This document shows positions 1 through 64,000 of a stretch of 64,000 nucleotides of DNA, piece after piece. The position numbers and the translations under genes were made by a program. The number at the start of each line of letters is the position of its first letter. The stretch's first letter is position 1. A model generated the notes under the pieces. It ran no database searches. It saw nothing but the letters and a program-made list of their open reading frames with translations, and was not told the DNA's origin. This DNA comes from Spirosoma sp. (lineage in GTDB: Bacteria > Bacteroidota > Bacteroidia > Cytophagales > Spirosomataceae): assembly GCF_026391055.1 (NCBI RefSeq), contig NZ_JAPLET010000026.1, positions 124,001 through 188,000 of the forward strand, written 5' to 3'.

Positions 1-436
1 TCACATCCGGCTTGCCATCCTTATTCGTATCGCGAAGCAGCGTGATCCGATTGGCACTGGCTTCCGTGCGCTCAGAGTTACTCTTCCCCGTTACGGCATT
101 CACCACTTTTGTCTTAATACCCTTTCGTTCGGTGTTGGCTTCGGCGACAAACACATCGCCATTTGGCCCGACGTAAATCCAGCGGGGACTGGCTAAATCA
201 CGGGCATACTCGGTTACTGTAAAACCCGCCGGTGCTTGGGGCGTTTTGCCTTCCGGCCAGCCAACGACATTGCTGAACTTCTGGCTTGATTCGGTAGCGT
301 AAGGAGCTGGCAGCGTAAGTGTGGTATCGGCGGTAGCTACCGTTTCGCCGGTTTGATTGGTTTCTTTTTTCTGGTTACACGCCAGCATGGAAACCGACAG
401 CGCAGCGGCTGACAGTAATATTTTCGTTCTTTTCAT
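1..436 (-). CDS. Sorbosone dehydrogenase-like lipoprotein, 3' end outside the window
   Basis: The reading frame starts at an ATG whose complement is at 434-436 and stays open to the window edge, so only the first ~145 residues are seen. The N-terminus is a lipoprotein signal peptide with lipobox SMLAC at about residues 18-22, followed by a Ser/Thr-rich linker and the start of a beta-propeller (GFTVTEYARDLASPRWIYV, then PNGDVFVAEA and a DTNKDGKPDV-type loop). This is typical of the soluble glucose/sorbosone dehydrogenase family, which oxidises sugars in the periplasm, often with PQQ. The cofactor and substrate cannot be judged from this fragment. It lies 56 bases downstream of a small secreted protein on the same strand and may be co-transcribed with it. 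Confidence 0.75.
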   Translation of the reverse strand, partial: MKRTKILLSAAALSVSMLACNQKKETNQTGETVATADTTLTLPAPYATESSQKFSNVVGWPEGKTPQAPAGFTVTEYARDLASPRWIYVGPNGDVFVAEANTERKGIKTKVVNAVTGKSNSERTEASANRITLLRDTNKDGKPDV

Positions 437-492
437 CGTTGAGTTGAGTCGATTGAATTATCTCTTACTCAACTCCCTGAGCAATCGTTTGG

Positions 493-855
493 TTATGGAT
501 TGTCTCTTTTAGCTGTCAACTCGGTACCCTGAACCGACATCGTCAGACTTGTGACGGCTTTGGTAGCGGTATCCCAGGCGAAGGTGATGATAGAGCCGTA
601 GGAACTGGTCGATTGATAGGTATTGGCCTTAGCTTGCTTCACTAACTTGTTTTTGCCGTAGGTATCCGCTTCACCAAACAACTCACCCTTCTCAGCCGTG
701 ACCGTAAATTTCTGGATCGGGCTGCCACTGGCAAAAGTGTATGAGCCCACGTAAGCTTTCAGTTTCGATGTATCGGCCGGGGCCGTCTGCGCATTTGCGG
801 ATATAGAAATAACCAATAAACAAACGGACAGGATAAAGTTAAATACGTATTTCAT
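493..855 (-). CDS. Small secreted protein with DUF3471-like beta domain
   Basis: This 120-residue protein has a Sec signal peptide (hydrophobic stretch, cleavage after about ANA, residue 22). The mature part has the pattern YVGSYTF...FTVTAEKGELFGE...ITFAWD...SLTMSVQG.ELTAKR. This resembles the DUF3471 domain found at the C-terminus of many beta-lactamase-like proteins and as small free-standing proteins in Bacteroidota. No catalytic residues are apparent; a binding or stability role is likely but unproven. It precedes the sorbosone-dehydrogenase-like gene on the same strand. Confidence 0.6.
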   Translation of the reverse strand: MKYVFNFILSVCLLVISISANAQTAPADTSKLKAYVGSYTFASGSPIQKFTVTAEKGELFGEADTYGKNKLVKQAKANTYQSTSSYGSIITFAWDTATKAVTSLTMSVQGTELTAKRDNP

Positions 856-911
856 AAGGGTTTATCGTTAAGCGTTATGACTAATGAAGCCAGACAAAGC
901 TCCCGGATTGC

Positions 912-1319
912 TTACAAGGTACGCGAAAATCTGGCATAGGGAATTGGCCCTTTATAAAATACTTCACTAACGGCCTCCATACCAAAACGACGATAAAAAT
1001 CAGCGGTATCCAGCCGGGCATCGCACCAGATTGTCTGGGCTCCTAATTGTCTGGCTTCATCCATGACATGATTGAGCAGACGCGTTCCGATACCCTGCCG
1101 CTGGCGATCGGGCCGGGCGGCAAATTTCCGAAAACGGCTTTCTTGGCCCTTGACAAACAACGAAATAACGGCCACCAGCTCGCCTTCCTGAAACGCGCCA
1201 ATATGGTGGCCTTCGGCATCATTCTCGACTTTCACATAGTCGAAGGGCTTATCGGGCCACAGAACCGAATGGCGGAGAGGGTACGTTTCCTCAGCAGAAA
1301 TGGGTTGTATATAAACCAT
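912..1319 (-). CDS. GNAT-family N-acetyltransferase
   Basis: This 135-residue protein carries the acetyl-CoA pyrophosphate-binding signature of the GNAT fold (RQRQGIGTRLL, around residues 70-80), preceded by the strand KFAARPD and followed by the typical helix and FYRRFGM strand near residue 108. GNAT enzymes transfer an acyl group from acyl-CoA to an amine; the substrate cannot be told here. The start codon lies one base after the stop of the upstream dehydratase/racemase gene, so the two are almost certainly translated from one mRNA. That pairing makes an amino-acid or amine substrate possible, but this is inference. Confidence 0.85.
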   Translation of the reverse strand: MVYIQPISAEETYPLRHSVLWPDKPFDYVKVENDAEGHHIGAFQEGELVAVISLFVKGQESRFRKFAARPDRQRQGIGTRLLNHVMDEARQLGAQTIWCDARLDTADFYRRFGMEAVSEVFYKGPIPYARFSRTL

Positions 1320-1320
1320 A

Positions 1321-2268
1321 TCAAAAGGGCAGTTTTCCTAAGTCTACGTTGCCACCGGTTAAAATAATACCGATTTTTTGCCCAGCGAACTTGTCTTTGT
1401 GTTTCAGCACAGCAGCCAGCGGAACCGCGCAGGAAGGCTCGATAATGATTTTCATTCGCTCCCAGATTAGCCGCATGGCCGCAACTATTTCTGGATCAGA
1501 CACCGTCAGAATATCCGTGACGTGCGCCCTGATAATGGCTAACGTTCGTTCGCTGAGGCTGGTCATGAGCCCGTCAGCAATGGTATTGATGTAAGGCGCT
1601 CTCTCGACCTGTCCGCTCTTAAAAGACAGGATCGCATCGGCGGCTCCCTCCGGTTCTCCGGCAATCACGCGAGTCGACGGCGACAAGTAATGCGTTGATA
1701 GGGCAGTACCACTCAACAACCCTCCCCCACCCACAGGCGCCAGAATGACATCGAAAGGCTGGTCACCTCCGATATCTTCAATAAGCTCTTTGGCAGCGGT
1801 AGCCTGTCCAGCAATAACTCGATCATCATCGAAAGGGTGAACGAGTACCGCACCGGTTCGTGCCATCACTTCCCGAACGCCAGCCTCGCGGGCGTCCAGC
1901 GTTGGTTCGCATTCGATCACATTGGCACCATATCCCAGCACGGCCTCTTTTTTCACCTGCGGGGCCGTGCGCGGCATTACTATGTAAGCGGGCACGCCTA
2001 CCTGCCGGGCCGCAAAGGCGACAGCCTGCGCGTGGTTGCCCGACGAGTGTGTGGTAATGGCAGACCCCTCTTTATTCTGAGCGACCTGCAACACGGCATT
2101 AAGGCCACCTCGTGCTTTGAATGCGCCTATTTTCTGAAAGTTCTCACATTTAAAAAACAGCTCGGCTCCAGCCCGTTCGTTAATGGTTTGATTGGTAAGC
2201 ACTGCCGTGCGGTGAATAAATGGCCGGATGCGGTCATGCGCTTCCTGAATGGTTTCGAGTGTGATCAT
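1321..2268 (-). CDS. PLP-dependent serine/threonine dehydratase or serine racemase
   Basis: This 315-residue cytoplasmic enzyme of PLP fold type II has the PLP lysine in GAFKARG (Lys51), the substrate/cofactor loop SSGNHAQ (residues 75-81) and the phosphate-binding glycine loop PVGGGGLLSG near residue 180. The length fits catabolic threonine dehydratase, threo-3-hydroxyaspartate ammonia-lyase or serine racemase, and lacks the C-terminal ACT regulatory domain of biosynthetic IlvA. These activities are not separable by eye. It is the first gene of a two-gene unit with the GNAT protein. A 21-base hairpin (2276-2296) lies directly upstream of its start. Confidence 0.85.
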   Translation of the reverse strand: MITLETIQEAHDRIRPFIHRTAVLTNQTINERAGAELFFKCENFQKIGAFKARGGLNAVLQVAQNKEGSAITTHSSGNHAQAVAFAARQVGVPAYIVMPRTAPQVKKEAVLGYGANVIECEPTLDAREAGVREVMARTGAVLVHPFDDDRVIAGQATAAKELIEDIGGDQPFDVILAPVGGGGLLSGTALSTHYLSPSTRVIAGEPEGAADAILSFKSGQVERAPYINTIADGLMTSLSERTLAIIRAHVTDILTVSDPEIVAAMRLIWERMKIIIEPSCAVPLAAVLKHKDKFAGQKIGIILTGGNVDLGKLPF

Positions 2269-2275
2269 AAAGGTT

Positions 2276-2296
2276 CAAACAGCTAGAAGCTGTTTG
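2276..2296. repeat. Short hairpin with CAAACAGC/GCTGTTTG arms
   Basis: Nine-base perfect inverted arms (CAAACAGCT and AGCTGTTTG) are separated by AGA. It sits just upstream of the dehydratase start. A sequence of the same length and outer arms, with a GAAG core, occurs at 61826-61846, and a related GC-richer pair flanks the sequence after sucC (34664-34743). It may be a repeat family member or a regulatory hairpin; function is unknown. Confidence 0.45.
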
Positions 2297-2506
2297 CATA
2301 TATGGAGCTATACTACAAAAAAACAGGCAGAGGCTATCTGAATCTTTAAGCTGTTTGACACAAAGTACGGAAGAAAACAATTTCGTATGGGCTAAACTCT
2401 TACCCCATCAGCCAATCAAATGAGTAATTTACCGCTGTTTTATTTCTTTGTCCGGTAAGCAACCAACTGCTTACTCAAAACCTATGTCTCGTAAACCCGT
2501 TTCGTT

Positions 2507-3433
2507 ATGACCTCCGACCGTCGTTCGTTTTTGAAACAAGCTGCTGGCTCATTAGCGGCTATGGCTATAGTGCCAACTGCTTTCGCCGAAGCTCCCGCGA
2601 AGAAGATGTTCTTCGATATTTCATTGGCCGAGTGGTCGCTCCATAAAGCACTGTTCGCTAAAAAAATCACCAATTTAGACTTCCCCGGCATCGCCCGCAA
2701 AGAGTTCGATATCAGCATTGTTGAGTATGTAAACCAGTTCTTCAAAGATAAAGCGCAGGACAAAACCTACCTCAACGACCTGCTGGCCCGATGCAAGGAC
2801 AACGGCATTACCAATAACCTCATCATGATCGATGGCGAAGGCAATCTGGGTGCCTCGGACGCAGCTGAGCGGACAAAAGCAGTCGAAAATCACCACAAAT
2901 GGGTCGAATGCGCTAAATACCTGGGCTGCAAGACTATTCGGGTCAATGCCGCCGGACAGGGTACCGCCGAAGAAGTAGCTAAAGCTGCCGTTGATGGCCT
3001 GAGTAAGCTGGGAGAATTTGCCAAAACGATGAATATCAACGTCATCGTCGAGAATCACGGCGGCTATTCGTCCAATGGCCAGTGGCTGTCGGGTGTGATG
3101 AAGCAGGTCGGGATGAAGAACGTGGGTACGTTGCCTGATTTCGGCAACTTCTGTATCAAGCGGGGCGACAACCACACTTGCGCTGAAGAATATGACCGTT
3201 ACAAAGGCACGGCTGAACTAATGCCGTTTGCCAAAGGCGCTTCGGCTAAGTTCTATGACTTCGACACCAATGGCAATTGTGTTGAAACCGACTACAACCG
3301 GATTCTCAAGATTGTGAAAGACAGCAAGTTCAAAGGTATTATTGGTATCGAATATGAAGGCGATAAGATGGATGAATACGCTGGTATCCGGCAGGCAAAA
3401 GCTGTGCTGGAGCGTGTGGGTCCAATAGCTTAA
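2507..3433 (+). CDS. Tat-exported sugar isomerase/epimerase-like TIM-barrel protein
   Basis: This 308-residue protein starts with a twin-arginine leader (DRRSFLKQ, then a hydrophobic stretch and a cleavage site near AFA). The rest is an AP-endonuclease-2/xylose-isomerase-like TIM barrel: a metal-binding Glu in NVIVENHGG, an Asp in GTLPDFGNF, a His-bearing SAKFYDF region and a C-terminal GIEYEGD strand. Members isomerise or epimerise keto-sugars or hydroxypyruvate with a divalent metal; export suggests action on a periplasmic sugar. The next gene, 124 bases downstream on the same strand, is an aldehyde dehydrogenase of oxidative sugar catabolism. Two more proteins of this barrel family lie at 12845 and 47235. 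Confidence 0.8.
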   Translation: MTSDRRSFLKQAAGSLAAMAIVPTAFAEAPAKKMFFDISLAEWSLHKALFAKKITNLDFPGIARKEFDISIVEYVNQFFKDKAQDKTYLNDLLARCKDNGITNNLIMIDGEGNLGASDAAERTKAVENHHKWVECAKYLGCKTIRVNAAGQGTAEEVAKAAVDGLSKLGEFAKTMNINVIVENHGGYSSNGQWLSGVMKQVGMKNVGTLPDFGNFCIKRGDNHTCAEEYDRYKGTAELMPFAKGASAKFYDFDTNGNCVETDYNRILKIVKDSKFKGIIGIEYEGDKMDEYAGIRQAKAVLERVGPIA

Positions 3434-3557
3434 AAGTCTATAATGTCAATTTTATGGCCTGTCTATGCACGAACATGCGTACTCAGGCCACTTTTTTAAC
3501 CTTCCTGTTGTTCTCTTAAAACCTATACTTACGTCAGGTTTCGATTCATTCAAACGT

Positions 3558-5168
3558 ATGTCAACCACGCAACAATCTGTTACCCTCAGCTTTATTGGCA
3601 ATGAGCCCGTTACCGGCGACGGTAACTTTTTCAAAGCTTTCGCGCCCTCCCTTCACGAGAATCTTGCCGATGACTTCGCAAATGTATCCGCAGAACAGGC
3701 AAATTTGGCCATCGACAAAGCGGCCGAAGCTTTTCCGATTTATGCTAAGCTAAGTGGGGCGCAACGGGCCGATTTTTTAGACGCTATTGCCGCCGAAATA
3801 GAAGCCATTGGCGATGAACTTATTGAGCGGGCCGTGCTGGAGAGCGGGTTGCCTACGGGTCGGATTTCGGGCGAGCGAGGCCGCACGACGGGTCAGTTAC
3901 GACTATTCGCCAATGTACTTCGTGAAGGTTCGTGGGTGGATGCCCGTATTAACCCGGCCCTCCCCGACAGACAGCCTCTACCTCGCCCCGACTTGCGCCG
4001 GATGCTGGTGCCCTTGGGACCAGTCGTCGTTTTTGGCGCCAGTAATTTTCCACTTGCCTTCTCGGTAGCTGGTGGCGATACGGCATCGGCCCTGGCCGCC
4101 GGTTGTCCGGTTGTTGTAAAAGCGCACCCCTCACATCCAGGCACATCGTCTTTGGTAGGTCAAGCTATTATAACAGCCGCTCAGAAATCCGGAATGCCCG
4201 ATGGCGTTTTTTCGCTGCTCCATGCCGACATTGAGGTAGCTCAGCAACTGGTAGCGCATCCGGCCGTGAAAGCAGTTGGTTTTACGGGCTCAAGAGCTGG
4301 TGGGCTGGCGTTGTTGCGTGTAGCTCAGGGCCGCCCCGAGCCTATTCCCGTTTATGCCGAAATGAGTGCAGTCAATCCGTTTGTTGTTTTACCGGGTGCG
4401 ATCAGCCAAGAGACAGGATCAAATTCTGCGGCAACAGTAGCCGCCGGTCTGGCGGGTTCAGTTACGCTGGGTGTGGGCCAGTTCTGCACCAATCCAGGCT
4501 TGGTTTTCTTACTCGATTCGCCTAAAACACAGGATTTCCTGGATACATTAGCGGAGAAGATCCGTACTTCGGCACCGGCAACGATGTTGAATGCGGGCAT
4601 TTGTCAGGCGTATCAGAAGGGTGTTCAGCAGAACAGGATCATTCCGGGCGTTCACGTCCTGGCCGAAGCCGACGTCGATGCTGAAAGCAACCAGACGCAG
4701 GGACGCCCAACGATACTGAGCACCACGGCACCTATCTTCCTGAGCAGCCCAGCACTAAGCGAAGAGGTGTTTGGACCGACATCATTGGTTGTGGTGTGCG
4801 AAACCGAAGCTGAACTGGAAGAATGCCTGACAACACTAGAAGGTCAGCTTACCGCAACCATTTACGCTACACCGGCCGAACTGTCATTCTCGTCTGTCGA
4901 CTGGGTTTCTTTACTGCAGGCAAAGGCTGGACGGGTATTATTTGGCGGGTACCCGACGGGTGTCGAAGTATCGGAAGCCATGACACATGGTGGGCCATTT
5001 CCTGCTACGAGCGATAGCCGGTCGACGTCGGTCGGAACAGCCGCTATTCTTCGATTTGTTCGGCCCGTAACGTATCAGAGCTTTCCCGACGAGTTGTTAC
5101 CCCCCGCTTTACAAAATGCTAATCCGCTGGACATCTGGCGGAATGTGGATGGAAAGATTATGAAATAA
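3558..5168 (+). CDS. NADP-dependent aldehyde dehydrogenase, 2-ketoglutarate semialdehyde dehydrogenase type
   Basis: From the ATG at 3558 the product has 536 residues, matching the 2,5-dioxovalerate (alpha-ketoglutaric semialdehyde) dehydrogenase group, which ends the non-phosphorylative oxidation of pentoses, sugar acids and hydroxyproline by making 2-oxoglutarate. The frame is open upstream to 3465, but MSTTQQSVTLSFIGNEP fits the family start. Visible motifs are VFGASNFPLAFS, the nucleotide-loop region GFTGSRAGG, the general-base Glu in YAEMSAVNP (about residue 268) and the nucleophilic Cys in VGQFCTNPG (about residue 310). The stop codon is the first base triplet entering a strong shared hairpin terminator. 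Confidence 0.85.
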   Translation: MSTTQQSVTLSFIGNEPVTGDGNFFKAFAPSLHENLADDFANVSAEQANLAIDKAAEAFPIYAKLSGAQRADFLDAIAAEIEAIGDELIERAVLESGLPTGRISGERGRTTGQLRLFANVLREGSWVDARINPALPDRQPLPRPDLRRMLVPLGPVVVFGASNFPLAFSVAGGDTASALAAGCPVVVKAHPSHPGTSSLVGQAIITAAQKSGMPDGVFSLLHADIEVAQQLVAHPAVKAVGFTGSRAGGLALLRVAQGRPEPIPVYAEMSAVNPFVVLPGAISQETGSNSAATVAAGLAGSVTLGVGQFCTNPGLVFLLDSPKTQDFLDTLAEKIRTSAPATMLNAGICQAYQKGVQQNRIIPGVHVLAEADVDAESNQTQGRPTILSTTAPIFLSSPALSEEVFGPTSLVVVCETEAELEECLTTLEGQLTATIYATPAELSFSSVDWVSLLQAKAGRVLFGGYPTGVEVSEAMTHGGPFPATSDSRSTSVGTAAILRFVRPVTYQSFPDELLPPALQNANPLDIWRNVDGKIMK

Positions 5169-5240
5169 TAAAAAGCAAGCTAAAAAAAGCGGTGCCACGA
5201 TTCAAAACCGTGGCACCGCTTTTTTTAGCTTGCTTTTTAT
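5168..5240. terminator. Bidirectional terminator: 32-bp perfect inverted repeat
   Basis: The arms at 5168-5199 and 5209-5240 are perfect 32-base reverse complements separated by a 9-base loop. Each arm carries a GC-rich core (GCGGTGCCACG) flanked by A/T runs, so a U-tract follows the stem in either direction. It overlaps the last base of the stop codon of the aldehyde dehydrogenase (5166-5168) and the whole stop codon of the convergent SDR gene (5237-5239), so it serves as terminator for both. Confidence 0.9.
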
Positions 5241-5938
5241 TTCAGACTTCCCATACCGCCATCAATACCGATAACCTGGCCGGTTATCCAGCTTGCCTGA
5301 TCGGTGAGCAGGTAGGCGGCCATGCCGGCAATATCCTCAGGCGTACCGTACCGATTGAGCGGATGCCGTTTATTGGCAGCCTCCCGTTTGGTGTCATCCC
5401 CCAGCAGGAAACCCGCTAAAGGCGTATCGGTTAGAGAAGGAGCCAGCACATTCACCCGGACGTTGAACGGTGCCAATTCAGCCGCCAGCGATTTACCAAG
5501 CCCCTCAACAGCCGATTTAGCTACCGATACGGACGAGTGCATACCCATCCCTAACTTGGCCGCAACCGTGCTGAAGAGAATAATACTGGCTGATTTCGAC
5601 TTTTTGATAACGGCATAGCTGGCATGAATAGCACTCACCGCGCCGAGCACGTTCAGTTCGAAATCACGACGGTAATCATCCAGGGTAAGCCGTTGGAACG
5701 GTTTGAGGTTAATGGTGCCGGGGCAATATACCAGACCATGGAGCGTGTCGGGAAGTTGATTCAGCGCATCGACAGCGGGGGTCTGGGTAATGTCCCACAC
5801 CATGTGCGTAGACTGAATACCTTCGGGCTGAGTTCGACCGGCGGTAAAAAGTGTAGCTCCCTGATCCTGTAGTTGCAGCGCCAGCGCATGGCCTATTCCC
5901 GAACTCGCTCCAATAATTAGAATATTTTTACCCTGCAT
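5237..5938 (-). CDS. SDR-family oxidoreductase lacking the usual catalytic tyrosine
   Basis: This 233-residue protein is a classical-length short-chain dehydrogenase/reductase: NAD(P) loop GASSGIG at residues 10-16, LVYCPG near 90, a Ser at 123 (FSTVAAK) and Lys141 in the active-site helix, and a C-terminal GQVIGIDGG. The position four before Lys141, where YxxxK enzymes have Tyr, is Val137 (MHSSVSVAK). The frame is intact and the rest of the fold is conserved, so this looks like a divergent subfamily and not decay. It follows folE on the same strand after 92 bases, so it may act on a pterin (sepiapterin-reductase-like role), but that is only inferred from context. Confidence 0.85.
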   Translation of the reverse strand: MQGKNILIIGASSGIGHALALQLQDQGATLFTAGRTQPEGIQSTHMVWDITQTPAVDALNQLPDTLHGLVYCPGTINLKPFQRLTLDDYRRDFELNVLGAVSAIHASYAVIKKSKSASIILFSTVAAKLGMGMHSSVSVAKSAVEGLGKSLAAELAPFNVRVNVLAPSLTDTPLAGFLLGDDTKREAANKRHPLNRYGTPEDIAGMAAYLLTDQASWITGQVIGIDGGMGSLK

Positions 5939-6030
5939 AATGGTTGTTGATGAAGTGTAATTGACGTGTACTGCTCCCAGTAAACAGACGTTAGTCCGTC
6001 TACAAGGCTTACCCTGAATTCCTACTTAAA

Positions 6031-6804
6031 TTAAATGCTCACACTGGGTTGCGTCACGAACCGCAGAAGTTCCTGCTTGGTGGCTTCCTCAGAAAACTTA
6101 CCACCATACGAAGATGTAATGGTGGAGCTGTTCACATCATGAATACCCCGTGTAGATACACACAGGTGCTTGGCGTCAATGATCACCGCTACATCTTCTG
6201 TTTCCAGAACACGCTTCAGTTCTTCGGCGATCTGCACCGTTAAACGCTCCTGCACCTGAGGCCGCTTGCAGAAATACTCAACAATTCGATTCAGTTTCGA
6301 TAAGCCAATTACCTTTCCACTAGAGATATAGGCGACATGTGCTTTTCCCAGAATGGGCACAAAATGGTGCTCACAGTAGGTCTGAACCGTAATGTCTTTC
6401 TCCACCAGCATTTCGTTGTACCGAAACTTGTTCTCGAATAAGGTGGCTTTTGGCTTATTAGCGGGATTTAGTCCACTAAACACCTCGTTAACATACATTT
6501 TAGCCACGCGACGGGGTGAACCTTTCAGACTATCGTCGGTCAGATCAAGTCCCATAATGGTCATTATCTCCCGAAAATGTTCTTCGATGAGGTCAATCTT
6601 CAAGGCATCGTCAAGGACAAAGGCATCAGGACGCATCGGTGTATCAATGGAGGTTGCTCCATGCGCATCACCGATTTCATCCACTAATTCGTCGGCATAA
6701 TCTCCGTCAAGGGCGTATCCATTTACAGGACTACCATTTACGGATTGCCCAGTCAACGGAGTACCATTAGACGGGGTATTCGACGAAGTTCCGTTCAGTT
6801 TCAT
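6031..6804 (-). CDS. folE: GTP cyclohydrolase I with N-terminal low-complexity extension
   Basis: FolE converts GTP to 7,8-dihydroneopterin triphosphate, the first step of folate, biopterin and some queuosine pathways. The catalytic core is complete: zinc ligands Cys and His in YCEHHF (about residue 143) and Cys in HLCVSTRG (about 213), plus GLSKLNRIVEYF, RPQVQERLT and the C-terminal SSYGG. The 257-residue length exceeds the usual ~200-220. The first ~40 residues are an Asn/Gly/Ser/Pro/Thr-rich repeat-like stretch (NGTP, NGSPVNG) that starts inside the end of the upstream PTPS-like gene (38-base overlap). An internal Met (57, MRPDAFV) could give the normal-size form. The overlap implies translational coupling. 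Confidence 0.95.
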   Translation of the reverse strand: MKLNGTSSNTPSNGTPLTGQSVNGSPVNGYALDGDYADELVDEIGDAHGATSIDTPMRPDAFVLDDALKIDLIEEHFREIMTIMGLDLTDDSLKGSPRRVAKMYVNEVFSGLNPANKPKATLFENKFRYNEMLVEKDITVQTYCEHHFVPILGKAHVAYISSGKVIGLSKLNRIVEYFCKRPQVQERLTVQIAEELKRVLETEDVAVIIDAKHLCVSTRGIHDVNSSTITSSYGGKFSEEATKQELLRFVTQPSVSI

Positions 6805-7198
6805 ACAGTCTGATTTTAAGGTCTAAGCCCTCGCTTAGCTGATTGCGTAAAATGTTATAGATAACGATGGCAATGTTTTCGGCCGATGGATTCAGGTCGG
6901 CAAATTCTTCCGTATCGAGGTTCAAATTCTTATGGTCGAACCGATCCGTAACGTGTTCTTTGATCAGATCGCCGAGCAGTTTCATGTCGATCACATAGCC
7001 CGTTTCATCATCAACAGGGCCGGTAACCTGCACAATCAACTCATAGTTGTGCCCGTGGTAGTTGGGATTGTTGCATTTGCCATAAACCCGCGTGTTTTTC
7101 TCATCCGACCAATTGGGGTTGTTCAGGCGATGAGCCGCGTTGAAATGTTCCTTTCGAAACACCGCAACCCGTGGGGCACTGGCCCGAGAATTATCCAT
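6767..7198 (-). CDS. 6-pyruvoyltetrahydropterin synthase / 6-carboxytetrahydropterin synthase family
   Basis: This 143-residue protein acts on dihydroneopterin triphosphate, the product of the overlapping FolE. Zinc-ligand histidines are seen in FNAAHRL and in the HGH of GKCNNPNYHGHNYEL (residues ~41-55), where Cys is the catalytic nucleophile; FDHKNLN and the Glu of YETERN complete the active site. The Cys-x5-HGH spacing and the GKCNNPN motif resemble animal-type PTPS more than bacterial QueD, which usually has a shorter Cys-x3-HGH loop. It may therefore make 6-pyruvoyltetrahydropterin (a biopterin route) instead of, or besides, the queuosine precursor. It is the first gene of the PTPS-folE-SDR group. 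Confidence 0.9.
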   Translation of the reverse strand: MDNSRASAPRVAVFRKEHFNAAHRLNNPNWSDEKNTRVYGKCNNPNYHGHNYELIVQVTGPVDDETGYVIDMKLLGDLIKEHVTDRFDHKNLNLDTEEFADLNPSAENIAIVIYNILRNQLSEGLDLKIRLYETERNFVEYPV

Positions 7199-7474
7199 AA
7201 AAATGAATCGAGTTAAAGTTCGATCAACCTGTCGTTACAAAGTTTGTGTACAACACAGGCAGACAGCCGAGCGGGTAGCCAGTACGCTCTTTCGTATGCG
7301 ATTGATACCTGATAAACCGACGAATCTTTTATTTTGTTCAACGTTTCCCAATAAATATTAAACAAAATTTTCGTCACTCTAAATTAATAACATCCGCTCA
7401 TCAGGTAATGTTCCCTCCCATGTACTCAGCCGGCAGACGCGGAACCAGACAGCATTAGTACCCGTTTTGACCCC

Positions 7475-8581
7475 ATGAAACGCTTACGAAAGCCAATGAT
7501 ACTTACACTATTCATTATTACCGGATTGATTGCCAGCACCTTCCTGTTCATGCAGCAAAGCACCTTTGGCAGCAACCCGACCGCCAACCGCCTGGATCGA
7601 ATTAACCGCTCACCTAATTATCGCAATGGCTCCTTTCAAAATCTGGAAAAGACCGAAGTCATGCGCGAAGATGCCTCTTACGTTGGTATGATGAGCGATT
7701 TCTTCAATAAAGCGAAAGACAATATCCCGCCCAAACCATTACCCTCTGTTCGCACTGACCTTAAAGCTCTTTCAGATTCCGTTCCCACCATCGTCTGGTT
7801 TGGCCACTCGTCTTATCTTATAAAATCAAAGGGAGTTACTATCCTGGTTGATCCAGTTTTTAGCGGAAATGCGTCGCCCGTTTCGTTTTTCGGCAAGGCG
7901 TTCCCGGGTTCCGATGTGTACAAAGTGGAGGACATGCCGGACATCGACATGCTGGTGCTTTCCCACGACCATTACGATCACCTGGACTACTTAACGATCA
8001 AGAAGCTTATCCCCCGAGTTAAAAAGTTTTATACGGCTCTTGGCGTAGGCGCTCACCTCGAACGCTGGGGGGCCTCACCCGACCAGATCGTTGAATTTGA
8101 CTGGTGGGAAAGTCATCATGTTGCCACCGATATCGACATGACCGCAGTACCTGCCCGCCACTTCTCGGGACGCAGTCTTACACGCGGCAAAACGCTGTGG
8201 ACCGCATTTGCGTTAAAGCTTCATGGTTATTCGCTGTATCTGGGTGGCGATTCGGGCTACGGCAAGCACTTCAAAGAAATCGGCGATAAATACGGCCCGT
8301 TCGATCTGGCTATCCTCGAATGCGGGCAGTACGGGAAAGACTGGCCTGCTATTCACATGTTTCCCGAGGAGGTAGTCACGGCCGCCCAGGACCTGCATGC
8401 CAAAACGGTTTTGCCCGTTCACTGGGCTAAATTCTCCCTTTCGGTTCACGGCTGGAAAGAGTCGGTCGAACGGTTTACCAAGCGGGCCGCCGAACAAAAA
8501 CTGAACATTACCACCCCTCAGATTGGCGAGCCGTTGTCAGTAGGTGTTAACTACCCTAAATCAGTTTGGTGGAATTACTAA
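7475..8581 (+). CDS. Membrane-anchored metallo-beta-lactamase-fold hydrolase (RomA / NAPE-PLD-like)
   Basis: This 368-residue protein has one N-terminal membrane segment (residues ~8-27), then a region with NRLDRI/SPNYRNGSFQN typical of the RomA/UlaG-like branch. The metallo-beta-lactamase core shows WFGHSSYLI, ILVDPVF, the metal motif LSHDHYDHLDY (HxHxDH), PARHFSGR, the bridging Asp in LGGDSGYG and a final His in LPVHWAKF. Relatives include N-acylphosphatidylethanolamine phospholipase D-like enzymes, so a phospholipid or amide substrate at the envelope is plausible. It stands alone between divergent pterin genes and the GH109-like gene. Confidence 0.85.
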   Translation: MKRLRKPMILTLFIITGLIASTFLFMQQSTFGSNPTANRLDRINRSPNYRNGSFQNLEKTEVMREDASYVGMMSDFFNKAKDNIPPKPLPSVRTDLKALSDSVPTIVWFGHSSYLIKSKGVTILVDPVFSGNASPVSFFGKAFPGSDVYKVEDMPDIDMLVLSHDHYDHLDYLTIKKLIPRVKKFYTALGVGAHLERWGASPDQIVEFDWWESHHVATDIDMTAVPARHFSGRSLTRGKTLWTAFALKLHGYSLYLGGDSGYGKHFKEIGDKYGPFDLAILECGQYGKDWPAIHMFPEEVVTAAQDLHAKTVLPVHWAKFSLSVHGWKESVERFTKRAAEQKLNITTPQIGEPLSVGVNYPKSVWWNY

Positions 8582-8690
8582 GGATGTGATGGCGCAAGAC
8601 TGGGCAGATGGGTAAAATTTGCGCGACGTGTGTTTTTAGTACGAAACCTCGTTCTTTGGTTCGTAAACATCTCCTACGTAACATATCTCT

Positions 8691-10067
8691 ATGCAGACAC
8701 CTACCCGGCGCCAGTTTATTCGCACTGCTGCTCTTACAGGCGCAGCAACTTCGGTTGCAACGACTTCTGTTTTTCCAGCCATTCTAACGGGTGCCAAACC
8801 TGCCGACCCTAAAGTCAGGCTGGCATTTATTGGCGTTGGCTCACGAGGACGCAGCCACGTTGAACAAGCGCTGTACCGGGCCGATGTTGAAATAATCGCT
8901 ATCTGCGATCCTGCCCCGGAAGCCATCAGCCGCACCACGGCCATGATCGAGAAAGCTGGCCGAAAAGCACCGGTAGCGTATAGTAAAGGTGATGAAGCGT
9001 TTAAGGACATGCTTAAGCGCGACGACATCGACGGCGTAGTGATTGCCACCCCCTGGGAGTGGCACGTTCCCATGGCCGTGGCGACGATGAATGCAGGTAA
9101 GTATGCCGGTGTAGAAGTATCGGCTACGGTGACGCTGAGGGAATCCTGGGATTTGGTCAACGCATTCGAGAAAACGGGTTCGCCCTGCATGATTCTGGAG
9201 AACGTTTGCTACCGGCGCGATGTACTGGCGGTGCTGAACATGATTCGGAAGGGTATGTTTGGCGAAATGACCTACGCACACTGCGGCTACCAGCACGACT
9301 TACGGAACATAAAGTTTAACGATGGCAAATCCATTGGTGGCGTTGGGGCCGAGTTCGGTGAAAAAGGCTATTCCGAAGCGCACTGGCGCACTCAGCATTC
9401 TGTCGACAGAAACGGCGACCTCTACCCAACCCACGGCCTCGGACCAGTAGCTCACTGGCTAGACATTAACCGGGGCAACCGTTTCACCCACCTGACCAGC
9501 ACTGCTACAAAAAGCCGGGGGTTGCATAAGTATGTAGTCGACAAAGGTGGCCCAAACCACCCCAACGCTAAGGTTAATTTTAAACTCGGCGATGTTGTGA
9601 CGACCGTTATTCAGTGCGCCAATGGGGAAAATATCGTGATTATCCACGATACAAACTCGCCCCGCCCGTACTCGCTTGGCTTCCGGGCGCAGGGCACCAA
9701 CGGCATCTGGATGGACGACAACGACATGATTTATCTGGAAGGTGTTTCACCCAAGCCGCACAGTTGGGAACCCTTTGCAACCTATCAGGAAAAATACGAC
9801 CACCCGCTCTGGAAACGTCACGCCCAAACCGCCGAAAATGCCGGTCACGGCGGGATTGACTTCTTTGTGCTTCGCGCCTTTATCGAATCCATCAAAGCCA
9901 AAGGGCCAGTCCCTATCGACGTGTACGACGCGGCCGTGTGGAGCGCCATCAGCCCCTTATCCGAACAAAGTATTGCCGGAGGCAGCAAACCTGTAGCCAT
10001 CCCCGATTTCACCAAAGGAAAGTGGAAAACGAACAAGCCTATTTTTGGCTTGAATGACCTTTATTAG
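8691..10067 (+). CDS. Tat-exported GH109-like NAD-dependent glycosidase (alpha-N-acetylgalactosaminidase family)
   Basis: This 458-residue protein has a Tat leader (TRRQFIRTAALTGAA) and a Gfo/Idh/MocA NAD-binding domain (FIGVGSRGRSH, residues 47-57). The family-specific stretches THGLGPVAHWLDINRGNRF, GHGGIDFFVLRAFIESI and PIDVYDAAVWSAI match glycoside hydrolase family 109, whose members cleave alpha-GalNAc by a redox mechanism with bound NAD and do not release reduced product. The length (about 445-460) fits. It acts in the periplasm. Downstream lie a sugar symporter and a galactokinase-family kinase, which supports a galactose/GalNAc context. Other Gfo/Idh/MocA activities cannot be excluded. 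Confidence 0.85.
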   Translation: MQTPTRRQFIRTAALTGAATSVATTSVFPAILTGAKPADPKVRLAFIGVGSRGRSHVEQALYRADVEIIAICDPAPEAISRTTAMIEKAGRKAPVAYSKGDEAFKDMLKRDDIDGVVIATPWEWHVPMAVATMNAGKYAGVEVSATVTLRESWDLVNAFEKTGSPCMILENVCYRRDVLAVLNMIRKGMFGEMTYAHCGYQHDLRNIKFNDGKSIGGVGAEFGEKGYSEAHWRTQHSVDRNGDLYPTHGLGPVAHWLDINRGNRFTHLTSTATKSRGLHKYVVDKGGPNHPNAKVNFKLGDVVTTVIQCANGENIVIIHDTNSPRPYSLGFRAQGTNGIWMDDNDMIYLEGVSPKPHSWEPFATYQEKYDHPLWKRHAQTAENAGHGGIDFFVLRAFIESIKAKGPVPIDVYDAAVWSAISPLSEQSIAGGSKPVAIPDFTKGKWKTNKPIFGLNDLY

Positions 10068-10070
10068 CTG

Positions 10071-10150
10071 TTGGTTGTTAGTTATTGGTTATTGAATTAT
10101 GGCTTATAGTTACGAGAATAACTAAACGAATGCCATTAACTAACAACCAA
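10071..10150. repeat. Imperfect palindrome of TTGGTTGTTAGTTATTGG type after the GH109 gene
   Basis: Arms at 10071-10088 and 10133-10150 are 18 bases with one mismatch, around a ~44-base spacer. It starts three bases after the GH109 stop codon. There is no clear U-tract, so it may be an intergenic repeat and not a simple terminator. A looser element with similar words follows tamL (about 23414-23504). Confidence 0.6.
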
Positions 10151-10241
10151 TAATTGTCGAGAATCCGAATTCTCTCTTTAATTTGTAAAAAATTTTAAAA
10201 TCTTATTTCCTTTCACCTGCTCTTATCGAACGCATACGCCA

Positions 10242-11462
10242 ATGACGCCTACCGCTCCGCCTAAAACTCAAAATTACACTGGCCCGTTGCTCATCATCGG
10301 TGCTCTTTTCTTCGTTTTTGGCTTCGTTACATGGGTCAACAGCGTGTTGATTGCTTTTTTCAAGCAGGCCTTCAATTTAAGTACGGTCGGCTCTAATCTG
10401 GTTGCCTTTGCCTTTTTCATTTCCTACACGCTGATGGCCATTCCCTCGTCCGCCTTGTTGAAACGGACAGGCTTCAAAAACGGCATGTCGATGGGACTAC
10501 TGATCATGGCCGTCGGTACTATTATTTTCGTACCGGCTGCCAAAGCCGTTTCATACCCCCTGTTTCTGGTGGGTTTGTTCCTGATCGGTATTGGCCTGAC
10601 AGTACTGCAAACAGCTTCGAACCCATACGCAACGATTTTGGGACCTCGCGAAAGTGCCGCCCAGCGGATTAGTTTCATGGGCGTTGCCAACAAGCTGGCG
10701 GGCATATGCAGCCAATTTATTTTTGGTGGACTGCTGCTCACAGGTGCCAACGCAGTTTCGGGAGCGGCCACGCTGGAAAAGGTAGTGACGCCGTACATGA
10801 TCCTTACCGGTGTACTCATCGTGCTGGCGGTTCTAATCCGTTATTCGAATTTGCCTGAAGTGTCAGAAGAACAGGACGACGCCCCGGCTGAACTAACCGC
10901 GCGGACCAGCGTCGGCCAATTCCCGAATCTGGTATTGGGCGTGGCAGCCATCTTTTGCTATGTGGGTGCCGAGGTTATTGCCGGCGATACCATTATCAAC
11001 TATGGCAAGGCTATGGGCTTCAGCAATGACGAAGCCAAATACTTTACGACTTACACTCTGTACGGACTGCTGGCCGGCTACATACTTGGCATCGTGGCAA
11101 TTCCCAAATACATTTCGCAACAAATGGCACTGCGTGTTGGCTCCATTCTGGCCCTGATTTTAACCACGGGGGCTATCCTGACCGACGGATTCACGTCTAT
11201 CTTGTGTGTCGCTTTATTGGGTTTTGCCATTTCGCCGATGTGGCCTGCCATATGGCCGCTGGCGCTGAACCGCCTGGGCAAGTTTACTAAAATTGGTTCG
11301 GCTTTGCTGATTATGGGGATATCGGGTGGTGCTTTACTACCCTTGCTGCATGGTTATTTGACCGATACCGTTAGCGCCAAAATGGCCTATGCTCTGTTAT
11401 TGCCCCTATTTGGTTATATCCTGTACTACGCAGTGATTGGTCATAAGAAGGCAAACTGGTAA
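10242..11462 (+). CDS. MFS sugar/H+ symporter, FucP / glucose-galactose transporter family
   Basis: This 406-residue inner-membrane protein has about 12 hydrophobic segments. The family signature is in the first half: FFVFGFVTWVNSVLIAFFK, the SYTLMAIPSS turn, LQTASNPYATILGP and ESAAQRISFMGVANKLAG. These are typical of the L-fucose permease / glucose-galactose transporter (GluP) group, which imports hexoses with protons. It lies between an exported GH109-like enzyme and a galactokinase-family kinase on the same strand, so the likely cargo is galactose, GalNAc or a related hexose. The exact substrate is inferred. Confidence 0.9.
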   Translation: MTPTAPPKTQNYTGPLLIIGALFFVFGFVTWVNSVLIAFFKQAFNLSTVGSNLVAFAFFISYTLMAIPSSALLKRTGFKNGMSMGLLIMAVGTIIFVPAAKAVSYPLFLVGLFLIGIGLTVLQTASNPYATILGPRESAAQRISFMGVANKLAGICSQFIFGGLLLTGANAVSGAATLEKVVTPYMILTGVLIVLAVLIRYSNLPEVSEEQDDAPAELTARTSVGQFPNLVLGVAAIFCYVGAEVIAGDTIINYGKAMGFSNDEAKYFTTYTLYGLLAGYILGIVAIPKYISQQMALRVGSILALILTTGAILTDGFTSILCVALLGFAISPMWPAIWPLALNRLGKFTKIGSALLIMGISGGALLPLLHGYLTDTVSAKMAYALLLPLFGYILYYAVIGHKKANW

Positions 11463-11678
11463 AACAATGATTCTTCAGTAAAATGCCCGATGTGGGAGGA
11501 TATAAAGAACCTGGACATACAACCTTTAGCACCAATCTCGGCGATGGCTTAGTGGTTGTTCGCCATGTCCTGGCTCTGATTTGTGACCAATGTGGGGAGA
11601 CAACAAAACAGCCCAGCAATTGGAAGGCATCGCACGAGAGGTACGTTAGAAAAAACATCAATTAGAAGTATTATCGCT

Positions 11679-12791
11679 TTGACTCCATCAGTTGATTCAA
11701 ATCCCAAAAAGGTATCCACTCCCGGCCGTATCTGCCTTTTTGGCGAACATCAGGATTATTTAGGGTTGCCTGTTATTGCAGCAGCTATATCCCGACGTAT
11801 TCAGGTAGCCGCTCATCGCGTAGATCAGCAAGGATTCCGGCTGAATTTGCCGGATATCAATGACACCGTTAACATTACATTCGACGGTCAGGAAGTTCCT
11901 TACCCACAAATCCGGGACTATTTCCGTTCGGCCGTAAATGTGCTGCTACGGGAGGGATTCACCTTTTCGAAAGGAATTGAAGGCGAGGTACACGGCAATA
12001 TTCCCATTAACTCGGGTACTTCAAGCTCGTCGGCCCTGCTGGTTTCCTGGCTCGATATATTGACCCAATTATCTGATCAATCAACGCAGTTGCCTGCCGA
12101 ACAGATAGCAGAGCTGGCTTATGTAGCCGAAGTACTAGAGTTTGGCGAGCCCGGCGGTATGATGGACCATTACTCCACGGCAGTTGGTAACGTCATTTAC
12201 CTGGAGTCGCAGCCTAAAATCCGGCTGGAAAAGCTTACCCCGCCCCTGGGTACGTTTGTCCTGGGCGATTCGCAGGAGCCAAAAGATACGATTGGGATTC
12301 TGAAGCGGGTAAAGGTCGGCATGCTCGACATCATCCAGCGTTTAAAAATCATCAATCCGTCATTCACTCTCGAAACCTCAGACCTGACGGAGGTGTCAGA
12401 GTTCAAAGATTTTCTAACGAAAGATGAGTTTATTCTCCTAAAAGGCAACCTTTCGAACCGCGACATTCTGCGGGATGCGCTGTCGATGTTGCGGGCGTCG
12501 AACAACGCCCGGGAGACCTTCGATCACGTTCGGTTTGGCCAGATGTTGAACGACCACCAGGCCAATTTACGCGATGCGCAACGCATTTCGACGCCCAAAA
12601 TAAACCGAATGATCGATGCGGCTCTTACAGCGGGTGCCCTGGGCGGTAAAATTAATGGTTCGGGTGGTGGCGGCTGTATGTTTGTCTACGCGCCACAAAA
12701 GTCTGAAGAAGTGGCCGAAGCCATTGAACGGGAAGGTGGTAAAGCATTTGTCATCAACGTTGCCGAAGGAACTACGATAACCAGCGAATAG
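11679..12791 (+). CDS. GHMP kinase of the galactokinase family
   Basis: The three GHMP motifs are present: substrate/galactokinase-type signature GRICLFGEHQDYLG, the ATP loop IPINSGTSSSSALLVS, and the C-terminal GGKINGSGGGGCMF. Such enzymes phosphorylate galactose, GalNAc or related sugars at C1. The frame is open from a GTG at 11583, but the first 30 residues there look non-coding; a TTG at 11679 (TPSVDSNPKKV) gives 370 residues and places the signature near the N-terminus as usual. The start is uncertain. The active-site Asp is probably in GGMMDHYST. It sits 216 bases after the symporter gene. Confidence 0.8.
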   Translation: MTPSVDSNPKKVSTPGRICLFGEHQDYLGLPVIAAAISRRIQVAAHRVDQQGFRLNLPDINDTVNITFDGQEVPYPQIRDYFRSAVNVLLREGFTFSKGIEGEVHGNIPINSGTSSSSALLVSWLDILTQLSDQSTQLPAEQIAELAYVAEVLEFGEPGGMMDHYSTAVGNVIYLESQPKIRLEKLTPPLGTFVLGDSQEPKDTIGILKRVKVGMLDIIQRLKIINPSFTLETSDLTEVSEFKDFLTKDEFILLKGNLSNRDILRDALSMLRASNNARETFDHVRFGQMLNDHQANLRDAQRISTPKINRMIDAALTAGALGGKINGSGGGGCMFVYAPQKSEEVAEAIEREGGKAFVINVAEGTTITSE

Positions 12792-12844
12792 GCAATAGCG
12801 TTGGTTAGATCACAACGAATGAATAGCTTAACAAAAACTAATGA

Positions 12845-13738
12845 TTAAACCGCTGCCAGTTGTTGTTTAACAACGTCTATCCCACGGGTTATCTCAGCGT
12901 CGAAGTCGGTCCAGTTACATTCCAGTGACAAGCCTCCCCGGTACTTTATCTGTTTCAAGGCGCGGAAATAAGGCTTAAAATCGTCCCCTTTCACGCCCGG
13001 AGCCGTTCGACTTTGTTTTTCGGCCAGATGACAATGCACGATATATTGTCCGTATTTGACGATTTCTTCTGGCTTTTCATCTTCCCTGAGCATGTGGTAA
13101 ATGTCGCACTGCAACCGAAACCAGGGATTATTGACCGCCTGAATAATATCCACGCCTTCGGACAAGCTATTGATAAAATTCGTTTCGCCCCGATTGAGCG
13201 GCTCTACGGCCAATGTAACTCCGTATTTTTCGGCAATGGGAGCCATTTTTTGACACAGGGTGATATGCTGGGCTTTAGCTTTATCCCTATCAAAGCCTTC
13301 TGGAATAAATCGGGAGCCGCCACTACCGAATACAATATTTTTAGAACCAAATTCCTTCGCCCGTCGAAGCGCCAGATCGGCCCGCTCCAAAATAGCTTCG
13401 TGGTGAATATCCGGCCCTACCGACTTCAGTTTTCCGGGAAAAAAGTAAATGTATGATCGAACAGGCACCTTTTCCTCTTTCAGCATCAACCGGTTTTTCT
13501 CAAATTGACTGTCTCCCTCGTCTGGTATCAGAAACCGACCCACACTTTCTTCAACAAAAGAATATCCTAATTGCTTCAGTAAATCGGCCTTATCGTAGGA
13601 GGTACAAACGCCTAATGGCAAGGATAACCCGGTAGAGGACGCCGTATGGCCAAGTGCATCAAAAGCGGTCAGGCCAGCCAATACACGAGTGGTACACTTA
13701 ATAAAATTTCTTCTTGAAGCAGAAGTTCCCAGTTGCAT
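12845..13738 (-). CDS. Exported sugar isomerase/epimerase-like TIM-barrel protein
   Basis: This 297-residue protein begins with a twin-arginine-type leader (SRRNFIKCTTRVLAGL). The AP-endonuclease-2-like barrel shows metal ligands in LAVEPLNR (Glu), QCDIYHM (Asp, His), VHCHLAEKQ (His) and SLECNW (Glu), as in D-tagatose/psicose 3-epimerase and hydroxypyruvate isomerase relatives. It probably interconverts a sugar or keto-sugar outside the cytoplasm. It converges with the galactokinase-like gene and is not obviously in an operon. It is only distantly similar to the paralogues at 2507 and 47235. Confidence 0.8.
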   Translation of the reverse strand: MQLGTSASRRNFIKCTTRVLAGLTAFDALGHTASSTGLSLPLGVCTSYDKADLLKQLGYSFVEESVGRFLIPDEGDSQFEKNRLMLKEEKVPVRSYIYFFPGKLKSVGPDIHHEAILERADLALRRAKEFGSKNIVFGSGGSRFIPEGFDRDKAKAQHITLCQKMAPIAEKYGVTLAVEPLNRGETNFINSLSEGVDIIQAVNNPWFRLQCDIYHMLREDEKPEEIVKYGQYIVHCHLAEKQSRTAPGVKGDDFKPYFRALKQIKYRGGLSLECNWTDFDAEITRGIDVVKQQLAAV

Positions 13739-13941
13739 ACGAGCCAGTGAAGTACAACCTGCTAAAGGAAACAGTTTTCTTTAACTACTACGAAATTTAT
13801 TTTACCGGTCTTTAGGCCTGCATAGTGTAAGTCGACAATTCACTCATCTTCCAACCGGCTATAGATACCTAAGATGTGTATGATAAAACAGCTCGGAAGA
13901 GGACTTTTCCGGGACACACGGTGAAACGGGCACATGCTTTC

Positions 13942-15150
13942 TCAACGAACATTAGCGGCTCGCTGAGCCGGAAACCAGGAAGTCAGAATGGTCATCACAA
14001 TGGCTAACACGCCTGTCAGCAGAATATCGCCGGTGTCCAGGCGTACGGGATAGGAATCGACAATTGAACTTTCTGTACCCATGCGGATAAAGCCGTAACG
14101 TTCCTGCGCCAGGCAGATGCCAACTCCCAGTATCAGACCGGCAAAGGCCCCGGTCAAGGCAATGATGGCCCCTTCTGTCAGAAAAATCCGGCGTACCATA
14201 GGCCGGGTAGCACCCAATGCATACAAAATTCGGATATCCGCTTTTTTCTCGATGACCAGCATAGAAAGCGAGAAGAATATATTGATAGATGCGACAAGAA
14301 TGATGAATCCGAGCGTCAGGGCGGTAAACAACTTTTCGACCCGTATCGCCCTGTACAGATCAACATTTAGGTCATCCCGACTTTGTACAATCAGCTTATC
14401 ACCAACCGCATCCTGAAGCGCTTGTTTCACCTCGACTTCGTTGGTTCCGGGACGAAGCTGAATTTCGAGACTCGTCACTTCGTCGGGCTGATAGCCAAAC
14501 AAGGTTTGTGCGGAGGCAATGGGGGCCAGTACAAAGTTGTCGTACTTCGACTCAATAAAAAACACGCCCGCAACCGTAAACGCTTCGCGGTTAAACGCAT
14601 CGGGATTGAGCACACTAAACGACTGCCCGCTTTGTGGGTACAAGATTTCGAGGGGTGTCAGAATATCAATTGGGGATACGCTGAGGTCACTACGAACGCC
14701 ATCCGCAACAATGGCATAGTTAACGCCCTGCCGCCGAAGCAGTAATTTTCCTTCCAGCAAAGCTGAGTCAAGCTGCTGACGCTGAAGATAATTATCATCG
14801 ACACCCTTCAGCCGAACAACGGTCTGCGCATTGCCATAGCGAGCCAGTGCATTATCCTGAGCAACGGTCGTCAGCAGGTTTACGCCCGGTATCTGTTGCA
14901 GTCGTTTTTTCAGGGCGGTTGTTGCTAAAAATCGCTTTCCCTGTTTCGGCGCAATGGTCATATCAGCCTCAAACGTCCTGAAGATCTGCTTGTTTAACTC
15001 CTCCATCCCATTAAACACAGAAAGTACCACCACCAGCGCCATCGTACCAACACCCACACCAAGCATTGATAAAATAGACAGCCAGCTGATAAAACTGCGT
15101 TTTTTACGAGAGAGGAAGTAACGACGGGCAATCCAGGCGGGGAGATTCAT
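13942..15150 (-). CDS. FtsX-like ABC permease, LolC/LolE family
   Basis: This 402-residue inner-membrane protein has the LolC/E layout: an N-terminal segment after IARRYFLSRKKRSFISWLSILSM (split here by the membrane start), a large periplasmic domain (residues ~50-270) and three C-terminal membrane segments with the FtsX motif VEKKADIRILYALGATRPMV. It moves outer-membrane lipoproteins (or extracts substrates) together with an ATPase of the LolD type; a LolD-like gene lies at 32635. The gene is downstream of rbfA on the same strand, separated by a small hairpin. An MacB-type role is less likely because no fused ATPase or adaptor is adjacent. Confidence 0.85.
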   Translation of the reverse strand: MNLPAWIARRYFLSRKKRSFISWLSILSMLGVGVGTMALVVVLSVFNGMEELNKQIFRTFEADMTIAPKQGKRFLATTALKKRLQQIPGVNLLTTVAQDNALARYGNAQTVVRLKGVDDNYLQRQQLDSALLEGKLLLRRQGVNYAIVADGVRSDLSVSPIDILTPLEILYPQSGQSFSVLNPDAFNREAFTVAGVFFIESKYDNFVLAPIASAQTLFGYQPDEVTSLEIQLRPGTNEVEVKQALQDAVGDKLIVQSRDDLNVDLYRAIRVEKLFTALTLGFIILVASINIFFSLSMLVIEKKADIRILYALGATRPMVRRIFLTEGAIIALTGAFAGLILGVGICLAQERYGFIRMGTESSIVDSYPVRLDTGDILLTGVLAIVMTILTSWFPAQRAANVR

Positions 15151-15170
15151 AGATAGTAACTAGTGGAGTA

Positions 15171-15224
15171 AGTGAAGTGGTGAAGAAGTCATGAGCTGGC
15201 TTTTACCAACTTCACGACTTCACT
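15171..15224. repeat. Hairpin between rbfA and the LolC/E-like gene
   Basis: Arms AGTGAAGTGGTGAAG (15171-15185) and its near-complement CTTCACGACTTCACT (15210-15224) pair over 15 bases with one mismatch. It lies in the 84-base gap and could attenuate transcription from rbfA into the permease gene, or be another of the window's intergenic palindromes. Confidence 0.5.
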
Positions 15225-15234
15225 CAATTCCTAC

Positions 15235-15615
15235 CTACTCATCATCTTCATCTTCCGCCGGGGCGGGAGGAATATCGAGGCCGGAGAAAAGTTTATCCAT
15301 CTTGTCGGCGTAATCGGCCGTATCGTCCAGAAAGAAATGTAATTCAGGAACAATGCGTAACTGATGGCGCACCCGGTCGCCCAGGTGTTGTCGAAGCACT
15401 TTACCTTTCTCCTGAATGGTCTCCAGCAACAACTGCTTATTTTTGGTAGCCAGAAAACTAAGGTATACCCGCGCAACGCTCAAATCGGGCGATATACGCA
15501 CGCTGGTGACCGTGATAAAGGCCCCGTTAAATAAATGTGGCACGTCGCGCTGGAAGATTTCACTCAAATCTTTCTGGAGCTGCCGGGATACTTTCTGCTG
15601 TCGTTTCGATTCCAT
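15235..15615 (-). CDS. rbfA: 30S ribosome-binding factor A
   Basis: The 126-residue product matches RbfA, a KH-like protein needed for late maturation of the 16S rRNA 5' end and for cold adaptation. Visible family features are SKRQQKVSRQLQKDLSEI at the N-terminus, the strand VTSVRISPDLSVARVYLS, and VRHQLRIVPELHFFLDDTADY toward the C-terminus. The tail is acidic (EDEDDE). Its pairing with a LolC/E-like permease immediately downstream is commonly seen in Bacteroidota. Confidence 0.93.
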   Translation of the reverse strand: MESKRQQKVSRQLQKDLSEIFQRDVPHLFNGAFITVTSVRISPDLSVARVYLSFLATKNKQLLLETIQEKGKVLRQHLGDRVRHQLRIVPELHFFLDDTADYADKMDKLFSGLDIPPAPAEDEDDE

Positions 15616-15821
15616 ACTATCGGTACTTGGGTACTAAACTGAACGGTCCAACGTGCTGAATGGTTTACAGTCCGCAGGACCTCTGTACTGCAAATATCCG
15701 CCCATTTTTCCGTTCTGCCGAAATTGCCTTTAATTTTACCGTTGGCTATCGGTAGGGCAAGCTACTTTTCGTGCCGATCGGTCCCAGTATTTCCGAAAAT
15801 TATTAACTGCTTTACTGCATT

Positions 15822-17231
15822 TTGCTAAGTTTTTTCAAATCGTATTTCCCGTATCAGTATGTCAGTCTGCTGGGCTTATTACTGCTCATTCGGCTGCCCT
15901 TATTATTACACCCCTTTCCGCTGCTGATTCCTGAGCTAAACTGGATGCTTGTTGGAGAGCAAATGAGCCAGGGAAATTTACTATATCGAGACATCTGGGA
16001 TAGCATAAGTCCGCTTTCGGCACTGGTCTATTGGGGTATCAACAGCGTCTTCGGCCGGTCACCTCTGGTACTTCATGCAGCCGCCACACTGGTTTCCGTA
16101 TTCCAGATCGTTTATTTCAACTACCTGACTAACAACCGGGACGTGTACCCGGACCGCTCGTTCTGGCCGGGGCTTATCTATATGTTATTCATGCATCTCT
16201 CCTTCGACTGCCTCACGCTTTCGCCGGTATTGATGTCAACGAGTTTTCTACTATTGGCCTTTGGTACACTGATCCGGCAAATGGAACGGCGGGGGGCTAC
16301 CGACGAAGTGTTTGAAGTAGGGTTTTACATTGGCATTGCGGCCCTGTTTTATCTACCTTCGGCTCTGTTCATTTTGTGGGCCATTCTCTCACTGCTGTTC
16401 TATACGGGTGCTACTTTCCGGCAGTATTCCCTGTCCTTATTCGGCTTTTTATTTCCTTTTGCGGCCACGGTACTGTTCTATTATCTGAGCGATAGCCTCG
16501 ATGATTTCAATAGAAACCTGCTGTCATCGGTATTTCGGGTCCGGCAGTACTCACTCTCTGACTTCAAATCGCTGATCGCTTCGCTATTTATTCCACTTGG
16601 GTTGGGAATATTAGGTTTTCTGAGCCTGTTCAACCGGTCAGGGCGCTACGTGAATTTCCAGCAACGGGTGCAGCAGATCATGGCAATCTGGTCTGTTTTT
16701 GCCTTTCTGACCATTGGTTTAATGCCTTTTTTGGCACCGATGGTCTTTCTAAGCTTTGTACCGCCAATGGCTTACTTTGCTTTTTTTTACTTTGAAAACA
16801 TCCGAAAAGGCTGGCTGGCCGAAATCACATTTCTGATTGCGTTTTCGCTTATGCTTCTTCTGTTTTATCAGGGCTCACTGGGGCTGATTCCTGGTTCCAA
16901 CCTGGGTCGTTTGAGCAGCTTACAAGTACAACCTTCCCCTTTACCCAACAACATTACAAACAAACGTGTGCTGATTATTGGCGAAGACCTGAGCGCTTAT
17001 CGCCAAAATAAGTTAGCAACGCCCTATTTAAACTGGGATCTGGCGAAGTATGACCTTAAAAATCTGGACAATTACGAATCCGTTATCAATGTATTCGACC
17101 ATTTTCGGCAAGATCCGCCCGACTATATCATTGACCGGGAAGATGTAGTGGAAAAGCTATTTCAACGCGCTCCGGCTCTATTTCTGCAGTACGAAAAAAC
17201 GGCTACGCCCGGTGTATACAAGCGTAAATAA
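15822..17231 (+). CDS. Polytopic inner-membrane protein of unknown function
   Basis: The 469-residue product has roughly nine to ten hydrophobic segments over residues 10-350, then a soluble C-terminal domain (residues ~375-469) with a VLIIGEDLSAY strand and PDYIIDREDVV. An early loop, EQMSQGNLLYRDIWDSISPL, resembles the first periplasmic loop of GT-C-type (PMT/ArnT-like) glycosyltransferases, which bears an acidic pair, but I do not recognise the family with confidence. The start is a TTG at 15822; no ATG is available before residue 42. The queuosine-precursor transporter gene follows 75 bases downstream. Confidence 0.75.
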   Translation: MLSFFKSYFPYQYVSLLGLLLLIRLPLLLHPFPLLIPELNWMLVGEQMSQGNLLYRDIWDSISPLSALVYWGINSVFGRSPLVLHAAATLVSVFQIVYFNYLTNNRDVYPDRSFWPGLIYMLFMHLSFDCLTLSPVLMSTSFLLLAFGTLIRQMERRGATDEVFEVGFYIGIAALFYLPSALFILWAILSLLFYTGATFRQYSLSLFGFLFPFAATVLFYYLSDSLDDFNRNLLSSVFRVRQYSLSDFKSLIASLFIPLGLGILGFLSLFNRSGRYVNFQQRVQQIMAIWSVFAFLTIGLMPFLAPMVFLSFVPPMAYFAFFYFENIRKGWLAEITFLIAFSLMLLLFYQGSLGLIPGSNLGRLSSLQVQPSPLPNNITNKRVLIIGEDLSAYRQNKLATPYLNWDLAKYDLKNLDNYESVINVFDHFRQDPPDYIIDREDVVEKLFQRAPALFLQYEKTATPGVYKRK

Positions 17232-17306
17232 GGTACCATTTCCAACGTAAGGTTGCTGACGCTCCAAAAAAATCGTAAATCGTACTTCCCTAACTCGTAC
17301 ATCTCT

Positions 17307-18095
17307 ATGGCTGCGTCCTTTACCAATAAGCGTACAAACCTGTATATCTTTTTGAGTGCGGTATTTCTGACAAATGCCCTAATTGCCGAAATTATCGGTG
17401 TCAAAATCTTTTCGGCCGAAACCTTACTTGGTACCAGCCCCGCCCAGATTCATCTCTTTGGTGATTTTATCCTTGACTTTAACCTTACCGCCGGGGCGGT
17501 CATCTGGCCTTTTGTGTTCATCACCTCCGATATTATCAATGAGTACTACGGAAAAGCGGGTGTTCGCCGGATTTCATTCCTGACGGCAGGCTTCGTTGCG
17601 TATAGTTTTCTGATCATCTATGCCGTTACATCGCTCCCACCGGCCCAATTCTGGCTGGATGTAAATGCGAAAGACAACGCTGGCAATGCCATCAATATAA
17701 ACAACGCCTTTCAAATGATTTTCCGTCAGGGACTCGGTATCATTATTGGCTCACTTACCGCCTTTCTGATCGGGCAGATTCTAGATGTGTATGTGTTCCA
17801 TTCGCTCCGCAAGATTACGGGCAGCCGACAGATTTGGCTCCGAGCTACCGGCTCAACGCTCGTTTCGCAACTGGTCGACTCATTTGTGGTGCTCGGCATT
17901 GCATTTTACGTGTTCGGAAACTGGTCACTCACCCAGGTGCTCGCGGTGGGCATTATCAACTACATATATAAGGCAACAACGGCCGTTATCCTGACGCCTT
18001 TGCTGTATGTAGCTCATTACTTCATTGACCGCTATCTGGGCAAAGAACACGCGGAGGAACTGGCCAACGAATCGGCTATGAGTTCGTTCATGTAG
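17307..18095 (+). CDS. Queuosine precursor transporter, YhhQ/VUT family
   Basis: The product (262 residues from the ATG at 17307) is a six-to-seven-segment membrane protein of the YhhQ family, which imports the queuosine precursors preQ0/preQ1. Characteristic stretches are LTNALIAEIIGVKIF, FVFITSDIINEYYGK and STLVSQLVDSFVVLGIAF. The frame is open from a TTG at 17253, but MAASFTNKRTN is the natural start. Presence of this transporter is compatible with salvage of queuosine bases; no queC, queE or queF gene is seen nearby. Confidence 0.88.
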   Translation: MAASFTNKRTNLYIFLSAVFLTNALIAEIIGVKIFSAETLLGTSPAQIHLFGDFILDFNLTAGAVIWPFVFITSDIINEYYGKAGVRRISFLTAGFVAYSFLIIYAVTSLPPAQFWLDVNAKDNAGNAININNAFQMIFRQGLGIIIGSLTAFLIGQILDVYVFHSLRKITGSRQIWLRATGSTLVSQLVDSFVVLGIAFYVFGNWSLTQVLAVGIINYIYKATTAVILTPLLYVAHYFIDRYLGKEHAEELANESAMSSFM

Positions 18096-18098
18096 GCC

Positions 18099-19979
18099 TT
18101 AGTACCGCCCCCCGGGCTTCCGCCGGTTCAGGTTTGTTTCCTGGTCCATCAGCGGCAACTGATTCGGGCGTTGGGTAAGGCCCGTTGTATCGGTCAATGC
18201 GTTCAGAAAAGCGACAACGGCTTTTTGTTCCGCAGGAGTCAGGTTAAGGGGCGCTTCGGGCAACGTCTGCCCGTCGAGCGGTATTCCAATACCCCGGCCA
18301 CCGCCCCGGTTGTAAAAGTCAACAACCTGTTCCAGTCTTTTATAGACCCCGTTATGCATGTACGGTGCCGTAAGCGCCACGTTGCGGACGGTTGGCGTTT
18401 TGAAGGCAAAGCGGTGGATATCTTTCTGATACGTTGCGAACCTCCCAACATCCGTATCGAGCCGGGCATTACGAGTTTTAGGGGAACGGGGAACGCCTAT
18501 AATTTCGCTTTCCGTTTTTTCGTAGTGGGGTGGCACAAAGCCGTTAAAAATGGGGAAGAAATGGCAGGTTGCGCAGCGCGCTTTCCCCATAAAAAGATTA
18601 AATCCCCGCTTTTCCTCCTCCGATAACGCCACCGAATCGCCCCGTAGGTAGCGGTCCGGGCGGGCGTTTAGCCCGGTAAGGCTGCGGATGTACGCGGCCA
18701 GCGAATTCCGGACGGCTGGAGCGGTTAATCCGTTTGGGAAAGCCTCTGCAAACATTTTCCGGTATGCTGTACTTGTTGCTAACTTCGAAACGACCTCGTC
18801 TGGTGATGTTCGCATCTCATGCGCGTTACTCAACACATCATGTGCCTGATCTTCGAGGTAAAGCGCACGGGAGTCATAAAACTGGACATTTTGCAGACCG
18901 GCATTGATCAGTGTCGGAGCATTCCGGAGCACCTGCTTTCGACCCTTGAACGAACGGCTTCGAACTTGTCCGTCCGTAAAGGCCCGCTCTGGCTGGTGAC
19001 ATGATGCGCAACTACGAGCATTATTCCCGGATAACAGTGGGTCGAAAAACAAAAGCCGGCCCAGCGCGACTTTTTGGGGAGTGCTGACAAAATCACCAAA
19101 ATTTATCAGGTGATCCGGCCGAAATGCCCCGATATCGGAAAGTGTCGCTACCGCTGGCGACAAAAATCGATTACGCGCCCCGGCAGGAATGTGCAGGCTC
19201 TGACGTGCTTGCGTTAAAGCCCGGCAGAGCGGATACAGCTGTTGCCGGATAAACGATACCCTATTAAACGCGTCGAAGTCTGTAACCCCTTCCAACGCCC
19301 GAATAGCCTCCTCCCACTGATCATCTAACTGAGCCGACATTGCGTTGGGCAGTTGACTGGCGTAAGGTCGAAAGGCGCTCTGTAGTGTCGCTAGGCTTAC
19401 AGCGGCCTCCGCCAAACCCGTTCGCACTTCCGGGGCATCGTAGCCAGTAATGCCAAGGGCAATTATCCGGAAGAGTTGGTGCTGAATGGCGGTCAGTATA
19501 TCGGCGTCGCTTAGCTTGCCTTCGGGAATACCTTGTTCGAGACGGGTTGAATAAGTCAGTAGAGTGGTCAGTTCGCGGGTGAGTTCGGCTTTGCGGGTGG
19601 GGCTGTAATCCGCAAACAGGTACGTTTCTACAACTTGCAGCCCCGATGGCAGAATGGGTGTCTGCCCCAACTCATTTCCCTCTACTTCTACCACCGGCGG
19701 ACCGTTGACGTGACTCGCTAGAAACGGCTGGTAGTACTCCAGCAACCACTCGATTCGCTTGTACGCTAACCGACTGCGCCTGAAAGCGGCCTTCAGCGAA
19801 TCGTCTGGCGCATTAGTTGCCACATAGGCAGTCAATTGTTCTATCTGCTGATGAAACCGGGTGTTATCAACCAAAAACTGACGATAAACGGCTGCTACGT
19901 CGCTGTTGAGCGCCTTCTGTTTAGGCAGAAACGCCACCAGAATCCCCGCAACAATGAACAAACGCAGTAGTCTAAACAT
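18099..19979 (-). CDS. Di-haem cytochrome c peroxidase/MauG-like protein with long helical N-terminal domain
   Basis: The product has about 626 residues from the ATG complement at 19977-19979, with a signal anchor MFRLLRLFIVAGILVAFL. Residues ~20-285 are a helical, haem-free domain with AYKRIEWLLEYYQPF and GLQVVETYLF, resembling imelysin-like regions. The C-terminal half has two CxxCH haem sites (SCASCHQ and RCATCHF) and the PYMHNGVYKRLEQVVDFYNRGGG region of bacterial di-haem peroxidases. It acts in the periplasm, reducing peroxide or oxidising a partner protein. Translation from further upstream (20090) would overlap the methyltransferase gene and is unlikely. It lies 34 bases after that gene. 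Confidence 0.85.
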   Translation of the reverse strand: MFRLLRLFIVAGILVAFLPKQKALNSDVAAVYRQFLVDNTRFHQQIEQLTAYVATNAPDDSLKAAFRRSRLAYKRIEWLLEYYQPFLASHVNGPPVVEVEGNELGQTPILPSGLQVVETYLFADYSPTRKAELTRELTTLLTYSTRLEQGIPEGKLSDADILTAIQHQLFRIIALGITGYDAPEVRTGLAEAAVSLATLQSAFRPYASQLPNAMSAQLDDQWEEAIRALEGVTDFDAFNRVSFIRQQLYPLCRALTQARQSLHIPAGARNRFLSPAVATLSDIGAFRPDHLINFGDFVSTPQKVALGRLLFFDPLLSGNNARSCASCHQPERAFTDGQVRSRSFKGRKQVLRNAPTLINAGLQNVQFYDSRALYLEDQAHDVLSNAHEMRTSPDEVVSKLATSTAYRKMFAEAFPNGLTAPAVRNSLAAYIRSLTGLNARPDRYLRGDSVALSEEEKRGFNLFMGKARCATCHFFPIFNGFVPPHYEKTESEIIGVPRSPKTRNARLDTDVGRFATYQKDIHRFAFKTPTVRNVALTAPYMHNGVYKRLEQVVDFYNRGGGRGIGIPLDGQTLPEAPLNLTPAEQKAVVAFLNALTDTTGLTQRPNQLPLMDQETNLNRRKPGGRY

Positions 19980-20013
19980 AGTAAACGACCGTAGTATGCA
20001 GTTTAGAAGGCAC

Positions 20014-20760
20014 TTAATTAATCGTTCTACGCCAGTTATCCAGCAACACGGCCGTAGCAATACCAACATTGAGTGATTCGGCATCGCCAAAGCGCGGGAT
20101 TGTTACCCGCTGGGTAACAAACGTACCTACTTCCGGCCGGATACCGTTCGATTCATTACCCATCACCAGATAACCCGAAGCATCAAACCCGAGCGAGTGT
20201 ACATCTTCACCATCCAGAAACGCCCCGTATACGGCACTGGTAGCCTGAGCCAGCACCTGAGTAATGTCGCCGTACCACCAGTTAACTCGGGTAAAGGAGC
20301 CTTTACTGGCCGAAATAACTTTGGGATTATACACATCTGCCGTGGTTTCGGAACACAAAATCTTGCGTACGCCGTACCAGTCGGCAATACGCAGAATGGT
20401 ACCGAGGTTGCCAGGATCTCGAATATCATCTAAAATCAGGGCAATCTCATTGAGACCCGCCAATAGTGGACGGTTCTCTTTCGTTCTGACCACAGCAAGC
20501 GCAGCATTGTTACTTTCGAGGGTTCCGGCTCGCTCCAGTTCAGCCACTGATGTAATTTCGACAGGCGTTCGTTGGTGGTCTGTCAGGTGTGCGTTTTCTT
20601 TGTAGAATCCTTCGGTCGCTACAACCAGTTCCGTCTGGAAATCGGATTGTAGTACTTCCTGAACGCTTTTGGCTCCTTCAACCAGAAATGCGCCATGCTG
20701 CTGCCGGTATTTTTTCTGGTGCAGCGACTGAATATATTTAAGTTGATTTTTAGAAAGCAT
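20014..20760 (-). CDS. SpoU/TrmH-family RNA 2'-O-ribose methyltransferase
   Basis: This 248-residue protein has the three SPOUT knot motifs: LDDIRDPGNLGTILRIADW (motif 1), YLVMGNESNGI (motif 2) and IPRFGDAESLNVGIATAVLL (motif 3). The N-terminus (KYIQSLHQKKYRQQHGAFLVEGAKSV) is the SpoU substrate-binding domain typical of RlmB/TsnR-like enzymes that methylate 23S rRNA or tRNA. The target nucleotide is not predictable. Its start codon shares two bases with the start of the divergent tamL-like gene. Confidence 0.92.
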   Translation of the reverse strand: MLSKNQLKYIQSLHQKKYRQQHGAFLVEGAKSVQEVLQSDFQTELVVATEGFYKENAHLTDHQRTPVEITSVAELERAGTLESNNAALAVVRTKENRPLLAGLNEIALILDDIRDPGNLGTILRIADWYGVRKILCSETTADVYNPKVISASKGSFTRVNWWYGDITQVLAQATSAVYGAFLDGEDVHSLGFDASGYLVMGNESNGIRPEVGTFVTQRVTIPRFGDAESLNVGIATAVLLDNWRRTIN

Positions 20761-23413
20761 GAGAAATAGGTATGATACAGGCTGTAGGGTGTCTGATTGG
20801 TTTGCGGGCTATACATCATATACCATACATCATACATCCCGATTAAGCTTACTCTTTCTGGTTATTTCTTTATCGGGCTGCCTGAGTTCCAGCCAGCTGC
20901 GTAATAATGGATACATCCTCACGTCTCATGGTGTGCGGGGCAACAAGACGATTCCAGATGAGGACCTGATTAGCCTGGTTCCCCAAAAACCGAATCGGCG
21001 ATTACTTGGACTACCCATCACAACCCAGTTGTGGCTGTATCAATGGGGAGCACGCCGATACAACCGCGAAGCAGCTATCCGGGAATTACAGGCCAAAACT
21101 AATGAATTTGAACAGCAAAGCCAGCTGATAGCTGATCAGCCCCGAGAGCTAAAAAAGCTCAACCGACGCTATGGCCGTCAATTAAAACGCCTTCGTCAGA
21201 AAGCCGAAGAGGGGAACTGGGTTATGCGTAATCTGGGTGAACCGCCCTCCTATTTTTCCGATAAAGATGCACAGGCCAACGCCGTTAAAATGCAAAAGTA
21301 CCTTTCTGACAAAGGTTTTTTTAATGCAAAAACGGGCTACGAACTTGATACGTTGCGCCGTAGTCAGGTTAGGGTGAACTACCTCATTAATGAGAATGCG
21401 GGCTTTTACCTTCGCAATATCGTGTATGAAATTGCCGATCCGCGTGTCGACTCCATTGTTCGGCAATCATTCGACAAATCCCTGCTTCATACCGGCGACC
21501 GGTTCGACTTCAGTAACATGTCGGGAGAGAAAGTGCGTATCGAGACACTACTGCGTGATCAGGGTTACTACGCTTTCTCCCGTCAGTATATTCGGGCTAC
21601 GGATGTCGACACCGTACGCCGGGGAAATGACCGACGTTTCTTTAACGGTCTCGAACCCGGCGATTCGCTACGGCGTAATGTTGATGTAGTTCTCCAGATT
21701 ATAAACCCGCCGGGTTTATCGGCACACCCTATTTACCAGATTGGTGACGTTGAAGTACGTATAAGCCCCGATGAAACACAACCAGCCGCTGCCCGCGCGG
21801 CTCTGGATACCATCAGACGGGACGGCATTACTTATCTGCTGGGTGGCCGTGACATTTCGACCCGGCTTTTAAGTTCGAAAGTACTCCTGCGGCCGGGTCA
21901 ACTGTATAATCAAACTAACTACCGCGACACCCAACGGCAACTGTTTCTGTTGAATCAGTTTAAGTTTGTCAACCTCAACTTTACCGATACCACCAACCGA
22001 CGGCTGCGCACGCTCATTACGGCCACACCACTTGACAAGTACGAAGCCACGGCGGAAGGCGGTGTTACGGTTCTTTATCAGGGCCAGGGTGGTTATCCGG
22101 GTGGATTTGGCAGCCTGATTTTCCGGGTTCGCAATCTGTTTGGCGGTTTGGAAACCTTTGAAACGACCGTACGCTTTGGTATCGAGGCCCAGACAGGTTT
22201 TGTGACCAGTGCCAACAGCAACCGGTATGTATACGATTCGAAGGAGTTGGGCATCATCAGTTCCGTTACCTTCCCGCAGATTCTCTTTCCGGGACGGGCA
22301 CGATTTGTTTTCAGTCGTGCCAATCCTCGTACGCAGGTCAGCTTGAGTTACAATAACACCCTGCGTCCTGACTTCCGGCGATCATTGCTACGCGCCACGA
22401 TGGCCTACAACTGGCAACCCAGCCCGGTTAAGCAGTTCAGTTTTTTCATTGCGGACATTAACCTCATTAATGCCAATTTCGATACGGAGCTGGGGCCACT
22501 TTTTAAACAGCAATTAGACTCTTTGGGCAAACTAGGCAATACAATTGGGTTGAGTTTCAGACGTTCTTTCGCATCCGGCCTTAGCTTTGCGTATACCTAC
22601 AATACCAATACTGTCGGGCAGAACAAGCGGGCTAATTTCCTGCGTACAGTCGTTGAATCAGGCGGGACAACACTTAACTTATTTAGAAACTATCAGTTGC
22701 GCGAGTTCTTCAAAACAACGGATTCAACTGGTTTACAGTACTATAAATACATACGCGTTAACGCCGACTTCAGGCATTACGTCCCACTTAATGCACATAC
22801 CACACTGGCTTTCCGCCTAAATACCGGTTTGGTTTACAGTTACGGTTCTAACCGGACAGCTCCTTACGAAAAGTTATTCTTCGCTGGAGGCAGCAACAGC
22901 CTGCGCGCCTGGTTACCCCGCCGTTTAGGCCCCGGTGCCGACTACCCGCAGCCATCGGCATCCGACCCTACTCAACCGGCCATCAAGTCAGGAACGGATC
23001 AATTTTTATACACCTTCGAAAAACCGGGCGATATGCTCATTGAAGGTTCAGCGGAGTTACGGGGTCGCTTGTTCCGACTCGGCTTCGCCGATATCAATGG
23101 GGCCGCATTTATTGATTTCGGCAATGTATGGCGCTTGCCATACAGTAATGCCAATGCCAGAGGCATATTCAGATTCGATTCATTCGTCCCCCAAATCGCC
23201 GTTGGTACAGGCGTAGGGCTGCGCTTCGACTTCTCGTTCTTTATTATCCGCTTCGATGGAGGTATTAAAGTTTGGGACCCGGCCCGGCAGTATATAGACG
23301 GCGACAAAGGCCCGGTAGACAAGCGATTCCTGCTTCGCGAGTTTTCACTCGGCAAACTCTCCAGCGGCCCCAACCCTTTGATTATAAACTTCGGTATTGG
23401 TTACCCTTTTTAG
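20759..23413 (+). CDS. tamL: TamL-like lipidated BamA/TamA-family outer-membrane protein
   Basis: The 884-residue product combines a lipoprotein signal (LVISLSGC, Cys near residue 41), POTRA-like domains (residues ~45-430, including NNGYILTSHGVRGNKTIPDEDL and LLLRPGQLYNQTNYRDTQRQL) and a C-terminal 16-strand Omp85 barrel (YEKLFFAGGSNSLRAWLPRRLGPG and the closing NFGIGYPF). Bacteroidota use this lipidated TamA form (TamL) with TamB to build the outer membrane. The only ATG before the lipobox is at 20759; it overlaps the divergent methyltransferase start, and residues 2-27 are encoded by low-complexity ATACATCATA-type DNA, so the true start may be a later non-ATG codon. Confidence 0.85.
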   Translation: MRNRYDTGCRVSDWFAGYTSYTIHHTSRLSLLFLVISLSGCLSSSQLRNNGYILTSHGVRGNKTIPDEDLISLVPQKPNRRLLGLPITTQLWLYQWGARRYNREAAIRELQAKTNEFEQQSQLIADQPRELKKLNRRYGRQLKRLRQKAEEGNWVMRNLGEPPSYFSDKDAQANAVKMQKYLSDKGFFNAKTGYELDTLRRSQVRVNYLINENAGFYLRNIVYEIADPRVDSIVRQSFDKSLLHTGDRFDFSNMSGEKVRIETLLRDQGYYAFSRQYIRATDVDTVRRGNDRRFFNGLEPGDSLRRNVDVVLQIINPPGLSAHPIYQIGDVEVRISPDETQPAAARAALDTIRRDGITYLLGGRDISTRLLSSKVLLRPGQLYNQTNYRDTQRQLFLLNQFKFVNLNFTDTTNRRLRTLITATPLDKYEATAEGGVTVLYQGQGGYPGGFGSLIFRVRNLFGGLETFETTVRFGIEAQTGFVTSANSNRYVYDSKELGIISSVTFPQILFPGRARFVFSRANPRTQVSLSYNNTLRPDFRRSLLRATMAYNWQPSPVKQFSFFIADINLINANFDTELGPLFKQQLDSLGKLGNTIGLSFRRSFASGLSFAYTYNTNTVGQNKRANFLRTVVESGGTTLNLFRNYQLREFFKTTDSTGLQYYKYIRVNADFRHYVPLNAHTTLAFRLNTGLVYSYGSNRTAPYEKLFFAGGSNSLRAWLPRRLGPGADYPQPSASDPTQPAIKSGTDQFLYTFEKPGDMLIEGSAELRGRLFRLGFADINGAAFIDFGNVWRLPYSNANARGIFRFDSFVPQIAVGTGVGLRFDFSFFIIRFDGGIKVWDPARQYIDGDKGPVDKRFLLREFSLGKLSSGPNPLIINFGIGYPF

Positions 23414-23568
23414 TTAATGTTTAATCATTATTGGTTATTGAGTTATTCGTTAAGCGTAGAAGGTGTACTTATGCGCGAATACCCAGTAACAATCAACAAT
23501 TAACCATCCTTAAGGTATTTTAACGCCGGAATCCTGCCAAAATGACAGCACTATCGGGGCTTTCTTTG

Positions 23569-23576
23569 TAATTTTG
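23569..23576 (+). promoter_or_regulatory. Candidate Bacteroidota -7 element TAATTTTG upstream of miaB
   Basis: TAATTTTG matches the TAnnTTTG consensus of the primary sigma factor of Bacteroidota exactly and lies 67 bases before the miaB start, after a gap that ends the tamL region. A clear -33 TTTG is not present at the expected distance (TGACAG is the best candidate), so this is tentative. Confidence 0.35.
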
Positions 23577-23643
23577 CAAAAAAAGTCGTCGGTCAATAGT
23601 CAATAGTCTCCTTCACAGGCTTTTTCACTATCGACCGGCGCCT

Positions 23644-25188
23644 ATGGACTCTCTATTTATGACGCTCATACCTGAACTAACCATACTGCAACCTGACGAT
23701 AAAGAGCACATCGACTTACCCCGTACGCTGGAAGATGAGTTAGCGGTTGGTAAGAAACGACTGTATATCGAAAGCTACGGTTGCCAGATGAACTTTGCCG
23801 ACAGTGAGATCGTCGCAGCTGTGATGCGGAATGCCGGTTATGCCACTACCTCATCGGCCGACGAAGCTGATGTGATTTTTCTGAATACCTGCGCCATCCG
23901 CGACAATGCCGAACAGAAAGTCCGGCACCGGCTCAAGCACCTTACCGGTCTGAAACGCCAGAAACCTGAACTTCTGGTTGGGATGCTCGGCTGCATGGCC
24001 GAACGGTTGAAGACCAAACTGCTCGAAGAAGAAAAAGTGGTCGACATCGTAGCAGGGCCCGATGCCTACCGCGATATTCCGAAGTTGGTTGAAGAAGCCG
24101 AATCGGGCCAGAAGGCCGTTAACGTGTTCCTGTCCCGCGAAGAAACCTATGCCGACATTTCGCCAATACGGCTGAATTCGAACGGTGTTACAGCTTTTGT
24201 GTCCATTATGCGCGGCTGCGACAACATGTGCAGTTTCTGCGTAGTACCGTTTACTCGTGGCCGCGAACGCAGCCGTGACCCCTTTAGCATTGTTCGTGAA
24301 GCACAGGACCTCTTTGACCAGGGCTACCGTGAAGTGACCCTGCTCGGGCAAAATGTGGATAGTTATAAATGGGAAGGAGTCGTATTAGGAGCGAGGACGG
24401 GGCCGCCCGGCGGTGAGGAGCGAGGAGAAGAGGATGCGTCAGCAACTCCTCACCGCCGGGCGGCCCCGTCCTCGCTCCTCACTCCTAATACTAACATTAC
24501 CACCTTCGCGCACCTGCTCGAAATGGTGGCTCAGATACATCCAGATCTTCGGGTGCGTTTTTCGACCTCGCACCCAAAAGATATTACGGACGACGTGCTG
24601 CATACCATGGCCCGGTACGACAACATCTGCAACTACATCCATTTGCCTGCGCAAAGCGGAAATAGCCGGGTATTGAAACTAATGAACCGGACCTACGACC
24701 GCCCCTGGTACATTGGTAAAATTGACCGCATCCGGGAAATTCTGGGAGAAGACTGCGGCATTTCGACCGATATGATTTCGGGATTCTGCACCGAAACCGA
24801 AGACGAACATCAGGATTCGTTATCGCTCATGGACTACGTGCATTACGACTACGCCTACATGTTCGCTTACTCTGAACGTCCAGGTACGCTGGCGGCAAAA
24901 AAATATGCGGACGACATTCCGGAAGATGTCAAGAAGCGTCGTCTGAACGAGATCATTGCCCGACAGCTAACACACTCGGCTGCACGCAACCAACGACATA
25001 TTGGCCAGGTGCAGCGTGTATTGATCGAAGGAACGTCCAAACGATCCGACGACTTCCTTTGTGGTCGGAATGACCAGAACAAGATGGTCGTTTTTCCGAA
25101 AGGTAACCACCAGAAAGGCCAGTACGTCAATGTATTAGTGACGGAGTGTACGTCAGCAACGCTGCGGGGCGAGGTAGTTAATGCATAA
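23644..25188 (+). CDS. miaB: tRNA-2-methylthio-N6-dimethylallyladenosine synthase with an internal repeat-derived insertion
   Basis: MiaB adds the methylthio group to i6A37 of tRNAs reading UNN codons. The N-terminal UPF0004 domain has its three cluster cysteines in [21 protein letters not shown] and [10 protein letters not shown]; the radical-SAM site is CDNMCSFC (CxxxCxxC) near residues 190-200; a TRAM-type domain closes the protein. At 514 residues it is longer than usual (~440-480). The surplus sits between QNVDSYKW and [11 protein letters not shown], where 24382-24491 is a GC-rich palindrome encoding an Arg/Pro/Gly/Glu-rich segment. The frame is kept, so the insertion probably forms a tolerated loop. 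Confidence 0.95.
24382..24491. repeat. GC-rich palindromic element inside the miaB reading frame
   Basis: The arms 24391-24420 and 24446-24475 are perfect 30-base reverse complements with a 25-base loop; an outer GTATTAGGA/TCCTAATAC pair extends the symmetry to 24382 and 24491 with a 7-base bulge. Such a hairpin is unusual in coding DNA. Words in its arms (TTAGGAG, AGGAGTGAGGA, GCGAGGA) also occur in the intergenic palindrome at 41157-41230, so it looks like a member of a repeat family inserted in frame. Confidence 0.85.
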
Positions 25189-25275
25189 TGAAGAATGGGT
25201 AATGGATAATGAATAACGCTGTCAAGCTAGTTTTTTAGTATCCATTACCCATTACTCATTGTCCATTATTCATTA
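25179..25275. repeat. ATTATTCATT-type palindrome between miaB and the sigma-54 regulator
   Basis: The left arm (25179-25208) and right arm (25239-25275) are near reverse complements built from TAATGAATAATGG, AATGGGTAATGGATA and similar words, with a small length difference. The left arm covers the miaB stop codon. Close relatives lie at 26677-26764 and 30001-30096. It may be an intergenic repeat that also ends transcription; no strong U-tract follows. Confidence 0.75.
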
Positions 25276-25284
25276 GAGGCAGTT

Positions 25285-26667
25285 ATGAATCAACAGGAAA
25301 TTCAAAGCGTTAAACAGCGCTTCGGCATAATCGGTAATGCGTCCGGCCTTAACTACGCCATTAACGTGGCCATGCAGGTATCGGCAACGGACCTCACCGT
25401 GCTCATTACGGGCGAAAGTGGAAGTGGTAAAGAATCGTTTTCAAAGATAATCCATAGCCTGAGCGCCCGTAAACATGGTCAGTTTATTGCCATCAACTGC
25501 GGAGCCATTCCAGAAGGTACCATCGACTCCGAACTGTTTGGTCATGAAAAGGGCTCATTTACCGGTGCAGTAGACTCCCGGAAAGGCTATTTCGAAACCA
25601 CCAACGGGGGAACCATCTTTCTCGACGAAATCGGCGAAATGCCCTTGGGTACCCAGGCCCGACTCCTGCGTGTACTTGAAAATGGGGAATTTATCCGCGT
25701 AGGTTCATCCAAGACACAAAAGACGGATGTGCGGGTTGTGGCGGCCACAAACGTAAATCTGATGGAAGCGGTTGAGAAGGGCAAGTTTCGGGAAGACCTA
25801 TATTACCGGCTCAATACGGTCCCTATCTTTGTCCCGCCCCTCCGCGAACGCGGCAACGACATCGAGCTGCTGTTTCGTAAGTTCACCACCGATTTCGCCG
25901 AACGTTACCGAATTAAACCGCTTCAGCTTACCGAAGGAGCCAAGCAGGTACTGATCAGTTACCCGTTTCCGGGTAATATTCGTCAGTTGAAGAATATCGC
26001 CGAGCAGGTGTCTATCCTTGAGTCGGAGCAGAACAAACCCATCGAAGCCGAGACGTTGTCAAAATACCTGCCTCAACCGCAGCAAAGTAACCGGACCTTA
26101 GCCTTGTTTCCACAGGCTAATGGAGGAAATGGTGCCGACAATTTCTCCGAACGAGATCTGCTTTATAAAGTTTTGTTCGACATGCGCCGGGATGTGAACG
26201 ATCTGAAAAAGCTCGTTCGCGACGTCCTGATGGGCAACGAACAGGACAGCGATCATATCCTGCATACACATAAAGACCTGTTCGACTCCATTTCACCTGA
26301 TGGTGACAACCGGCCGTTAACCGATACCAACATTACGCGTCTGCTACCGGCCGTTAATGGTACAATTCGAACGGATACCCCTCCGCCCCGAACGGCTGTG
26401 CCACCTTCCGAAACCTACGGCAGTCACCCGCCTGTACAGATTTTCGATGATGTTGACGGCGACATCAACGACTTAACCGAAGTGGAAGATGTTACGCACG
26501 AAACCGAAGAAGACGACTCGCTCTCGCTCGAACGCCAGGAGAAAGAAATGATATTAAAAGCCCTCCGGCGCAACAATAACAAACGGAAATACGCTGCTCA
26601 GGCACTCGGCATCTCGGAGCGCACGTTATACCGGAAAATCAAACAGTATGAAATTGATGAAGAATAA
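25285..26667 (+). CDS. Sigma-54-dependent transcriptional activator without sensory domain
   Basis: The 460-residue protein starts almost directly with the AAA+ domain: Walker A GESGSGKE (residues 43-50), the sigma-54 contact loop as GSFTGA (about 90-95; the usual form is GAFTGA), Walker B TIFLDEIGEM (about 110-119), and the arginine-finger region REDLYYRLNTVP. A variable, acidic linker (residues ~270-420) leads to a C-terminal Fis-type helix-turn-helix (KRKYAAQALGISERTLYRKIKQYEI). No receiver, GAF or PAS domain is present, so regulation must come from elsewhere. It leads into lptE-like, TPR and secG genes, an order I recall from other Bacteroidota. Confidence 0.9.
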   Translation: MNQQEIQSVKQRFGIIGNASGLNYAINVAMQVSATDLTVLITGESGSGKESFSKIIHSLSARKHGQFIAINCGAIPEGTIDSELFGHEKGSFTGAVDSRKGYFETTNGGTIFLDEIGEMPLGTQARLLRVLENGEFIRVGSSKTQKTDVRVVAATNVNLMEAVEKGKFREDLYYRLNTVPIFVPPLRERGNDIELLFRKFTTDFAERYRIKPLQLTEGAKQVLISYPFPGNIRQLKNIAEQVSILESEQNKPIEAETLSKYLPQPQQSNRTLALFPQANGGNGADNFSERDLLYKVLFDMRRDVNDLKKLVRDVLMGNEQDSDHILHTHKDLFDSISPDGDNRPLTDTNITRLLPAVNGTIRTDTPPPRTAVPPSETYGSHPPVQIFDDVDGDINDLTEVEDVTHETEEDDSLSLERQEKEMILKALRRNNNKRKYAAQALGISERTLYRKIKQYEIDEE

Positions 26668-26674
26668 TTTTCTA

Positions 26675-27223
26675 ATGAATAATGGAAAATGGATAGTGAA
26701 TAATCCTAAGGGGTGGATGTCGTTTTTGTTTTATACATTATTCATTCTCCATTGTACATTATTCCTTTCCTCCTGCGGAGTGTATTCATTCACGGGCACG
26801 ACCCTTTCACCCGATATTAAAACGGTTACTGTAAATAATTTTGTGCTGGCTACAGCGGGCGGCCCGGCCAACCTGCCCCTGACGTTTAATGAAAAACTGA
26901 AAGAATATTACCAGCGGTATACCAGCTTAAAAGTTGTCCCGAACAACGGCGATATGGTACTGGAAGGTAATATTACGGGGTATGACCTGCTGGCCGTTGC
27001 TCCAACAGCTCAGGACCAGGCGGGCGTTAACCGACTACAGATCACTGTGTTGGCTCGGTTCTACAACAATAAAGACGAAAGCAAGAATTTCGAACAATCC
27101 TTTTCCTTTTATCAGGACTTCCCGCAGGGGCAAACATTAAGTCAAAATGAAAGCCGTCTGGTGCCGAAAATTTTGGACCAGATTGTACTAGATATATTTA
27201 ATAAAACAGCGGCCGACTGGTAA
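26675..27223 (+). CDS. LptE-like outer-membrane lipoprotein
   Basis: The mature protein starts at the Cys of LFLSSCGVYSFTG and contains TTLSPDIKTVTVNNF, KLKEYYQRYTSL, GDMVLEGNITGYDL and a helical C-terminus, as in Bacteroidota LptE-like proteins that partner LptD to insert lipopolysaccharide. ATGs at 26648, 26657, 26675 and 26717 could start it; 26675 is the first after the regulator's stop and gives 182 residues with a charged N-terminus. The DNA for the start and the hydrophobic signal core is an ATTATTCATT-type palindrome (26677-26764), so the signal peptide is repeat-derived. It probably shares an mRNA with the regulator. Confidence 0.8.
   Translation: MNNGKWIVNNPKGWMSFLFYTLFILHCTLFLSSCGVYSFTGTTLSPDIKTVTVNNFVLATAGGPANLPLTFNEKLKEYYQRYTSLKVVPNNGDMVLEGNITGYDLLAVAPTAQDQAGVNRLQITVLARFYNNKDESKNFEQSFSFYQDFPQGQTLSQNESRLVPKILDQIVLDIFNKTAADW
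26677..26764. repeat. ATTATTCATT-type palindrome encoding the signal peptide of the LptE-like protein
   Basis: Left arm 26677-26704 (GAATAATGG...TGAATAAT) pairs with right arm 26737-26764 (ATTATTCATTCTCCATTGTA, continuing to ATTATTC) over nearly its whole length. The right arm, read in frame, encodes LFILHCTLF, the hydrophobic core of the lipoprotein signal peptide. It shares words with the elements at 25179-25275 and 30001-30096. Confidence 0.75.
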
Positions 27224-27340
27224 AAAGTTACCATCCGCACGAATGATTTACGCAGTAATGAAGTACTTTCGCATGGTTGTTCTTCGGCAAAGTCTGCGAA
27301 AGCAACTCACCAATATAAACTGTAAATCGTAACTTAATTC

Positions 27341-28195
27341 GTGCTTCCACTCGACAAAGAAACATTTTCGTATTGGGTCACTCACCCCGATGACCTTGCC
27401 CCTACCGACTTCACTCAACTTCAGGAAAGTCTGGCCGTATATCCCTACTGCCAAACCTTGCATACATTGACCGCTAAGGCCGCGTCGATTCATCAACGGG
27501 GCCAAGCTGTATCTTATGTGCGGCTAGCAGCAGCGCACGCCTTAAGCCGTAATGCCCTCCGAAAGTTAATCGACAACGAATTTCAGTGGTCCGAAAACCT
27601 ACTGACTAAGTTGAATGAACTGTCGGCCAAACATGTTCCAATTCCCGACGATTATCAGCAGGAAAGTTATGCACTTTTTAAATCGAGAGTGGGCCTGAGC
27701 AACGGCTTTCCTAAATTGGCGCTCTTACAACTACCCAGCCAGTACGACGGCTCTGCAGCTAAAGAACAAACAGAAACTCTTCCCACAATACCAACACCTG
27801 AAGACCCTACACTGGTCGAAGCAAATTTGAAAAATGACCTTGAACAGATTGCAGAAGCGGCACCCAGCCAACCCATTCTCTCTGCAGCTGATATTGAACG
27901 CCAACGTCAACTTGATCTGATTGACAGCTTTATAAAGAAAGAACCTCGCATATCGCCAGTACGTGTCAAGCCGGGCGAAGTGCTTGAACAGGAAGATTTG
28001 ACGAAGCGTAACAAGCCTGTTGTGGGTAGCCTGGTGACAGAAAGTTTTGCCAAAATTCTTGAGAAGCAGGGTAAAATAGATAAGGCTGTCGAAATCTATA
28101 AGAAGCTGATGGTGAAAAACCCAGAAAAAAACGCGTACTTTGCGGCAAAAATCAGTGAATTAAAAAACGCAGCAGAGGGATCAACTGAGTCTTAA
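27341..28195 (+). CDS. TPR-like protein of unknown function, conserved next to secG
   Basis: This 284-residue soluble protein begins at a GTG. The N-terminal ~130 residues are helical and contain YPYCQTLHTLTAKAA and ALSRNALRKLIDN; a Pro/Glu-rich linker follows; the C-terminus (SLVTESFAKILEKQGKIDKAVEIYKKLM, split here only in description) is a tetratricopeptide-type repeat ending YFAAKISELKN. I know such proteins only as hypothetical neighbours of secG in Bacteroidota. It sits 117 bases after the LptE-like gene and 58 before secG. A scaffold role in the envelope or secretion machinery is possible but unproven. Confidence 0.75.
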   Translation: MLPLDKETFSYWVTHPDDLAPTDFTQLQESLAVYPYCQTLHTLTAKAASIHQRGQAVSYVRLAAAHALSRNALRKLIDNEFQWSENLLTKLNELSAKHVPIPDDYQQESYALFKSRVGLSNGFPKLALLQLPSQYDGSAAKEQTETLPTIPTPEDPTLVEANLKNDLEQIAEAAPSQPILSAADIERQRQLDLIDSFIKKEPRISPVRVKPGEVLEQEDLTKRNKPVVGSLVTESFAKILEKQGKIDKAVEIYKKLMVKNPEKNAYFAAKISELKNAAEGSTES

Positions 28196-28253
28196 CTAAC
28201 TGCTGGCACCTATTTTGTATTTACTCTTAACTGTTTAACGCACCGGCGACCCG

Positions 28254-28673
28254 GTGACAACCGAATTCATGGTAACGGCAACTATTGTCATCATTTGTAT
28301 CCTCACCGTTCTTCTGATTCTTATCGTACTTGTTCAGAACTCAAAAGGCGGAGGACTGGCCGGCGAATTTGGAGGCTTAGGCTCTAACCAACTCATGGGC
28401 GTAAAGAAAACCACCGATCTGCTCGAGCAGATCACGTGGGGTCTTGGCATCGGCGTTATGGTGCTGTCGATGGCATCGTACATCATGATCGATCGTAATC
28501 AGGCTACCGGCATCAACAGTGCAAACGTAGATCGTGCACAAACACAAACCTTACCGGGCGCTGCCGCCCCAACACCTGCCCCGAGTGCAGCAAATGGTGC
28601 GGCTCCAAGTCAGGCAGTTCCAGGTGCAGCCACACCCGGAGCTTCTACTTCGGCGTTAACGCCCCAGAAGTAA
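28254..28673 (+). CDS. secG: Preprotein translocase subunit SecG
   Basis: The protein has two membrane segments (residues ~8-28 and ~58-80) linked by the SecG loop VLVQNSKGGGLAGEFGGLG, which joins SecY and SecE in the inner-membrane translocon. The C-terminal tail after the second segment is long and Ala/Pro/Thr-rich (about 50 residues, PGAAAPTPAPSAANGA-like), as is common in Bacteroidota. The GTG at 28254 is used here; an ATG at 28269 would shorten it by five residues. A strong terminator follows directly, closing the regulator-lptE-TPR-secG group. Confidence 0.93.
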   Translation: MTTEFMVTATIVIICILTVLLILIVLVQNSKGGGLAGEFGGLGSNQLMGVKKTTDLLEQITWGLGIGVMVLSMASYIMIDRNQATGINSANVDRAQTQTLPGAAAPTPAPSAANGAAPSQAVPGAATPGASTSALTPQK

Positions 28674-28688
28674 CGTTTGGCAAAAACG

Positions 28689-28740
28689 ACAAAAACACAA
28701 AAAGCCATACCTTTTCGGGTATGGCTTTTTGTGTTTTTGT
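28689..28740. terminator. Bidirectional terminator between secG and a convergent gene
   Basis: The arms 28689-28711 and 28718-28740 are perfect 23-base reverse complements around the loop TTTTCG. The stem core (GCCATACC) is flanked by A/T runs, giving a U-tract on either strand. It separates secG (plus) from the convergent unknown gene at 28744-29451 (minus). Confidence 0.92.
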
Positions 28741-28743
28741 TCA

Positions 28744-29451
28744 CTAGGCCACAGCCTGGGCCAGTAACTGGCGGGCAATAGGTAATAACGTTTCCTGTAC
28801 AGGGTATAATCTTTTGCTTTCCAGCATAAACGTTGCCGGATTAGGCATATGCCGGTGACGACGAATCAAATCAAGTTTAATGTTCTCGAAGGTGTTAGCC
28901 AGACTTTTCCGGACAGCCTCTACGAAGCGTAGTTGAATCAAACGACCACCCGGCTCCTGGTCTGAGTACAACGTCATGCAGAAGTAGTAAACCTGCATTT
29001 CAGCCTGATTACTGGCGTGTAAAAAAAGATAACCTTCTTCTGGCCTCAGGGGCAGCAGACCCACCGGCGCTAACGTCAGCGATTTGGCAATATCGGCCCA
29101 TCGCTGCTGGCCCTCGGTTAGCATGGCCTGAAAACGGGGCAGGGCAAAATCCATTATGGCATCCATCTCTGCCATTAATGCAGAGTCCGTTACCTCGGAT
29201 TTATATTCGATTCTGGGCGGTGGACCAGTAACTCGGCTGACACGTTTGGGGAACGCAGCATTTAACGTACCTTTGCCCCTCGAAAAATGAATACCAGCGT
29301 TGTAATGGCTGCGTAATTCAGGTAAATCCGGCCAAAGTTTGTGTTCTACAAAGTTCTGCTGAACAGCCTGTAGGTATGCCAAGACGACATATTTCTGATA
29401 TTCGGCATCAAGCCAATTTTGCGTAAACCAGTCGGGTTGTAATTTTTTCAT
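28744..29451 (-). CDS. Conserved-looking soluble protein of unknown function
   Basis: This 235-residue protein has no signal peptide, membrane segment or motif that I recognise. It begins MKKLQPDWFTQNWLDAEYQKY, is rich in aromatic residues and helices, and contains RVTGPPPRIEYKSEV, GLLPLRPEEGYLFL and FENIKLDLIRRHRH. The composition matches neighbouring genes, so it is probably a resident gene. It is divergent from groES (248-base gap) and convergent with secG. A link to either cannot be shown. Confidence 0.7.
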   Translation of the reverse strand: MKKLQPDWFTQNWLDAEYQKYVVLAYLQAVQQNFVEHKLWPDLPELRSHYNAGIHFSRGKGTLNAAFPKRVSRVTGPPPRIEYKSEVTDSALMAEMDAIMDFALPRFQAMLTEGQQRWADIAKSLTLAPVGLLPLRPEEGYLFLHASNQAEMQVYYFCMTLYSDQEPGGRLIQLRFVEAVRKSLANTFENIKLDLIRRHRHMPNPATFMLESKRLYPVQETLLPIARQLLAQAVA

Positions 29452-29508
29452 AAACTGTAAAAATTCATTCTCAGGTATATGCTTTTGTTAAACTAACAAA
29501 CAGGCGGC

Positions 29509-29614
29509 AAACTGCCAAATTCTATACGCTCAATTTGCTAAGGCAACCGAAGGAAATTTAGCTAAAGATGAGAATGGCAGTATGTCAGGCAGAAACCTGA
29601 AAATTTGGCAGTTT
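29509..29614. promoter_or_regulatory. Inverted pair and repeated TTGGCA words upstream of groES
   Basis: In the 248-base gap before groES, AAACTGCCAAATT (29509-29521) and its exact complement AATTTGGCAGTTT (29602-29614) form a 13-base inverted pair about 80 bases apart. TTGGCA recurs at 29605 and 29621, with TTGGCG at 29633. No CIRCE-type operator (TTAGCACTC-N9-GAGTGCTAA) is visible. The pair could be operator half-sites for a chaperone regulator; this is speculative. Confidence 0.3.
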
Positions 29615-29699
29615 ACGGCATTGGCACAGTAATTGGCGGTCCAGAATCGTCGTGTACGTAAAAACACAAACAGTTTAAAACCTTAATCAACTCATTATC

Positions 29700-29996
29700 A
29701 TGGTAGCAGAAACGGAAAGCGTTAAAGTAAACGTGAAACCGCTGGCCGACCGGGTGCTGGTAGAAGCAGCCCCTGCCGAAGAAAAAACCTCGTTTGGTAT
29801 TATTATCCCAGACACGGCAAAAGAAAAACCCCAGCGTGGTACGGTCGTCGCCGTTGGTGCAGGCAAGAAAGATGAGCCTCTTACGGTTCAGGTGGGCGAC
29901 ACAGTTTTGTATGGCAAATATGCTGGTACAGAAATCACTGTCGATGGTAAAGAATACCTCATCATGCGTGAATCAGACATTTTCGCAATCCTTTAA
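29700..29996 (+). CDS. groES: Co-chaperonin GroES
   Basis: The 98-residue product is a full Gro[24 protein letters not shown] (mobile loop region, described as one block), [36 protein letters not shown] and the C-terminal [13 protein letters not shown]. It forms the heptameric lid of the GroEL folding chamber in the cytoplasm. groEL follows after 111 bases that contain a palindromic repeat, an unusually long gap for this pair. Confidence 0.97.
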
Positions 29997-30000
29997 TCTT

Positions 30001-31745
<1,745 letters not shown>

Positions 31746-31795
31746 TCTGAACCGCGTTTTTTTTTGATTTTAAGGATTTTCTTGATTGTTGCAAA

Positions 31796-31825
31796 AGCGC
31801 CCTTGATCGTCAGATTTGGGGCGCT
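31796..31825 (+). terminator. Possible terminator after groEL
   Basis: AGCGCCC (31796-31802) and GGGCGCT (31819-31825) form a 7-bp GC-rich stem with a 16-base loop, about 50 bases after the groEL stop. A weak T-rich stretch follows. A run of nine T lies between the stop codon and the hairpin. Confidence 0.4.
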
Positions 31826-31910
31826 CTGCTTTACTGTCTTTGGCGAGTGAATAAATGGCGTACGTCAATCAGAAATTAAATTTCTTTCAGTTATTTACTT
31901 CTTATCTATA

Positions 31911-32339
31911 ATGGCTATGAAATTTTCATTTTTGACTGAAAGTATCGCACAGAGTTCCGGCCTTGCATTTGTCAGAATTATTGTCGGTTTGCTGCTACTC
32001 TACCATGGGTGGGAAGTATTTGAAGGTGCCAAAATGGATGAGTATGCAACATGGGATGTTTTTAAGAAATCCTCCTACCCATTGTTAATGGTGTACCTTG
32101 GCAAAGGATCTGAACTGTTGGCAGGAGGACTACTTACAATAGGCTTGTTGACCAGAATTGCCTGTCTCATTATCATTGGGACCATGCTTTATATAGCCTT
32201 TTTCATAGGCCACGGACAAATCTGGTATGAGGATCAGCACCCCTTCTTATTTGTCCTTCTTGCGTTGATCTTCTTTTTTATCGGGCCGGGTAGATGGAGT
32301 ATAGACGCCGTACTGTGGGGTCATTCCGGAAAGAAATAA
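31911..32339 (+). CDS. DoxX-family membrane protein
   Basis: This 142-residue inner-membrane protein has four hydrophobic segments in the DoxX arrangement: LAFVRIIVGLLLLYHGWEVF, YPLLMVYLGKGSELLAGGLL, TRIACLIIIGTMLYIAFF and FLFVLLALIFFFIGPGRWSID. DoxX-like proteins are linked to quinone/thiosulfate oxidation or oxidative-stress membrane complexes, but most have no assigned activity. It stands alone after groEL. Confidence 0.85.
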   Translation: MAMKFSFLTESIAQSSGLAFVRIIVGLLLLYHGWEVFEGAKMDEYATWDVFKKSSYPLLMVYLGKGSELLAGGLLTIGLLTRIACLIIIGTMLYIAFFIGHGQIWYEDQHPFLFVLLALIFFFIGPGRWSIDAVLWGHSGKK

Positions 32340-32403
32340 ATGTAAGAATGAGCGCTGGCTTAGCTATTCGAAACGGGTAATTTTCAAAGTTTAGGCAAAC
32401 AAA

Positions 32404-32432
32404 AAAGCCAAGCGAGACACTCTCTTGGCTTT
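32404..32432 (+). terminator. Rho-independent-like hairpin after the DoxX gene
   Basis: AAAGCCAAG-C-GAGA (32404-32417) pairs with TCTCTTGGCTTT (32421-32432), a 12-bp stem with one bulged C and a 3-base loop. A-rich and T-rich flanks are present. Downstream, 32440-32630 is a markedly AT-rich, gene-free stretch before the lolD-like stop codon. Confidence 0.6.
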
Positions 32433-32634
32433 CTGATTTACTCAACGTTATGAAAAACTTTTCTTTTCGACACAATAATAAAACAAAATTATCGAAAATT
32501 GATTCTTTCTCTTAAATATTTTTTATATAAAAATTAAAATGGCTGATTAACAGACATTTGCACACAAAAAAATACTTAAGCATGAAATTCAAAATAAGTA
32601 CATATACTTAAACTAACCATTCGCTACTTCCTCG

Positions 32635-33297
32635 TTACGTGAACAAAAGTCCATCTCTAATCGTCACGGTTCGGTCGGCGAGGGATGCCAGCGCTTCGTT
32701 GTGTGTTACTATTATGAATGTTTGGCCGAGTTCGTCACGAAGTCGAAAAAACAGTTGATGCAGTTCTTCGGCGTTGCGCGAATCAAGGTTTCCGCTGGGT
32801 TCATCGGCAAAGACAATAGCGGGTTCATTGATCAGTGCGCGCGCTACCGCAGCCCGTTGCTGTTCCCCTCCTGATAATTGTGACGGTAGGTTCGTCAGAC
32901 GATGTTCTAAACCGAGTGTTGTCAGTAAATCCTGGGCACGTTGCCGAACAGCTCGCTCATCTTTACCAGCGATAAACCCTGGCAGACACACATTTTCCAG
33001 CGCTGTAAATTCGGGGAGGAGGTTGTTAAACTGAAAAACGAACCCAATACGCTCATTTCTGAACTGTGCCAGTTGCCGGTCGTTGAGTGTGAACACATTT
33101 TGTCCGGCAATATGTAATGTACCGGAGTCAGGCCGATCGAGCGTACCAAGAATCTGAAGTAGCGTTGTTTTACCAGCACCCGATGCACCCACAATGGAAA
33201 CTACTTCCCCGGATTCGATGGCTAAATTTATGCCTTTAAGTACGGGAAGATCGCCGTAGTTCCGGCGTATATCGGTCGTTTGAAGAAGAGAACTCAT
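32635..33297 (-). CDS. LolD-like ABC transporter ATPase
   Basis: This 220-residue ATPase has Walker [13 protein letters not shown]-loop region [18 protein letters not shown], signature [15 protein letters not shown], Walker [13 protein letters not shown] and switch His in [20 protein letters not shown] and the [10 protein letters not shown] stretch are typical of LolD/MacB-type ATPases that energise FtsX-like permeases in lipoprotein sorting. A matching LolC/E-like permease is at 13942, about 18 kb away; the partner is inferred. The gene is divergent from sucC. Confidence 0.88.
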
Positions 33298-33306
33298 GCT
33301 TAATGA

Positions 33307-33389
33307 TATATGATGAATGATAAGTGACGCGTAATGAATTGATATTTTAGCGACCTGCGTTTATCATTCATCATTCATCATTCATCATT
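33307..33389. repeat. ATCATTCATC-type palindrome between the lolD-like gene and sucC
   Basis: ATATATGATGAATGATAA (from 33307) faces GCGTTTATCATTCATCATTC and a further ATCATTCATCATT (33357-33389), itself a short tandem of ATTCATC. The core ATGATGAATGATAA is perfectly complementary. It fills the divergent intergenic region, so the promoters of both genes must lie in or next to it. Confidence 0.6.
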
Positions 33390-33445
33390 TCCTGTTAACT
33401 TGCCGCACAAAAATACGATTTCCAATCCTCCTTGTTGCAGTTGTC

Positions 33446-34663
33446 ATGAATATACACGAGTATCAGGGCAAAGAAATTCTCAAAAAGTACGGTGTCCGCA
33501 TTCAGGAGGGTATCGTTGCTGAGTCGCCCGAGAAAGCCGTTGAAGCCGCTAAACTCCTGATTGCCCAGTCTGGTCAGAAGTTTGTTGTGGTAAAGTCTCA
33601 AATTCACGCTGGTGGGCGCGGAAAAGGCCAAATCGTTGGTTCTGAACAACGTGGCGTGGCGTTAGCCAAGTCGGTCGATGCGGTTCGCGACATAACGAAA
33701 AACCTCATTGGCAACATACTGGTTACCCACCAGACGGGTCCGGAAGGCAAGCGGGTCAACAAAGTTCTGATCGCCGAGGATGTCTATTATCCTGGTCCTT
33801 CGGAGCCAAAGGAAATGTACATTGGCATCCTGCTCGACCGTACGAAAGCCTGCAACGTCATTATGGCCAGCACTGAAGGCGGTATGGACATTGAGGAAGT
33901 AGCCGAACATTCGCCCGAGAAAATTGTCAAAGAATGGATTGATCCGGCTGTTGGTCTACAACCATTCCAGGCTCGTAAAGTAGCTTTCGGACTTGGGCTG
34001 GAAGGCGAAGCGTTTAAAGAGATGGTTAAGTTCGTTACCGCTCTTTACAAAGCGTATGTCGATACAGATGCGTCGATGTTCGAGATCAACCCTGTGCTTA
34101 AAACGTCAGACAATAAAATTCTGGCCGTTGATGCAAAAGTGAACCTTGACGATAACGCACTATACCGTCACCTCGACCTGAAAGCTATGCGCGATCTGGC
34201 CGAAGAAGATCCCCTCGAAGTTGAAGCATCAGCCAACGACCTGAACTATGTGAAACTCGACGGTAACGTGGGTTGCATGGTAAACGGTGCTGGTTTGGCT
34301 ATGGCTACGATGGACATCATTAAACTGTCGGGTGGTGAACCCGCCAACTTCCTCGATGTTGGGGGTGGTGCAAATGCAAAAACCGTTGAGGCCGGTTTCC
34401 GGATCATCCTAAAAGATCCGAACGTCAAGGCTATCCTGATCAACATATTTGGTGGTATCGTTCGCTGCGACCGGGTGGCTACAGGTGTTGTAGAAGCTTA
34501 TAAAGCCATTGGCGACATACCCGTTCCGATCATCGTTCGTCTGCAAGGTACAAACGCAGAAGAGGGTGCCAGAATCATTGACGAATCAGGCCTGAAAGTA
34601 CAGTCGGCTGTTTTGCTGAAAGAAGCGGCTGAGAAAGTACGTCAGGTTGTAGAAGCCCTGTAA
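33446..34663 (+). CDS. sucC: Succinyl-CoA ligase (ADP-forming) beta subunit
   Basis: The 405-residue product is a complete SucC: MNIHEYQGKEILKKYGV, the ATP-grasp lysine region KSQIHAGGRGKGQIVGS, EINPVLKT, DVGGGANAKTVEAGF and NIFGGIVRCDRVATGVVEA (the power-helix loop facing the phosphohistidine of SucD). It catalyses succinyl-CoA + ADP + Pi to succinate + ATP in the TCA cycle. sucD is not adjacent, which is common in Bacteroidota. A repeat and a strong terminator follow the stop codon directly. Confidence 0.97.
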   Translation: MNIHEYQGKEILKKYGVRIQEGIVAESPEKAVEAAKLLIAQSGQKFVVVKSQIHAGGRGKGQIVGSEQRGVALAKSVDAVRDITKNLIGNILVTHQTGPEGKRVNKVLIAEDVYYPGPSEPKEMYIGILLDRTKACNVIMASTEGGMDIEEVAEHSPEKIVKEWIDPAVGLQPFQARKVAFGLGLEGEAFKEMVKFVTALYKAYVDTDASMFEINPVLKTSDNKILAVDAKVNLDDNALYRHLDLKAMRDLAEEDPLEVEASANDLNYVKLDGNVGCMVNGAGLAMATMDIIKLSGGEPANFLDVGGGANAKTVEAGFRIILKDPNVKAILINIFGGIVRCDRVATGVVEAYKAIGDIPVPIIVRLQGTNAEEGARIIDESGLKVQSAVLLKEAAEKVRQVVEAL

Positions 34664-34743
34664 TGTACCCGACAGCCTCTGACTGTCGGTGTGTAACAAG
34701 CTTATCTATTCTAGATACTGACAGCCAGAAGCTGTCGGGTACA
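34664..34743. repeat. GTACCCGACAGC palindrome after sucC
   Basis: Left arm 34664-34690 and right arm 34717-34743 are 27 bases with three mismatches, all compatible with G-U pairing. It begins at the sucC stop. Its inner GACAG...GAAG...CTGTC words are related to the small hairpins at 2276 and 61826. It precedes a separate, perfect terminator. Confidence 0.75.
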
Positions 34744-34745
34744 AA

Positions 34746-34779
34746 CAAAAAAGCCAGAGCGAAAACTCTGGCTTTTTTG
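34746..34779. terminator. Bidirectional terminator between sucC and the convergent M48 gene
   Basis: CAAAAAAGCCAGAG (34746-34759) and CTCTGGCTTTTTTG (34766-34779) are perfect 14-base reverse complements with loop CGAAAA. The A/T ends provide a U-tract in both directions, serving sucC and the convergent peptidase gene. Confidence 0.92.
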
Positions 34780-34795
34780 TTTATTAATCGCGAAA

Positions 34796-35623
34796 CTACC
34801 GCCGGGCATAATACTTTTGCGCGTCGGGAAGCAGTTTTTTCAAGTCAGCAATCCGGCGTTCATCCGATGGGTGATCTGACAGGAATTCGGCGGGTGCTTT
34901 ACCACCACTTGCCTGTGCCATGCGCTGCCAGAACGTAATGGCCTCGCTTGGATCGTAACCCGCCATCGACATAAAAATCAGCCCTAAGTGGTCGGCTTCT
35001 GATTCCTGCTTACGACTGTGAGGCAGGCCAACGCCATATTGATAAGCTAATGGTCCAACAACACCAAACGCCTGCTGGAAAATAGCTTGTGTTTGTGTAC
35101 TTTTCCCGGATGTGCCAATACCCGTGGCTACCTGACCCGCCTGAAGCAATCCGTTTGCCACCAGTCCTTCGCTCATGCGTTCGTTACCATGCTCAGCAAT
35201 GGCGTGTGATACCTCATGGCCTAAAACCGTTGCCAAACCCGCTTCGTTTTTGGTGTATGGAAGAATACCCGAGTAAACGACAATTTTACCCCCTGGCATA
35301 CACCAGGCATTTACCTGATTACTCTGAACCAAATGGTACTCCCACTGGAACCCTTCAAGCCGCTTGGAGTAGCCGTTACTGTTCATATAACTTTCAACAG
35401 CCTGACGGATGCGGTTACCAACTCGACTCACCATCTCAGCGTCTCCGCTTGATGTAGGAACGACCCGACTAGTATCCAGGAATGCTTTATACTGAGTAAA
35501 ACTCATGGATAGCATATCATTGTTTGGTACCAAGATCAATTGCTTGCGTCCAGTCAGGGGCACTTTCTCGCAAGCCGTCACAGCAAAAGCGAGTGACAAT
35601 ATGGCAATTATGACTTTTCTCAT
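34796..35623 (-). CDS. M48-family metallopeptidase lipoprotein
   Basis: The 275-residue product (start complement 35621-35623) has a lipoprotein signal ending LAFAVTAC, so it is membrane-anchored. The zinc site is HEVSH in VLGHEVSHAIAEHG, with a downstream Glu in ESEADHLGLIFM as third ligand region. VNAWCMPGGKIVVYSGIL is typical of the M48C/YcaL-BepA-like group that degrades or refolds misassembled outer-membrane proteins. An upstream in-frame ATG (35689) would prepend 22 unlikely residues. It converges with sucC at a shared terminator. Confidence 0.9.
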   Translation of the reverse strand: MRKVIIAILSLAFAVTACEKVPLTGRKQLILVPNNDMLSMSFTQYKAFLDTSRVVPTSSGDAEMVSRVGNRIRQAVESYMNSNGYSKRLEGFQWEYHLVQSNQVNAWCMPGGKIVVYSGILPYTKNEAGLATVLGHEVSHAIAEHGNERMSEGLVANGLLQAGQVATGIGTSGKSTQTQAIFQQAFGVVGPLAYQYGVGLPHSRKQESEADHLGLIFMSMAGYDPSEAITFWQRMAQASGGKAPAEFLSDHPSDERRIADLKKLLPDAQKYYARR

Positions 35624-35849
35624 AGTTTGTGTATTGTTTGGTAGAGTATTCTGACGATATATGACCGGCAAAGTACTACAATTGTTCAAAAATTTTAGAA
35701 GCCATGCGGTAGCCCCCTCTTTAGTCCTTAGATTTGCGTCATTTGGCTAGGTTTAATAGCGTATAGACTTATGCCTCGGTGCTAAAGTCACTATACTGAA
35801 AAACCTCCGTGAGCTTTAACCAATGGTGGGATTTACCCGCTTTATGACT

Positions 35850-36461
35850 ATGAAAATTATCTGCGTTGGCCGTAATTACGTCGAACACATAAAGGAGCTT
35901 AATAATGAACAGCCCGACGATCCGGTCATTTTCATGAAGCCTGAAACGGCTATCCCCTTAAAAAACGAGCCATTCTTCTATCCCGACTTTTCCAGCGATG
36001 TTCATCATGAAGTAGAGATTCTGGTGAAAATCAACCGGGTAGGCAAGAATATCGACGAGAAGTTTGCGCATAAATACTACGACGAAATTGGCATTGGTGT
36101 CGATTTTACAGCCCGTGATCTACAGAGTAAACTGAAGGCAAAAGGGTTGCCCTGGGAACTGGCAAAGGGGTTTAATGGCTCAGCGCCGATTTCGGGTTTT
36201 GTTCCAAAAACAGATTTTGCAGATTTACAAGATCTCAACTTCCGGCTGGATGTCAATGGCGAAACCCGCCAATTGGGCAACACAAGCCTGATGCTCTTTA
36301 AGATTGACTACCTTATTTCGTTTGTATCGCGCTACTTTCTGCTCCAGCAAGGCGATATTTTATTTACAGGAACTCCTAAAGGCGTTGGCCCTGTAAATGT
36401 GGGCGATCAATTAACGGCTTTCATTGAAAACAAGCCAATGCTGACATTCGATGTAAAATGA
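35850..36461 (+). CDS. Fumarylacetoacetate hydrolase-family protein
   Basis: The product (203 residues from 35850; ATGs at 35823 and 35844 also in frame) has the FAH-family core: KIICVGRNYVEHIKELNN, FMKPETAIPL, the metal-binding HHEVEILVKI, GIGVDFTARDLQ, KGFNGSAPIS and GDILFTGTPKGVGPV. Relatives are acylpyruvate hydrolases (FAHD1-like), oxaloacetate decarboxylases and isomerases of aromatic catabolism. The small size favours acylpyruvase-like activity in the cytoplasm; the substrate is not certain. The next gene begins 60 bases downstream. Confidence 0.88.
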   Translation: MKIICVGRNYVEHIKELNNEQPDDPVIFMKPETAIPLKNEPFFYPDFSSDVHHEVEILVKINRVGKNIDEKFAHKYYDEIGIGVDFTARDLQSKLKAKGLPWELAKGFNGSAPISGFVPKTDFADLQDLNFRLDVNGETRQLGNTSLMLFKIDYLISFVSRYFLLQQGDILFTGTPKGVGPVNVGDQLTAFIENKPMLTFDVK

Positions 36462-36521
36462 GTGTTGTAAAGAGGTCGGCTTGTAGACCCGATAACGCTG
36501 CCATTTTCAATTATCTAGCTT

Positions 36522-38591
36522 TTGAGACAATCACTCATTTATACGTTGGTCGTAGCCAGCCTGTTTTTTTCCGGTATAGCTCCTGGACAGACAAGCCCGA
36601 AACCAACACCAGTAACTCAAACAAATCAGACAGGCTACCTACAACCAGGTACGATTGAGGCTGGCTACTTTCTGTTTCCTATTCAGCCGGGTGGCGCCAA
36701 TTCGCTGTCGGGAGGTATGGGCGATTTGCGTCCTAATCACTTCCATGCAGGTCTGGATATACGTACCGGTGGTCGCGAGGGACTAAATGTTCATGCCGCA
36801 GCAGACGGGTACGTGTCCCGCATTGCCGTTTTTACGGGTGGTTACGGAAACGTCATTTTCATTAAACACCCTAATGGCCTGACTACCGTTTATGGGCATT
36901 TAAAAACGCTAAAGGATACGCTGGGTACATACCTCAGGGAACAGCAATATCAAAAGAAGACCTTCGAAATTGACCTTCGGTTCCAACCCGGACAGTTTCC
37001 TGTCAAGAAAGGAGATATCATTGCTGCATCGGGTAATACAGGTGGCTCAGGTGGGCCACACCTTCACTTTGAGATTCGCGATGCCAAAGACAACCTCATC
37101 AACCCTCTTCTGTACAATTTTTCTGAAATTCAGGACCATGTACCACCGTATTTTGAACGGGTAGCGCTTAAAACCATGACGGCTGGTTCGCGCATCAACG
37201 GCGAATACCAACGCGTCAGTTATGCTCCTACCCGCCTGTCTGACGGTTCGTATACCATCACCAAGCCAATAACGGCCTCCGGATTAATTGGCATGGAGGT
37301 GCTGGCCTATGATAAAACCAGTGGCTCACCCTATCGAAATGGCATCAGCTGTCTGGAAATACGGCTCGACGGCCGGGAAGTGTTTGCGTATAATATGAAC
37401 AGCTTCCCGAATGAGCAGACGCGGTTCATGAATATCCATGAAAACTACGAAGTGGAGCAGACCACCGGACAGCGGTACCACCGGGCCTATATTGCCGATG
37501 GCAATATCCTGAATCTGTACAAACTGCAAAGCAACGCAGCTTATCGCGGTCGTCTGCCTTTGCTGGATGGGCAACCTCATGAAGTAACCCTGATTCTCTA
37601 CGACGCCTATGACCACTCGGCCAAACTGACGTTTACGCTATTACCCGAAGTACCGCCAAACCCGCCCAGACTGGACTCTATCGCTGTTCAACCAGCGAGT
37701 TACTCGTCAGCATCAACAGAGGGAGAAACGGCCGCTACCGTTACAACCGATGAAAACGTGCTCAAAATAACGGTTAAGAACGTCACCCCTGGCAATGTGC
37801 CGATAGCTAAACTTATCACGGGTCGTACTGTAACGGAGCAATCTGTTAGTTATGTGCGTAACAACCAAGCTGTTTATCTTATAGATTTGCGCTACAATCT
37901 ACCTGATTCCGTGCAGTTCGGCAGGGGTATAATTCGAACAAACTTAAAAAAACGTATTATACCAGGCCGCTCGGAGGTGGTTACGGACGGAAACACCCGA
38001 CTTGAGTTTAAATCAAACACCTTATTTGATACCTTACACCTGGCTGTTCGCCAGTTGCCATGGGGAGGGATTGAGATTAACCAGCCGACTATTCCACTTA
38101 ATGAACACCTGACGGTTCAGTACGTACCGAATTATCCGATTGCCATTGATACCATGCGCACTAAAGCGTATTGGGTAAGTGATGGGCGGGAAAGCTTCCT
38201 GGGTGGGACCTGGACGAAAGGAAAAATTGAATTCAAAACCCGCACGCTGGGGCGGTTTCAACTGATGACCGATGCAGCTCCGCCAACGGTTGAGATTCTG
38301 TCGGCCACCCCGAAGGGTATTACGGCAAAAATCAGAGACGATCTGTCCGGGATTGCAGAGTTCAGAGCGCTGGTTAATGGAGAATGGGTATTAATGCAGT
38401 ATGACTACAAACGTGCTTTACTGTGGTCAGACAAGCTGAATCCTGACGAACCTTTTGAGGACGGTGCCGACGTGTTGGTACAAGTAAAAGACCGTTCCGG
38501 CAATATTGGCTCCGACAGTACAACGATTGAGGTTCCGCGGCCTGTAGTTCGCAAAAAAGCGGCTCCGAAAAAAGGGCGTAAGAAAAGATAA
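36522..38591 (+). CDS. Exported M23-family peptidase with long C-terminal region
   Basis: The 689-residue product begins at a TTG (RQSLIYTLVVASLFFSGIAPG is the signal peptide). Residues ~65-190 are an M23/LytM domain with zinc ligands in NHFHAGLDI (HxxxD) and GPHLHFEIRD (HxH), which cleaves peptidoglycan cross-bridges or acts as an amidase activator. The remaining ~490 residues are beta-rich, with Ig-like character, and end in a basic tail (KKAAPKKGRKKR). This domain order is common in Bacteroidota M23 proteins. bcp follows after a short palindrome. Confidence 0.88.
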   Translation: MRQSLIYTLVVASLFFSGIAPGQTSPKPTPVTQTNQTGYLQPGTIEAGYFLFPIQPGGANSLSGGMGDLRPNHFHAGLDIRTGGREGLNVHAAADGYVSRIAVFTGGYGNVIFIKHPNGLTTVYGHLKTLKDTLGTYLREQQYQKKTFEIDLRFQPGQFPVKKGDIIAASGNTGGSGGPHLHFEIRDAKDNLINPLLYNFSEIQDHVPPYFERVALKTMTAGSRINGEYQRVSYAPTRLSDGSYTITKPITASGLIGMEVLAYDKTSGSPYRNGISCLEIRLDGREVFAYNMNSFPNEQTRFMNIHENYEVEQTTGQRYHRAYIADGNILNLYKLQSNAAYRGRLPLLDGQPHEVTLILYDAYDHSAKLTFTLLPEVPPNPPRLDSIAVQPASYSSASTEGETAATVTTDENVLKITVKNVTPGNVPIAKLITGRTVTEQSVSYVRNNQAVYLIDLRYNLPDSVQFGRGIIRTNLKKRIIPGRSEVVTDGNTRLEFKSNTLFDTLHLAVRQLPWGGIEINQPTIPLNEHLTVQYVPNYPIAIDTMRTKAYWVSDGRESFLGGTWTKGKIEFKTRTLGRFQLMTDAAPPTVEILSATPKGITAKIRDDLSGIAEFRALVNGEWVLMQYDYKRALLWSDKLNPDEPFEDGADVLVQVKDRSGNIGSDSTTIEVPRPVVRKKAAPKKGRKKR

Positions 38592-38604
38592 ACACTAAAT
38601 CGAT

Positions 38605-38635
38605 AAACCTATAAGGTTTAAAAAACCTAATAGGT
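38605..38635. repeat. AAACCTATAAGGTTT short palindrome, copy 1
   Basis: AAACCTATAAGGTTT is followed after a short A-run by AAACCTAATAGGT, its imperfect complement. The same element in perfect form is at 50699-50731. It lies in the 44-base gap before bcp and overlaps nothing coding. Confidence 0.7.
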
Positions 38636-39103
38636 ATGCAACCGCAAACCACCATGAGTCTGAACATTGGCGACCCTGCTCCCGACTTTACAAGTACAGA
38701 TCAGAACGGTCAACCGATAAAACTATCGGATTATAGGGGTAAAAAAGTTGTCCTGTATTTTTACCCGAAAGACAATACACCGGGCTGTACAGCCCAGGCG
38801 TGTAGCCTCCGCGACAATTATGCCGATTTGCGGGCTTCGGGATACGAGGTGCTGGGTGTAAGTGTTGATGATCAGAAATCGCATCAGAAATTCATCAGCA
38901 AATTCGAGTTGCCTTTTACGCTTATTGCCGATACAGACATGAAAGTGGCGGAAGCCTATGATGTCTGGAAGGAAAAATCCATGTATGGCCGGACGTATAT
39001 GGGAACAGTCCGAACTACATTTTTAATTGACGAAAAGGGTATCATTACGGATATTATTCATAAGATAGATACCAAAAACCACGCAAATCAAATTTTAAAC
39101 TAA
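38636..39103 (+). CDS. bcp: Thioredoxin-dependent thiol peroxidase (Bcp/PrxQ)
   Basis: The 155-residue product has the PrxQ layout: GDPAPDFTSTDQNGQPI, VVLYFYPKDNTPGCTAQACSLRDNY with the peroxidatic Cys in PGCTAQAC and the resolving Cys five residues later, then FELPFTLIADTDMKVAEAY and MGTVRTTFLIDEKG. It reduces hydroperoxides in the cytoplasm using thioredoxin. The ATG at 38636 is used; a second at 38651 (MSLNIGDPAP) is equally plausible. Confidence 0.93.
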   Translation: MQPQTTMSLNIGDPAPDFTSTDQNGQPIKLSDYRGKKVVLYFYPKDNTPGCTAQACSLRDNYADLRASGYEVLGVSVDDQKSHQKFISKFELPFTLIADTDMKVAEAYDVWKEKSMYGRTYMGTVRTTFLIDEKGIITDIIHKIDTKNHANQILN

Positions 39104-39206
39104 GTACACAGTGGTGAGTACTGGTGCATGAATACGTTAGTATACATTGTTAAGTGTGTGTACTAACTGCCTCATTCCTAGTTGCTCGCTCCTACCTCCT
39201 AAAAAA

Positions 39207-40064
39207 ATGGAAATTGAACAACTCAAAAGCACGGCAGTAGCCGTTCGACGCGACATCCTCCGCATGGTTGCGGCTGTTAACTCTGGCCACCCGGGCGGCT
39301 CATTAGGCTGCACTGATTTTCTAGTTGCCTTATACTTTGACGTGATGAACCTGAAGCGTGATGCCGATGGCAAACCTGTTTTCGATATGGATGGCCGGGA
39401 TGAGGACCTTTTCTTCCTCTCCAATGGTCACATCTCGCCCGTTTTTTATTCGGTACTAGCGCGGGCTGGTTATTTCCCGGTTAGCGAACTGGCTACGTTC
39501 CGGAAGCTCGACAGCCGCCTGCAGGGACACCCAACCACAGCTGAGCACCTGCCGGGTATTCGTATTGCGTCCGGTTCGCTTGGACAGGGTTTATCGGTAG
39601 CCAGCGGTGCGGCTTATTCTAAAAAACTTAATGGCGATAAAAGCCACGTTTACGTCCTAATGGGTGATGGCGAACAACAGGAAGGCCAGATTTGGGAAGC
39701 AGCTCAGTTTGCTCCCAACAAAAAACTCGGCAACCTGACGGCCATCATCGACCTCAATCACGCCCAGATTGACGGTACTACCGACAATGTGAACAGCAAC
39801 CGTGACCTGGCTGCCAAATACCGGGCGTTCGGCTGGTTCGTTGACGAGATGGAAGGCAACGATATTGAGGACGTAATCCGCACACTGAAAAAAGCGCAGG
39901 AAAACCCAGAGGTTCCAACAATGATCCTGATGCATACCGAAATGGGCTTTGGTGTTGAGTACATGGTAGGCAACTACAAATGGCACGGCACAGCGCCTAA
40001 TGCGGATCAATTGACACAAGCCCTTAACGGATTGCCTCTGTCGATAGGTGTAACGGATTATTGA
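39207..40064 (+). CDS. Transketolase, N-terminal (ThDP-binding) subunit
   Basis: The 285-residue product (ATG at 39207) is the first half of a transketolase: RMVAAVNSGHPGGSLGCTDFL, FLSNGHISPVFYSVLARAGYF, SGSLGQGLSVASGAAY and the ThDP/Mg motif GDGEQQEGQIWEA ending IIDLNHAQIDG (GDG-x(~25)-N form). It moves two-carbon units in the pentose phosphate pathway together with the second subunit encoded 137 bases downstream. The frame upstream of 39207 is probably untranslated. Confidence 0.93.
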   Translation: MEIEQLKSTAVAVRRDILRMVAAVNSGHPGGSLGCTDFLVALYFDVMNLKRDADGKPVFDMDGRDEDLFFLSNGHISPVFYSVLARAGYFPVSELATFRKLDSRLQGHPTTAEHLPGIRIASGSLGQGLSVASGAAYSKKLNGDKSHVYVLMGDGEQQEGQIWEAAQFAPNKKLGNLTAIIDLNHAQIDGTTDNVNSNRDLAAKYRAFGWFVDEMEGNDIEDVIRTLKKAQENPEVPTMILMHTEMGFGVEYMVGNYKWHGTAPNADQLTQALNGLPLSIGVTDY

Positions 40065-40077
40065 TTCATTTTTTGTA

Positions 40078-40099
40078 GAGACGCAATCCCTTACGTCTC
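40078..40099. repeat. Small hairpin between the transketolase subunit genes
   Basis: GAGACGCAA (40078-40086) and TTACGTCTC (40091-40099) pair over nine bases with one mismatch around TCCC. It lies in the 137-base gap between two genes whose products must be made in equal amounts; it may be a repeat or a mild attenuator. Confidence 0.45.
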
Positions 40100-40201
40100 C
40101 CTCTTGTTTAACTCCCCCCAAATGATCAGGAAAATCCCGGTCATTACCAAAAATATCCGCATGAGTGATGTACCATGTACATCTCCTTTTCAAACGAATA
40201 C

Positions 40202-41155
40202 ATGAAAAAATACGAATACACGGAGAAGAAAGACACGCGTTCGGGATTCGGCGCGGGCATTGCCGAGTTGGGCCGCTCAAACCCCAACGTTGTTGCACTA
40301 ACGGCCGATCTGGCCGGTTCCCTCAAACTGGATACGTTCATTAAAGAAAACCCCGAGCGTTTTGTTCAGTGCGGTATTGCCGAAGCTAACATGATTGGCG
40401 TGTCGGCGGGTCTTACTATTGGTGGACATATCCCCTTCGCTACCACGTTCGCCAACTTTGCTACCGGTCGGGTTTATGACCAGATACGGCAGTCGGTAGC
40501 GTATTCGAATAAGAACGTAAAAATATGCGCATCTCACGCAGGCCTAACTCTGGGCGAAGATGGCGCAACGCACCAGATTCTGGAAGATTTGGGCATGATG
40601 AAAATGCTGCCCAACATGACGGTCATCAATCCCTGCGATTATAACCAAACTAAAGCGGCTACCCTTGCTATTGCCGATCACGTTGGTCCGGTCTATCTGC
40701 GATTTGGCCGTCCAGTCATTCCCGTTTTCACGCCAGCCGATCAAAAGTTTGAAATTGGTAAAGCCTGGACCGTTAATGAAGGTAAAGACGTTTCTATCTT
40801 CTGCACAGGCCATCTCGTTTGGGAAGCGATCAAAGCCGGTGAAATCCTGGCCGAAGAAGGAATTGAAGCCGATATTATCAACATTCACACGATAAAACCG
40901 TTAGATGAAGAGGCTATTCTGGCATCGGTTAAGAAAACAGGTTGTGCTGTATCAGCTGAAGAACACATGATCAATGGCGGTTTGGGCGATAGCGTTGCAC
41001 AGGTGCTAGCGCGTAACTACCCAGCCCCGCTCGAATACATAGGTGTTCATGACACCTTTGGTGAAAGCGCAACACCCGACCAGCTGATGCAAAAGTATGG
41101 CCTCACCGCCGACAAGATTGTTGAGCAGGTGAAGAAAGCAATAGCTAGAAAATAA
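40202..41155 (+). CDS. Transketolase, C-terminal subunit
   Basis: The 317-residue product (ATG at 40202, MKKYEYTEKKDTRSGFG) is the pyrimidine-binding plus C-terminal half of transketolase: VALTADLAGSLK, FVQCGIAEANMIGVSAGL with the catalytic Glu in GIAEANM, SHAGLTLGEDGATHQILED, and a C-terminal transketolase domain (VSIFCTGHLVWEAIKAGEIL, then TPDQLMQKYGL). With the preceding subunit it forms the active heteromer. Splitting of transketolase is frequent in Bacteroidota, Firmicutes and Archaea. Confidence 0.93.
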   Translation: MKKYEYTEKKDTRSGFGAGIAELGRSNPNVVALTADLAGSLKLDTFIKENPERFVQCGIAEANMIGVSAGLTIGGHIPFATTFANFATGRVYDQIRQSVAYSNKNVKICASHAGLTLGEDGATHQILEDLGMMKMLPNMTVINPCDYNQTKAATLAIADHVGPVYLRFGRPVIPVFTPADQKFEIGKAWTVNEGKDVSIFCTGHLVWEAIKAGEILAEEGIEADIINIHTIKPLDEEAILASVKKTGCAVSAEEHMINGGLGDSVAQVLARNYPAPLEYIGVHDTFGESATPDQLMQKYGLTADKIVEQVKKAIARK

Positions 41156-41156
41156 A

Positions 41157-41230
41157 GTAGTTAGGAGTTAGGCGCGAGGAGTGAGGAGGCAACACGCTAT
41201 TCTCACTCCTAGCGCCTAACTCCTAACTAC
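41157..41230. repeat. GTTAGGAGTTAGG palindrome before the ECF sigma gene
   Basis: Arms 41157-41185 and 41202-41230 are 29 bases with a single mismatch, separated by 16 bases. The arms hold the words TTAGGAG, GCGAGGA and AGGAGTGAGGA, which also occur in the palindrome inside miaB (24382-24491). It lies two bases after the transketolase stop and ends ten bases before the sigma factor start. Confidence 0.85.
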
Positions 41231-41240
41231 TAAACTAAGA

Positions 41241-41813
41241 ATGACTGACGAAGAAATCCTCGTTAAATACCGCGACCCGTCGAGCCGGAACTACGCCTTT
41301 AATCTGCTGGTACGCAAGTATCAGCAGAAAATATATTGGCATATCCGCAAAATGGTCATTGACCACGACGATGCTGATGATTTAGTGCAGGAAACGTTCA
41401 TAAAAGTCTGGAACAGCCTGGAACAGTTTCGGGGTGATAGTCAGTTATATACCTGGGTATACCGTATTGCGACCAACGAATGCCTTAACTTCCTGAATAA
41501 AAAACGCCGACGGTTTTTCCTGCCTATCGGCGATGTTGAAGGCGAGTTGATGGAAAAGCTGGAAAGCAACTCTGCCTATGTTACATCGGGTAGTGAACCA
41601 AGCGGTGAAGAAGTACAGATGAAACTCCAAAAAGCGCTTCTTAAGCTTCCCGATAAGCAGCGACTAGTGTTCAACATGAAATACTTCGATGACATGAAGT
41701 ACGAAGAAATTTCGGAGATTACCGGTACATCGGTAGGAGCGCTGAAGGCCTCGTACCACCTGGCGGTCAAAAAAATTGAGGATTTTATCACGAAAACTGA
41801 TACAACTGATTAA
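41241..41813 (+). CDS. ECF-type RNA polymerase sigma factor
   Basis: The 190-residue protein has region 2 (NLLVRKYQQKIYWHIRKM, then DHDDADDLVQETFIKVW for -10 recognition) and region 4 (LLKLPDKQRLVFNMKYFDDM, then KYEEISEITGTSVGALKASYHLAVKKI, a helix-turn-helix for -35 binding). It is a small group-4 sigma factor that redirects RNA polymerase to a regulon, often envelope stress. Two downstream genes on the same strand, a single-pass membrane protein and a secreted Spy-like protein, fit an ECF-anti-sigma-sensor operon. Confidence 0.93.
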   Translation: MTDEEILVKYRDPSSRNYAFNLLVRKYQQKIYWHIRKMVIDHDDADDLVQETFIKVWNSLEQFRGDSQLYTWVYRIATNECLNFLNKKRRRFFLPIGDVEGELMEKLESNSAYVTSGSEPSGEEVQMKLQKALLKLPDKQRLVFNMKYFDDMKYEEISEITGTSVGALKASYHLAVKKIEDFITKTDTTD

Positions 41814-41882
41814 ACCCCGGTCGTCGTACAGTGTCCAATACCTAAACTGAGAAAGAATTGTGTAATACACACACCACTTACC

Positions 41883-42347
41883 ATGAACGAGGATAAAAAC
41901 TTTAGGCTCGACGAACTACCACCCGAACACCCGATGCGGCAACTTCCGTTTGCGGCACCGGATGGCTATTTCGATACGCTGCCCTCTCGGGTACAGGCGC
42001 GTGTTCAACACAAAGCTAAACCAGCCTTTAGCATTAGTTGGTCGTGGCAACGCACAACAGCATCGCTGGTTGGCGCCAGTCTGATTGCATTACTAGTTTG
42101 GCAAACAATACCCCAGCGGCAAGAATCCTTGCCCAATGAGGCACTGGCTGGCGTGAGTAATGAAGTCATTAGTGCCTACCTCGATGAGCAGGGTATCAAC
42201 GCCGATGAGTTGGCCGATACCCAGCAGCTTCACTCATCGCTGGGAACAGATACAACGGCGATTCAGTATCTGAACGTATTACCCACCGACATTCAGCAGC
42301 ACATTATGGACGAGTACTTGTCAGACAATCCGACTATTGGCTCCTGA
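41883..42347 (+). CDS. Single-pass membrane protein, putative anti-sigma factor
   Basis: The 154-residue protein has a hydrophilic N-terminal ~55 residues (FRLDELPPEHPMRQLPFAAPDGYFDTL, described in part), one membrane segment (TASLVGASLIALLVWQTI, about 58-76) and an acidic periplasmic tail. This N-in topology and its place right after an ECF sigma gene are typical of anti-sigma factors, but no zinc-containing ZAS motif (HxxxCxxC) is present, so the assignment rests on context. The last 11 bases overlap an alternative upstream start of the next frame. Confidence 0.6.
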   Translation: MNEDKNFRLDELPPEHPMRQLPFAAPDGYFDTLPSRVQARVQHKAKPAFSISWSWQRTTASLVGASLIALLVWQTIPQRQESLPNEALAGVSNEVISAYLDEQGINADELADTQQLHSSLGTDTTAIQYLNVLPTDIQQHIMDEYLSDNPTIGS

Positions 42348-42375
42348 TTTATTTAGCATGGTTAACTTTACCGCG

Positions 42376-42810
42376 ATGAAACACGCATGGATTGGCTGGA
42401 TGATTGCCCTGACGATGACGACACAACTCGTTTACGCACAGAATGATCTCAACGGACGCCAGAAAATTGAATCAGCAAAGATTGGCCTAATTACCAATCG
42501 ACTTAACCTGACGACTGATCAGGCTCCCCAGTTTTGGGCAGTTTATAATGAATATAACGCGAAGAAGCAGGAATTAAACCGGCGAATCAGGCAGCTGAAC
42601 AAGGAGCCATCACGCAGTAACGTGAACGATAATCAATTAGTCGACGGATTGCGGGAAGTTAATGCAACCAAGCAAAAACTGGCCGATCTCGATGAGGAGT
42701 ATATGAGCCGGTTTTTGAAAGTTATCAGTCCGGCCCAACTGAAAGAGTTGTATAATACGGAGCAAATGTTCAATAAAATGCTTTTGAATAAGCTCAATAA
42801 CTCGAATTAA
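42376..42810 (+). CDS. Secreted Spy/CpxP-like small protein
   Basis: The product (144 residues from the ATG at 42376) has a signal peptide ending VYAQ and a helical mature part: ESAKIGLITNRLNLTTDQA, FWAVYNEYNAKKQELNRRIRQL, LREVNATKQKLADLDEEYM and RFLKVISPAQLKELYNTEQ. The LTxxQAxxFWxxYxEYxxK pattern resembles the Spy/CpxP periplasmic chaperone family found beside ECF sigma factors in Bacteroidota. It may bind misfolded envelope proteins or metals and feed back on the sigma factor; this is inferred. A strong terminator ends the operon. Confidence 0.7.
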   Translation: MKHAWIGWMIALTMTTQLVYAQNDLNGRQKIESAKIGLITNRLNLTTDQAPQFWAVYNEYNAKKQELNRRIRQLNKEPSRSNVNDNQLVDGLREVNATKQKLADLDEEYMSRFLKVISPAQLKELYNTEQMFNKMLLNKLNNSN

Positions 42811-42831
42811 GCTTCACGAAAACTGTACTGT

Positions 42832-42873
42832 ATAACAGAAAGCCTGACTCAGATGGGTCAGGCTTTCTGTTAT
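42832..42873. terminator. Terminator ending the ECF sigma operon, shared with the convergent M14 gene
   Basis: ATAACAGAAAGCCTGAC (42832-42848) and GTCAGGCTTTCTGTTAT (42857-42873) are perfect 17-base reverse complements with an 8-base loop. It lies between the Spy-like gene and the convergent peptidase gene. Confidence 0.85.
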
Positions 42874-42890
42874 CATCGATTTAGGCCTTT

Positions 42891-45698
42891 TTAAGGCACC
42901 TTCAGCGCATAAAGCTGGTTGAACAGCAACTTAAACGTTCCCTGCGCCTGCGCGCGGAAGGTGATTTCAGGGCCAAAGGCAAGTAGTTTACCAGAACCGA
43001 CAGGTGCCACAAACGCGGCAACACCATCCTGCAAATAAGACTGTCCCCAAGCCCAGCCACTGCGCAAAGGCTTTGCCGTTGAGAACCAGGCCAGCGGTTT
43101 TACCAGTCCCTTTGCAATGGCATCCGGCGCTATTTTAAATACCGGACTGGCATCAAAGTAAACATCCGTTTTTGACGGTAGTCCCCAGGTAGCCTGCTGA
43201 GTTGAGTCCAGGCTAATTTCCAGAATACTACCCGGAATATAATATTTCTCAGCTGCCAGGGGGCGTTCCTGACCATTGGCCGTCATCTCGACCAGTGCGT
43301 TTTTTACGGGGAGGCCTAAGTGGTAGGCCAGATTAGTGCTAGAGCCGATCGTTACCACATGGCCACCCGCTTCCATAAACTTCTTCAACTGCGGAATCGA
43401 CTTATCAGCTGTAATCTTTCCAAGCCAGGGGCGATATTCGCTTGGTAGCTCTTCGGCTTTGGGCTCTCTGGCACCACCGTATTCGCCTTCGCCCCGACCA
43501 CCTGCTGCGTTGCCCATTGCAGGAATAGCACGAGTTACAAACATAATAACATCATATTTCTTTTTCAGATCACCAGCATCAATATCCTGTGCATAGATCA
43601 ACTGCATCGGAAAATGATACTGCTCCATCAGCCAGCGTACCCAGCCCGACGGCATTGAACCACCATACGTATCCCACAGGGCGATACGCATTGGCGCAAC
43701 CTTAATCATGGAGGTAGTTGGCTTCTTGGCGAGACCCGTTACGTCTAATCCTAAGTCATTGATGGACTTATCCAGTAAGGCTTTTGCTTTAGCCGATGCT
43801 GGTACAAAAAATGATCCGGCTTCAACGCCCGACTTATCACCTGCTCCGTTCGGTAACCGATAAACCTCAACACCTGATTTCAGCAGGTCATTAACAACAA
43901 TAAATGAGTTGTTAGCTCGCGCGCCCAATACATAGCCTGCCACGGCTGACCCATCCAGATGACCTTTCGGCGATTGAAGTTCACCATAAGGCAGCTTCTT
44001 AAATGGCCCATCAAAGCCATCCAGTACGCGGTCGAACTGAACACCCATCTGGTAAGCCAACGTCCAGCCAGCCGCATCGTATGGACGCACTGGAGGGCCA
44101 CCCGGATACTGAAAATCATTTGGATGATCCTGTGGTTCAAACATGTCAATTACGTGCGGCCGAAACGCCTGATCGGTTTTGACAATGTATGAACCTGCCG
44201 GATACTTTTTGCCCGCCACGGCGAAATCGGCCGTCGCTACCTGAATCTGAACACCCGTTTTTATCAGTGCGTTTACAAATTTCACTGCCGTTGGGAAATC
44301 GGGTTGATTGGCCGTGATGATAAAGCCACGAGGATCACGAAGCACTGGGGCTTTCATGATTGTATCGAAGTACTTAACGGGCATACCAGAAGCACCACGG
44401 GGCAATAAACCATATTGATCCGTGGCGGCAGCACCGCTACCGGGAGTCGCCTTCTTCTGATCGGTCTGGTAAGCCTGTGTAATGGCATCAATACGCTTTG
44501 GGGACAAAGTCCAGTAATCTTTACTACCCCGCTCAATGGAGTTTTTACCCATCCGATAGATGTTATAAAGCAACTCGTCGGCATGACGGGCGGCATAGTT
44601 CAGCGTGGCGTAGTTCAGCGAAACGGAATAATCAATCGACTGCTTGAAGTGCCATTTCTGCGGAGTAACCGGAAATGGTGTGTTGCCATTCGGAATTAAA
44701 CGGCTGGGTACGAGCGGAACATCCTCAGGGGTCGGGTTACCGATAATTTCGGTCAGCAAACCAATCATGTTGTGAAAGTGCGTGGTGGTACGTAGCCCGC
44801 CGTTGTACCAGGTCGAAAAAACAGAACCGCCTAACCGGGTAAAACCTGGCTTGTTTTCAGCATTCAGCCGGTTGATCATGGCGGCACCCAACGCATCAAT
44901 GCCAGTAATCATCAGCGGATCGAACACGTAGTTAAACGGGTCACGATAGGGAGGTCCGGCTAATACCGAACCAGCCGGGCCACGCTGGTGGTGATTATAC
45001 ATAATTTGCGGCATCCATTCCACAAACAACTGGCGGCCTATGTTCTGCGACTCTTTCATGTTCATGATGAAAAAATCACGGTTGTTGTCGTGGCCTACGT
45101 ATTTCTGATACAGACGAGGCAGGTTGTCCAGCGTCCGCTTTTCGGGCGTTGGATTGCGCATGTACCAGTTCGATACTATCTCCTGACCGTCTGGATTGGC
45201 GTGAGTCATCAGTATCACGACATTGTCAAGAATTTTGAGTGTTTCAGGGTCTTTGCGGCTCACCAGTTGATACGCTGTTTCAATGAGTTGGTGCGTACCC
45301 ACCGTTTCGGTAGCATGCAACCCGCCATCGATCCAGACAATAGCTTTACCTTCGGCCGACAGCGCACGGGCCTGCTCTTCGCTAATACCCTCGGCACGGG
45401 CGAGCTTCTGCGAAATACTTTTGTATGTATCGAGTTTTTTGAGGTTATCGGGCGACGAAACGATCATCATAAACTGATGGCGGCCTTCTTCTGTCAGACC
45501 AATGTCGGTCAGTTTAGTCCGATCCGATGCCGCGAGCTTTTTAAAGTAAGCTTCCGTTTGAGTATAAGTAGCCAAGTGATAGTCATCACCGATATTGAAG
45601 CCAAAGTGTTCTTTGGGTGTAGGAATCGTCTGCGCCTGAACCGTCAAAATGCCCAGCGACAGGACAAGCATAAACGAAAGAAGATTTTTTTGAATCAT
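42891..45698 (-). CDS. Secreted M14-family zinc carboxypeptidase-like protein, multidomain
   Basis: The 935-residue product (start complement near 45698) has a signal peptide ending VQAQ. Residues ~45-370 form the M14 peptidase domain, with zinc ligands in DGGLHATETVG (HxxE) and MYNHHQRG, substrate region GHDNNRDFFIMN and a probable catalytic Glu in GLLTEIIGNP. The remaining ~560 residues are a large C-terminal region including an alternating alpha/beta, class I GATase-like portion (YDVIMFVTRAIPAMG; GGHVVTIGSSTNL). Such proteins degrade peptides in the periplasm or medium. The five residues before this start, from an upstream ATG at 45713, are optional. Confidence 0.88.
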   Translation of the reverse strand: MIQKNLLSFMLVLSLGILTVQAQTIPTPKEHFGFNIGDDYHLATYTQTEAYFKKLAASDRTKLTDIGLTEEGRHQFMMIVSSPDNLKKLDTYKSISQKLARAEGISEEQARALSAEGKAIVWIDGGLHATETVGTHQLIETAYQLVSRKDPETLKILDNVVILMTHANPDGQEIVSNWYMRNPTPEKRTLDNLPRLYQKYVGHDNNRDFFIMNMKESQNIGRQLFVEWMPQIMYNHHQRGPAGSVLAGPPYRDPFNYVFDPLMITGIDALGAAMINRLNAENKPGFTRLGGSVFSTWYNGGLRTTTHFHNMIGLLTEIIGNPTPEDVPLVPSRLIPNGNTPFPVTPQKWHFKQSIDYSVSLNYATLNYAARHADELLYNIYRMGKNSIERGSKDYWTLSPKRIDAITQAYQTDQKKATPGSGAAATDQYGLLPRGASGMPVKYFDTIMKAPVLRDPRGFIITANQPDFPTAVKFVNALIKTGVQIQVATADFAVAGKKYPAGSYIVKTDQAFRPHVIDMFEPQDHPNDFQYPGGPPVRPYDAAGWTLAYQMGVQFDRVLDGFDGPFKKLPYGELQSPKGHLDGSAVAGYVLGARANNSFIVVNDLLKSGVEVYRLPNGAGDKSGVEAGSFFVPASAKAKALLDKSINDLGLDVTGLAKKPTTSMIKVAPMRIALWDTYGGSMPSGWVRWLMEQYHFPMQLIYAQDIDAGDLKKKYDVIMFVTRAIPAMGNAAGGRGEGEYGGAREPKAEELPSEYRPWLGKITADKSIPQLKKFMEAGGHVVTIGSSTNLAYHLGLPVKNALVEMTANGQERPLAAEKYYIPGSILEISLDSTQQATWGLPSKTDVYFDASPVFKIAPDAIAKGLVKPLAWFSTAKPLRSGWAWGQSYLQDGVAAFVAPVGSGKLLAFGPEITFRAQAQGTFKLLFNQLYALKVP

Positions 45699-45884
45699 AG
45701 GGATAAGAGTCATATTGTCGATGTAATCAGCCCCAAATTAGGGACTTTTCTGCACAGACCATCATCCTATCTACCAAATTATTGATAATTCATTCATACG
45801 TACGCCTTTATTTATACTGACTTTTGAGGAAGACACAAAAGTTAATTGGGAGATAAACGATATGTTTATTAGTGACAAAAACAA

Positions 45885-45916
45885 AAAAAAGTGGATACTG
45901 GCGTACCCACTTTTTT
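45885..45916. terminator. Terminator downstream of the Gfo/Idh/MocA gene
   Basis: AAAAAAGTGG (45885-45894) and CCACTTTTTT (45907-45916) are perfect complements, with an inner TAC/GTA pair extending the stem. It lies 20 bases past the stop codon of the last gene of the 46-64 kb minus-strand locus and marks its 3' end. Confidence 0.8.
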
Positions 45917-45935
45917 AATTCAAAGTCAACGAACG

Positions 45936-47093
45936 CTAAATATTTTTAGCACCTGTTTCTTTCCAACTTCTTGACGTTGCCGATTCAATAACGGCTTCGC
46001 ATACTTTTTGGGTTTCCATCGCATCCTGAAATGTTGGCGCACAGGGCTCACCGGTTTCCAGACTTTTGAAGAAATCAGCCGCCTGGTGCACAAACGTGTG
46101 TTCGTAACCAATAATTGTTCCGGGAATCCACCAGCGTTTCATGTAGGGTTGATCACTGTCTGTCACCAGGATAGAACGCCAGCCCCGAACTACCGAATCA
46201 TCGGCATGATCGAAATACTCCAGGCGGTTCATATCATGCAAATCCCAGCGAATAGATGCGTGTTCGCCGTTGATTTCGAGCGTATACAATGCCTTATGTC
46301 CACGTGCATAACGGGTAGCTTCGAAGAGGCCAAGCGAGCCATTTTCGAAGTGGCAGTGAAAAATACAGGCATCATCAATACCCACTTTCTGCACCTGCCC
46401 GGTCAACTGGTGCACGCGTTCTTTAATGAATGTCTCGGTTACGGCCGATACGTCGGTGATAGCTCCGTTAATCCACATAGCGGTGTCGATACAGTGGGCC
46501 AGCAAATCGCCCGTCACGCCAGACCCCGCAGCGTCCGAGTCCAGCCGCCAGAGGGCCGCGCCCCCTTGTGGCAGATCGGCACTTATAGTCCAATCCTGCA
46601 AAAAGTTAGCCCGGTAATGGAAAATCTTGCCCAGTTTACCCGAATCGACAATCTGCTTGGCCAGCGTAACGGCCGGAACCCGGCGGTAGTTGTACCAAAC
46701 TGTATTCTTAACACCTGCCTTCTCCACAGCATCAACCATCTTTTGGGCTTCGGCCACAGTACGCGCAAGGGGTTTCTCGCACAGAATCATTTTACCCGCT
46801 TCAGCAGCGGCAATGGCGATTTCGGCGTGTGAGTCGTTAGGTGTACAAATGTCAATAGCGTCGACATCGTCGCGGGCAATTACGGCGCGCCAGTCAGTTT
46901 CTACGGACTCATAACCCCACTGATCGGCAAATTTCTGTACGTTTTCGGCATTGCGCGAACAAACCACTTTTAGAACCGGCCGATATTCCAGTTCGGGGAA
47001 GAAGTCGCCAATGCGTTTATATCCATTTGAGTGCGTCCGGCCCATTAAGCCGGTACCAATTAATCCAATTCGTATCTCTTTCTTGGGTGTCAT
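45936..47093 (-). CDS. Gfo/Idh/MocA-family NAD(P)-dependent sugar oxidoreductase
   Basis: The 385-residue cytoplasmic protein (start complement 47091-47093) has the Rossmann loop [20 protein letters not shown], the canonical EKP motif in [10 protein letters not shown], and a C-terminal GFO_IDH_MocA domain with the substrate-side residues YNYRRVPAV and [13 protein letters not shown] (Asp and His for catalysis). It has no export signal, unlike the GH109-like protein. Relatives oxidise or reduce sugars, inositols or 3-keto-sugars. It is the last gene of the locus and follows a TIM-barrel isomerase gene, a pairing usual in inositol or keto-sugar catabolism. Confidence 0.9.
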
Positions 47094-47234
47094 GTTTTTA
47101 GGTGTTTTTTTGTAAAGCGCAACACGTTGCCTCTCCTGTGCGTCAGCAATCATTTGCGTCAGCCCAAAAGCATCCGGTTCAGGAGACGCAAAGAGTTGCC
47201 GGTCCGCCGACCGTCCGCGGCTTCGGTGCGGTCT

Positions 47235-48263
47235 CTACTCGTACCAGCCGTGTTCTTTGCGTACCTTGATCATGGTGGCCAGAATGTCGTTCCAAGTCTG
47301 CTGATTGGTCATAACGGCATTGGGGAACATACAACCATCCCAGCAAATGTGTTTAAAGGCTTTAGTGAGCACTCCATTTTCATCGCGCAGCCAATAGCCT
47401 GCGTCATGAACAACGTCGAGTTTGCCATTGGGGTCCAGCGCCTGACAGTGCCGACCAGTCTTATCATGTGACCCCGACCCGAACACAGTTCCGTCGTTTT
47501 GCGCGACGTGAAAGTCGATTGTCCAAGGGCGTAATGCTTTGGTTAATGTTTTAAGCGCTTCATCCAGTGCAGCCCGGTCGCTCCAGTCAAAGTCGGGAGG
47601 CAGGATACGGTCCTGTTCGCGGTTGTAGCCCATGGTGTACAGCAACGTATGCGCCATATCGGCCTGAAAACCCATATTTGGCCGGTCGACAGCTTCCAGC
47701 GTTTCGAGCATGGTTTTCCAGCTGTGCATACCGCCCCAGCAGATTTCGCCCTCAGCCGCCAGTTTCTCGCCGTAATCAGCCGCGACATCGCAGGCTTCGC
47801 GGAAGGTCTGGGCAATCAGTTTAGAATTTCCGGTGGGGTCGGCATCCCAGTCGTGAGGAGAGCTGGCCGAGTCGATCCGAACCACGCCACTTGGCCGAAT
47901 TCCCAGTTGGGTTAGTTTTTGGCCAATATTGCATGATTTGCGAACCATCTCCACAAAGTTGGCCCGATCTTCCTTACTTCCCATAGCCGGTCCGCCCCAG
48001 ATGGGGGCTACCAGGGAGCCAATTTTCAGGTTGTAGCCACCGACTTTATCAGCTAGTTTCTTAATCTCATCATCCGAAATATTGACGTCGATATGCTCGA
48101 ACAGTGCCAGGTCGACGCCATCGAATTTTACGCCATCAACTTCAGCCGAAGCTGTCAGTTCCAGCATCGTATCGAAGCCAATAACGGGTTCTGAATCCGG
48201 GCCTTTGCCGACGACACCCGGCCACATGGCATTGTGTAGTTTTGGATAGTTATTCTCGTTCAT
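47235..48263 (-). CDS. Cytoplasmic sugar phosphate isomerase/epimerase-like TIM-barrel protein
   Basis: The 342-residue protein has no signal peptide. The barrel shows [16 protein letters not shown] near the N-terminus and metal ligands in [11 protein letters not shown] (Glu), [10 protein letters not shown] (Asp, His), [15 protein letters not shown] (His) and ICWDGCMFP near the C-terminus. This is the xylose-isomerase-like family used in isomerisation, epimerisation or dehydration of keto-sugars. Its position before the Gfo/Idh/MocA gene suggests that the two act in sequence on the same intermediate. Confidence 0.85.
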
Positions 48264-48294
48264 GGGGGTTGGTTATATGGTTTAAAAATCATGC

Positions 48295-48370
48295 CACAGA
48301 GCTCCGCAGAGGGTAAAAGAGACTCACGGAGATGTATTTGAGTCTCTGTGCATTGCCTTTAATCTCTGTG
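48295..48370. repeat. CACAGAG...CTCTGTG symmetrical element
   Basis: Two 32-base halves (48295-48326 and 48339-48370) are inverted with respect to each other: a 7-base outer stem CACAGAG/CTCTGTG, 16 unpaired bases on each side, then a 9-base inner stem AGAGACTCA/TGAGTCTCT around a 12-base loop. It fills most of the gap between the cupin gene and the TIM-barrel gene. Confidence 0.6.
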
Positions 48371-48380
48371 TAACAATATT

Positions 48381-49598
48381 TTACAACACTAAATCAGGAT
48401 TTCCGGGACCAAAGTGTTTTAGCATGACAATGGGATCGGTCGACGAGGCATTAACGATGGTTACACCTTCCATAGCCGCTTTTTCGCTCACGAAGAATTC
48501 ATCATTCGTCAGCTGGCCATACCGGATCATCGTTGGTGTTTCGATATCCCAATCGTTCAGTTTGCCATGCCCCTGCATCATGATCAGGCCGTAAGCGGCA
48601 CTGTCTTTAATGGTAACAGTCTGGCCCGGCAGTACAGTAAGTTCTTTAGCACTGAACGCATCAGATTTGTAGCAAACCCAAGTTTCGATATAACCTTCCA
48701 TCTCTTCGAGGGGCCGTACTGGCTTAGGTCTCATGAACCGATTGGCCATCATTTGCGGGTCAACGTTCAAGTCCCAGTCGATGGCTTCCATCAACTGGTC
48801 GTAGTCGCCCATACGGTCTTTAGGCGTACCATTCCACAATAACTCTTCGGGAATGATGGCTTCATTTACCAGCGACTGGTACATGGCGAACACGTCCGAC
48901 GCTTTCTGTGGTTCGTAAGTACACATGCTACCGGGGGCATGAAGTAAGCCAGGTGGCACATCCCAGCCCGTTCCCGGCTCCAGCCGGTAGGCCGACGAGT
49001 AATTGGTAATCTTGTTATCGCCTTTCGTGAAGTTCTGAAGGCATTCTTTTATTTGCTCTTTGGTTGTACCCGGTGCAATTCCAAAGAAGGTGTAGGGAAA
49101 ATCGCCCCCGTGGTTGTTAACCTGTGGCGGGAAATAATAAGCTTCGGGTTTTCCCAACTGACCAATCAGGGCTGCCTGCTCATCGTTGTGGTGCAGGTGA
49201 TGCGGCAGTGGACCCATATTATCAAAAAACTTGGAGTACATTGGCCAAGCCTCGTATTCACTCCACAAACGATCGCCGATAAGTTCGCCTTTCAATTCAT
49301 TCACGGCATCTTTCAGCAGGAACTGAACTTCCTGCCCGTTGTCGTTAAAGACGACATGGCTCAGCCCTTCATTTTCGCCCGTGAGCGGTCCATTTTTGGC
49401 GGGTGTAGTTGATGAGAACCAGCGTTCATCGATACCGCCCCGTTCGCCACCCAGCACATAATAATCATCCGGGTGCAGTTTAATTCGACGGCCTGGAACG
49501 CAAAAAGATCGGGGTACCCATGTTGGGGTCAGCCGCAAAACGCCTTTCCCTTGTTCTAAGGCTTTTTCAATGACACTGAGTGTTGACGTTGTTTCCAT
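48381..49598 (-). CDS. Cupin-type, mannose-6-phosphate isomerase-like protein
   Basis: The 405-residue cytoplasmic protein is a double-cupin of the type I phosphomannose isomerase-like superfamily. Metal-binding candidates are in PLPHHLHHNDEQAA and WDVPPGLLHAPGS, and the C-terminal cupin has YGLIMMQGHGKLNDW. It is unlike canonical ManA in motif detail, so the substrate is probably another sugar or keto-sugar. The gene follows the DUF4432 gene by 21 bases, pointing to co-translation and a shared pathway of sugar epimerisation or isomerisation. Confidence 0.75.
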   Translation of the reverse strand: METTSTLSVIEKALEQGKGVLRLTPTWVPRSFCVPGRRIKLHPDDYYVLGGERGGIDERWFSSTTPAKNGPLTGENEGLSHVVFNDNGQEVQFLLKDAVNELKGELIGDRLWSEYEAWPMYSKFFDNMGPLPHHLHHNDEQAALIGQLGKPEAYYFPPQVNNHGGDFPYTFFGIAPGTTKEQIKECLQNFTKGDNKITNYSSAYRLEPGTGWDVPPGLLHAPGSMCTYEPQKASDVFAMYQSLVNEAIIPEELLWNGTPKDRMGDYDQLMEAIDWDLNVDPQMMANRFMRPKPVRPLEEMEGYIETWVCYKSDAFSAKELTVLPGQTVTIKDSAAYGLIMMQGHGKLNDWDIETPTMIRYGQLTNDEFFVSEKAAMEGVTIVNASSTDPIVMLKHFGPGNPDLVL

Positions 49599-49619
49599 AT
49601 AGGGTTTATAAGTGGTCAG

Positions 49620-50681
49620 CTAAAGCTGTTTTGAGAGAAAGTCATTGATTGCTGCTTTCTCATGTAAAACTTCAAGTTCAAGGTCGTAATACCGGGTTTC
49701 TCCCGGCTTCAGGAATAGGAGTTCGTTCTGTTCACGGGCCTTCGCCTGCCCAATCAGTGGATTAGTTGTGGGCTCCAAACCCGTGACGTACTCACCTTTT
49801 CCCCAGTGTTGCCAATTAATGAGCCAGGGCAACTGATCTTTCTGGAACCGTAAGGCTACGGCCATGCCTAGTTGAGCGTTGTGCAAACCGGCTGTACACT
49901 GCCCGGAGCTGTCGGGCGTACTATCAATGGAAGCCACCGCTTCGCCCGTACCACTATGGGTCTCTAAAGGCGCCGGACATTTCTGAAAGTCGCTGCCTTC
50001 GTGGAAAATGTCTGCATTGATTCCCCCTTCCCGGGCCTGCCAATCGCCTTTCCAGACAATATCTGTCCCTTCATCGACCAGAGGCCAGCCGAAGTTAAAA
50101 TGGTATAGCAGCATGTGCGGTGCTGGTGTATTGGCCCGATTTATGACTTCGTCGTGAATTCGGATGAAAGGCTGCCCTAGGGTTCCGGAAATAGTGCGTC
50201 GCAGTTCCAGACTCGGACCGAATATTTTAGTTTCCTTAATCCGGCCGGTTATGCTCATCTCCAATTGTCCCCTACGTGGGTCGGGCTGGATGATAGATTC
50301 GATTTCGGCCGGACTATTACTTATCTGTCCGTGCAACCCGCGTTCGCCGAAAGAATCCTGCTCGGGGCCACCCACGTGCGACAGGCCGCAGGTAGTAAGT
50401 AATCCCCCACCAAAGGTACGGAGCCAGTCGGCCCCTTTATCGGAGAATGGCTGAGGTGGGGTAATACCTATATGGCTGAGCCAGGCCAAGCTATGTTGAT
50501 TAAAAAAGGCATCGGCGATGTCCATAGCCCGGTCAATGACGACTTTGTAGCGCAGGCCGGTGCCGGTATTTATCCAGGCTATACGCGTTCCCCGGCCAGT
50601 GCCATTGTCAAGAATGGATGTTTCGATGCCGCCAATTTGAGCTGGATTGGATACTTTGTCTGTCCAGGATTGTTGAGTCAA
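49620..50681 (-). CDS. DUF4432 aldose-epimerase-like protein
   Basis: The 353-residue protein matches the DUF4432 family, a galactose-mutarotase-like beta-sandwich. Visible features are GRGTRIAWINTGTGLRYKV, VIDRAMDIADAFFNQHSLAW, FGGGLLTTCGLSHVGGPEQD, ERGLHGQISNSPAEI, the His-bearing LLYHFNFGWPLVDEG, and EPTTNPLIGQAKARE at the end. These proteins probably interconvert anomers or epimers of free sugars. It lies between the DUF1080 and cupin genes in the minus-strand locus. Confidence 0.9.
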   Translation of the reverse strand: MTQQSWTDKVSNPAQIGGIETSILDNGTGRGTRIAWINTGTGLRYKVVIDRAMDIADAFFNQHSLAWLSHIGITPPQPFSDKGADWLRTFGGGLLTTCGLSHVGGPEQDSFGERGLHGQISNSPAEIESIIQPDPRRGQLEMSITGRIKETKIFGPSLELRRTISGTLGQPFIRIHDEVINRANTPAPHMLLYHFNFGWPLVDEGTDIVWKGDWQAREGGINADIFHEGSDFQKCPAPLETHSGTGEAVASIDSTPDSSGQCTAGLHNAQLGMAVALRFQKDQLPWLINWQHWGKGEYVTGLEPTTNPLIGQAKAREQNELLFLKPGETRYYDLELEVLHEKAAINDFLSKQL

Positions 50682-50698
50682 GGCTGGTTGATTTTACT

Positions 50699-50731
50699 AA
50701 ACCTATAAGGTTTTTAAAACCTTATAGGTTT
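50699..50731. repeat. AAACCTATAAGGTTT short palindrome, copy 2 (perfect)
   Basis: AAACCTATAAGGTTTT (50699-50714) and AAAACCTTATAGGTTT (50716-50731) are perfect 16-base complements around a single T. It occupies the 55-base gap between the DUF1080 and DUF4432 genes. A less perfect copy is at 38605-38635. Confidence 0.85.
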
Positions 50732-50736
50732 AAGGT

Positions 50737-51516
50737 TTACAATTGCTTCAGCATCAGGTTTCGATACTGTACTTTCATGGGGGGGCCTACGTGTACCTGA
50801 ACGCCCAGCAGTCCTTTTGCCTTACCATTCACGGTGTCTTCATCCGTTACATCGCTCATCAAAATGCCATTGATGTAATGTTGCAGACGATTGCCTTTGA
50901 TGACCAGCCGAAAGGTATTCCAATCTTCACTCTTGATGAATGTTTTGAGGGAGTCTGAGCTACCCAGCGAGCCAGTAACGGTCAACCCACCCCAGGCATT
51001 TCGCTTCACATTGGCTCGAACAGCCTCTGGAGTTGCCTCACCTGTATAAGGCGGTATGGTTGTCTTCTGGCCGCGATACGCCAGCGTTGTCCGTTTCCGT
51101 TCTTCATAATTCTGACCTGTGTAGCGGTTTTGTCCGTCAATATCAGCCTGATACCCGCGTAAGGCAAAGGGCACATCACTTAATTGCTCACTTCGGTAAT
51201 TGATACCCGAATTTCCCGCTTCGGTAATGTTGAACTCGCCGGTAAACTCAAAATCGCCAGGCTCTCCCCCGCGCCAGATGATAAAGTTATTCGTTTTGAG
51301 GAGAGTTGACGGGGTAATCTCCCCGACCAGATTTCCGTTTTCTACGCGCCAATAAGTTGGATCGCCATCCCAGCCCTTGAGCGACTTACCATCAAATATT
51401 TTTACGAAGCCATTTTTCTTTTTTTGCGCTACACAAGACATATTGATACTGGCAGTTGCAATAACGGCAAGCATCAGGCCAAGCTGGATAAAGTTGAGCC
51501 TTACGTTTTTAATCAT
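50737..51516 (-). CDS. DUF1080 (3-keto-disaccharide hydrolase-family) secreted protein
   Basis: The 259-residue protein has a signal peptide with a Cys at the boundary (ASINMSCVAQ), so it is exported and may be lipidated. The mature part is a concanavalin-like sandwich: VKIFDGKSLKGWDGDPTYW, NGNLVGEIT, LKTNNFIIW, DFEFTGEF, GNSGINYRSEQ, QADIDGQNRYTGQNYEE and the final VQVHVGPPMKVQYRN. The family is named for 3-keto-disaccharide hydrolysis, cleaving glycosidic bonds of sugars oxidised at C3. It lies 73 bases after the sugar-dehydrogenase/cytochrome gene, which could supply the oxidised substrate. Confidence 0.92.
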   Translation of the reverse strand: MIKNVRLNFIQLGLMLAVIATASINMSCVAQKKKNGFVKIFDGKSLKGWDGDPTYWRVENGNLVGEITPSTLLKTNNFIIWRGGEPGDFEFTGEFNITEAGNSGINYRSEQLSDVPFALRGYQADIDGQNRYTGQNYEERKRTTLAYRGQKTTIPPYTGEATPEAVRANVKRNAWGGLTVTGSLGSSDSLKTFIKSEDWNTFRLVIKGNRLQHYINGILMSDVTDEDTVNGKAKGLLGVQVHVGPPMKVQYRNLMLKQL

Positions 51517-51539
51517 GTCGATCTTATCGTTAAAATTTG

Positions 51540-51587
51540 TAAAGCGTAGCTATAGCCGGGTTGAAACCAGACTATAACTACGCTTTA
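51540..51587. repeat. Hairpin between the dehydrogenase/cytochrome gene and the DUF1080 gene
   Basis: TAAAGCGTAGCTATAG (51540-51555) and CTATAACTACGCTTTA (51572-51587) pair over 16 bases with one mismatch (G-U compatible). It starts three bases beyond the stop codon at 51590. On the minus strand it is followed by A-rich and not T-rich sequence, so it may stabilise mRNA ends or attenuate and need not fully terminate. Confidence 0.6.
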
Positions 51588-51589
51588 TA

Positions 51590-54298
51590 TTATTTACCTT
51601 TCGTTCCGCCCGCAGCAGCTTTGTAAACTTCATTATTCTGATTACCACCCGATTTCAGGTAGGCAACCAGATCTTTGAGTTCACTTGGGCTCAGGCTGTT
51701 GATAAGTCCTGGCAGCATAATAGAAACGGTCGAATTTTTCTTCGACACCACATCTTTCTTCGCCACCTTCCGAACCTCGTCGGGCGCGAAGGGATTCTGC
51801 GAAATCGAGTAGCTGGTTTTATCTTCATTCACCAGACGCCCCAATACAGACTGGCCATTTTTCAACGTAAAAATGGTAGACACGTATTGATCGGAGATGG
51901 CTTTGTCCGGGTGAATAATGGCTTCCAGGATATCTTTGTTGGAGAAACGGGTGCCAAGCTGAGTCAAATCAGGACCAATATCGCCACCTTGACCGCCCAT
52001 CGAATGACAGCGGCTGCATAGAATGGCGGAGTATATTTTCTTACCCGTATCAAAGCTACGCCCGGCCAATCCACTATCGACAACCGCAACGGCACTAGCC
52101 AGTTCCCAACGCCGACCCGGACCTTTTGGCGCATAATCGGTAACAAAATCGTTCCCGTTGGCCGTTAGCAAGTCGGCACCCGATAGCTTGTTGAATTTAT
52201 CAAACTGCTCTTTCGGTACGTGATTCAAGGCCAGTTTACGCGCTCTATCAATGAATCCTACATAGCTTCGACCACCCTGGTATTTGAACGCATTCCCAAA
52301 CCAGGTAAAGTATTTTGTCCGCGATTCCGGTGTCCAGCCAGCATCGGCCCGGCTTAACATAACGGCATAGAACGTTTGCTGTAAGGGCGGCACTTTCTCC
52401 AGCATTTTAGCAATATCCAGACCATACTGTGGATTGCGAAGGATAAGGTCTGACGAAGCGGTGGCTGTCTCAAGGCCCAGATCTTTGCTGCCGGGCTCGT
52501 CTTTTACGTCCATCAGCGCCAGCGTTTTATTGACTACACCCGGTGCTTCGAGAGAAATCAGAACGCGGCTGAGACCACGGTTCAGCAAGGCCGTTTTAGC
52601 CGGAAAATGTGGGTTAAGGTAAGCAATCACTTTATCACGATCGGCTCCTTCCGGCATGCCCATCCGTAACATAGTTAATTCAAAAGCACGGCTCAGATCA
52701 AATTGCTGTGATTCCGACAACTGGTTATAGTTAATCTTAACCAATGCATTATACAGCTTACTCTTTTGCGTAGCATCTCCCTGACGGGCCAGCGCTACAG
52801 CTGCCTGCGTTAGGCGCTGCGGATCAGTTTCGGTAAACACGCGCTCCTGCCATTGGGCAACGGGCTGATGTTCAACGGCAATCCGGGCAGCGTAACGCAC
52901 AAAGCGATCGGGGTGATTTAAGTTAGGCCAGGCAGCCGCAATAGCCGCTGGATTTGCCCCATGATGGTACTGCTCCATCTGGGTTCTTATCTGATGTTCT
53001 TTCGTAATGACGGGTGCTTTGGCAACTGGTGTTACAGATTCTGTGCCGGTATAGGTAACCCGGTACAAGTCCGACTCCAGCCGACGGCCGCCCGTCAAAA
53101 AATACATAGCGCCATCGGGGCCGAACATACCATCGGTCAATGGCAGGGGCGACCCTGAAATAAACTCTTCCCGCTCCCCTTCGTAGGTAGCACCTTTAGG
53201 TTTGAGGTGAATCGAGTAGATAATACCAAAGCTCCAGTCAAAGGCAAATAACGACTGGCGATACCGCTCGGGGAAACGAGCCTTGTCGCCATACATCAGG
53301 TTCGTTGGCGATCCCTGGCCAATGTTCAGAACAGGCGGCAGATTGTCCGGGTTTCCGGGAAGCCACTTGCCATTTCCGGTACGCCAGCCAAACTCAGCTC
53401 CACTGGTAATATGGCAAATCCGGGTTGGGCGATACCAGGGCAGACCAAAGTCCCACTCCATGTCGGAGTCATAGCCAAACATATCACCAGCTTCGTTGAA
53501 CGCAATATCGAATGTATTTCGGAAACCGGCTCCTATCAACTCCCATCGCTTTCCTTCGGGGTCAATATTGGCTACCCAGCCACCAGGCGCCATACGATCG
53601 TTGGCATGCCCACGGGGGTCTTTTATTTGCGGGAACAGATTGTCTTCTTTCCAGTTCGATGGCAAACGATAGGCATCCATTTGCGGGACGTCAACGTGGT
53701 TCCCCGCAACAAGATAGATGGACTTACCATCTGGAGAGAGCTTCATGCTGTGCGGACCATGTTCACCTTCCTGCCCTTTCAGCTCTTTCAGCAGGGTAAT
53801 TGTCTCAAACTGATCATCACCGTTAGTATCCTGAAGGCGATATAATCCCGTAGGTTTATTAAAATTTTTGTTTACCCGGTTGTTCACCATCACATACAGG
53901 CTGTTAAAGGCGTACAACAAGCCCTGCGCGTAGCCCATTCCAACCGTTGTATCGCCGGGCTGAACGATACCGACTTTCAGTTTTTCAACTTTAGGCTGCT
54001 GGTTACCCGAACCAACGGGCGGAATTTCCAGTCGGTAGAGGAACCCGTATTGATCGGAAGTAATCATCCGACCTTTATCATCGAAGGTCATAGCCACCCA
54101 CGAGCCTTGCTTATTGTCGGAGGGGCTATACAAGTGCTCCGCTTTAAAACCAGGCAGCATCTTTAGCTTGTCTAGTTTGGGGTTGTCTGCTTTGGTTGTT
54201 TCGGACGTTACTCCGCTCATATTGACCCAGGATGTTCCGGCCAGAGCCATGGCCGAAACGAATAGCAGCAACCTGGATGATTTTTGTTTGAAAAACAT
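51590..54298 (-). CDS. Sorbosone-dehydrogenase/HEAT/cytochrome c fusion protein (PVC-type)
   Basis: The 902-residue product (start complement 54296-54298) has a signal peptide (LLLFVSAMALAGTSW). Residues ~50-420 are a sugar-dehydrogenase beta-propeller (MLPGFKAEHLYSP; MGYAQGLLYAFNSLYVMVN; HGPHSMKLSPDG; FGLPWYRPTRICHI). Residues ~450-740 are helical HEAT-like repeats. The C-terminus is a c-type cytochrome with CSRCH and the axial Met in SIMLPGLI. It probably oxidises sugars in the periplasm and passes electrons directly to its own haem. It precedes the DUF1080 gene. Confidence 0.9.
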   Translation of the reverse strand: MFFKQKSSRLLLFVSAMALAGTSWVNMSGVTSETTKADNPKLDKLKMLPGFKAEHLYSPSDNKQGSWVAMTFDDKGRMITSDQYGFLYRLEIPPVGSGNQQPKVEKLKVGIVQPGDTTVGMGYAQGLLYAFNSLYVMVNNRVNKNFNKPTGLYRLQDTNGDDQFETITLLKELKGQEGEHGPHSMKLSPDGKSIYLVAGNHVDVPQMDAYRLPSNWKEDNLFPQIKDPRGHANDRMAPGGWVANIDPEGKRWELIGAGFRNTFDIAFNEAGDMFGYDSDMEWDFGLPWYRPTRICHITSGAEFGWRTGNGKWLPGNPDNLPPVLNIGQGSPTNLMYGDKARFPERYRQSLFAFDWSFGIIYSIHLKPKGATYEGEREEFISGSPLPLTDGMFGPDGAMYFLTGGRRLESDLYRVTYTGTESVTPVAKAPVITKEHQIRTQMEQYHHGANPAAIAAAWPNLNHPDRFVRYAARIAVEHQPVAQWQERVFTETDPQRLTQAAVALARQGDATQKSKLYNALVKINYNQLSESQQFDLSRAFELTMLRMGMPEGADRDKVIAYLNPHFPAKTALLNRGLSRVLISLEAPGVVNKTLALMDVKDEPGSKDLGLETATASSDLILRNPQYGLDIAKMLEKVPPLQQTFYAVMLSRADAGWTPESRTKYFTWFGNAFKYQGGRSYVGFIDRARKLALNHVPKEQFDKFNKLSGADLLTANGNDFVTDYAPKGPGRRWELASAVAVVDSGLAGRSFDTGKKIYSAILCSRCHSMGGQGGDIGPDLTQLGTRFSNKDILEAIIHPDKAISDQYVSTIFTLKNGQSVLGRLVNEDKTSYSISQNPFAPDEVRKVAKKDVVSKKNSTVSIMLPGLINSLSPSELKDLVAYLKSGGNQNNEVYKAAAGGTKGK

Positions 54299-54518
54299 GC
54301 TTCCTATTGAGTAAGTTAACATCAATGCCTCTTCTGGCGCACTATTGGCCTGCTGACTATTCTGACAGCTTCAGGCTACATTCACTAAAGCGTTGATTTC
54401 TGATGATATACCGCACCGGAGTTGATAGAAAAAGAAAGAAAAGAAGCAGAGCCGAAGTCGATTCTGCTTCTAGGCAATCAGAATCACCAACCTTGGTATT
54501 CAAAACAAAAAGAGTTGT

Positions 54519-54550
54519 ATTGAGTAGGCGTTTTTAAACGCCTACTCAAT
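54519..54550 (-). terminator. Terminator after susD
   Basis: ATTGAGTAGGCGTTT (54519-54533) and AAACGCCTACTCAAT (54536-54550) are perfect 15-base reverse complements with a 2-base loop. On the minus strand the stem is followed by CTTTTTGTTTT. It lies 11 bases past the susD stop, separating the SusCD pair from the following dehydrogenase gene, which starts 262 bases beyond susD. Confidence 0.8.
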
Positions 54551-54560
54551 GAATTAATGA

Positions 54561-56078
54561 TTAGAAATTGGGTGTCAAGGCCGCTTCAACCGCAGGCAGG
54601 CCGTAGTAATCATCAAGAACCGTGAAAGCATTCGGTGGCGGAACTGCCCCGGCCGGGAAATAGTACGCTGCCGGATCAGCCTTCACCTTCGCTCCATAGG
54701 CCCCAATAATCTCTTTCACGCGGCCCGTACGGGTCAGATCAAACCAGCGTTTGTTTTCAAAAGCCAGTTCAACACGCCGTTCTCTGAAGATGGCTTCCCG
54801 CATATCCGTCTGTGACGATGCCGTCGTAGCCGCTAAACCCGCACGGGCCCGTACCTGATTGATGTAGGGAGCAGCCTCTCCCGTTTTGCCCTGCTCGTTT
54901 AGCGATTCTGCCAAAAATAACAGCACTTCGGCGTAGCGATAGACGGGCCAGTTCTGACCGGTATTGTTGTGCTGCGAATGAGGACGAGCATATTTTTTGA
55001 TATATGGGTACGTTTTATTGGCGCGTAGGCTACCACTTAAGAAAACGGTTCCAATGGAGATGTCCTTTCGCTTATCACCGGGTTCGTAAGCCGCAATAAG
55101 ATCCGGTGTCGGAATGTTATTACTCTCCTGAGACGTAGGCTGTGCATTCGATGTGCCCGTAAGGGGGAGAATCTCGGCGGCTGTAATGGGAGAAGGTATA
55201 AAGCGATAAATCTGGTTACCATTGTACCCGGCCGAACCTTCCATATACTGAATCTCGAATACAGATTCTTTATTATTCTTATTCGTGCTGGTATACGAAA
55301 AGGCATCGTTATAATCAGGCATCAATACATAGCCGTCATTAGCGACTACCGCTTTCAGGAGAGTTTCTGCCTGCGCCCATTTTTTCTGCGTAATGTACAG
55401 ATTCGCCAGCAGGACTTTGGCCGCTCCTGACGTAGCCCGGCCCTGTTCCTGTGTGGCTTTATTTGGTAAGGCAGTGCTGGCCGCTAAAGCATCCTTTTCG
55501 ATCTGTGCATAGATAGCATCCGTAGTTGCCAGCGGTAAAGCGGCATCTTCCCGACCGGCAACCGGCACCAAATGCAGTGGCACTTTGCCAAACAGGCGTA
55601 CCAGATCAAAGTAGGCGAAGGCTCTCAGAAACAAGGCTTGTCCTTTCAGATTATTTTTCAATGCTTCTGAACTGAACGTTACCCCATTACCATCGATAAG
55701 CGACAAGATCTGATTGGCCCGCGCAATAATCACGTAATTTAACCGGTACTGTACCAGTACGTTATCATTGGCGGTAACTCCGTTGGCTGTTGGAACGGCA
55801 AAATCAGCTACGTTTTCAGTTGGGTCAACAGCTCCGTAGAGCGTATTACGGGCATAGTACGTATTGTCGGAGTGCATTTCCTCCAACACCCAGGCCCGTT
55901 CGTTAAACATCTGCCGAAGGGGAACATAGGCTCCGTTAACAGCCTGCTGAAAGTCGGCTTCAGTCTTGAAAAATGTTGCCGAACTCAACGCTGTTTCAGG
56001 CGTTACAGTCAGGAAATCTTTGCTGCAACCGGTTAAGGCAATTGCTAAAAGCCAAGTCGCAATGTATTTACGTGTCAT
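54561..56078 (-). CDS. SusD/RagB-family nutrient-binding outer-membrane lipoprotein
   Basis: The 505-residue product (start complement 56076-56078) has lipobox LTGCSKDF and SusD landmarks: TPETALSSATFFKTEADFQ near the N-terminus, helical TPR-like repeats (ALFLRAFAYFDLVRLFGKVPL) and the C-terminal FRERRVELAFENKRWFDLTR. It sits on the cell surface as a lid over the SusC pore and binds the imported glycan or oligomer. Alternative upstream starts (to 56141) would hide the signal peptide. It is encoded 88 bases after susC; the ligand is not predictable from sequence alone. Confidence 0.95.
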   Translation of the reverse strand: MTRKYIATWLLAIALTGCSKDFLTVTPETALSSATFFKTEADFQQAVNGAYVPLRQMFNERAWVLEEMHSDNTYYARNTLYGAVDPTENVADFAVPTANGVTANDNVLVQYRLNYVIIARANQILSLIDGNGVTFSSEALKNNLKGQALFLRAFAYFDLVRLFGKVPLHLVPVAGREDAALPLATTDAIYAQIEKDALAASTALPNKATQEQGRATSGAAKVLLANLYITQKKWAQAETLLKAVVANDGYVLMPDYNDAFSYTSTNKNNKESVFEIQYMEGSAGYNGNQIYRFIPSPITAAEILPLTGTSNAQPTSQESNNIPTPDLIAAYEPGDKRKDISIGTVFLSGSLRANKTYPYIKKYARPHSQHNNTGQNWPVYRYAEVLLFLAESLNEQGKTGEAAPYINQVRARAGLAATTASSQTDMREAIFRERRVELAFENKRWFDLTRTGRVKEIIGAYGAKVKADPAAYYFPAGAVPPPNAFTVLDDYYGLPAVEAALTPNF

Positions 56079-56166
56079 ATGGTTCGAAATGAGTTTATAG
56101 GTCATTTGATAGTTCCTGGATTGTCGGACGATAGTTGACAACCACTGACGATTCTATGACGATGAA

Positions 56167-59100
56167 TTAAAAGTTCAGGTTTACGCCAAGTGTGTAGGTA
56201 CGTGGAACCGGATAGTTCGAAAAGTCGACGCCCTGGCTCAGGTTACCGCCATCACCATCACCGGACCCGTTGCCGCTGGTCTCTGGGTTCGGACCACCCC
56301 AGTATTTAGTGAAAATATAAACCTGTTGGGCCGACGCATATACCCGTGCTGACTTGAATAGCTTGTTGACCGCCCCTATGTTGTACCCCAGTGTTATGTT
56401 TTTGATAGTAAAAAATGACGCATCCGCCAGGAATTGTGTACTGTTCCAGTCGCGCTCAATACCCGTAAAGTTCCCGCCATTGTTGGTTGCCCCAAACTGA
56501 CCGGCTCCTGGCGTTATTACTTTAGTGGCCACGCCAACACCATTTGTTATGACGTTTTGAACGCGAAAACGGTCTTTTACGCCCTCAACCATGTTAAATA
56601 CAGCGTCGAGATTGGCGGTGCTATACAAATGGCGAACCCACAACTGATTTCCATACGAGCCAGAGCCCGTAATCGAGAAATCAAAGTTGCCGTATTTCAG
56701 ATCGTTCGTAATACCGTAGGTGAATTTTGGGAATGGGCTACCAATAATCGTGCGGTCATCGGCATCACCACCGTAGGTAATCACACCATCGCCGTTCACA
56801 TCTTTCATTTTGATGGTACCAATGGCCGAACGGCCTGGAATGATTGGCGATGTTCTCAGCTCTTCAGCACTCTGATAATACCCTTCTTTAATCAAGCCAT
56901 AGAACTGCCCAAAGGGCTTACCCACCTGCGTGATGTGGAACGAACCATACACCCGGTCAATACCCGGAGCCAGGGCTACAACCAGATTGCGGTTGAACGA
57001 GATGTTTGCGTTGGTATTCCATTTGAGCCGACCCGTCGTGTTTTTGGTTGTCAGCGAGAACTCATGGCCCCAGAACTTAATTTCACCAATGTTGTCATTA
57101 AAGTTTGTGAAGCCCGACTCCTGCGGAATTTGTACCGCATAAAGCAGATTGGTTGTCCGCTTCGTGTAGAAATCATAGATAAACTGGATACGATCGTTTA
57201 ATAAACCCAGATCAAGACCTATATCAAACTGCTTGGTCGTTTCCCATCCTAAATTAGGGTTCGCCAGCGACGTCACAACGGCTCCTGTAGCCACCGTACT
57301 TCCAAACACGGCGTTTGTGGTGTTGTTAACCAGAGCATACGACGTGTAGTTACCAATGTTATTATTACCAATTACGCCGTAGCTGGCCCGTACTTTTGCA
57401 AACGAAACGGGCATAACTGATTTCATGAAATTTTCATCCGAGATAACCCAGCCCACCGAAGCTGACGGAAACGTACCATACTGGTTGTTCGCGCCAAATC
57501 GGGACGAGCCATCAGATCGAACAGCTGCCGTAAATAGATATTTTCCTTTGTAGTTATACGTCAGACGAGACAGGTAGGAAGTTAACGTCCACTGGTTGAT
57601 ACCGTTGTTTGTACCTCCCCGGTTGATATTGAGCGCTCCCTGAATGGTAGGCAGCCGGTCATCGGCATACGTATCGGCCTGAATCCGGTTAAACTCCTGT
57701 CGATACCACTGATTGGTAAAACCAGCTAGCAGTTCAAAATTATGATCGTTAAAGCTGCGGGTATATGTAGCCAGGTTTTCGTTCAGCCAGGATGTATTCT
57801 CCAGCCCCTGCCGAATAGAAACGGCCGTTGTCGGGATTGGCACGTTGATGGCACTCGTAGCCGTTGACGGGTTAAAGAAGAAGAACTTAGAGTTTTGGTA
57901 CTCGATATTCATCGTCGACCGTAATGTCAACCCAGTGATCGGCCGATATTGTACATAAGCATTCGCCAGCAGGTTTGTGTTCTTGGTTTCATTGACCAGC
58001 TCATTAGCGGCCCGCACCCAGTTAGGATACTGGAAAATATTTCCCGTACTACCCGGAAAGGTATTGAACTTAGTCAATTGGCCACTGGCATCATAAATAG
58101 GCATAACTGGCCAAGTGTGCAGGGCGTTGAAGAGGATTCCGGTTCCCCGGTCGCCATCTGTCCGGGGTGTATTATCGTACACGTACGAAGGGGCTACGTT
58201 AAAGCCAATCGTTACCCGATCTGACAAGTTATAATTTGAGTTCAGACGCAGCGAATACCGTTTGTATTTGTTGTTCAATACGACCCCATCCTGATTAAAA
58301 ATACCGGCAACCAACGATGTATTGGCTTTACCCGTATTATTGGAAATACTCAGGTTATAGCTCTGAAGGGGGGCCTCCCGCAGCAAAGCATTATACCAGT
58401 CGTTGTTTTTGCCTTCGTACTGCGACGGATTTTGAAACTCGACTGGCACAGCCTGCCCCTGGTCTTCGTAGTACTCCTTTTTAAACTGAGCAAACTGAAC
58501 CGCGTCCAGCATTTTCACGCGACCGCGCATGGGCACTTTCTGTATGCCCGCAAACGTACTGAAACTTATGTTCGTCTGGCCGGGCTTTCCTTTTTTCGTT
58601 GTGATCAATACAACCCCGTTGGCTGCCCTGGAACCGTAGAGCGAGGTCGACGCGGCATCTTTCAGCACCGAAAGATCTTCGATCTCATCGGGGTTAAGCT
58701 GGGCAATGTTTCCCGTTATAGGGAAACCATCTACTACATAAAGCGGGTCGCTACCCGCCGAAACCGATACCTGACCGCGAATCCGGATACTTATTCCTTG
58801 ACCCGGCTTACCGGTAGCCTGGTTGATTTGCACACCTGCCAGTCGGCCCTGTAATTTCTGGCCAATTTGAGACACGGGTAAATCTTTAATTTCTGCAGCA
58901 CTAACGGTCTGAACGGCACCGGTAATCTCCTTCTTCAACTGACTACCATAGCCAACGACCACAACTTCGTTTAATGTCTGATCATCGGGCGTTAGTGTTA
59001 CGGTTAGCGTAGTTTGGCCACCCACAACAGCTTCTTTTCGTGCGTACCCGACAAAGCTGAAAACCAGCGTTGAATTGGCGTTGGGAACGGAAATTTTAAA

Positions 59101-59370
59101 GCTTCCTGTTCCGTCTGTAGTTGTCCCCTGTGTTGACCCTTTTATAACAACACTTACGCCGGGCAACCCATCACCTTTCTCATCAATTACTTTACCTGAC
59201 ACGGTAATGTCCGTCGCGGCCTCTGCCAAACGATCCGGAGCATTGATAGCTACCAGTGCACTAACAGACCGCCCGCCTTCAGAAAGGGCCCCATTAGGCT
59301 GTTTTGCAGAACTTGCGAATGACTCTGCAATCACCATGGCCATAGCCATAGATAAATAGAATCTCTTCAT
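56167..59370 (-). CDS. SusC/RagA-family TonB-dependent transporter
   Basis: The 1067-residue protein has a signal peptide, a carboxypeptidase-regulatory-like domain (residues ~54-135, SGKVIDEKGDGLPGVSVVI and FSFVGYARKE), a TonB-box region DQTLNEVVVVGYG, the plug with the SusC hallmark LQGRLAGVQI, DPLYVVDGFPI and SLYGSRAANGVVLIT, and a 22-strand barrel ending TYTLGVNLNF. Its first ~50 mature residues are a variable extension. It imports large substrates across the outer membrane using TonB energy and pairs with the SusD next to it. Confidence 0.97.
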   Translation of the reverse strand: MKRFYLSMAMAMVIAESFASSAKQPNGALSEGGRSVSALVAINAPDRLAEAATDITVSGKVIDEKGDGLPGVSVVIKGSTQGTTTDGTGSFKISVPNANSTLVFSFVGYARKEAVVGGQTTLTVTLTPDDQTLNEVVVVGYGSQLKKEITGAVQTVSAAEIKDLPVSQIGQKLQGRLAGVQINQATGKPGQGISIRIRGQVSVSAGSDPLYVVDGFPITGNIAQLNPDEIEDLSVLKDAASTSLYGSRAANGVVLITTKKGKPGQTNISFSTFAGIQKVPMRGRVKMLDAVQFAQFKKEYYEDQGQAVPVEFQNPSQYEGKNNDWYNALLREAPLQSYNLSISNNTGKANTSLVAGIFNQDGVVLNNKYKRYSLRLNSNYNLSDRVTIGFNVAPSYVYDNTPRTDGDRGTGILFNALHTWPVMPIYDASGQLTKFNTFPGSTGNIFQYPNWVRAANELVNETKNTNLLANAYVQYRPITGLTLRSTMNIEYQNSKFFFFNPSTATSAINVPIPTTAVSIRQGLENTSWLNENLATYTRSFNDHNFELLAGFTNQWYRQEFNRIQADTYADDRLPTIQGALNINRGGTNNGINQWTLTSYLSRLTYNYKGKYLFTAAVRSDGSSRFGANNQYGTFPSASVGWVISDENFMKSVMPVSFAKVRASYGVIGNNNIGNYTSYALVNNTTNAVFGSTVATGAVVTSLANPNLGWETTKQFDIGLDLGLLNDRIQFIYDFYTKRTTNLLYAVQIPQESGFTNFNDNIGEIKFWGHEFSLTTKNTTGRLKWNTNANISFNRNLVVALAPGIDRVYGSFHITQVGKPFGQFYGLIKEGYYQSAEELRTSPIIPGRSAIGTIKMKDVNGDGVITYGGDADDRTIIGSPFPKFTYGITNDLKYGNFDFSITGSGSYGNQLWVRHLYSTANLDAVFNMVEGVKDRFRVQNVITNGVGVATKVITPGAGQFGATNNGGNFTGIERDWNSTQFLADASFFTIKNITLGYNIGAVNKLFKSARVYASAQQVYIFTKYWGGPNPETSGNGSGDGDGGNLSQGVDFSNYPVPRTYTLGVNLNF

Positions 59371-59616
59371 GGTTTTTAGAGTAAGGAATAGGATTTTTAA
59401 GGTGACTCTATTTCAAAAAAAGTCAATTGAATAGCCAAATATTGATATTCGAGCTACTCGTACTTTCCCATACATACCCATAGAAGAGGGTAATCTTTAT
59501 AAAATATAGTTTACACTTACTGCCTTTCTGACTTATCTAACTGATAATCAATAGAAGATCATAAATCCTGATAGCAGACATATTAATAAATTCTTATATG
59601 GAACGAGAACCCGTAG

Positions 59617-61806
59617 TTAATTAATGAATACTTCATCTACCAGTAATAGGGCGGTATTTCCTTTATTCGGATGCCAGTCAGGGATTTGCTTAAGCGGGTA
59701 TGCCACAACCTTTAGGTACGAAACGGTTTGCGGGGAAAATGTACAGGTGATCGCTTTCAGTTCGTGGGTACTTTTTTTGGCAGGAAGCTCAGGTTTGAGC
59801 GTACCAAGTCGTTTCATTTGGTCCCGGCTGCTACCACCCCAAATCTCAACCAGACCGGGCGGAAAAATGCTCGTTTCTTCTTCCACCATAATTCGGAGGG
59901 AAACCGAACGTACGCTGACTGGCTTCTTAAATTCTGATACCAGCGCCATTTCGTTCTTTCGAAACCCCGCCCAGTTGTTGGCCCAAGCGGGACTATTGGC
60001 GTTGAAGGTACCTAGTTTACCATCGAAAAAGGTGTGTGCGCCGTCGGCTTGATGAACCGGGTTAAGCGGCAACAATAAATTTACGCTATCCGGTAGGTAA
60101 GAACCTTTGTAAAAGCTAAACGTAGCCACATCACTGCTAAACCAGCCCTGCTTATAAGCTTTAGCTTTGATTACAGTCGGTTTATCCAGAACCGTCTGCC
60201 CCGTAAACAGAGGGGAGTGGATGCTGTCGGGCTCGCTGCCGTCGGTAGTAAATCGGAGCTGAACATCCCGAATAGGGTGTTTCAGTTGCAAAGCCAGCGT
60301 CTTATTAAAGATGGTAGAGCTATTTTTAATTTGTGGTGGATTCAGTTTTATTGGTTCACTGCCCCCCCCGTCGAACCCACCGATAAACTGAATATTTTTG
60401 TGCTCTTTCTGTAACTGTGTGATCTGAACAGGCGTTAGTGCCGTATTCCAGACAGCTAGAGTTTTCAGGGATTTAAACGCACCGATCTGCTTTTGTAGAT
60501 CGACGAACGTGACCTTCGTTCCTGCCAGCGACAACGTCTTCAGCTGGTCCAGAGAGGTCAGTTCAGTGATGCCGTTGCCCGTAATATCCGTAAAATTCAA
60601 ATCCAATTTTTGCAGATTCTCAAACTTCCGAATTTGCCGCAAGGCCGCATCGGTCACGGGCATTTTATTAAGGTTCAGGTAAACGATCTGCTCTTTTACG
60701 GCATCCAGTTCGTCCAGTTTCTCCGGTTTGTAAGCTGCCCGATTGTATAGATTGACAGCCAGCGCGGGCGACTCTTTAGCCAGTGGGGCAACGGTGCGGT
60801 AATCGTCATTGAGTTTCTTTACCGTTTCCTCATCAGCTGCTTCAAAATCGAAGGTTTCAACGACCTGAACCGGCTTAAACAAAGCCGACGCTAAGAATCG
60901 TAACGAATCGGTGGCGGGCAAATCGACCACTCGCTTCTTAAACTCGGCGCGGCCTTTTACCCACAACGCCAGCAAGGTCAATTCCTGCGGGGTAAGCTGG
61001 CTCTTTCCCAGCGGTGGCATGTGCTTTTTTTCGTCGGATGGCAGATGAATCCGCTGCAACAGCAAACTAACCGCGGGCTGACCGGCCACCAATAACTTAC
61101 CACTTTTGCCGCCTTTCAGGATCGACTCCATGCTGGTAAGATTCAGCTCTCCTTTCAATTTTCCGGGGTTATGACAGCTAACGCATTTCTGCTCAAAAAT
61201 CGGCTGTATTACATCGTTGAATACCAGAGCCTGATCGAGCGAAACGGGGGCGGGTTTCAGTTCATTGCTAATGGGGGCGAACAGAAAGTTATCGCCGTGG
61301 GTCAAGGTAGCCCCGTAATGCCCTGCTGCAATCAAACACACGATGGTGGTTAGCGCGCCCATTCGGGCAATCCGGGCGTTATACCAGGCTTTATTCCGAA
61401 TGGAGTAGACAAGTGCCGATGCGAAGAAAATACCCACGCCCGACCATTTGTGCCAGAACAACACCTGACCCGAATACCCATCTTCCTGCGCCAGAAAAAG
61501 CCCCATGATAACCGTAAGACCAGCCAGTAACGTGCCAATGAGCAGTAAATTGGCCAGAAAGTCCCGGTAAAACGTCGAACCCTCCGCTTGATTTTCAACA
61601 GGTTTAGCTCTAAAGCGAAACGCTTCCATGAGCATCGCCAGCAACAGAATGACGATGGGAAAATGAAGAAACAGCGGGTGCATACGCCCAACGGGCTGCA
61701 ACCATACAGGCACAACAATCCGATCGCTAAAAAGCAGGATGAACAGGATAAAGATGACCAGAACAAATATTCCTTGTTCTGCGAACTTGACCAGCCGTTT
61801 ATTCAT
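59617..61806 (-). CDS. Membrane protein with planctomycete-type cytochrome c, leucine-rich repeats and chitobiase-like C-terminal domain
   Basis: The 729-residue product starts at the complement 61804-61806. Four to five membrane segments come first, with HPLFLHFPIVILLL of DUF2231-like proteins. Next is a PSCyt1-type c-cytochrome (FEQKCVSCHNPGKLKGELNL; HMPPLGKSQLTPQEL). Residues ~340-480 carry leucine-rich repeats (NLQKLDLNFTDITGNGI; LKTLSLAGTKV). The C-terminus has a chitobiase/hexosaminidase-like domain (VQLRFTTDGSEPDSIHSPLF) and a lectin-like sandwich. It sits in the inner membrane facing the periplasm and probably takes part in haem-linked sugar oxidation with the DUF1501/DUF1553 partners upstream. 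Confidence 0.88.
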   Translation of the reverse strand: MNKRLVKFAEQGIFVLVIFILFILLFSDRIVVPVWLQPVGRMHPLFLHFPIVILLLAMLMEAFRFRAKPVENQAEGSTFYRDFLANLLLIGTLLAGLTVIMGLFLAQEDGYSGQVLFWHKWSGVGIFFASALVYSIRNKAWYNARIARMGALTTIVCLIAAGHYGATLTHGDNFLFAPISNELKPAPVSLDQALVFNDVIQPIFEQKCVSCHNPGKLKGELNLTSMESILKGGKSGKLLVAGQPAVSLLLQRIHLPSDEKKHMPPLGKSQLTPQELTLLALWVKGRAEFKKRVVDLPATDSLRFLASALFKPVQVVETFDFEAADEETVKKLNDDYRTVAPLAKESPALAVNLYNRAAYKPEKLDELDAVKEQIVYLNLNKMPVTDAALRQIRKFENLQKLDLNFTDITGNGITELTSLDQLKTLSLAGTKVTFVDLQKQIGAFKSLKTLAVWNTALTPVQITQLQKEHKNIQFIGGFDGGGSEPIKLNPPQIKNSSTIFNKTLALQLKHPIRDVQLRFTTDGSEPDSIHSPLFTGQTVLDKPTVIKAKAYKQGWFSSDVATFSFYKGSYLPDSVNLLLPLNPVHQADGAHTFFDGKLGTFNANSPAWANNWAGFRKNEMALVSEFKKPVSVRSVSLRIMVEEETSIFPPGLVEIWGGSSRDQMKRLGTLKPELPAKKSTHELKAITCTFSPQTVSYLKVVAYPLKQIPDWHPNKGNTALLLVDEVFIN

Positions 61807-61825
61807 GTTTAACAGGAATGTGTAC

Positions 61826-61846
61826 CAAACAGACGGAAGCTGTTTG
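61826..61846. repeat. Short hairpin CAAACAG...CTGTTTG upstream of the cytochrome/LRR gene
   Basis: CAAACAG (61826-61832) and CTGTTTG (61840-61846) enclose ACGGAAG. The 21-base unit equals in length and outer arms the hairpin at 2276-2296. It lies 20 bases upstream of the 61806 start, within the likely 5' untranslated leader. Confidence 0.5.
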
Positions 61847-61921
61847 TGATAAAAACTCAACTAAAAAATATGGATCAATTAGCCATCGGCAAATTGCTGG
61901 AAGCGGTTTGATACAATGAGG

Positions 61922-63376
61922 TTAGGCGATAATGTCGTGGATCACTTTTCCGGACACATCGGTTAATCGGTACCGCCGACCCTGGTGTTTGAAGATCAGT
62001 TTCTCATGATTAAGCCCCAGTTGGTTCAGCACTGTAGCCTGGAAATCATGCACATGAACGGGGTCTTTAATGATGTTATAGCCTACATCATCGGTTTCGC
62101 CATACACCATACCGGGCTTGATACCCCCGCCCGCCATCCAGATGGTGAAGCAGCGCGGATGGTGATCGCGGCCGTAGTTCTCTTTGGTAAGCTTGCCCTG
62201 CGTGTAGCTTGTCCGGCCAAATTCACCGCCCCAGATAACCAGCGTTTCATCCAGCAAACCCCGCTGTTTGAGGTCGGTAACCAGCGCTGCCGATGCCTGA
62301 TCGACGTCCTTAGCCTGTCTGGTTATCTCGAAGGGCAGGTTGCCGTGCTGATCCCATCCCTGATGATATAACTGAACGAAGCGTACACCATTTTCGGATA
62401 ATTTTCGCGCCAGTAGACAGTTGGCGGCAAACGTACCGGGCACCAGACAGTCGGGGCCGTAGAGTTTAATGATATCGTCCGGCTCTTTCGACAGGTCCAT
62501 CACTTCCGGCACGGCCGTTTGCATCCGGTAAGCCATTTCGTACTGCTTTACTTTGGCGGCTATTTCCGGATCGCCAAACTCCTGATACGACAGGTCATTG
62601 AGCTGAGCCAGATTATCGAGCATATCCCGCCGATCCTGTCGGCTCATACCTTCCGGGTCGCGCAGATAGAGCACCGGGTCTTCGCCCTTGCTAAACTGTA
62701 CTCCCTGATGCACGGAATCCAGGAAACCGTTCGACCATAATTTGGAGTAAACGCCCTGCCCGTTACCGATACCCCGTGAGAGCAACACCGTAAAATTGGG
62801 CAGGTTTTTATTTTCATTCCCCAGGCCGTAGCTCAGCCAAGAGCCCATGCTTGGCCGGTTGCCCTGCTGCGAACCCGTCTGCAAAAACGTCAGGGCAGGG
62901 TCGTGGTTAATGGCCTCGGTGAACATCGACTTCACGATGCACAGATCGTCCACAATTTTGGCGGTGTACGGAAATAGGTCGCTGACCCAGGCCCGCGACT
63001 CGCCGTATTGCTTGAAGTCGACAAATGAACCCACCATCGGAAACTCCTTCTGGTTGGCCGTCATGCCCGTGAGTCGTTGCGTACCCCGAACGGAGGGCGG
63101 CAACTCCTGCCCCATCATTTCCCGCAGCTTGGGCTTGTAGTCAAACAATTCCTGCTGGGAAGGGGCTCCGTTCTGAAACAGATAGATGACCCGTTTGGCT
63201 TTGGGAGCGAAATGCGGGATACCAACTGTCAGGCCGTCCTCATCCGTACTACTTCCGCTGAAGAGGTCAGGGATTAACAACGAACCAAGCGCAGCACTAC
63301 CCAGCCCTAAGCTAAGTCTGGACAAAAAACGACGTCGGTTAAAATTGAGGCCGTGTTCGAGAATTTCTTTTTCCAT
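61922..63376 (-). CDS. Tat-exported DUF1501 protein
   Basis: The 484-residue product (start complement 63374-63376) has a twin-arginine leader (FNRRRFLSRLSLGLGSAAL). The mature protein has the DUF1501 (sulfatase/phosphatase-like alpha/beta fold) landmarks: PKAKRVIYLFQNGAPSQQELFDYKP, FTEAINHDPALTFLQTGSQ, YGLGNENKNLPNFTVL, RFVQLYHQGWDQHGN, LVIWGGEFGRT and NYGRDHHPRCFTIWMAGGG. The biochemical role of DUF1501 is not settled; it nearly always neighbours DUF1549/DUF1553 and planctomycete-type cytochromes, as here. Confidence 0.92.
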   Translation of the reverse strand: MEKEILEHGLNFNRRRFLSRLSLGLGSAALGSLLIPDLFSGSSTDEDGLTVGIPHFAPKAKRVIYLFQNGAPSQQELFDYKPKLREMMGQELPPSVRGTQRLTGMTANQKEFPMVGSFVDFKQYGESRAWVSDLFPYTAKIVDDLCIVKSMFTEAINHDPALTFLQTGSQQGNRPSMGSWLSYGLGNENKNLPNFTVLLSRGIGNGQGVYSKLWSNGFLDSVHQGVQFSKGEDPVLYLRDPEGMSRQDRRDMLDNLAQLNDLSYQEFGDPEIAAKVKQYEMAYRMQTAVPEVMDLSKEPDDIIKLYGPDCLVPGTFAANCLLARKLSENGVRFVQLYHQGWDQHGNLPFEITRQAKDVDQASAALVTDLKQRGLLDETLVIWGGEFGRTSYTQGKLTKENYGRDHHPRCFTIWMAGGGIKPGMVYGETDDVGYNIIKDPVHVHDFQATVLNQLGLNHEKLIFKHQGRRYRLTDVSGKVIHDIIA

Positions 63377-63469
63377 GACTCTCTTTTCGTTAACCCCTAA
63401 TTCCCTTAAAGGGGACTTTCTCCTGACTATTCTCAACCCAAAGTTGCCTTTAGGAGAATTAGGGATATT

Positions 63470-64000
63470 TCAGGACTTTGTAATGGTTTCTTCGAGATTA
63501 TAGATGGTTGTCATAACCCGCATCAGGGCGGCAAGCTTCACTTTGTCGATGTTGGCCGGAATTGGATACTCACCAACTGCCAGCGACTTATCGGCACTCG
63601 ATCTGGTCGATTTCCCGAGTTCTTTCTTGTAATAATCACTGAGGATAGCGACTTCCTTCTCGTTCGGTTTTCGACTTACAATCAATCGGAATGCCTTTTC
63701 TATCTTGGCATTTACGTCTCCCCGTTCCTGCATCAGCCGGGCGGCCAGCACACGCGACGCTTCCAGTACGGTGGGATCGTTCATCATAACCAGCGCTTGT
63801 AGGGGCGTATTCGTTTTCAGCCGTTTTACTTCGCAGAGATCGCGGTTGCTGGCGTCGAAAATGGCCATTGACGGTGGCGGAACTGTACGTTTGATCAGCG
63901 TGTACATACCGCGCCGATACAGGTTTGGCCCATGATCCTGCGTGTACATCGACAGCAGGCCCCGCCCCGACGTTGCTCCTTCCCACAAACCGGCGGGTTG
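63470..64000 (-). CDS. DUF1553 protein, C-terminal part (gene start outside the window)
   Basis: The frame runs from the window edge to a stop at 63470, giving 176 residues. It begins within the DUF1553 domain (PAGLWEGATSGRGLLSMY) and contains LYRRGMYTLIKRTVPPPSM, FDASNRDLCEVKRLKTNTPLQ, LQALVMMNDPTVLEASRVLA and the end VMTTIYNLEETI. DUF1553 usually follows an N-terminal DUF1549 (PSCyt2) domain, and often PSCyt1, in a large secreted protein; that part would lie beyond 64000. DUF1501 follows 93 bases downstream, in the classical pairing. Confidence 0.92.
   Translation of the reverse strand, partial: QPAGLWEGATSGRGLLSMYTQDHGPNLYRRGMYTLIKRTVPPPSMAIFDASNRDLCEVKRLKTNTPLQALVMMNDPTVLEASRVLAARLMQERGDVNAKIEKAFRLIVSRKPNEKEVAILSDYYKKELGKSTRSSADKSLAVGEYPIPANIDKVKLAALMRVMTTIYNLEETITKS

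Follow-up and report, generated by a model that had tools for sequence, protein, structure and literature searches.

A palindrome of degenerate heptads in the signal-peptide region of an LptE-like lipoprotein gene of Spirosoma and its relatives

Palindromic DNA read as protein has been described in several systems; the accounts given here follow those parts of the cited papers that were available. The Rickettsia palindromic elements (RPE; Ogata et al. 2000, as described in Delihas 2007, PMC2229807) are protein-coding palindromes of 105–146 bp with terminal inverted repeats. In Yersinia, the palindromic repeat RU-2/YPAL contributes to the predicted signal peptide of YPO1552, and relatives have predicted signals that are unrelated to this repeat (Delihas 2007, PMC2759123). 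Both arms of inverted repeats encode protein in nematomorph mitochondrial genes (PMC6649704). Repeats of the heptamer TAACTGA have been found in Beggiatoaceae, Cyanobacteria and some Bacteroidetes (PMC4679880), REP sequences are defined by the tetranucleotide GTAG or CGTC at one of their ends (PMC3733652), and template switching has been reported to create and maintain hairpins (PMC8794818).

Coding palindromes, even one in a predicted signal peptide, are already known, and the lptE-like gene described here adds a variant, built of degenerate 7-base units. No paper on heptad hairpins in Spirosoma was among the matches listed when the open-licence literature was searched by title and start of abstract.

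The lptE palindrome and the heptad hairpins of its genome

The window (the whole stretch of 64,000 nucleotides of Spirosoma sp. DNA that was analysed) contains an lptE-like gene, the product of which matched Pfam PF04390 over residues 57–186 (E 3.4e-14, 53.9 bits against a gathering score of 23); an NCBIfam search of the same protein gave no match at E 0.001. The gene starts inside the final codons of the upstream gene (stop codon TAA, 26665–26667), a layout that is similar in most Spirosoma rows, and the hairpin begins 6 nt past the stop of this upstream gene. The region contains the following features:

25285..26667, forward strand: gene for a sigma-54-dependent regulator, upstream of lptE
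26648..27223, forward strand: lptE-like gene, 191 aa from ATG 26648, with an alternative ATG at 26657
26674..26704, forward strand: left (G-rich) arm, residues 10–19 (MNNGKWIVNN), polar n-region
26705..26736, forward strand: loop (PKGWMSFLFYT), including a Lys and the onset of the hydrophobic stretch
26737..26767, forward strand: right (G-poor) arm, residues 31–40 (LFILHCTLFL), h-region
26765..26776, forward strand: lipobox L40-S-S-C43, with Cys43 as the predicted lipidated residue

A sequence-only reading of the window had placed a palindrome at 26677–26764. This palindrome is real, with measured arms slightly wider (26674–26767) than had been proposed; they are 31 nt each and 84% complementary, and consist of CATTNNN units arranged as an inverted repeat. 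Self-identity at a shift of 7 bases is 0.73, versus at most 0.39 at shifts of 4–6 and 8–11. The 10-residue hydrophobic core of the protein falls wholly within the right arm and is followed by SSC, as the reading had it; the left arm, taken there for the N-terminal residues, encodes polar residues ahead of the core and not the first residues. With a charge of +4, a core hydropathy of 2.39 and LSSC, the protein is predicted from its sequence to carry a type II lipoprotein signal. The Cys of the lipobox was invariant in 21/21 aligned rows (genus alignment, 21 of 30 loci).

Related repeats had also been claimed upstream of lptE and between groES and groEL, and heptad hairpins were found at both places:

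25179..25275, no strand assigned: heptad hairpin of the CATTNNN type in the gap that separates miaB from the sigma-54 regulator gene, its first bases overlapping the end of miaB
30001..30096, no strand assigned: heptad hairpin, non-coding, in the groES-groEL gap (genes by Pfam)

Further related hairpins lie at 10071–10150, 33296–33388 and 41156–41231. The window contains 7 runs of at least three CATT heptads, one of which (33365–33389) is part of the 33296 hairpin, versus none in 30 first-order Markov shuffles. An exact pattern matched 2 sites and was too strict for a census; a looser pattern gave 18 single-arm matches in the genome, with 0 in the control. Where the groES-groEL gap is expected (at about 13.1–13.3 kb in the loci, placed by distance from lptE only), heptad hairpins of differing sequence were seen in L035, L036, L038, L039, L042, L044–L046, L052 and L058.

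Two hairpins of other kinds were observed in the window. One (GTACCCGACAGCCTCTG...) lies at 34664–34743, occurs also inside a called ORF of the same genome (G000 C3:347733–347793) and possibly represents a second palindromic element family. The other, a perfect 23-nt hairpin with a 6-nt loop at 28689–28740 directly behind secG (28254–28673), is terminator-like.

A sample of the window's own genome (2,428,463 bases, 30.4% of the genome, window included) was searched for hairpins with arms of at least 18 nt that were at least 75% paired. Among the 797 hairpins obtained, the best self-match was at a 7-base shift in 59, the next commonest shift (8) accounting for 30; two shuffles of the sample together gave 2 lag-7 hairpins. 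Gene positions came from a simple custom caller (76.8% coding), which set the lptE start at GTG 26780, after the Cys; the lptE hairpin is therefore itself among the 56 of 59 heptad hairpins counted as intergenic, and the counts by location are approximate. A stop codon was present within 15 nt of an end in 42 of these 56, versus 159 of 402 other intergenic hairpins, and 23 of the 56 lay within 25 nt of a start.

The left arm was the G-richer in 56 of the 59 heptad hairpins and the C-richer in 3, versus 397 G-richer, 290 C-richer and 51 equal left arms among the other hairpins of the sample. In the first set of loci, together with the window, 103 of 111 were G-richer, 6 C-richer and 2 equal. 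The polarity is the same when a hairpin is read from the opposite strand, so the G-rich left arm characterises the class irrespective of orientation; part of it may be due to stop codons, which contain no C.

Heptad hairpins at lptE in relatives and their turnover

We compared 110 lptE loci, of which 30 came from the genus (36 genomes searched, that of the window among them, with a match in 35) and 80 were the best of 83 named loci. Heptad hairpins were present in the LptE signal of many Spirosoma, of Arsenicibacter (L052), of Fibrella (L055 and L056) and of the neighbours L054 and L057, with a separate occurrence in two Emticicia-like rows (L065 and L109). Many other Spirosoma loci had no detected heptad hairpin and still had a long signal, as did Fibrisoma, which has no hairpin. 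Fifty-one rows of L059–L111, among them Larkinella, Lacihabitans, Aquirufa, Flectobacillus and Emticicia, had no heptad hairpin; their signals were 17–28 residues in 38 rows and longer in 10, and 3 had mis-set starts. Since a lipoprotein signal is present at lptE even in lineages free of the repeat, the repeat rewrote a signal and made none from nothing. Seven MAG records titled 'Spirosoma fluviale' (L073, L085, L093, L096, L098, L100 and L107) had an LptE only 55–60% identical and grouped with Lacihabitans-like or Aquirufa-like rows, and their names look wrong.

Among the 94 distinct signals with a Cys, 26 had a hairpin by the cut-off and 68 had none. The median signal length was 47 residues with and 25 without a hairpin, these lengths being upper estimates, because each start was set at the Met farthest upstream within 62 residues. 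Hairpin-borne cores were slightly less hydrophobic (median 2.52 versus 2.80), and the right arm covered at least half of the 10-residue core in 20 of the 26 hairpins and less than half in 6.

The heptad unit at lptE varies by species (CATTATT, CATTCTT, CATTCAT, CTTTTCA, ACTGNTA and others) and is unlike even in the closest relatives; the window's genome (G000) and its sister genome G010 have CATTATT and S. fluviale has CATTCTT, and the units of S. luteum and S. spitsbergense also differ. The comparison of orthologous signals suggested earlier bore out the connection, in that the signal alters along with the repeat across orthologues. Orthologues with the same signal and no repeat had been named as evidence against the idea. 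For LFILHCTLFL there were none, this signal being seen only with the repeat, in the window's genome and in G010. The FIILNSSFIIQSC core, on the other hand, accompanies a hairpin in L013, L015 and L026, and is present in L022 and L037, which keep a heptad right arm with no detected hairpin. L016 and L034 read FIILNVSFIFQSC (with the similar core FIILNVSFIF) and have only an 18-nt hairpin without heptad period. The occurrence of FIILNSSFIIQSC with and without a hairpin indicates that the signal can outlive the hairpin. The hairpin is not needed for the signal, and a repeat origin of the signal is not thereby refuted.

On a tree of 92 rows, presence and absence of the lptE hairpin needed 12 changes, at least 8 of them on well-supported branches; the tree was made quickly and carried warnings of long branches, and rows scored 'absent' include hairpins just below the cut-off, such as that of Rudanella L051 (lag-7 0.53). 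That the lptE hairpin arose only once was considered and could not be demonstrated on this tree.

At shorter range, 13 of the 15 heptad sites examined could be aligned to G010 by both flanks, and the pieces were judged by eye; the flanks of sites 87772 and 376032 could not be paired. Site 25179 differed in its left arm by a deletion of exactly 7 nt, site 41156 by matched changes in both arms; site 77293 was rebuilt at a different length, and the sequence at site 10071 was quite different. At site 30001 (groES-groEL) G010 has 61 nt in which no obvious hairpin was seen by eye, between flanks that are 97–98% identical, and at site 114617 (joined stretch) it has 16 nt with no hairpin visible by eye. 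The lptE hairpin and six others were conserved with few changes, and there was no compensatory change in the lptE hairpin between G000 and G010. These differences are compatible with heptad slippage and template switching as the presumed mechanism, along with gain and loss of elements.

A rival reading is that a REP/MITE-like mobile palindrome was inserted independently at the same place in several lineages, instead of one old element being rewritten in place. The apparently empty site of 16 nt in G010 points in this direction, as do the unlike heptad types in the closest relatives and the separate occurrence in L065 and L109. However, no fixed element sequence was seen, and the REP tag GTAG/CGTC stood at either end of 8 of the 59 heptad hairpins versus 6 of 59 in arm middles, which is not the pattern that defines a REP. 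In REP/RAYT systems the hairpins adjoin a Y1 transposase gene. For this one family we obtained three Y1_Tnp matches (L253–L255, loci of 3.2–3.3 kb each), one of them without a stop; none of the loci, including the 3.3-kb locus of the stop-free match, contained a heptad hairpin with arms of at least 18 nt. A 17-nt hairpin in L254 has a lag-7 value of 0.6. We consider independent insertion somewhat unlikely.

Synonymous recodings of the same peptides folded worse than the natural hairpins (median z -3.6, n = 26), and a 24-nt piece of the left arm matched its own right arm at a mean of 0.86 versus 0.65 for the right arms of other species, the hairpin set having been chosen for pairing and periodicity, which biases the stability z-scores upward and also affects the arm-match figures. 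At most 1 of 200 recodings was as stable as the natural hairpin in 18 of the 26 species, and 6–30 of 200 were in the other 8; for the lptE hairpin of the window the figure was 1 of 200. The left arm found its best partner in its own right arm in 17 of the 26 species only.

Arms that differ jointly across species, most of them folding far better than recoded versions, could be kept by a regulatory mRNA structure behind the start codon, acting on translation coupling or mRNA stability, with a signal peptide that merely tolerates the hairpin. The frequent position of heptad hairpins in intergenic gaps, often near a start (the 23 of 56 given above), would suit such a stem, but heptad periodicity is nothing that it needs. 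Moreover, several close relatives lack a detected lptE hairpin, and the groES-groEL hairpin is dispensable, judged by the G010 sequence. A regulatory stem is, in our opinion, an unlikely explanation.

Reading frame, start and hydrophobicity

In 27 distinct lptE hairpins the LptE frame contained 2 stops in the left arm, 0 in the loop and 0 in the right arm, versus 96, 39 and 22 in the other two frames. Both in-frame stops were in S. telluris L058, the gene of which is frameshifted in the assembly (G032: two overlapping matches, same coordinates). With L058 left out, there were 0 stops in the LptE frame versus 154 in the other two, and all 26 intact hairpins were stop-free. For comparison, the proportion of open left-arm frames in non-coding heptad hairpins was 35% (36 hairpins of the own genome) and 41% (67 hairpins at other loci). 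The mean hydropathy of the right arm at lptE was 1.94 in frame versus 0.76 and 0.90 in the other frames; the in-frame value exceeded the mean of the other frames in 26/26 hairpins and was at least 1.0 in 25/26, versus 26% of non-coding right-arm frames. The species are related, so that these hairpin counts do not represent independent events.

These figures argue for translation of both arms from an upstream ATG, with a core that appears to be under selection, and the whole lptE hairpin is most likely translated. The earlier claim is supported in so far as the hydrophobic core and a large part of the n-region come from the palindrome; orthologue covariation, the open frame and in-frame hydropathy all contribute to this support. 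Any signal can be expected to have a hydrophobic frame free of stops, and such a frame does not show that the hairpin itself is useful.

It had been noted that a true start past the arm would speak against this claim. In-frame ATGs are present at 26675 and 26717, the simple gene caller favoured GTG 26780 by codon score, and the upstream ATG is also constrained by the overlapping gene. Yet a start at 26780 would forfeit the invariant Cys, and a Met at the position of ATG 26717 is missing in many orthologues. The openness of the LptE frame in all 26 intact hairpins, and the M-[KR]-L-[MT]-[KR] or close variant that precedes the hairpin in most Spirosoma rows, likewise make it very unlikely that the start lies inside or past the hairpin and leaves it partly or wholly untranslated. 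That AT-rich low-complexity sequence in a fast-evolving, compositionally biased signal region resembles a palindrome by chance is extremely improbable. For L005, L012, L052 and L109 taken singly, 15–30 of 200 recodings were as stable, but the recoding control and the shuffle control (2 heptad hairpins against 59) speak against it for most species, and outgroup signals, equally or more hydrophobic, are without a heptad hairpin.

As 7 is not a multiple of 3, runs of identical heptads give the same heptapeptide in every frame. (CATTATT)n reads as stop-free HYSLFII in each frame and its complementary strand has stops and ATGs in every frame; the units CATTGTC and CATTCTC are stop-free on both strands. 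The property is less pronounced in natural arms: in the first own-genome sample (37 hairpins), 72% of right-arm and 35% of left-arm frames were open, and in the larger sample (58 hairpins outside lptE) 50% of right-arm frames were open and uncharged. The hydrophobicity of these right arms was slight, with a Kyte-Doolittle mean of 0.16. A strict hydropathy cut-off over 9 residues was passed by 5% of right-arm frames versus 1% of controls, a low rate that is partly due to the average arm length of about 27 nt; whole-arm mean hydropathy was used after this cut-off had given little.

The frame was open across the hairpin into at least 60 coding codons in 6 of the 59 heptad hairpins, and on reading them a signal was recognised in lptE alone; in the remaining ones the start is apparently past the hairpin, or the hairpin is situated within a gene body or a doubtful ORF. 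The suggestion that such repeats could readily create export signals is weak at 1 of 59, given also the low hydropathy of right arms elsewhere and the fact that lptE was a lipoprotein gene already. For the same reason (1 of 59, lptE itself) we rejected the idea that many exported proteins of this genome owe their signal to heptad repeats.

Two further genes of the window were examined for coding palindromes:

20759..23413, forward strand: tamL, matching NCBIfam NF052279 (lipo_TamL) with 533.5 bits against a cut-off of 400
24387..24479, forward strand: perfect 34-nt inverted repeat inside miaB, predicted to be translated in a MiaB loop

The tamL gene lies 5.9 kb upstream of lptE. In the window it has no heptad hairpin, its only hairpin (20830–20885) being without heptad period (lag-7 0.23). 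A heptad hairpin was present in the tamL signal region, within about 140 nt before the Cys codon, in 10 of 30 matched loci (L033, L035, L036, L039, L042, L045, L046, L048, L054 and L057); one of the 30, L037, is a stray match, and an eleventh hairpin, in the frameshifted L058, was excluded from the count. All ten were open, with 0 in-frame stops versus 45 in the other frames. In most of them the right arm lies in the n-region; it extends to the hydrophobic core in L039, L045 and L057.

In almost every row from L059 onward, the miaB span after DSYKW is 13–16 residues long (in L060 it is 41 residues of another kind); it is 21–61 residues in 20 Spirosoma-group rows, 49 in the window. A hairpin was present there in 10 of the 20, and those of other Spirosoma have other sequences than that of the window. 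The short loop form was found in S. terrae L034, Fibrisoma, Arsenicibacter and Rudanella L051. L043 and L054 have inserts of another kind (PSPLGRGE...PLPNGEG in L054). Perfect or near-perfect hairpins within called genes are rare, with 5 in the genome sample, miaB included.

Proposed origin and comparison with known systems

The lptE feature is, we think, probably a protein-coding palindrome behind an upstream stop, the frame being maintained by selection and the sequence rewritten by heptads. Many short hairpins of degenerate 7-base units are present in Spirosoma and close relatives, mostly intergenic and often directly behind a stop. Because the lptE start precedes the stop of the upstream gene, a hairpin behind that stop lands in the lptE coding sequence, in a signal-peptide stretch that should be tolerant of sequence change. 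Translation through the whole hairpin would turn the purine-rich left arm into a polar n-region containing Asn and Lys, and the G-poor right arm into a hydrophobic core up to the lipobox. Gain, loss and replacement of heptad units would alter residues; since heptads read alike in every frame, such changes would tend to leave the arm stop-free and uncharged. Replication template switching and heptad slippage would be the main means of keeping the arms complementary, while selection would act on the reading frame. We infer that the encoded peptide works as a lipoprotein signal.

A broader reading is possible and is offered tentatively. Heptad hairpins might be self-rewriting signal-peptide modules, giving in any frame a polar left part and a stop-poor, little-charged and often hydrophobic right part. 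Slippage and template switching would renew the slot, and the Spirosoma lptE signal would have been rewritten several times with export kept, that of tamL partly likewise. Constraint on signal peptides is known to be loose, but a natural series in which differing palindromes encode the signal of one conserved gene anew, both arms being translated, would be an unusually clean case of repeat DNA turned into protein under selection. Because synonymous recoding separates the amino-acid constraint from the pairing constraint, the lptE series could serve as a testable model of whether hairpins are kept up by mutation or by selection.

The following comparisons refer to the available parts of the papers cited at the outset. 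RU-2/YPAL is one family with a recognisable sequence, in a putative exported protein; lptE has varying heptads in a conserved gene, across a genus. Unlike in the RU-2/YPAL case, both arms are probably translated at lptE, and there is evidence of selection on frame and hydrophobicity. The RPE and the heptad hairpins are alike in that hairpin-forming repeats are translated within conserved proteins and also occur between genes. Open frames in lptE and tamL, an insert in miaB and intergenic copies give the heptad hairpins the features of RPE-like coding palindromes, with translation presumed. They differ from the RPE in their heptad period, in their arm polarity, in arms that differ by copy, and in their site, a signal peptide or the MiaB loop.

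The TAACTGA repeats likewise consist of heptanucleotide units near starts, with indels mostly in 7-nt steps (two strains), and one Spirosoma lptE signal (L030/L043) uses an ACTGATA-type heptad. However, TAACTGA repeats are direct arrays of a fixed unit, mostly non-coding, with a single inverted case in the described genome, whereas the lptE unit is an inverted CATTNNN; identity of the repeat at 26674–26767 with a TAACTGA array was rejected on these grounds. Template-switch hairpins (PMC8794818) provide a mechanism for paired multi-base changes in the arms, demonstrated there for RNA genes. The nematomorph palindromes resemble lptE in that amino-acid selection and pairing are kept together, but they are mitochondrial, long and perfect, and lie in conserved protein regions, whereas the lptE palindrome lies in a tolerant signal.
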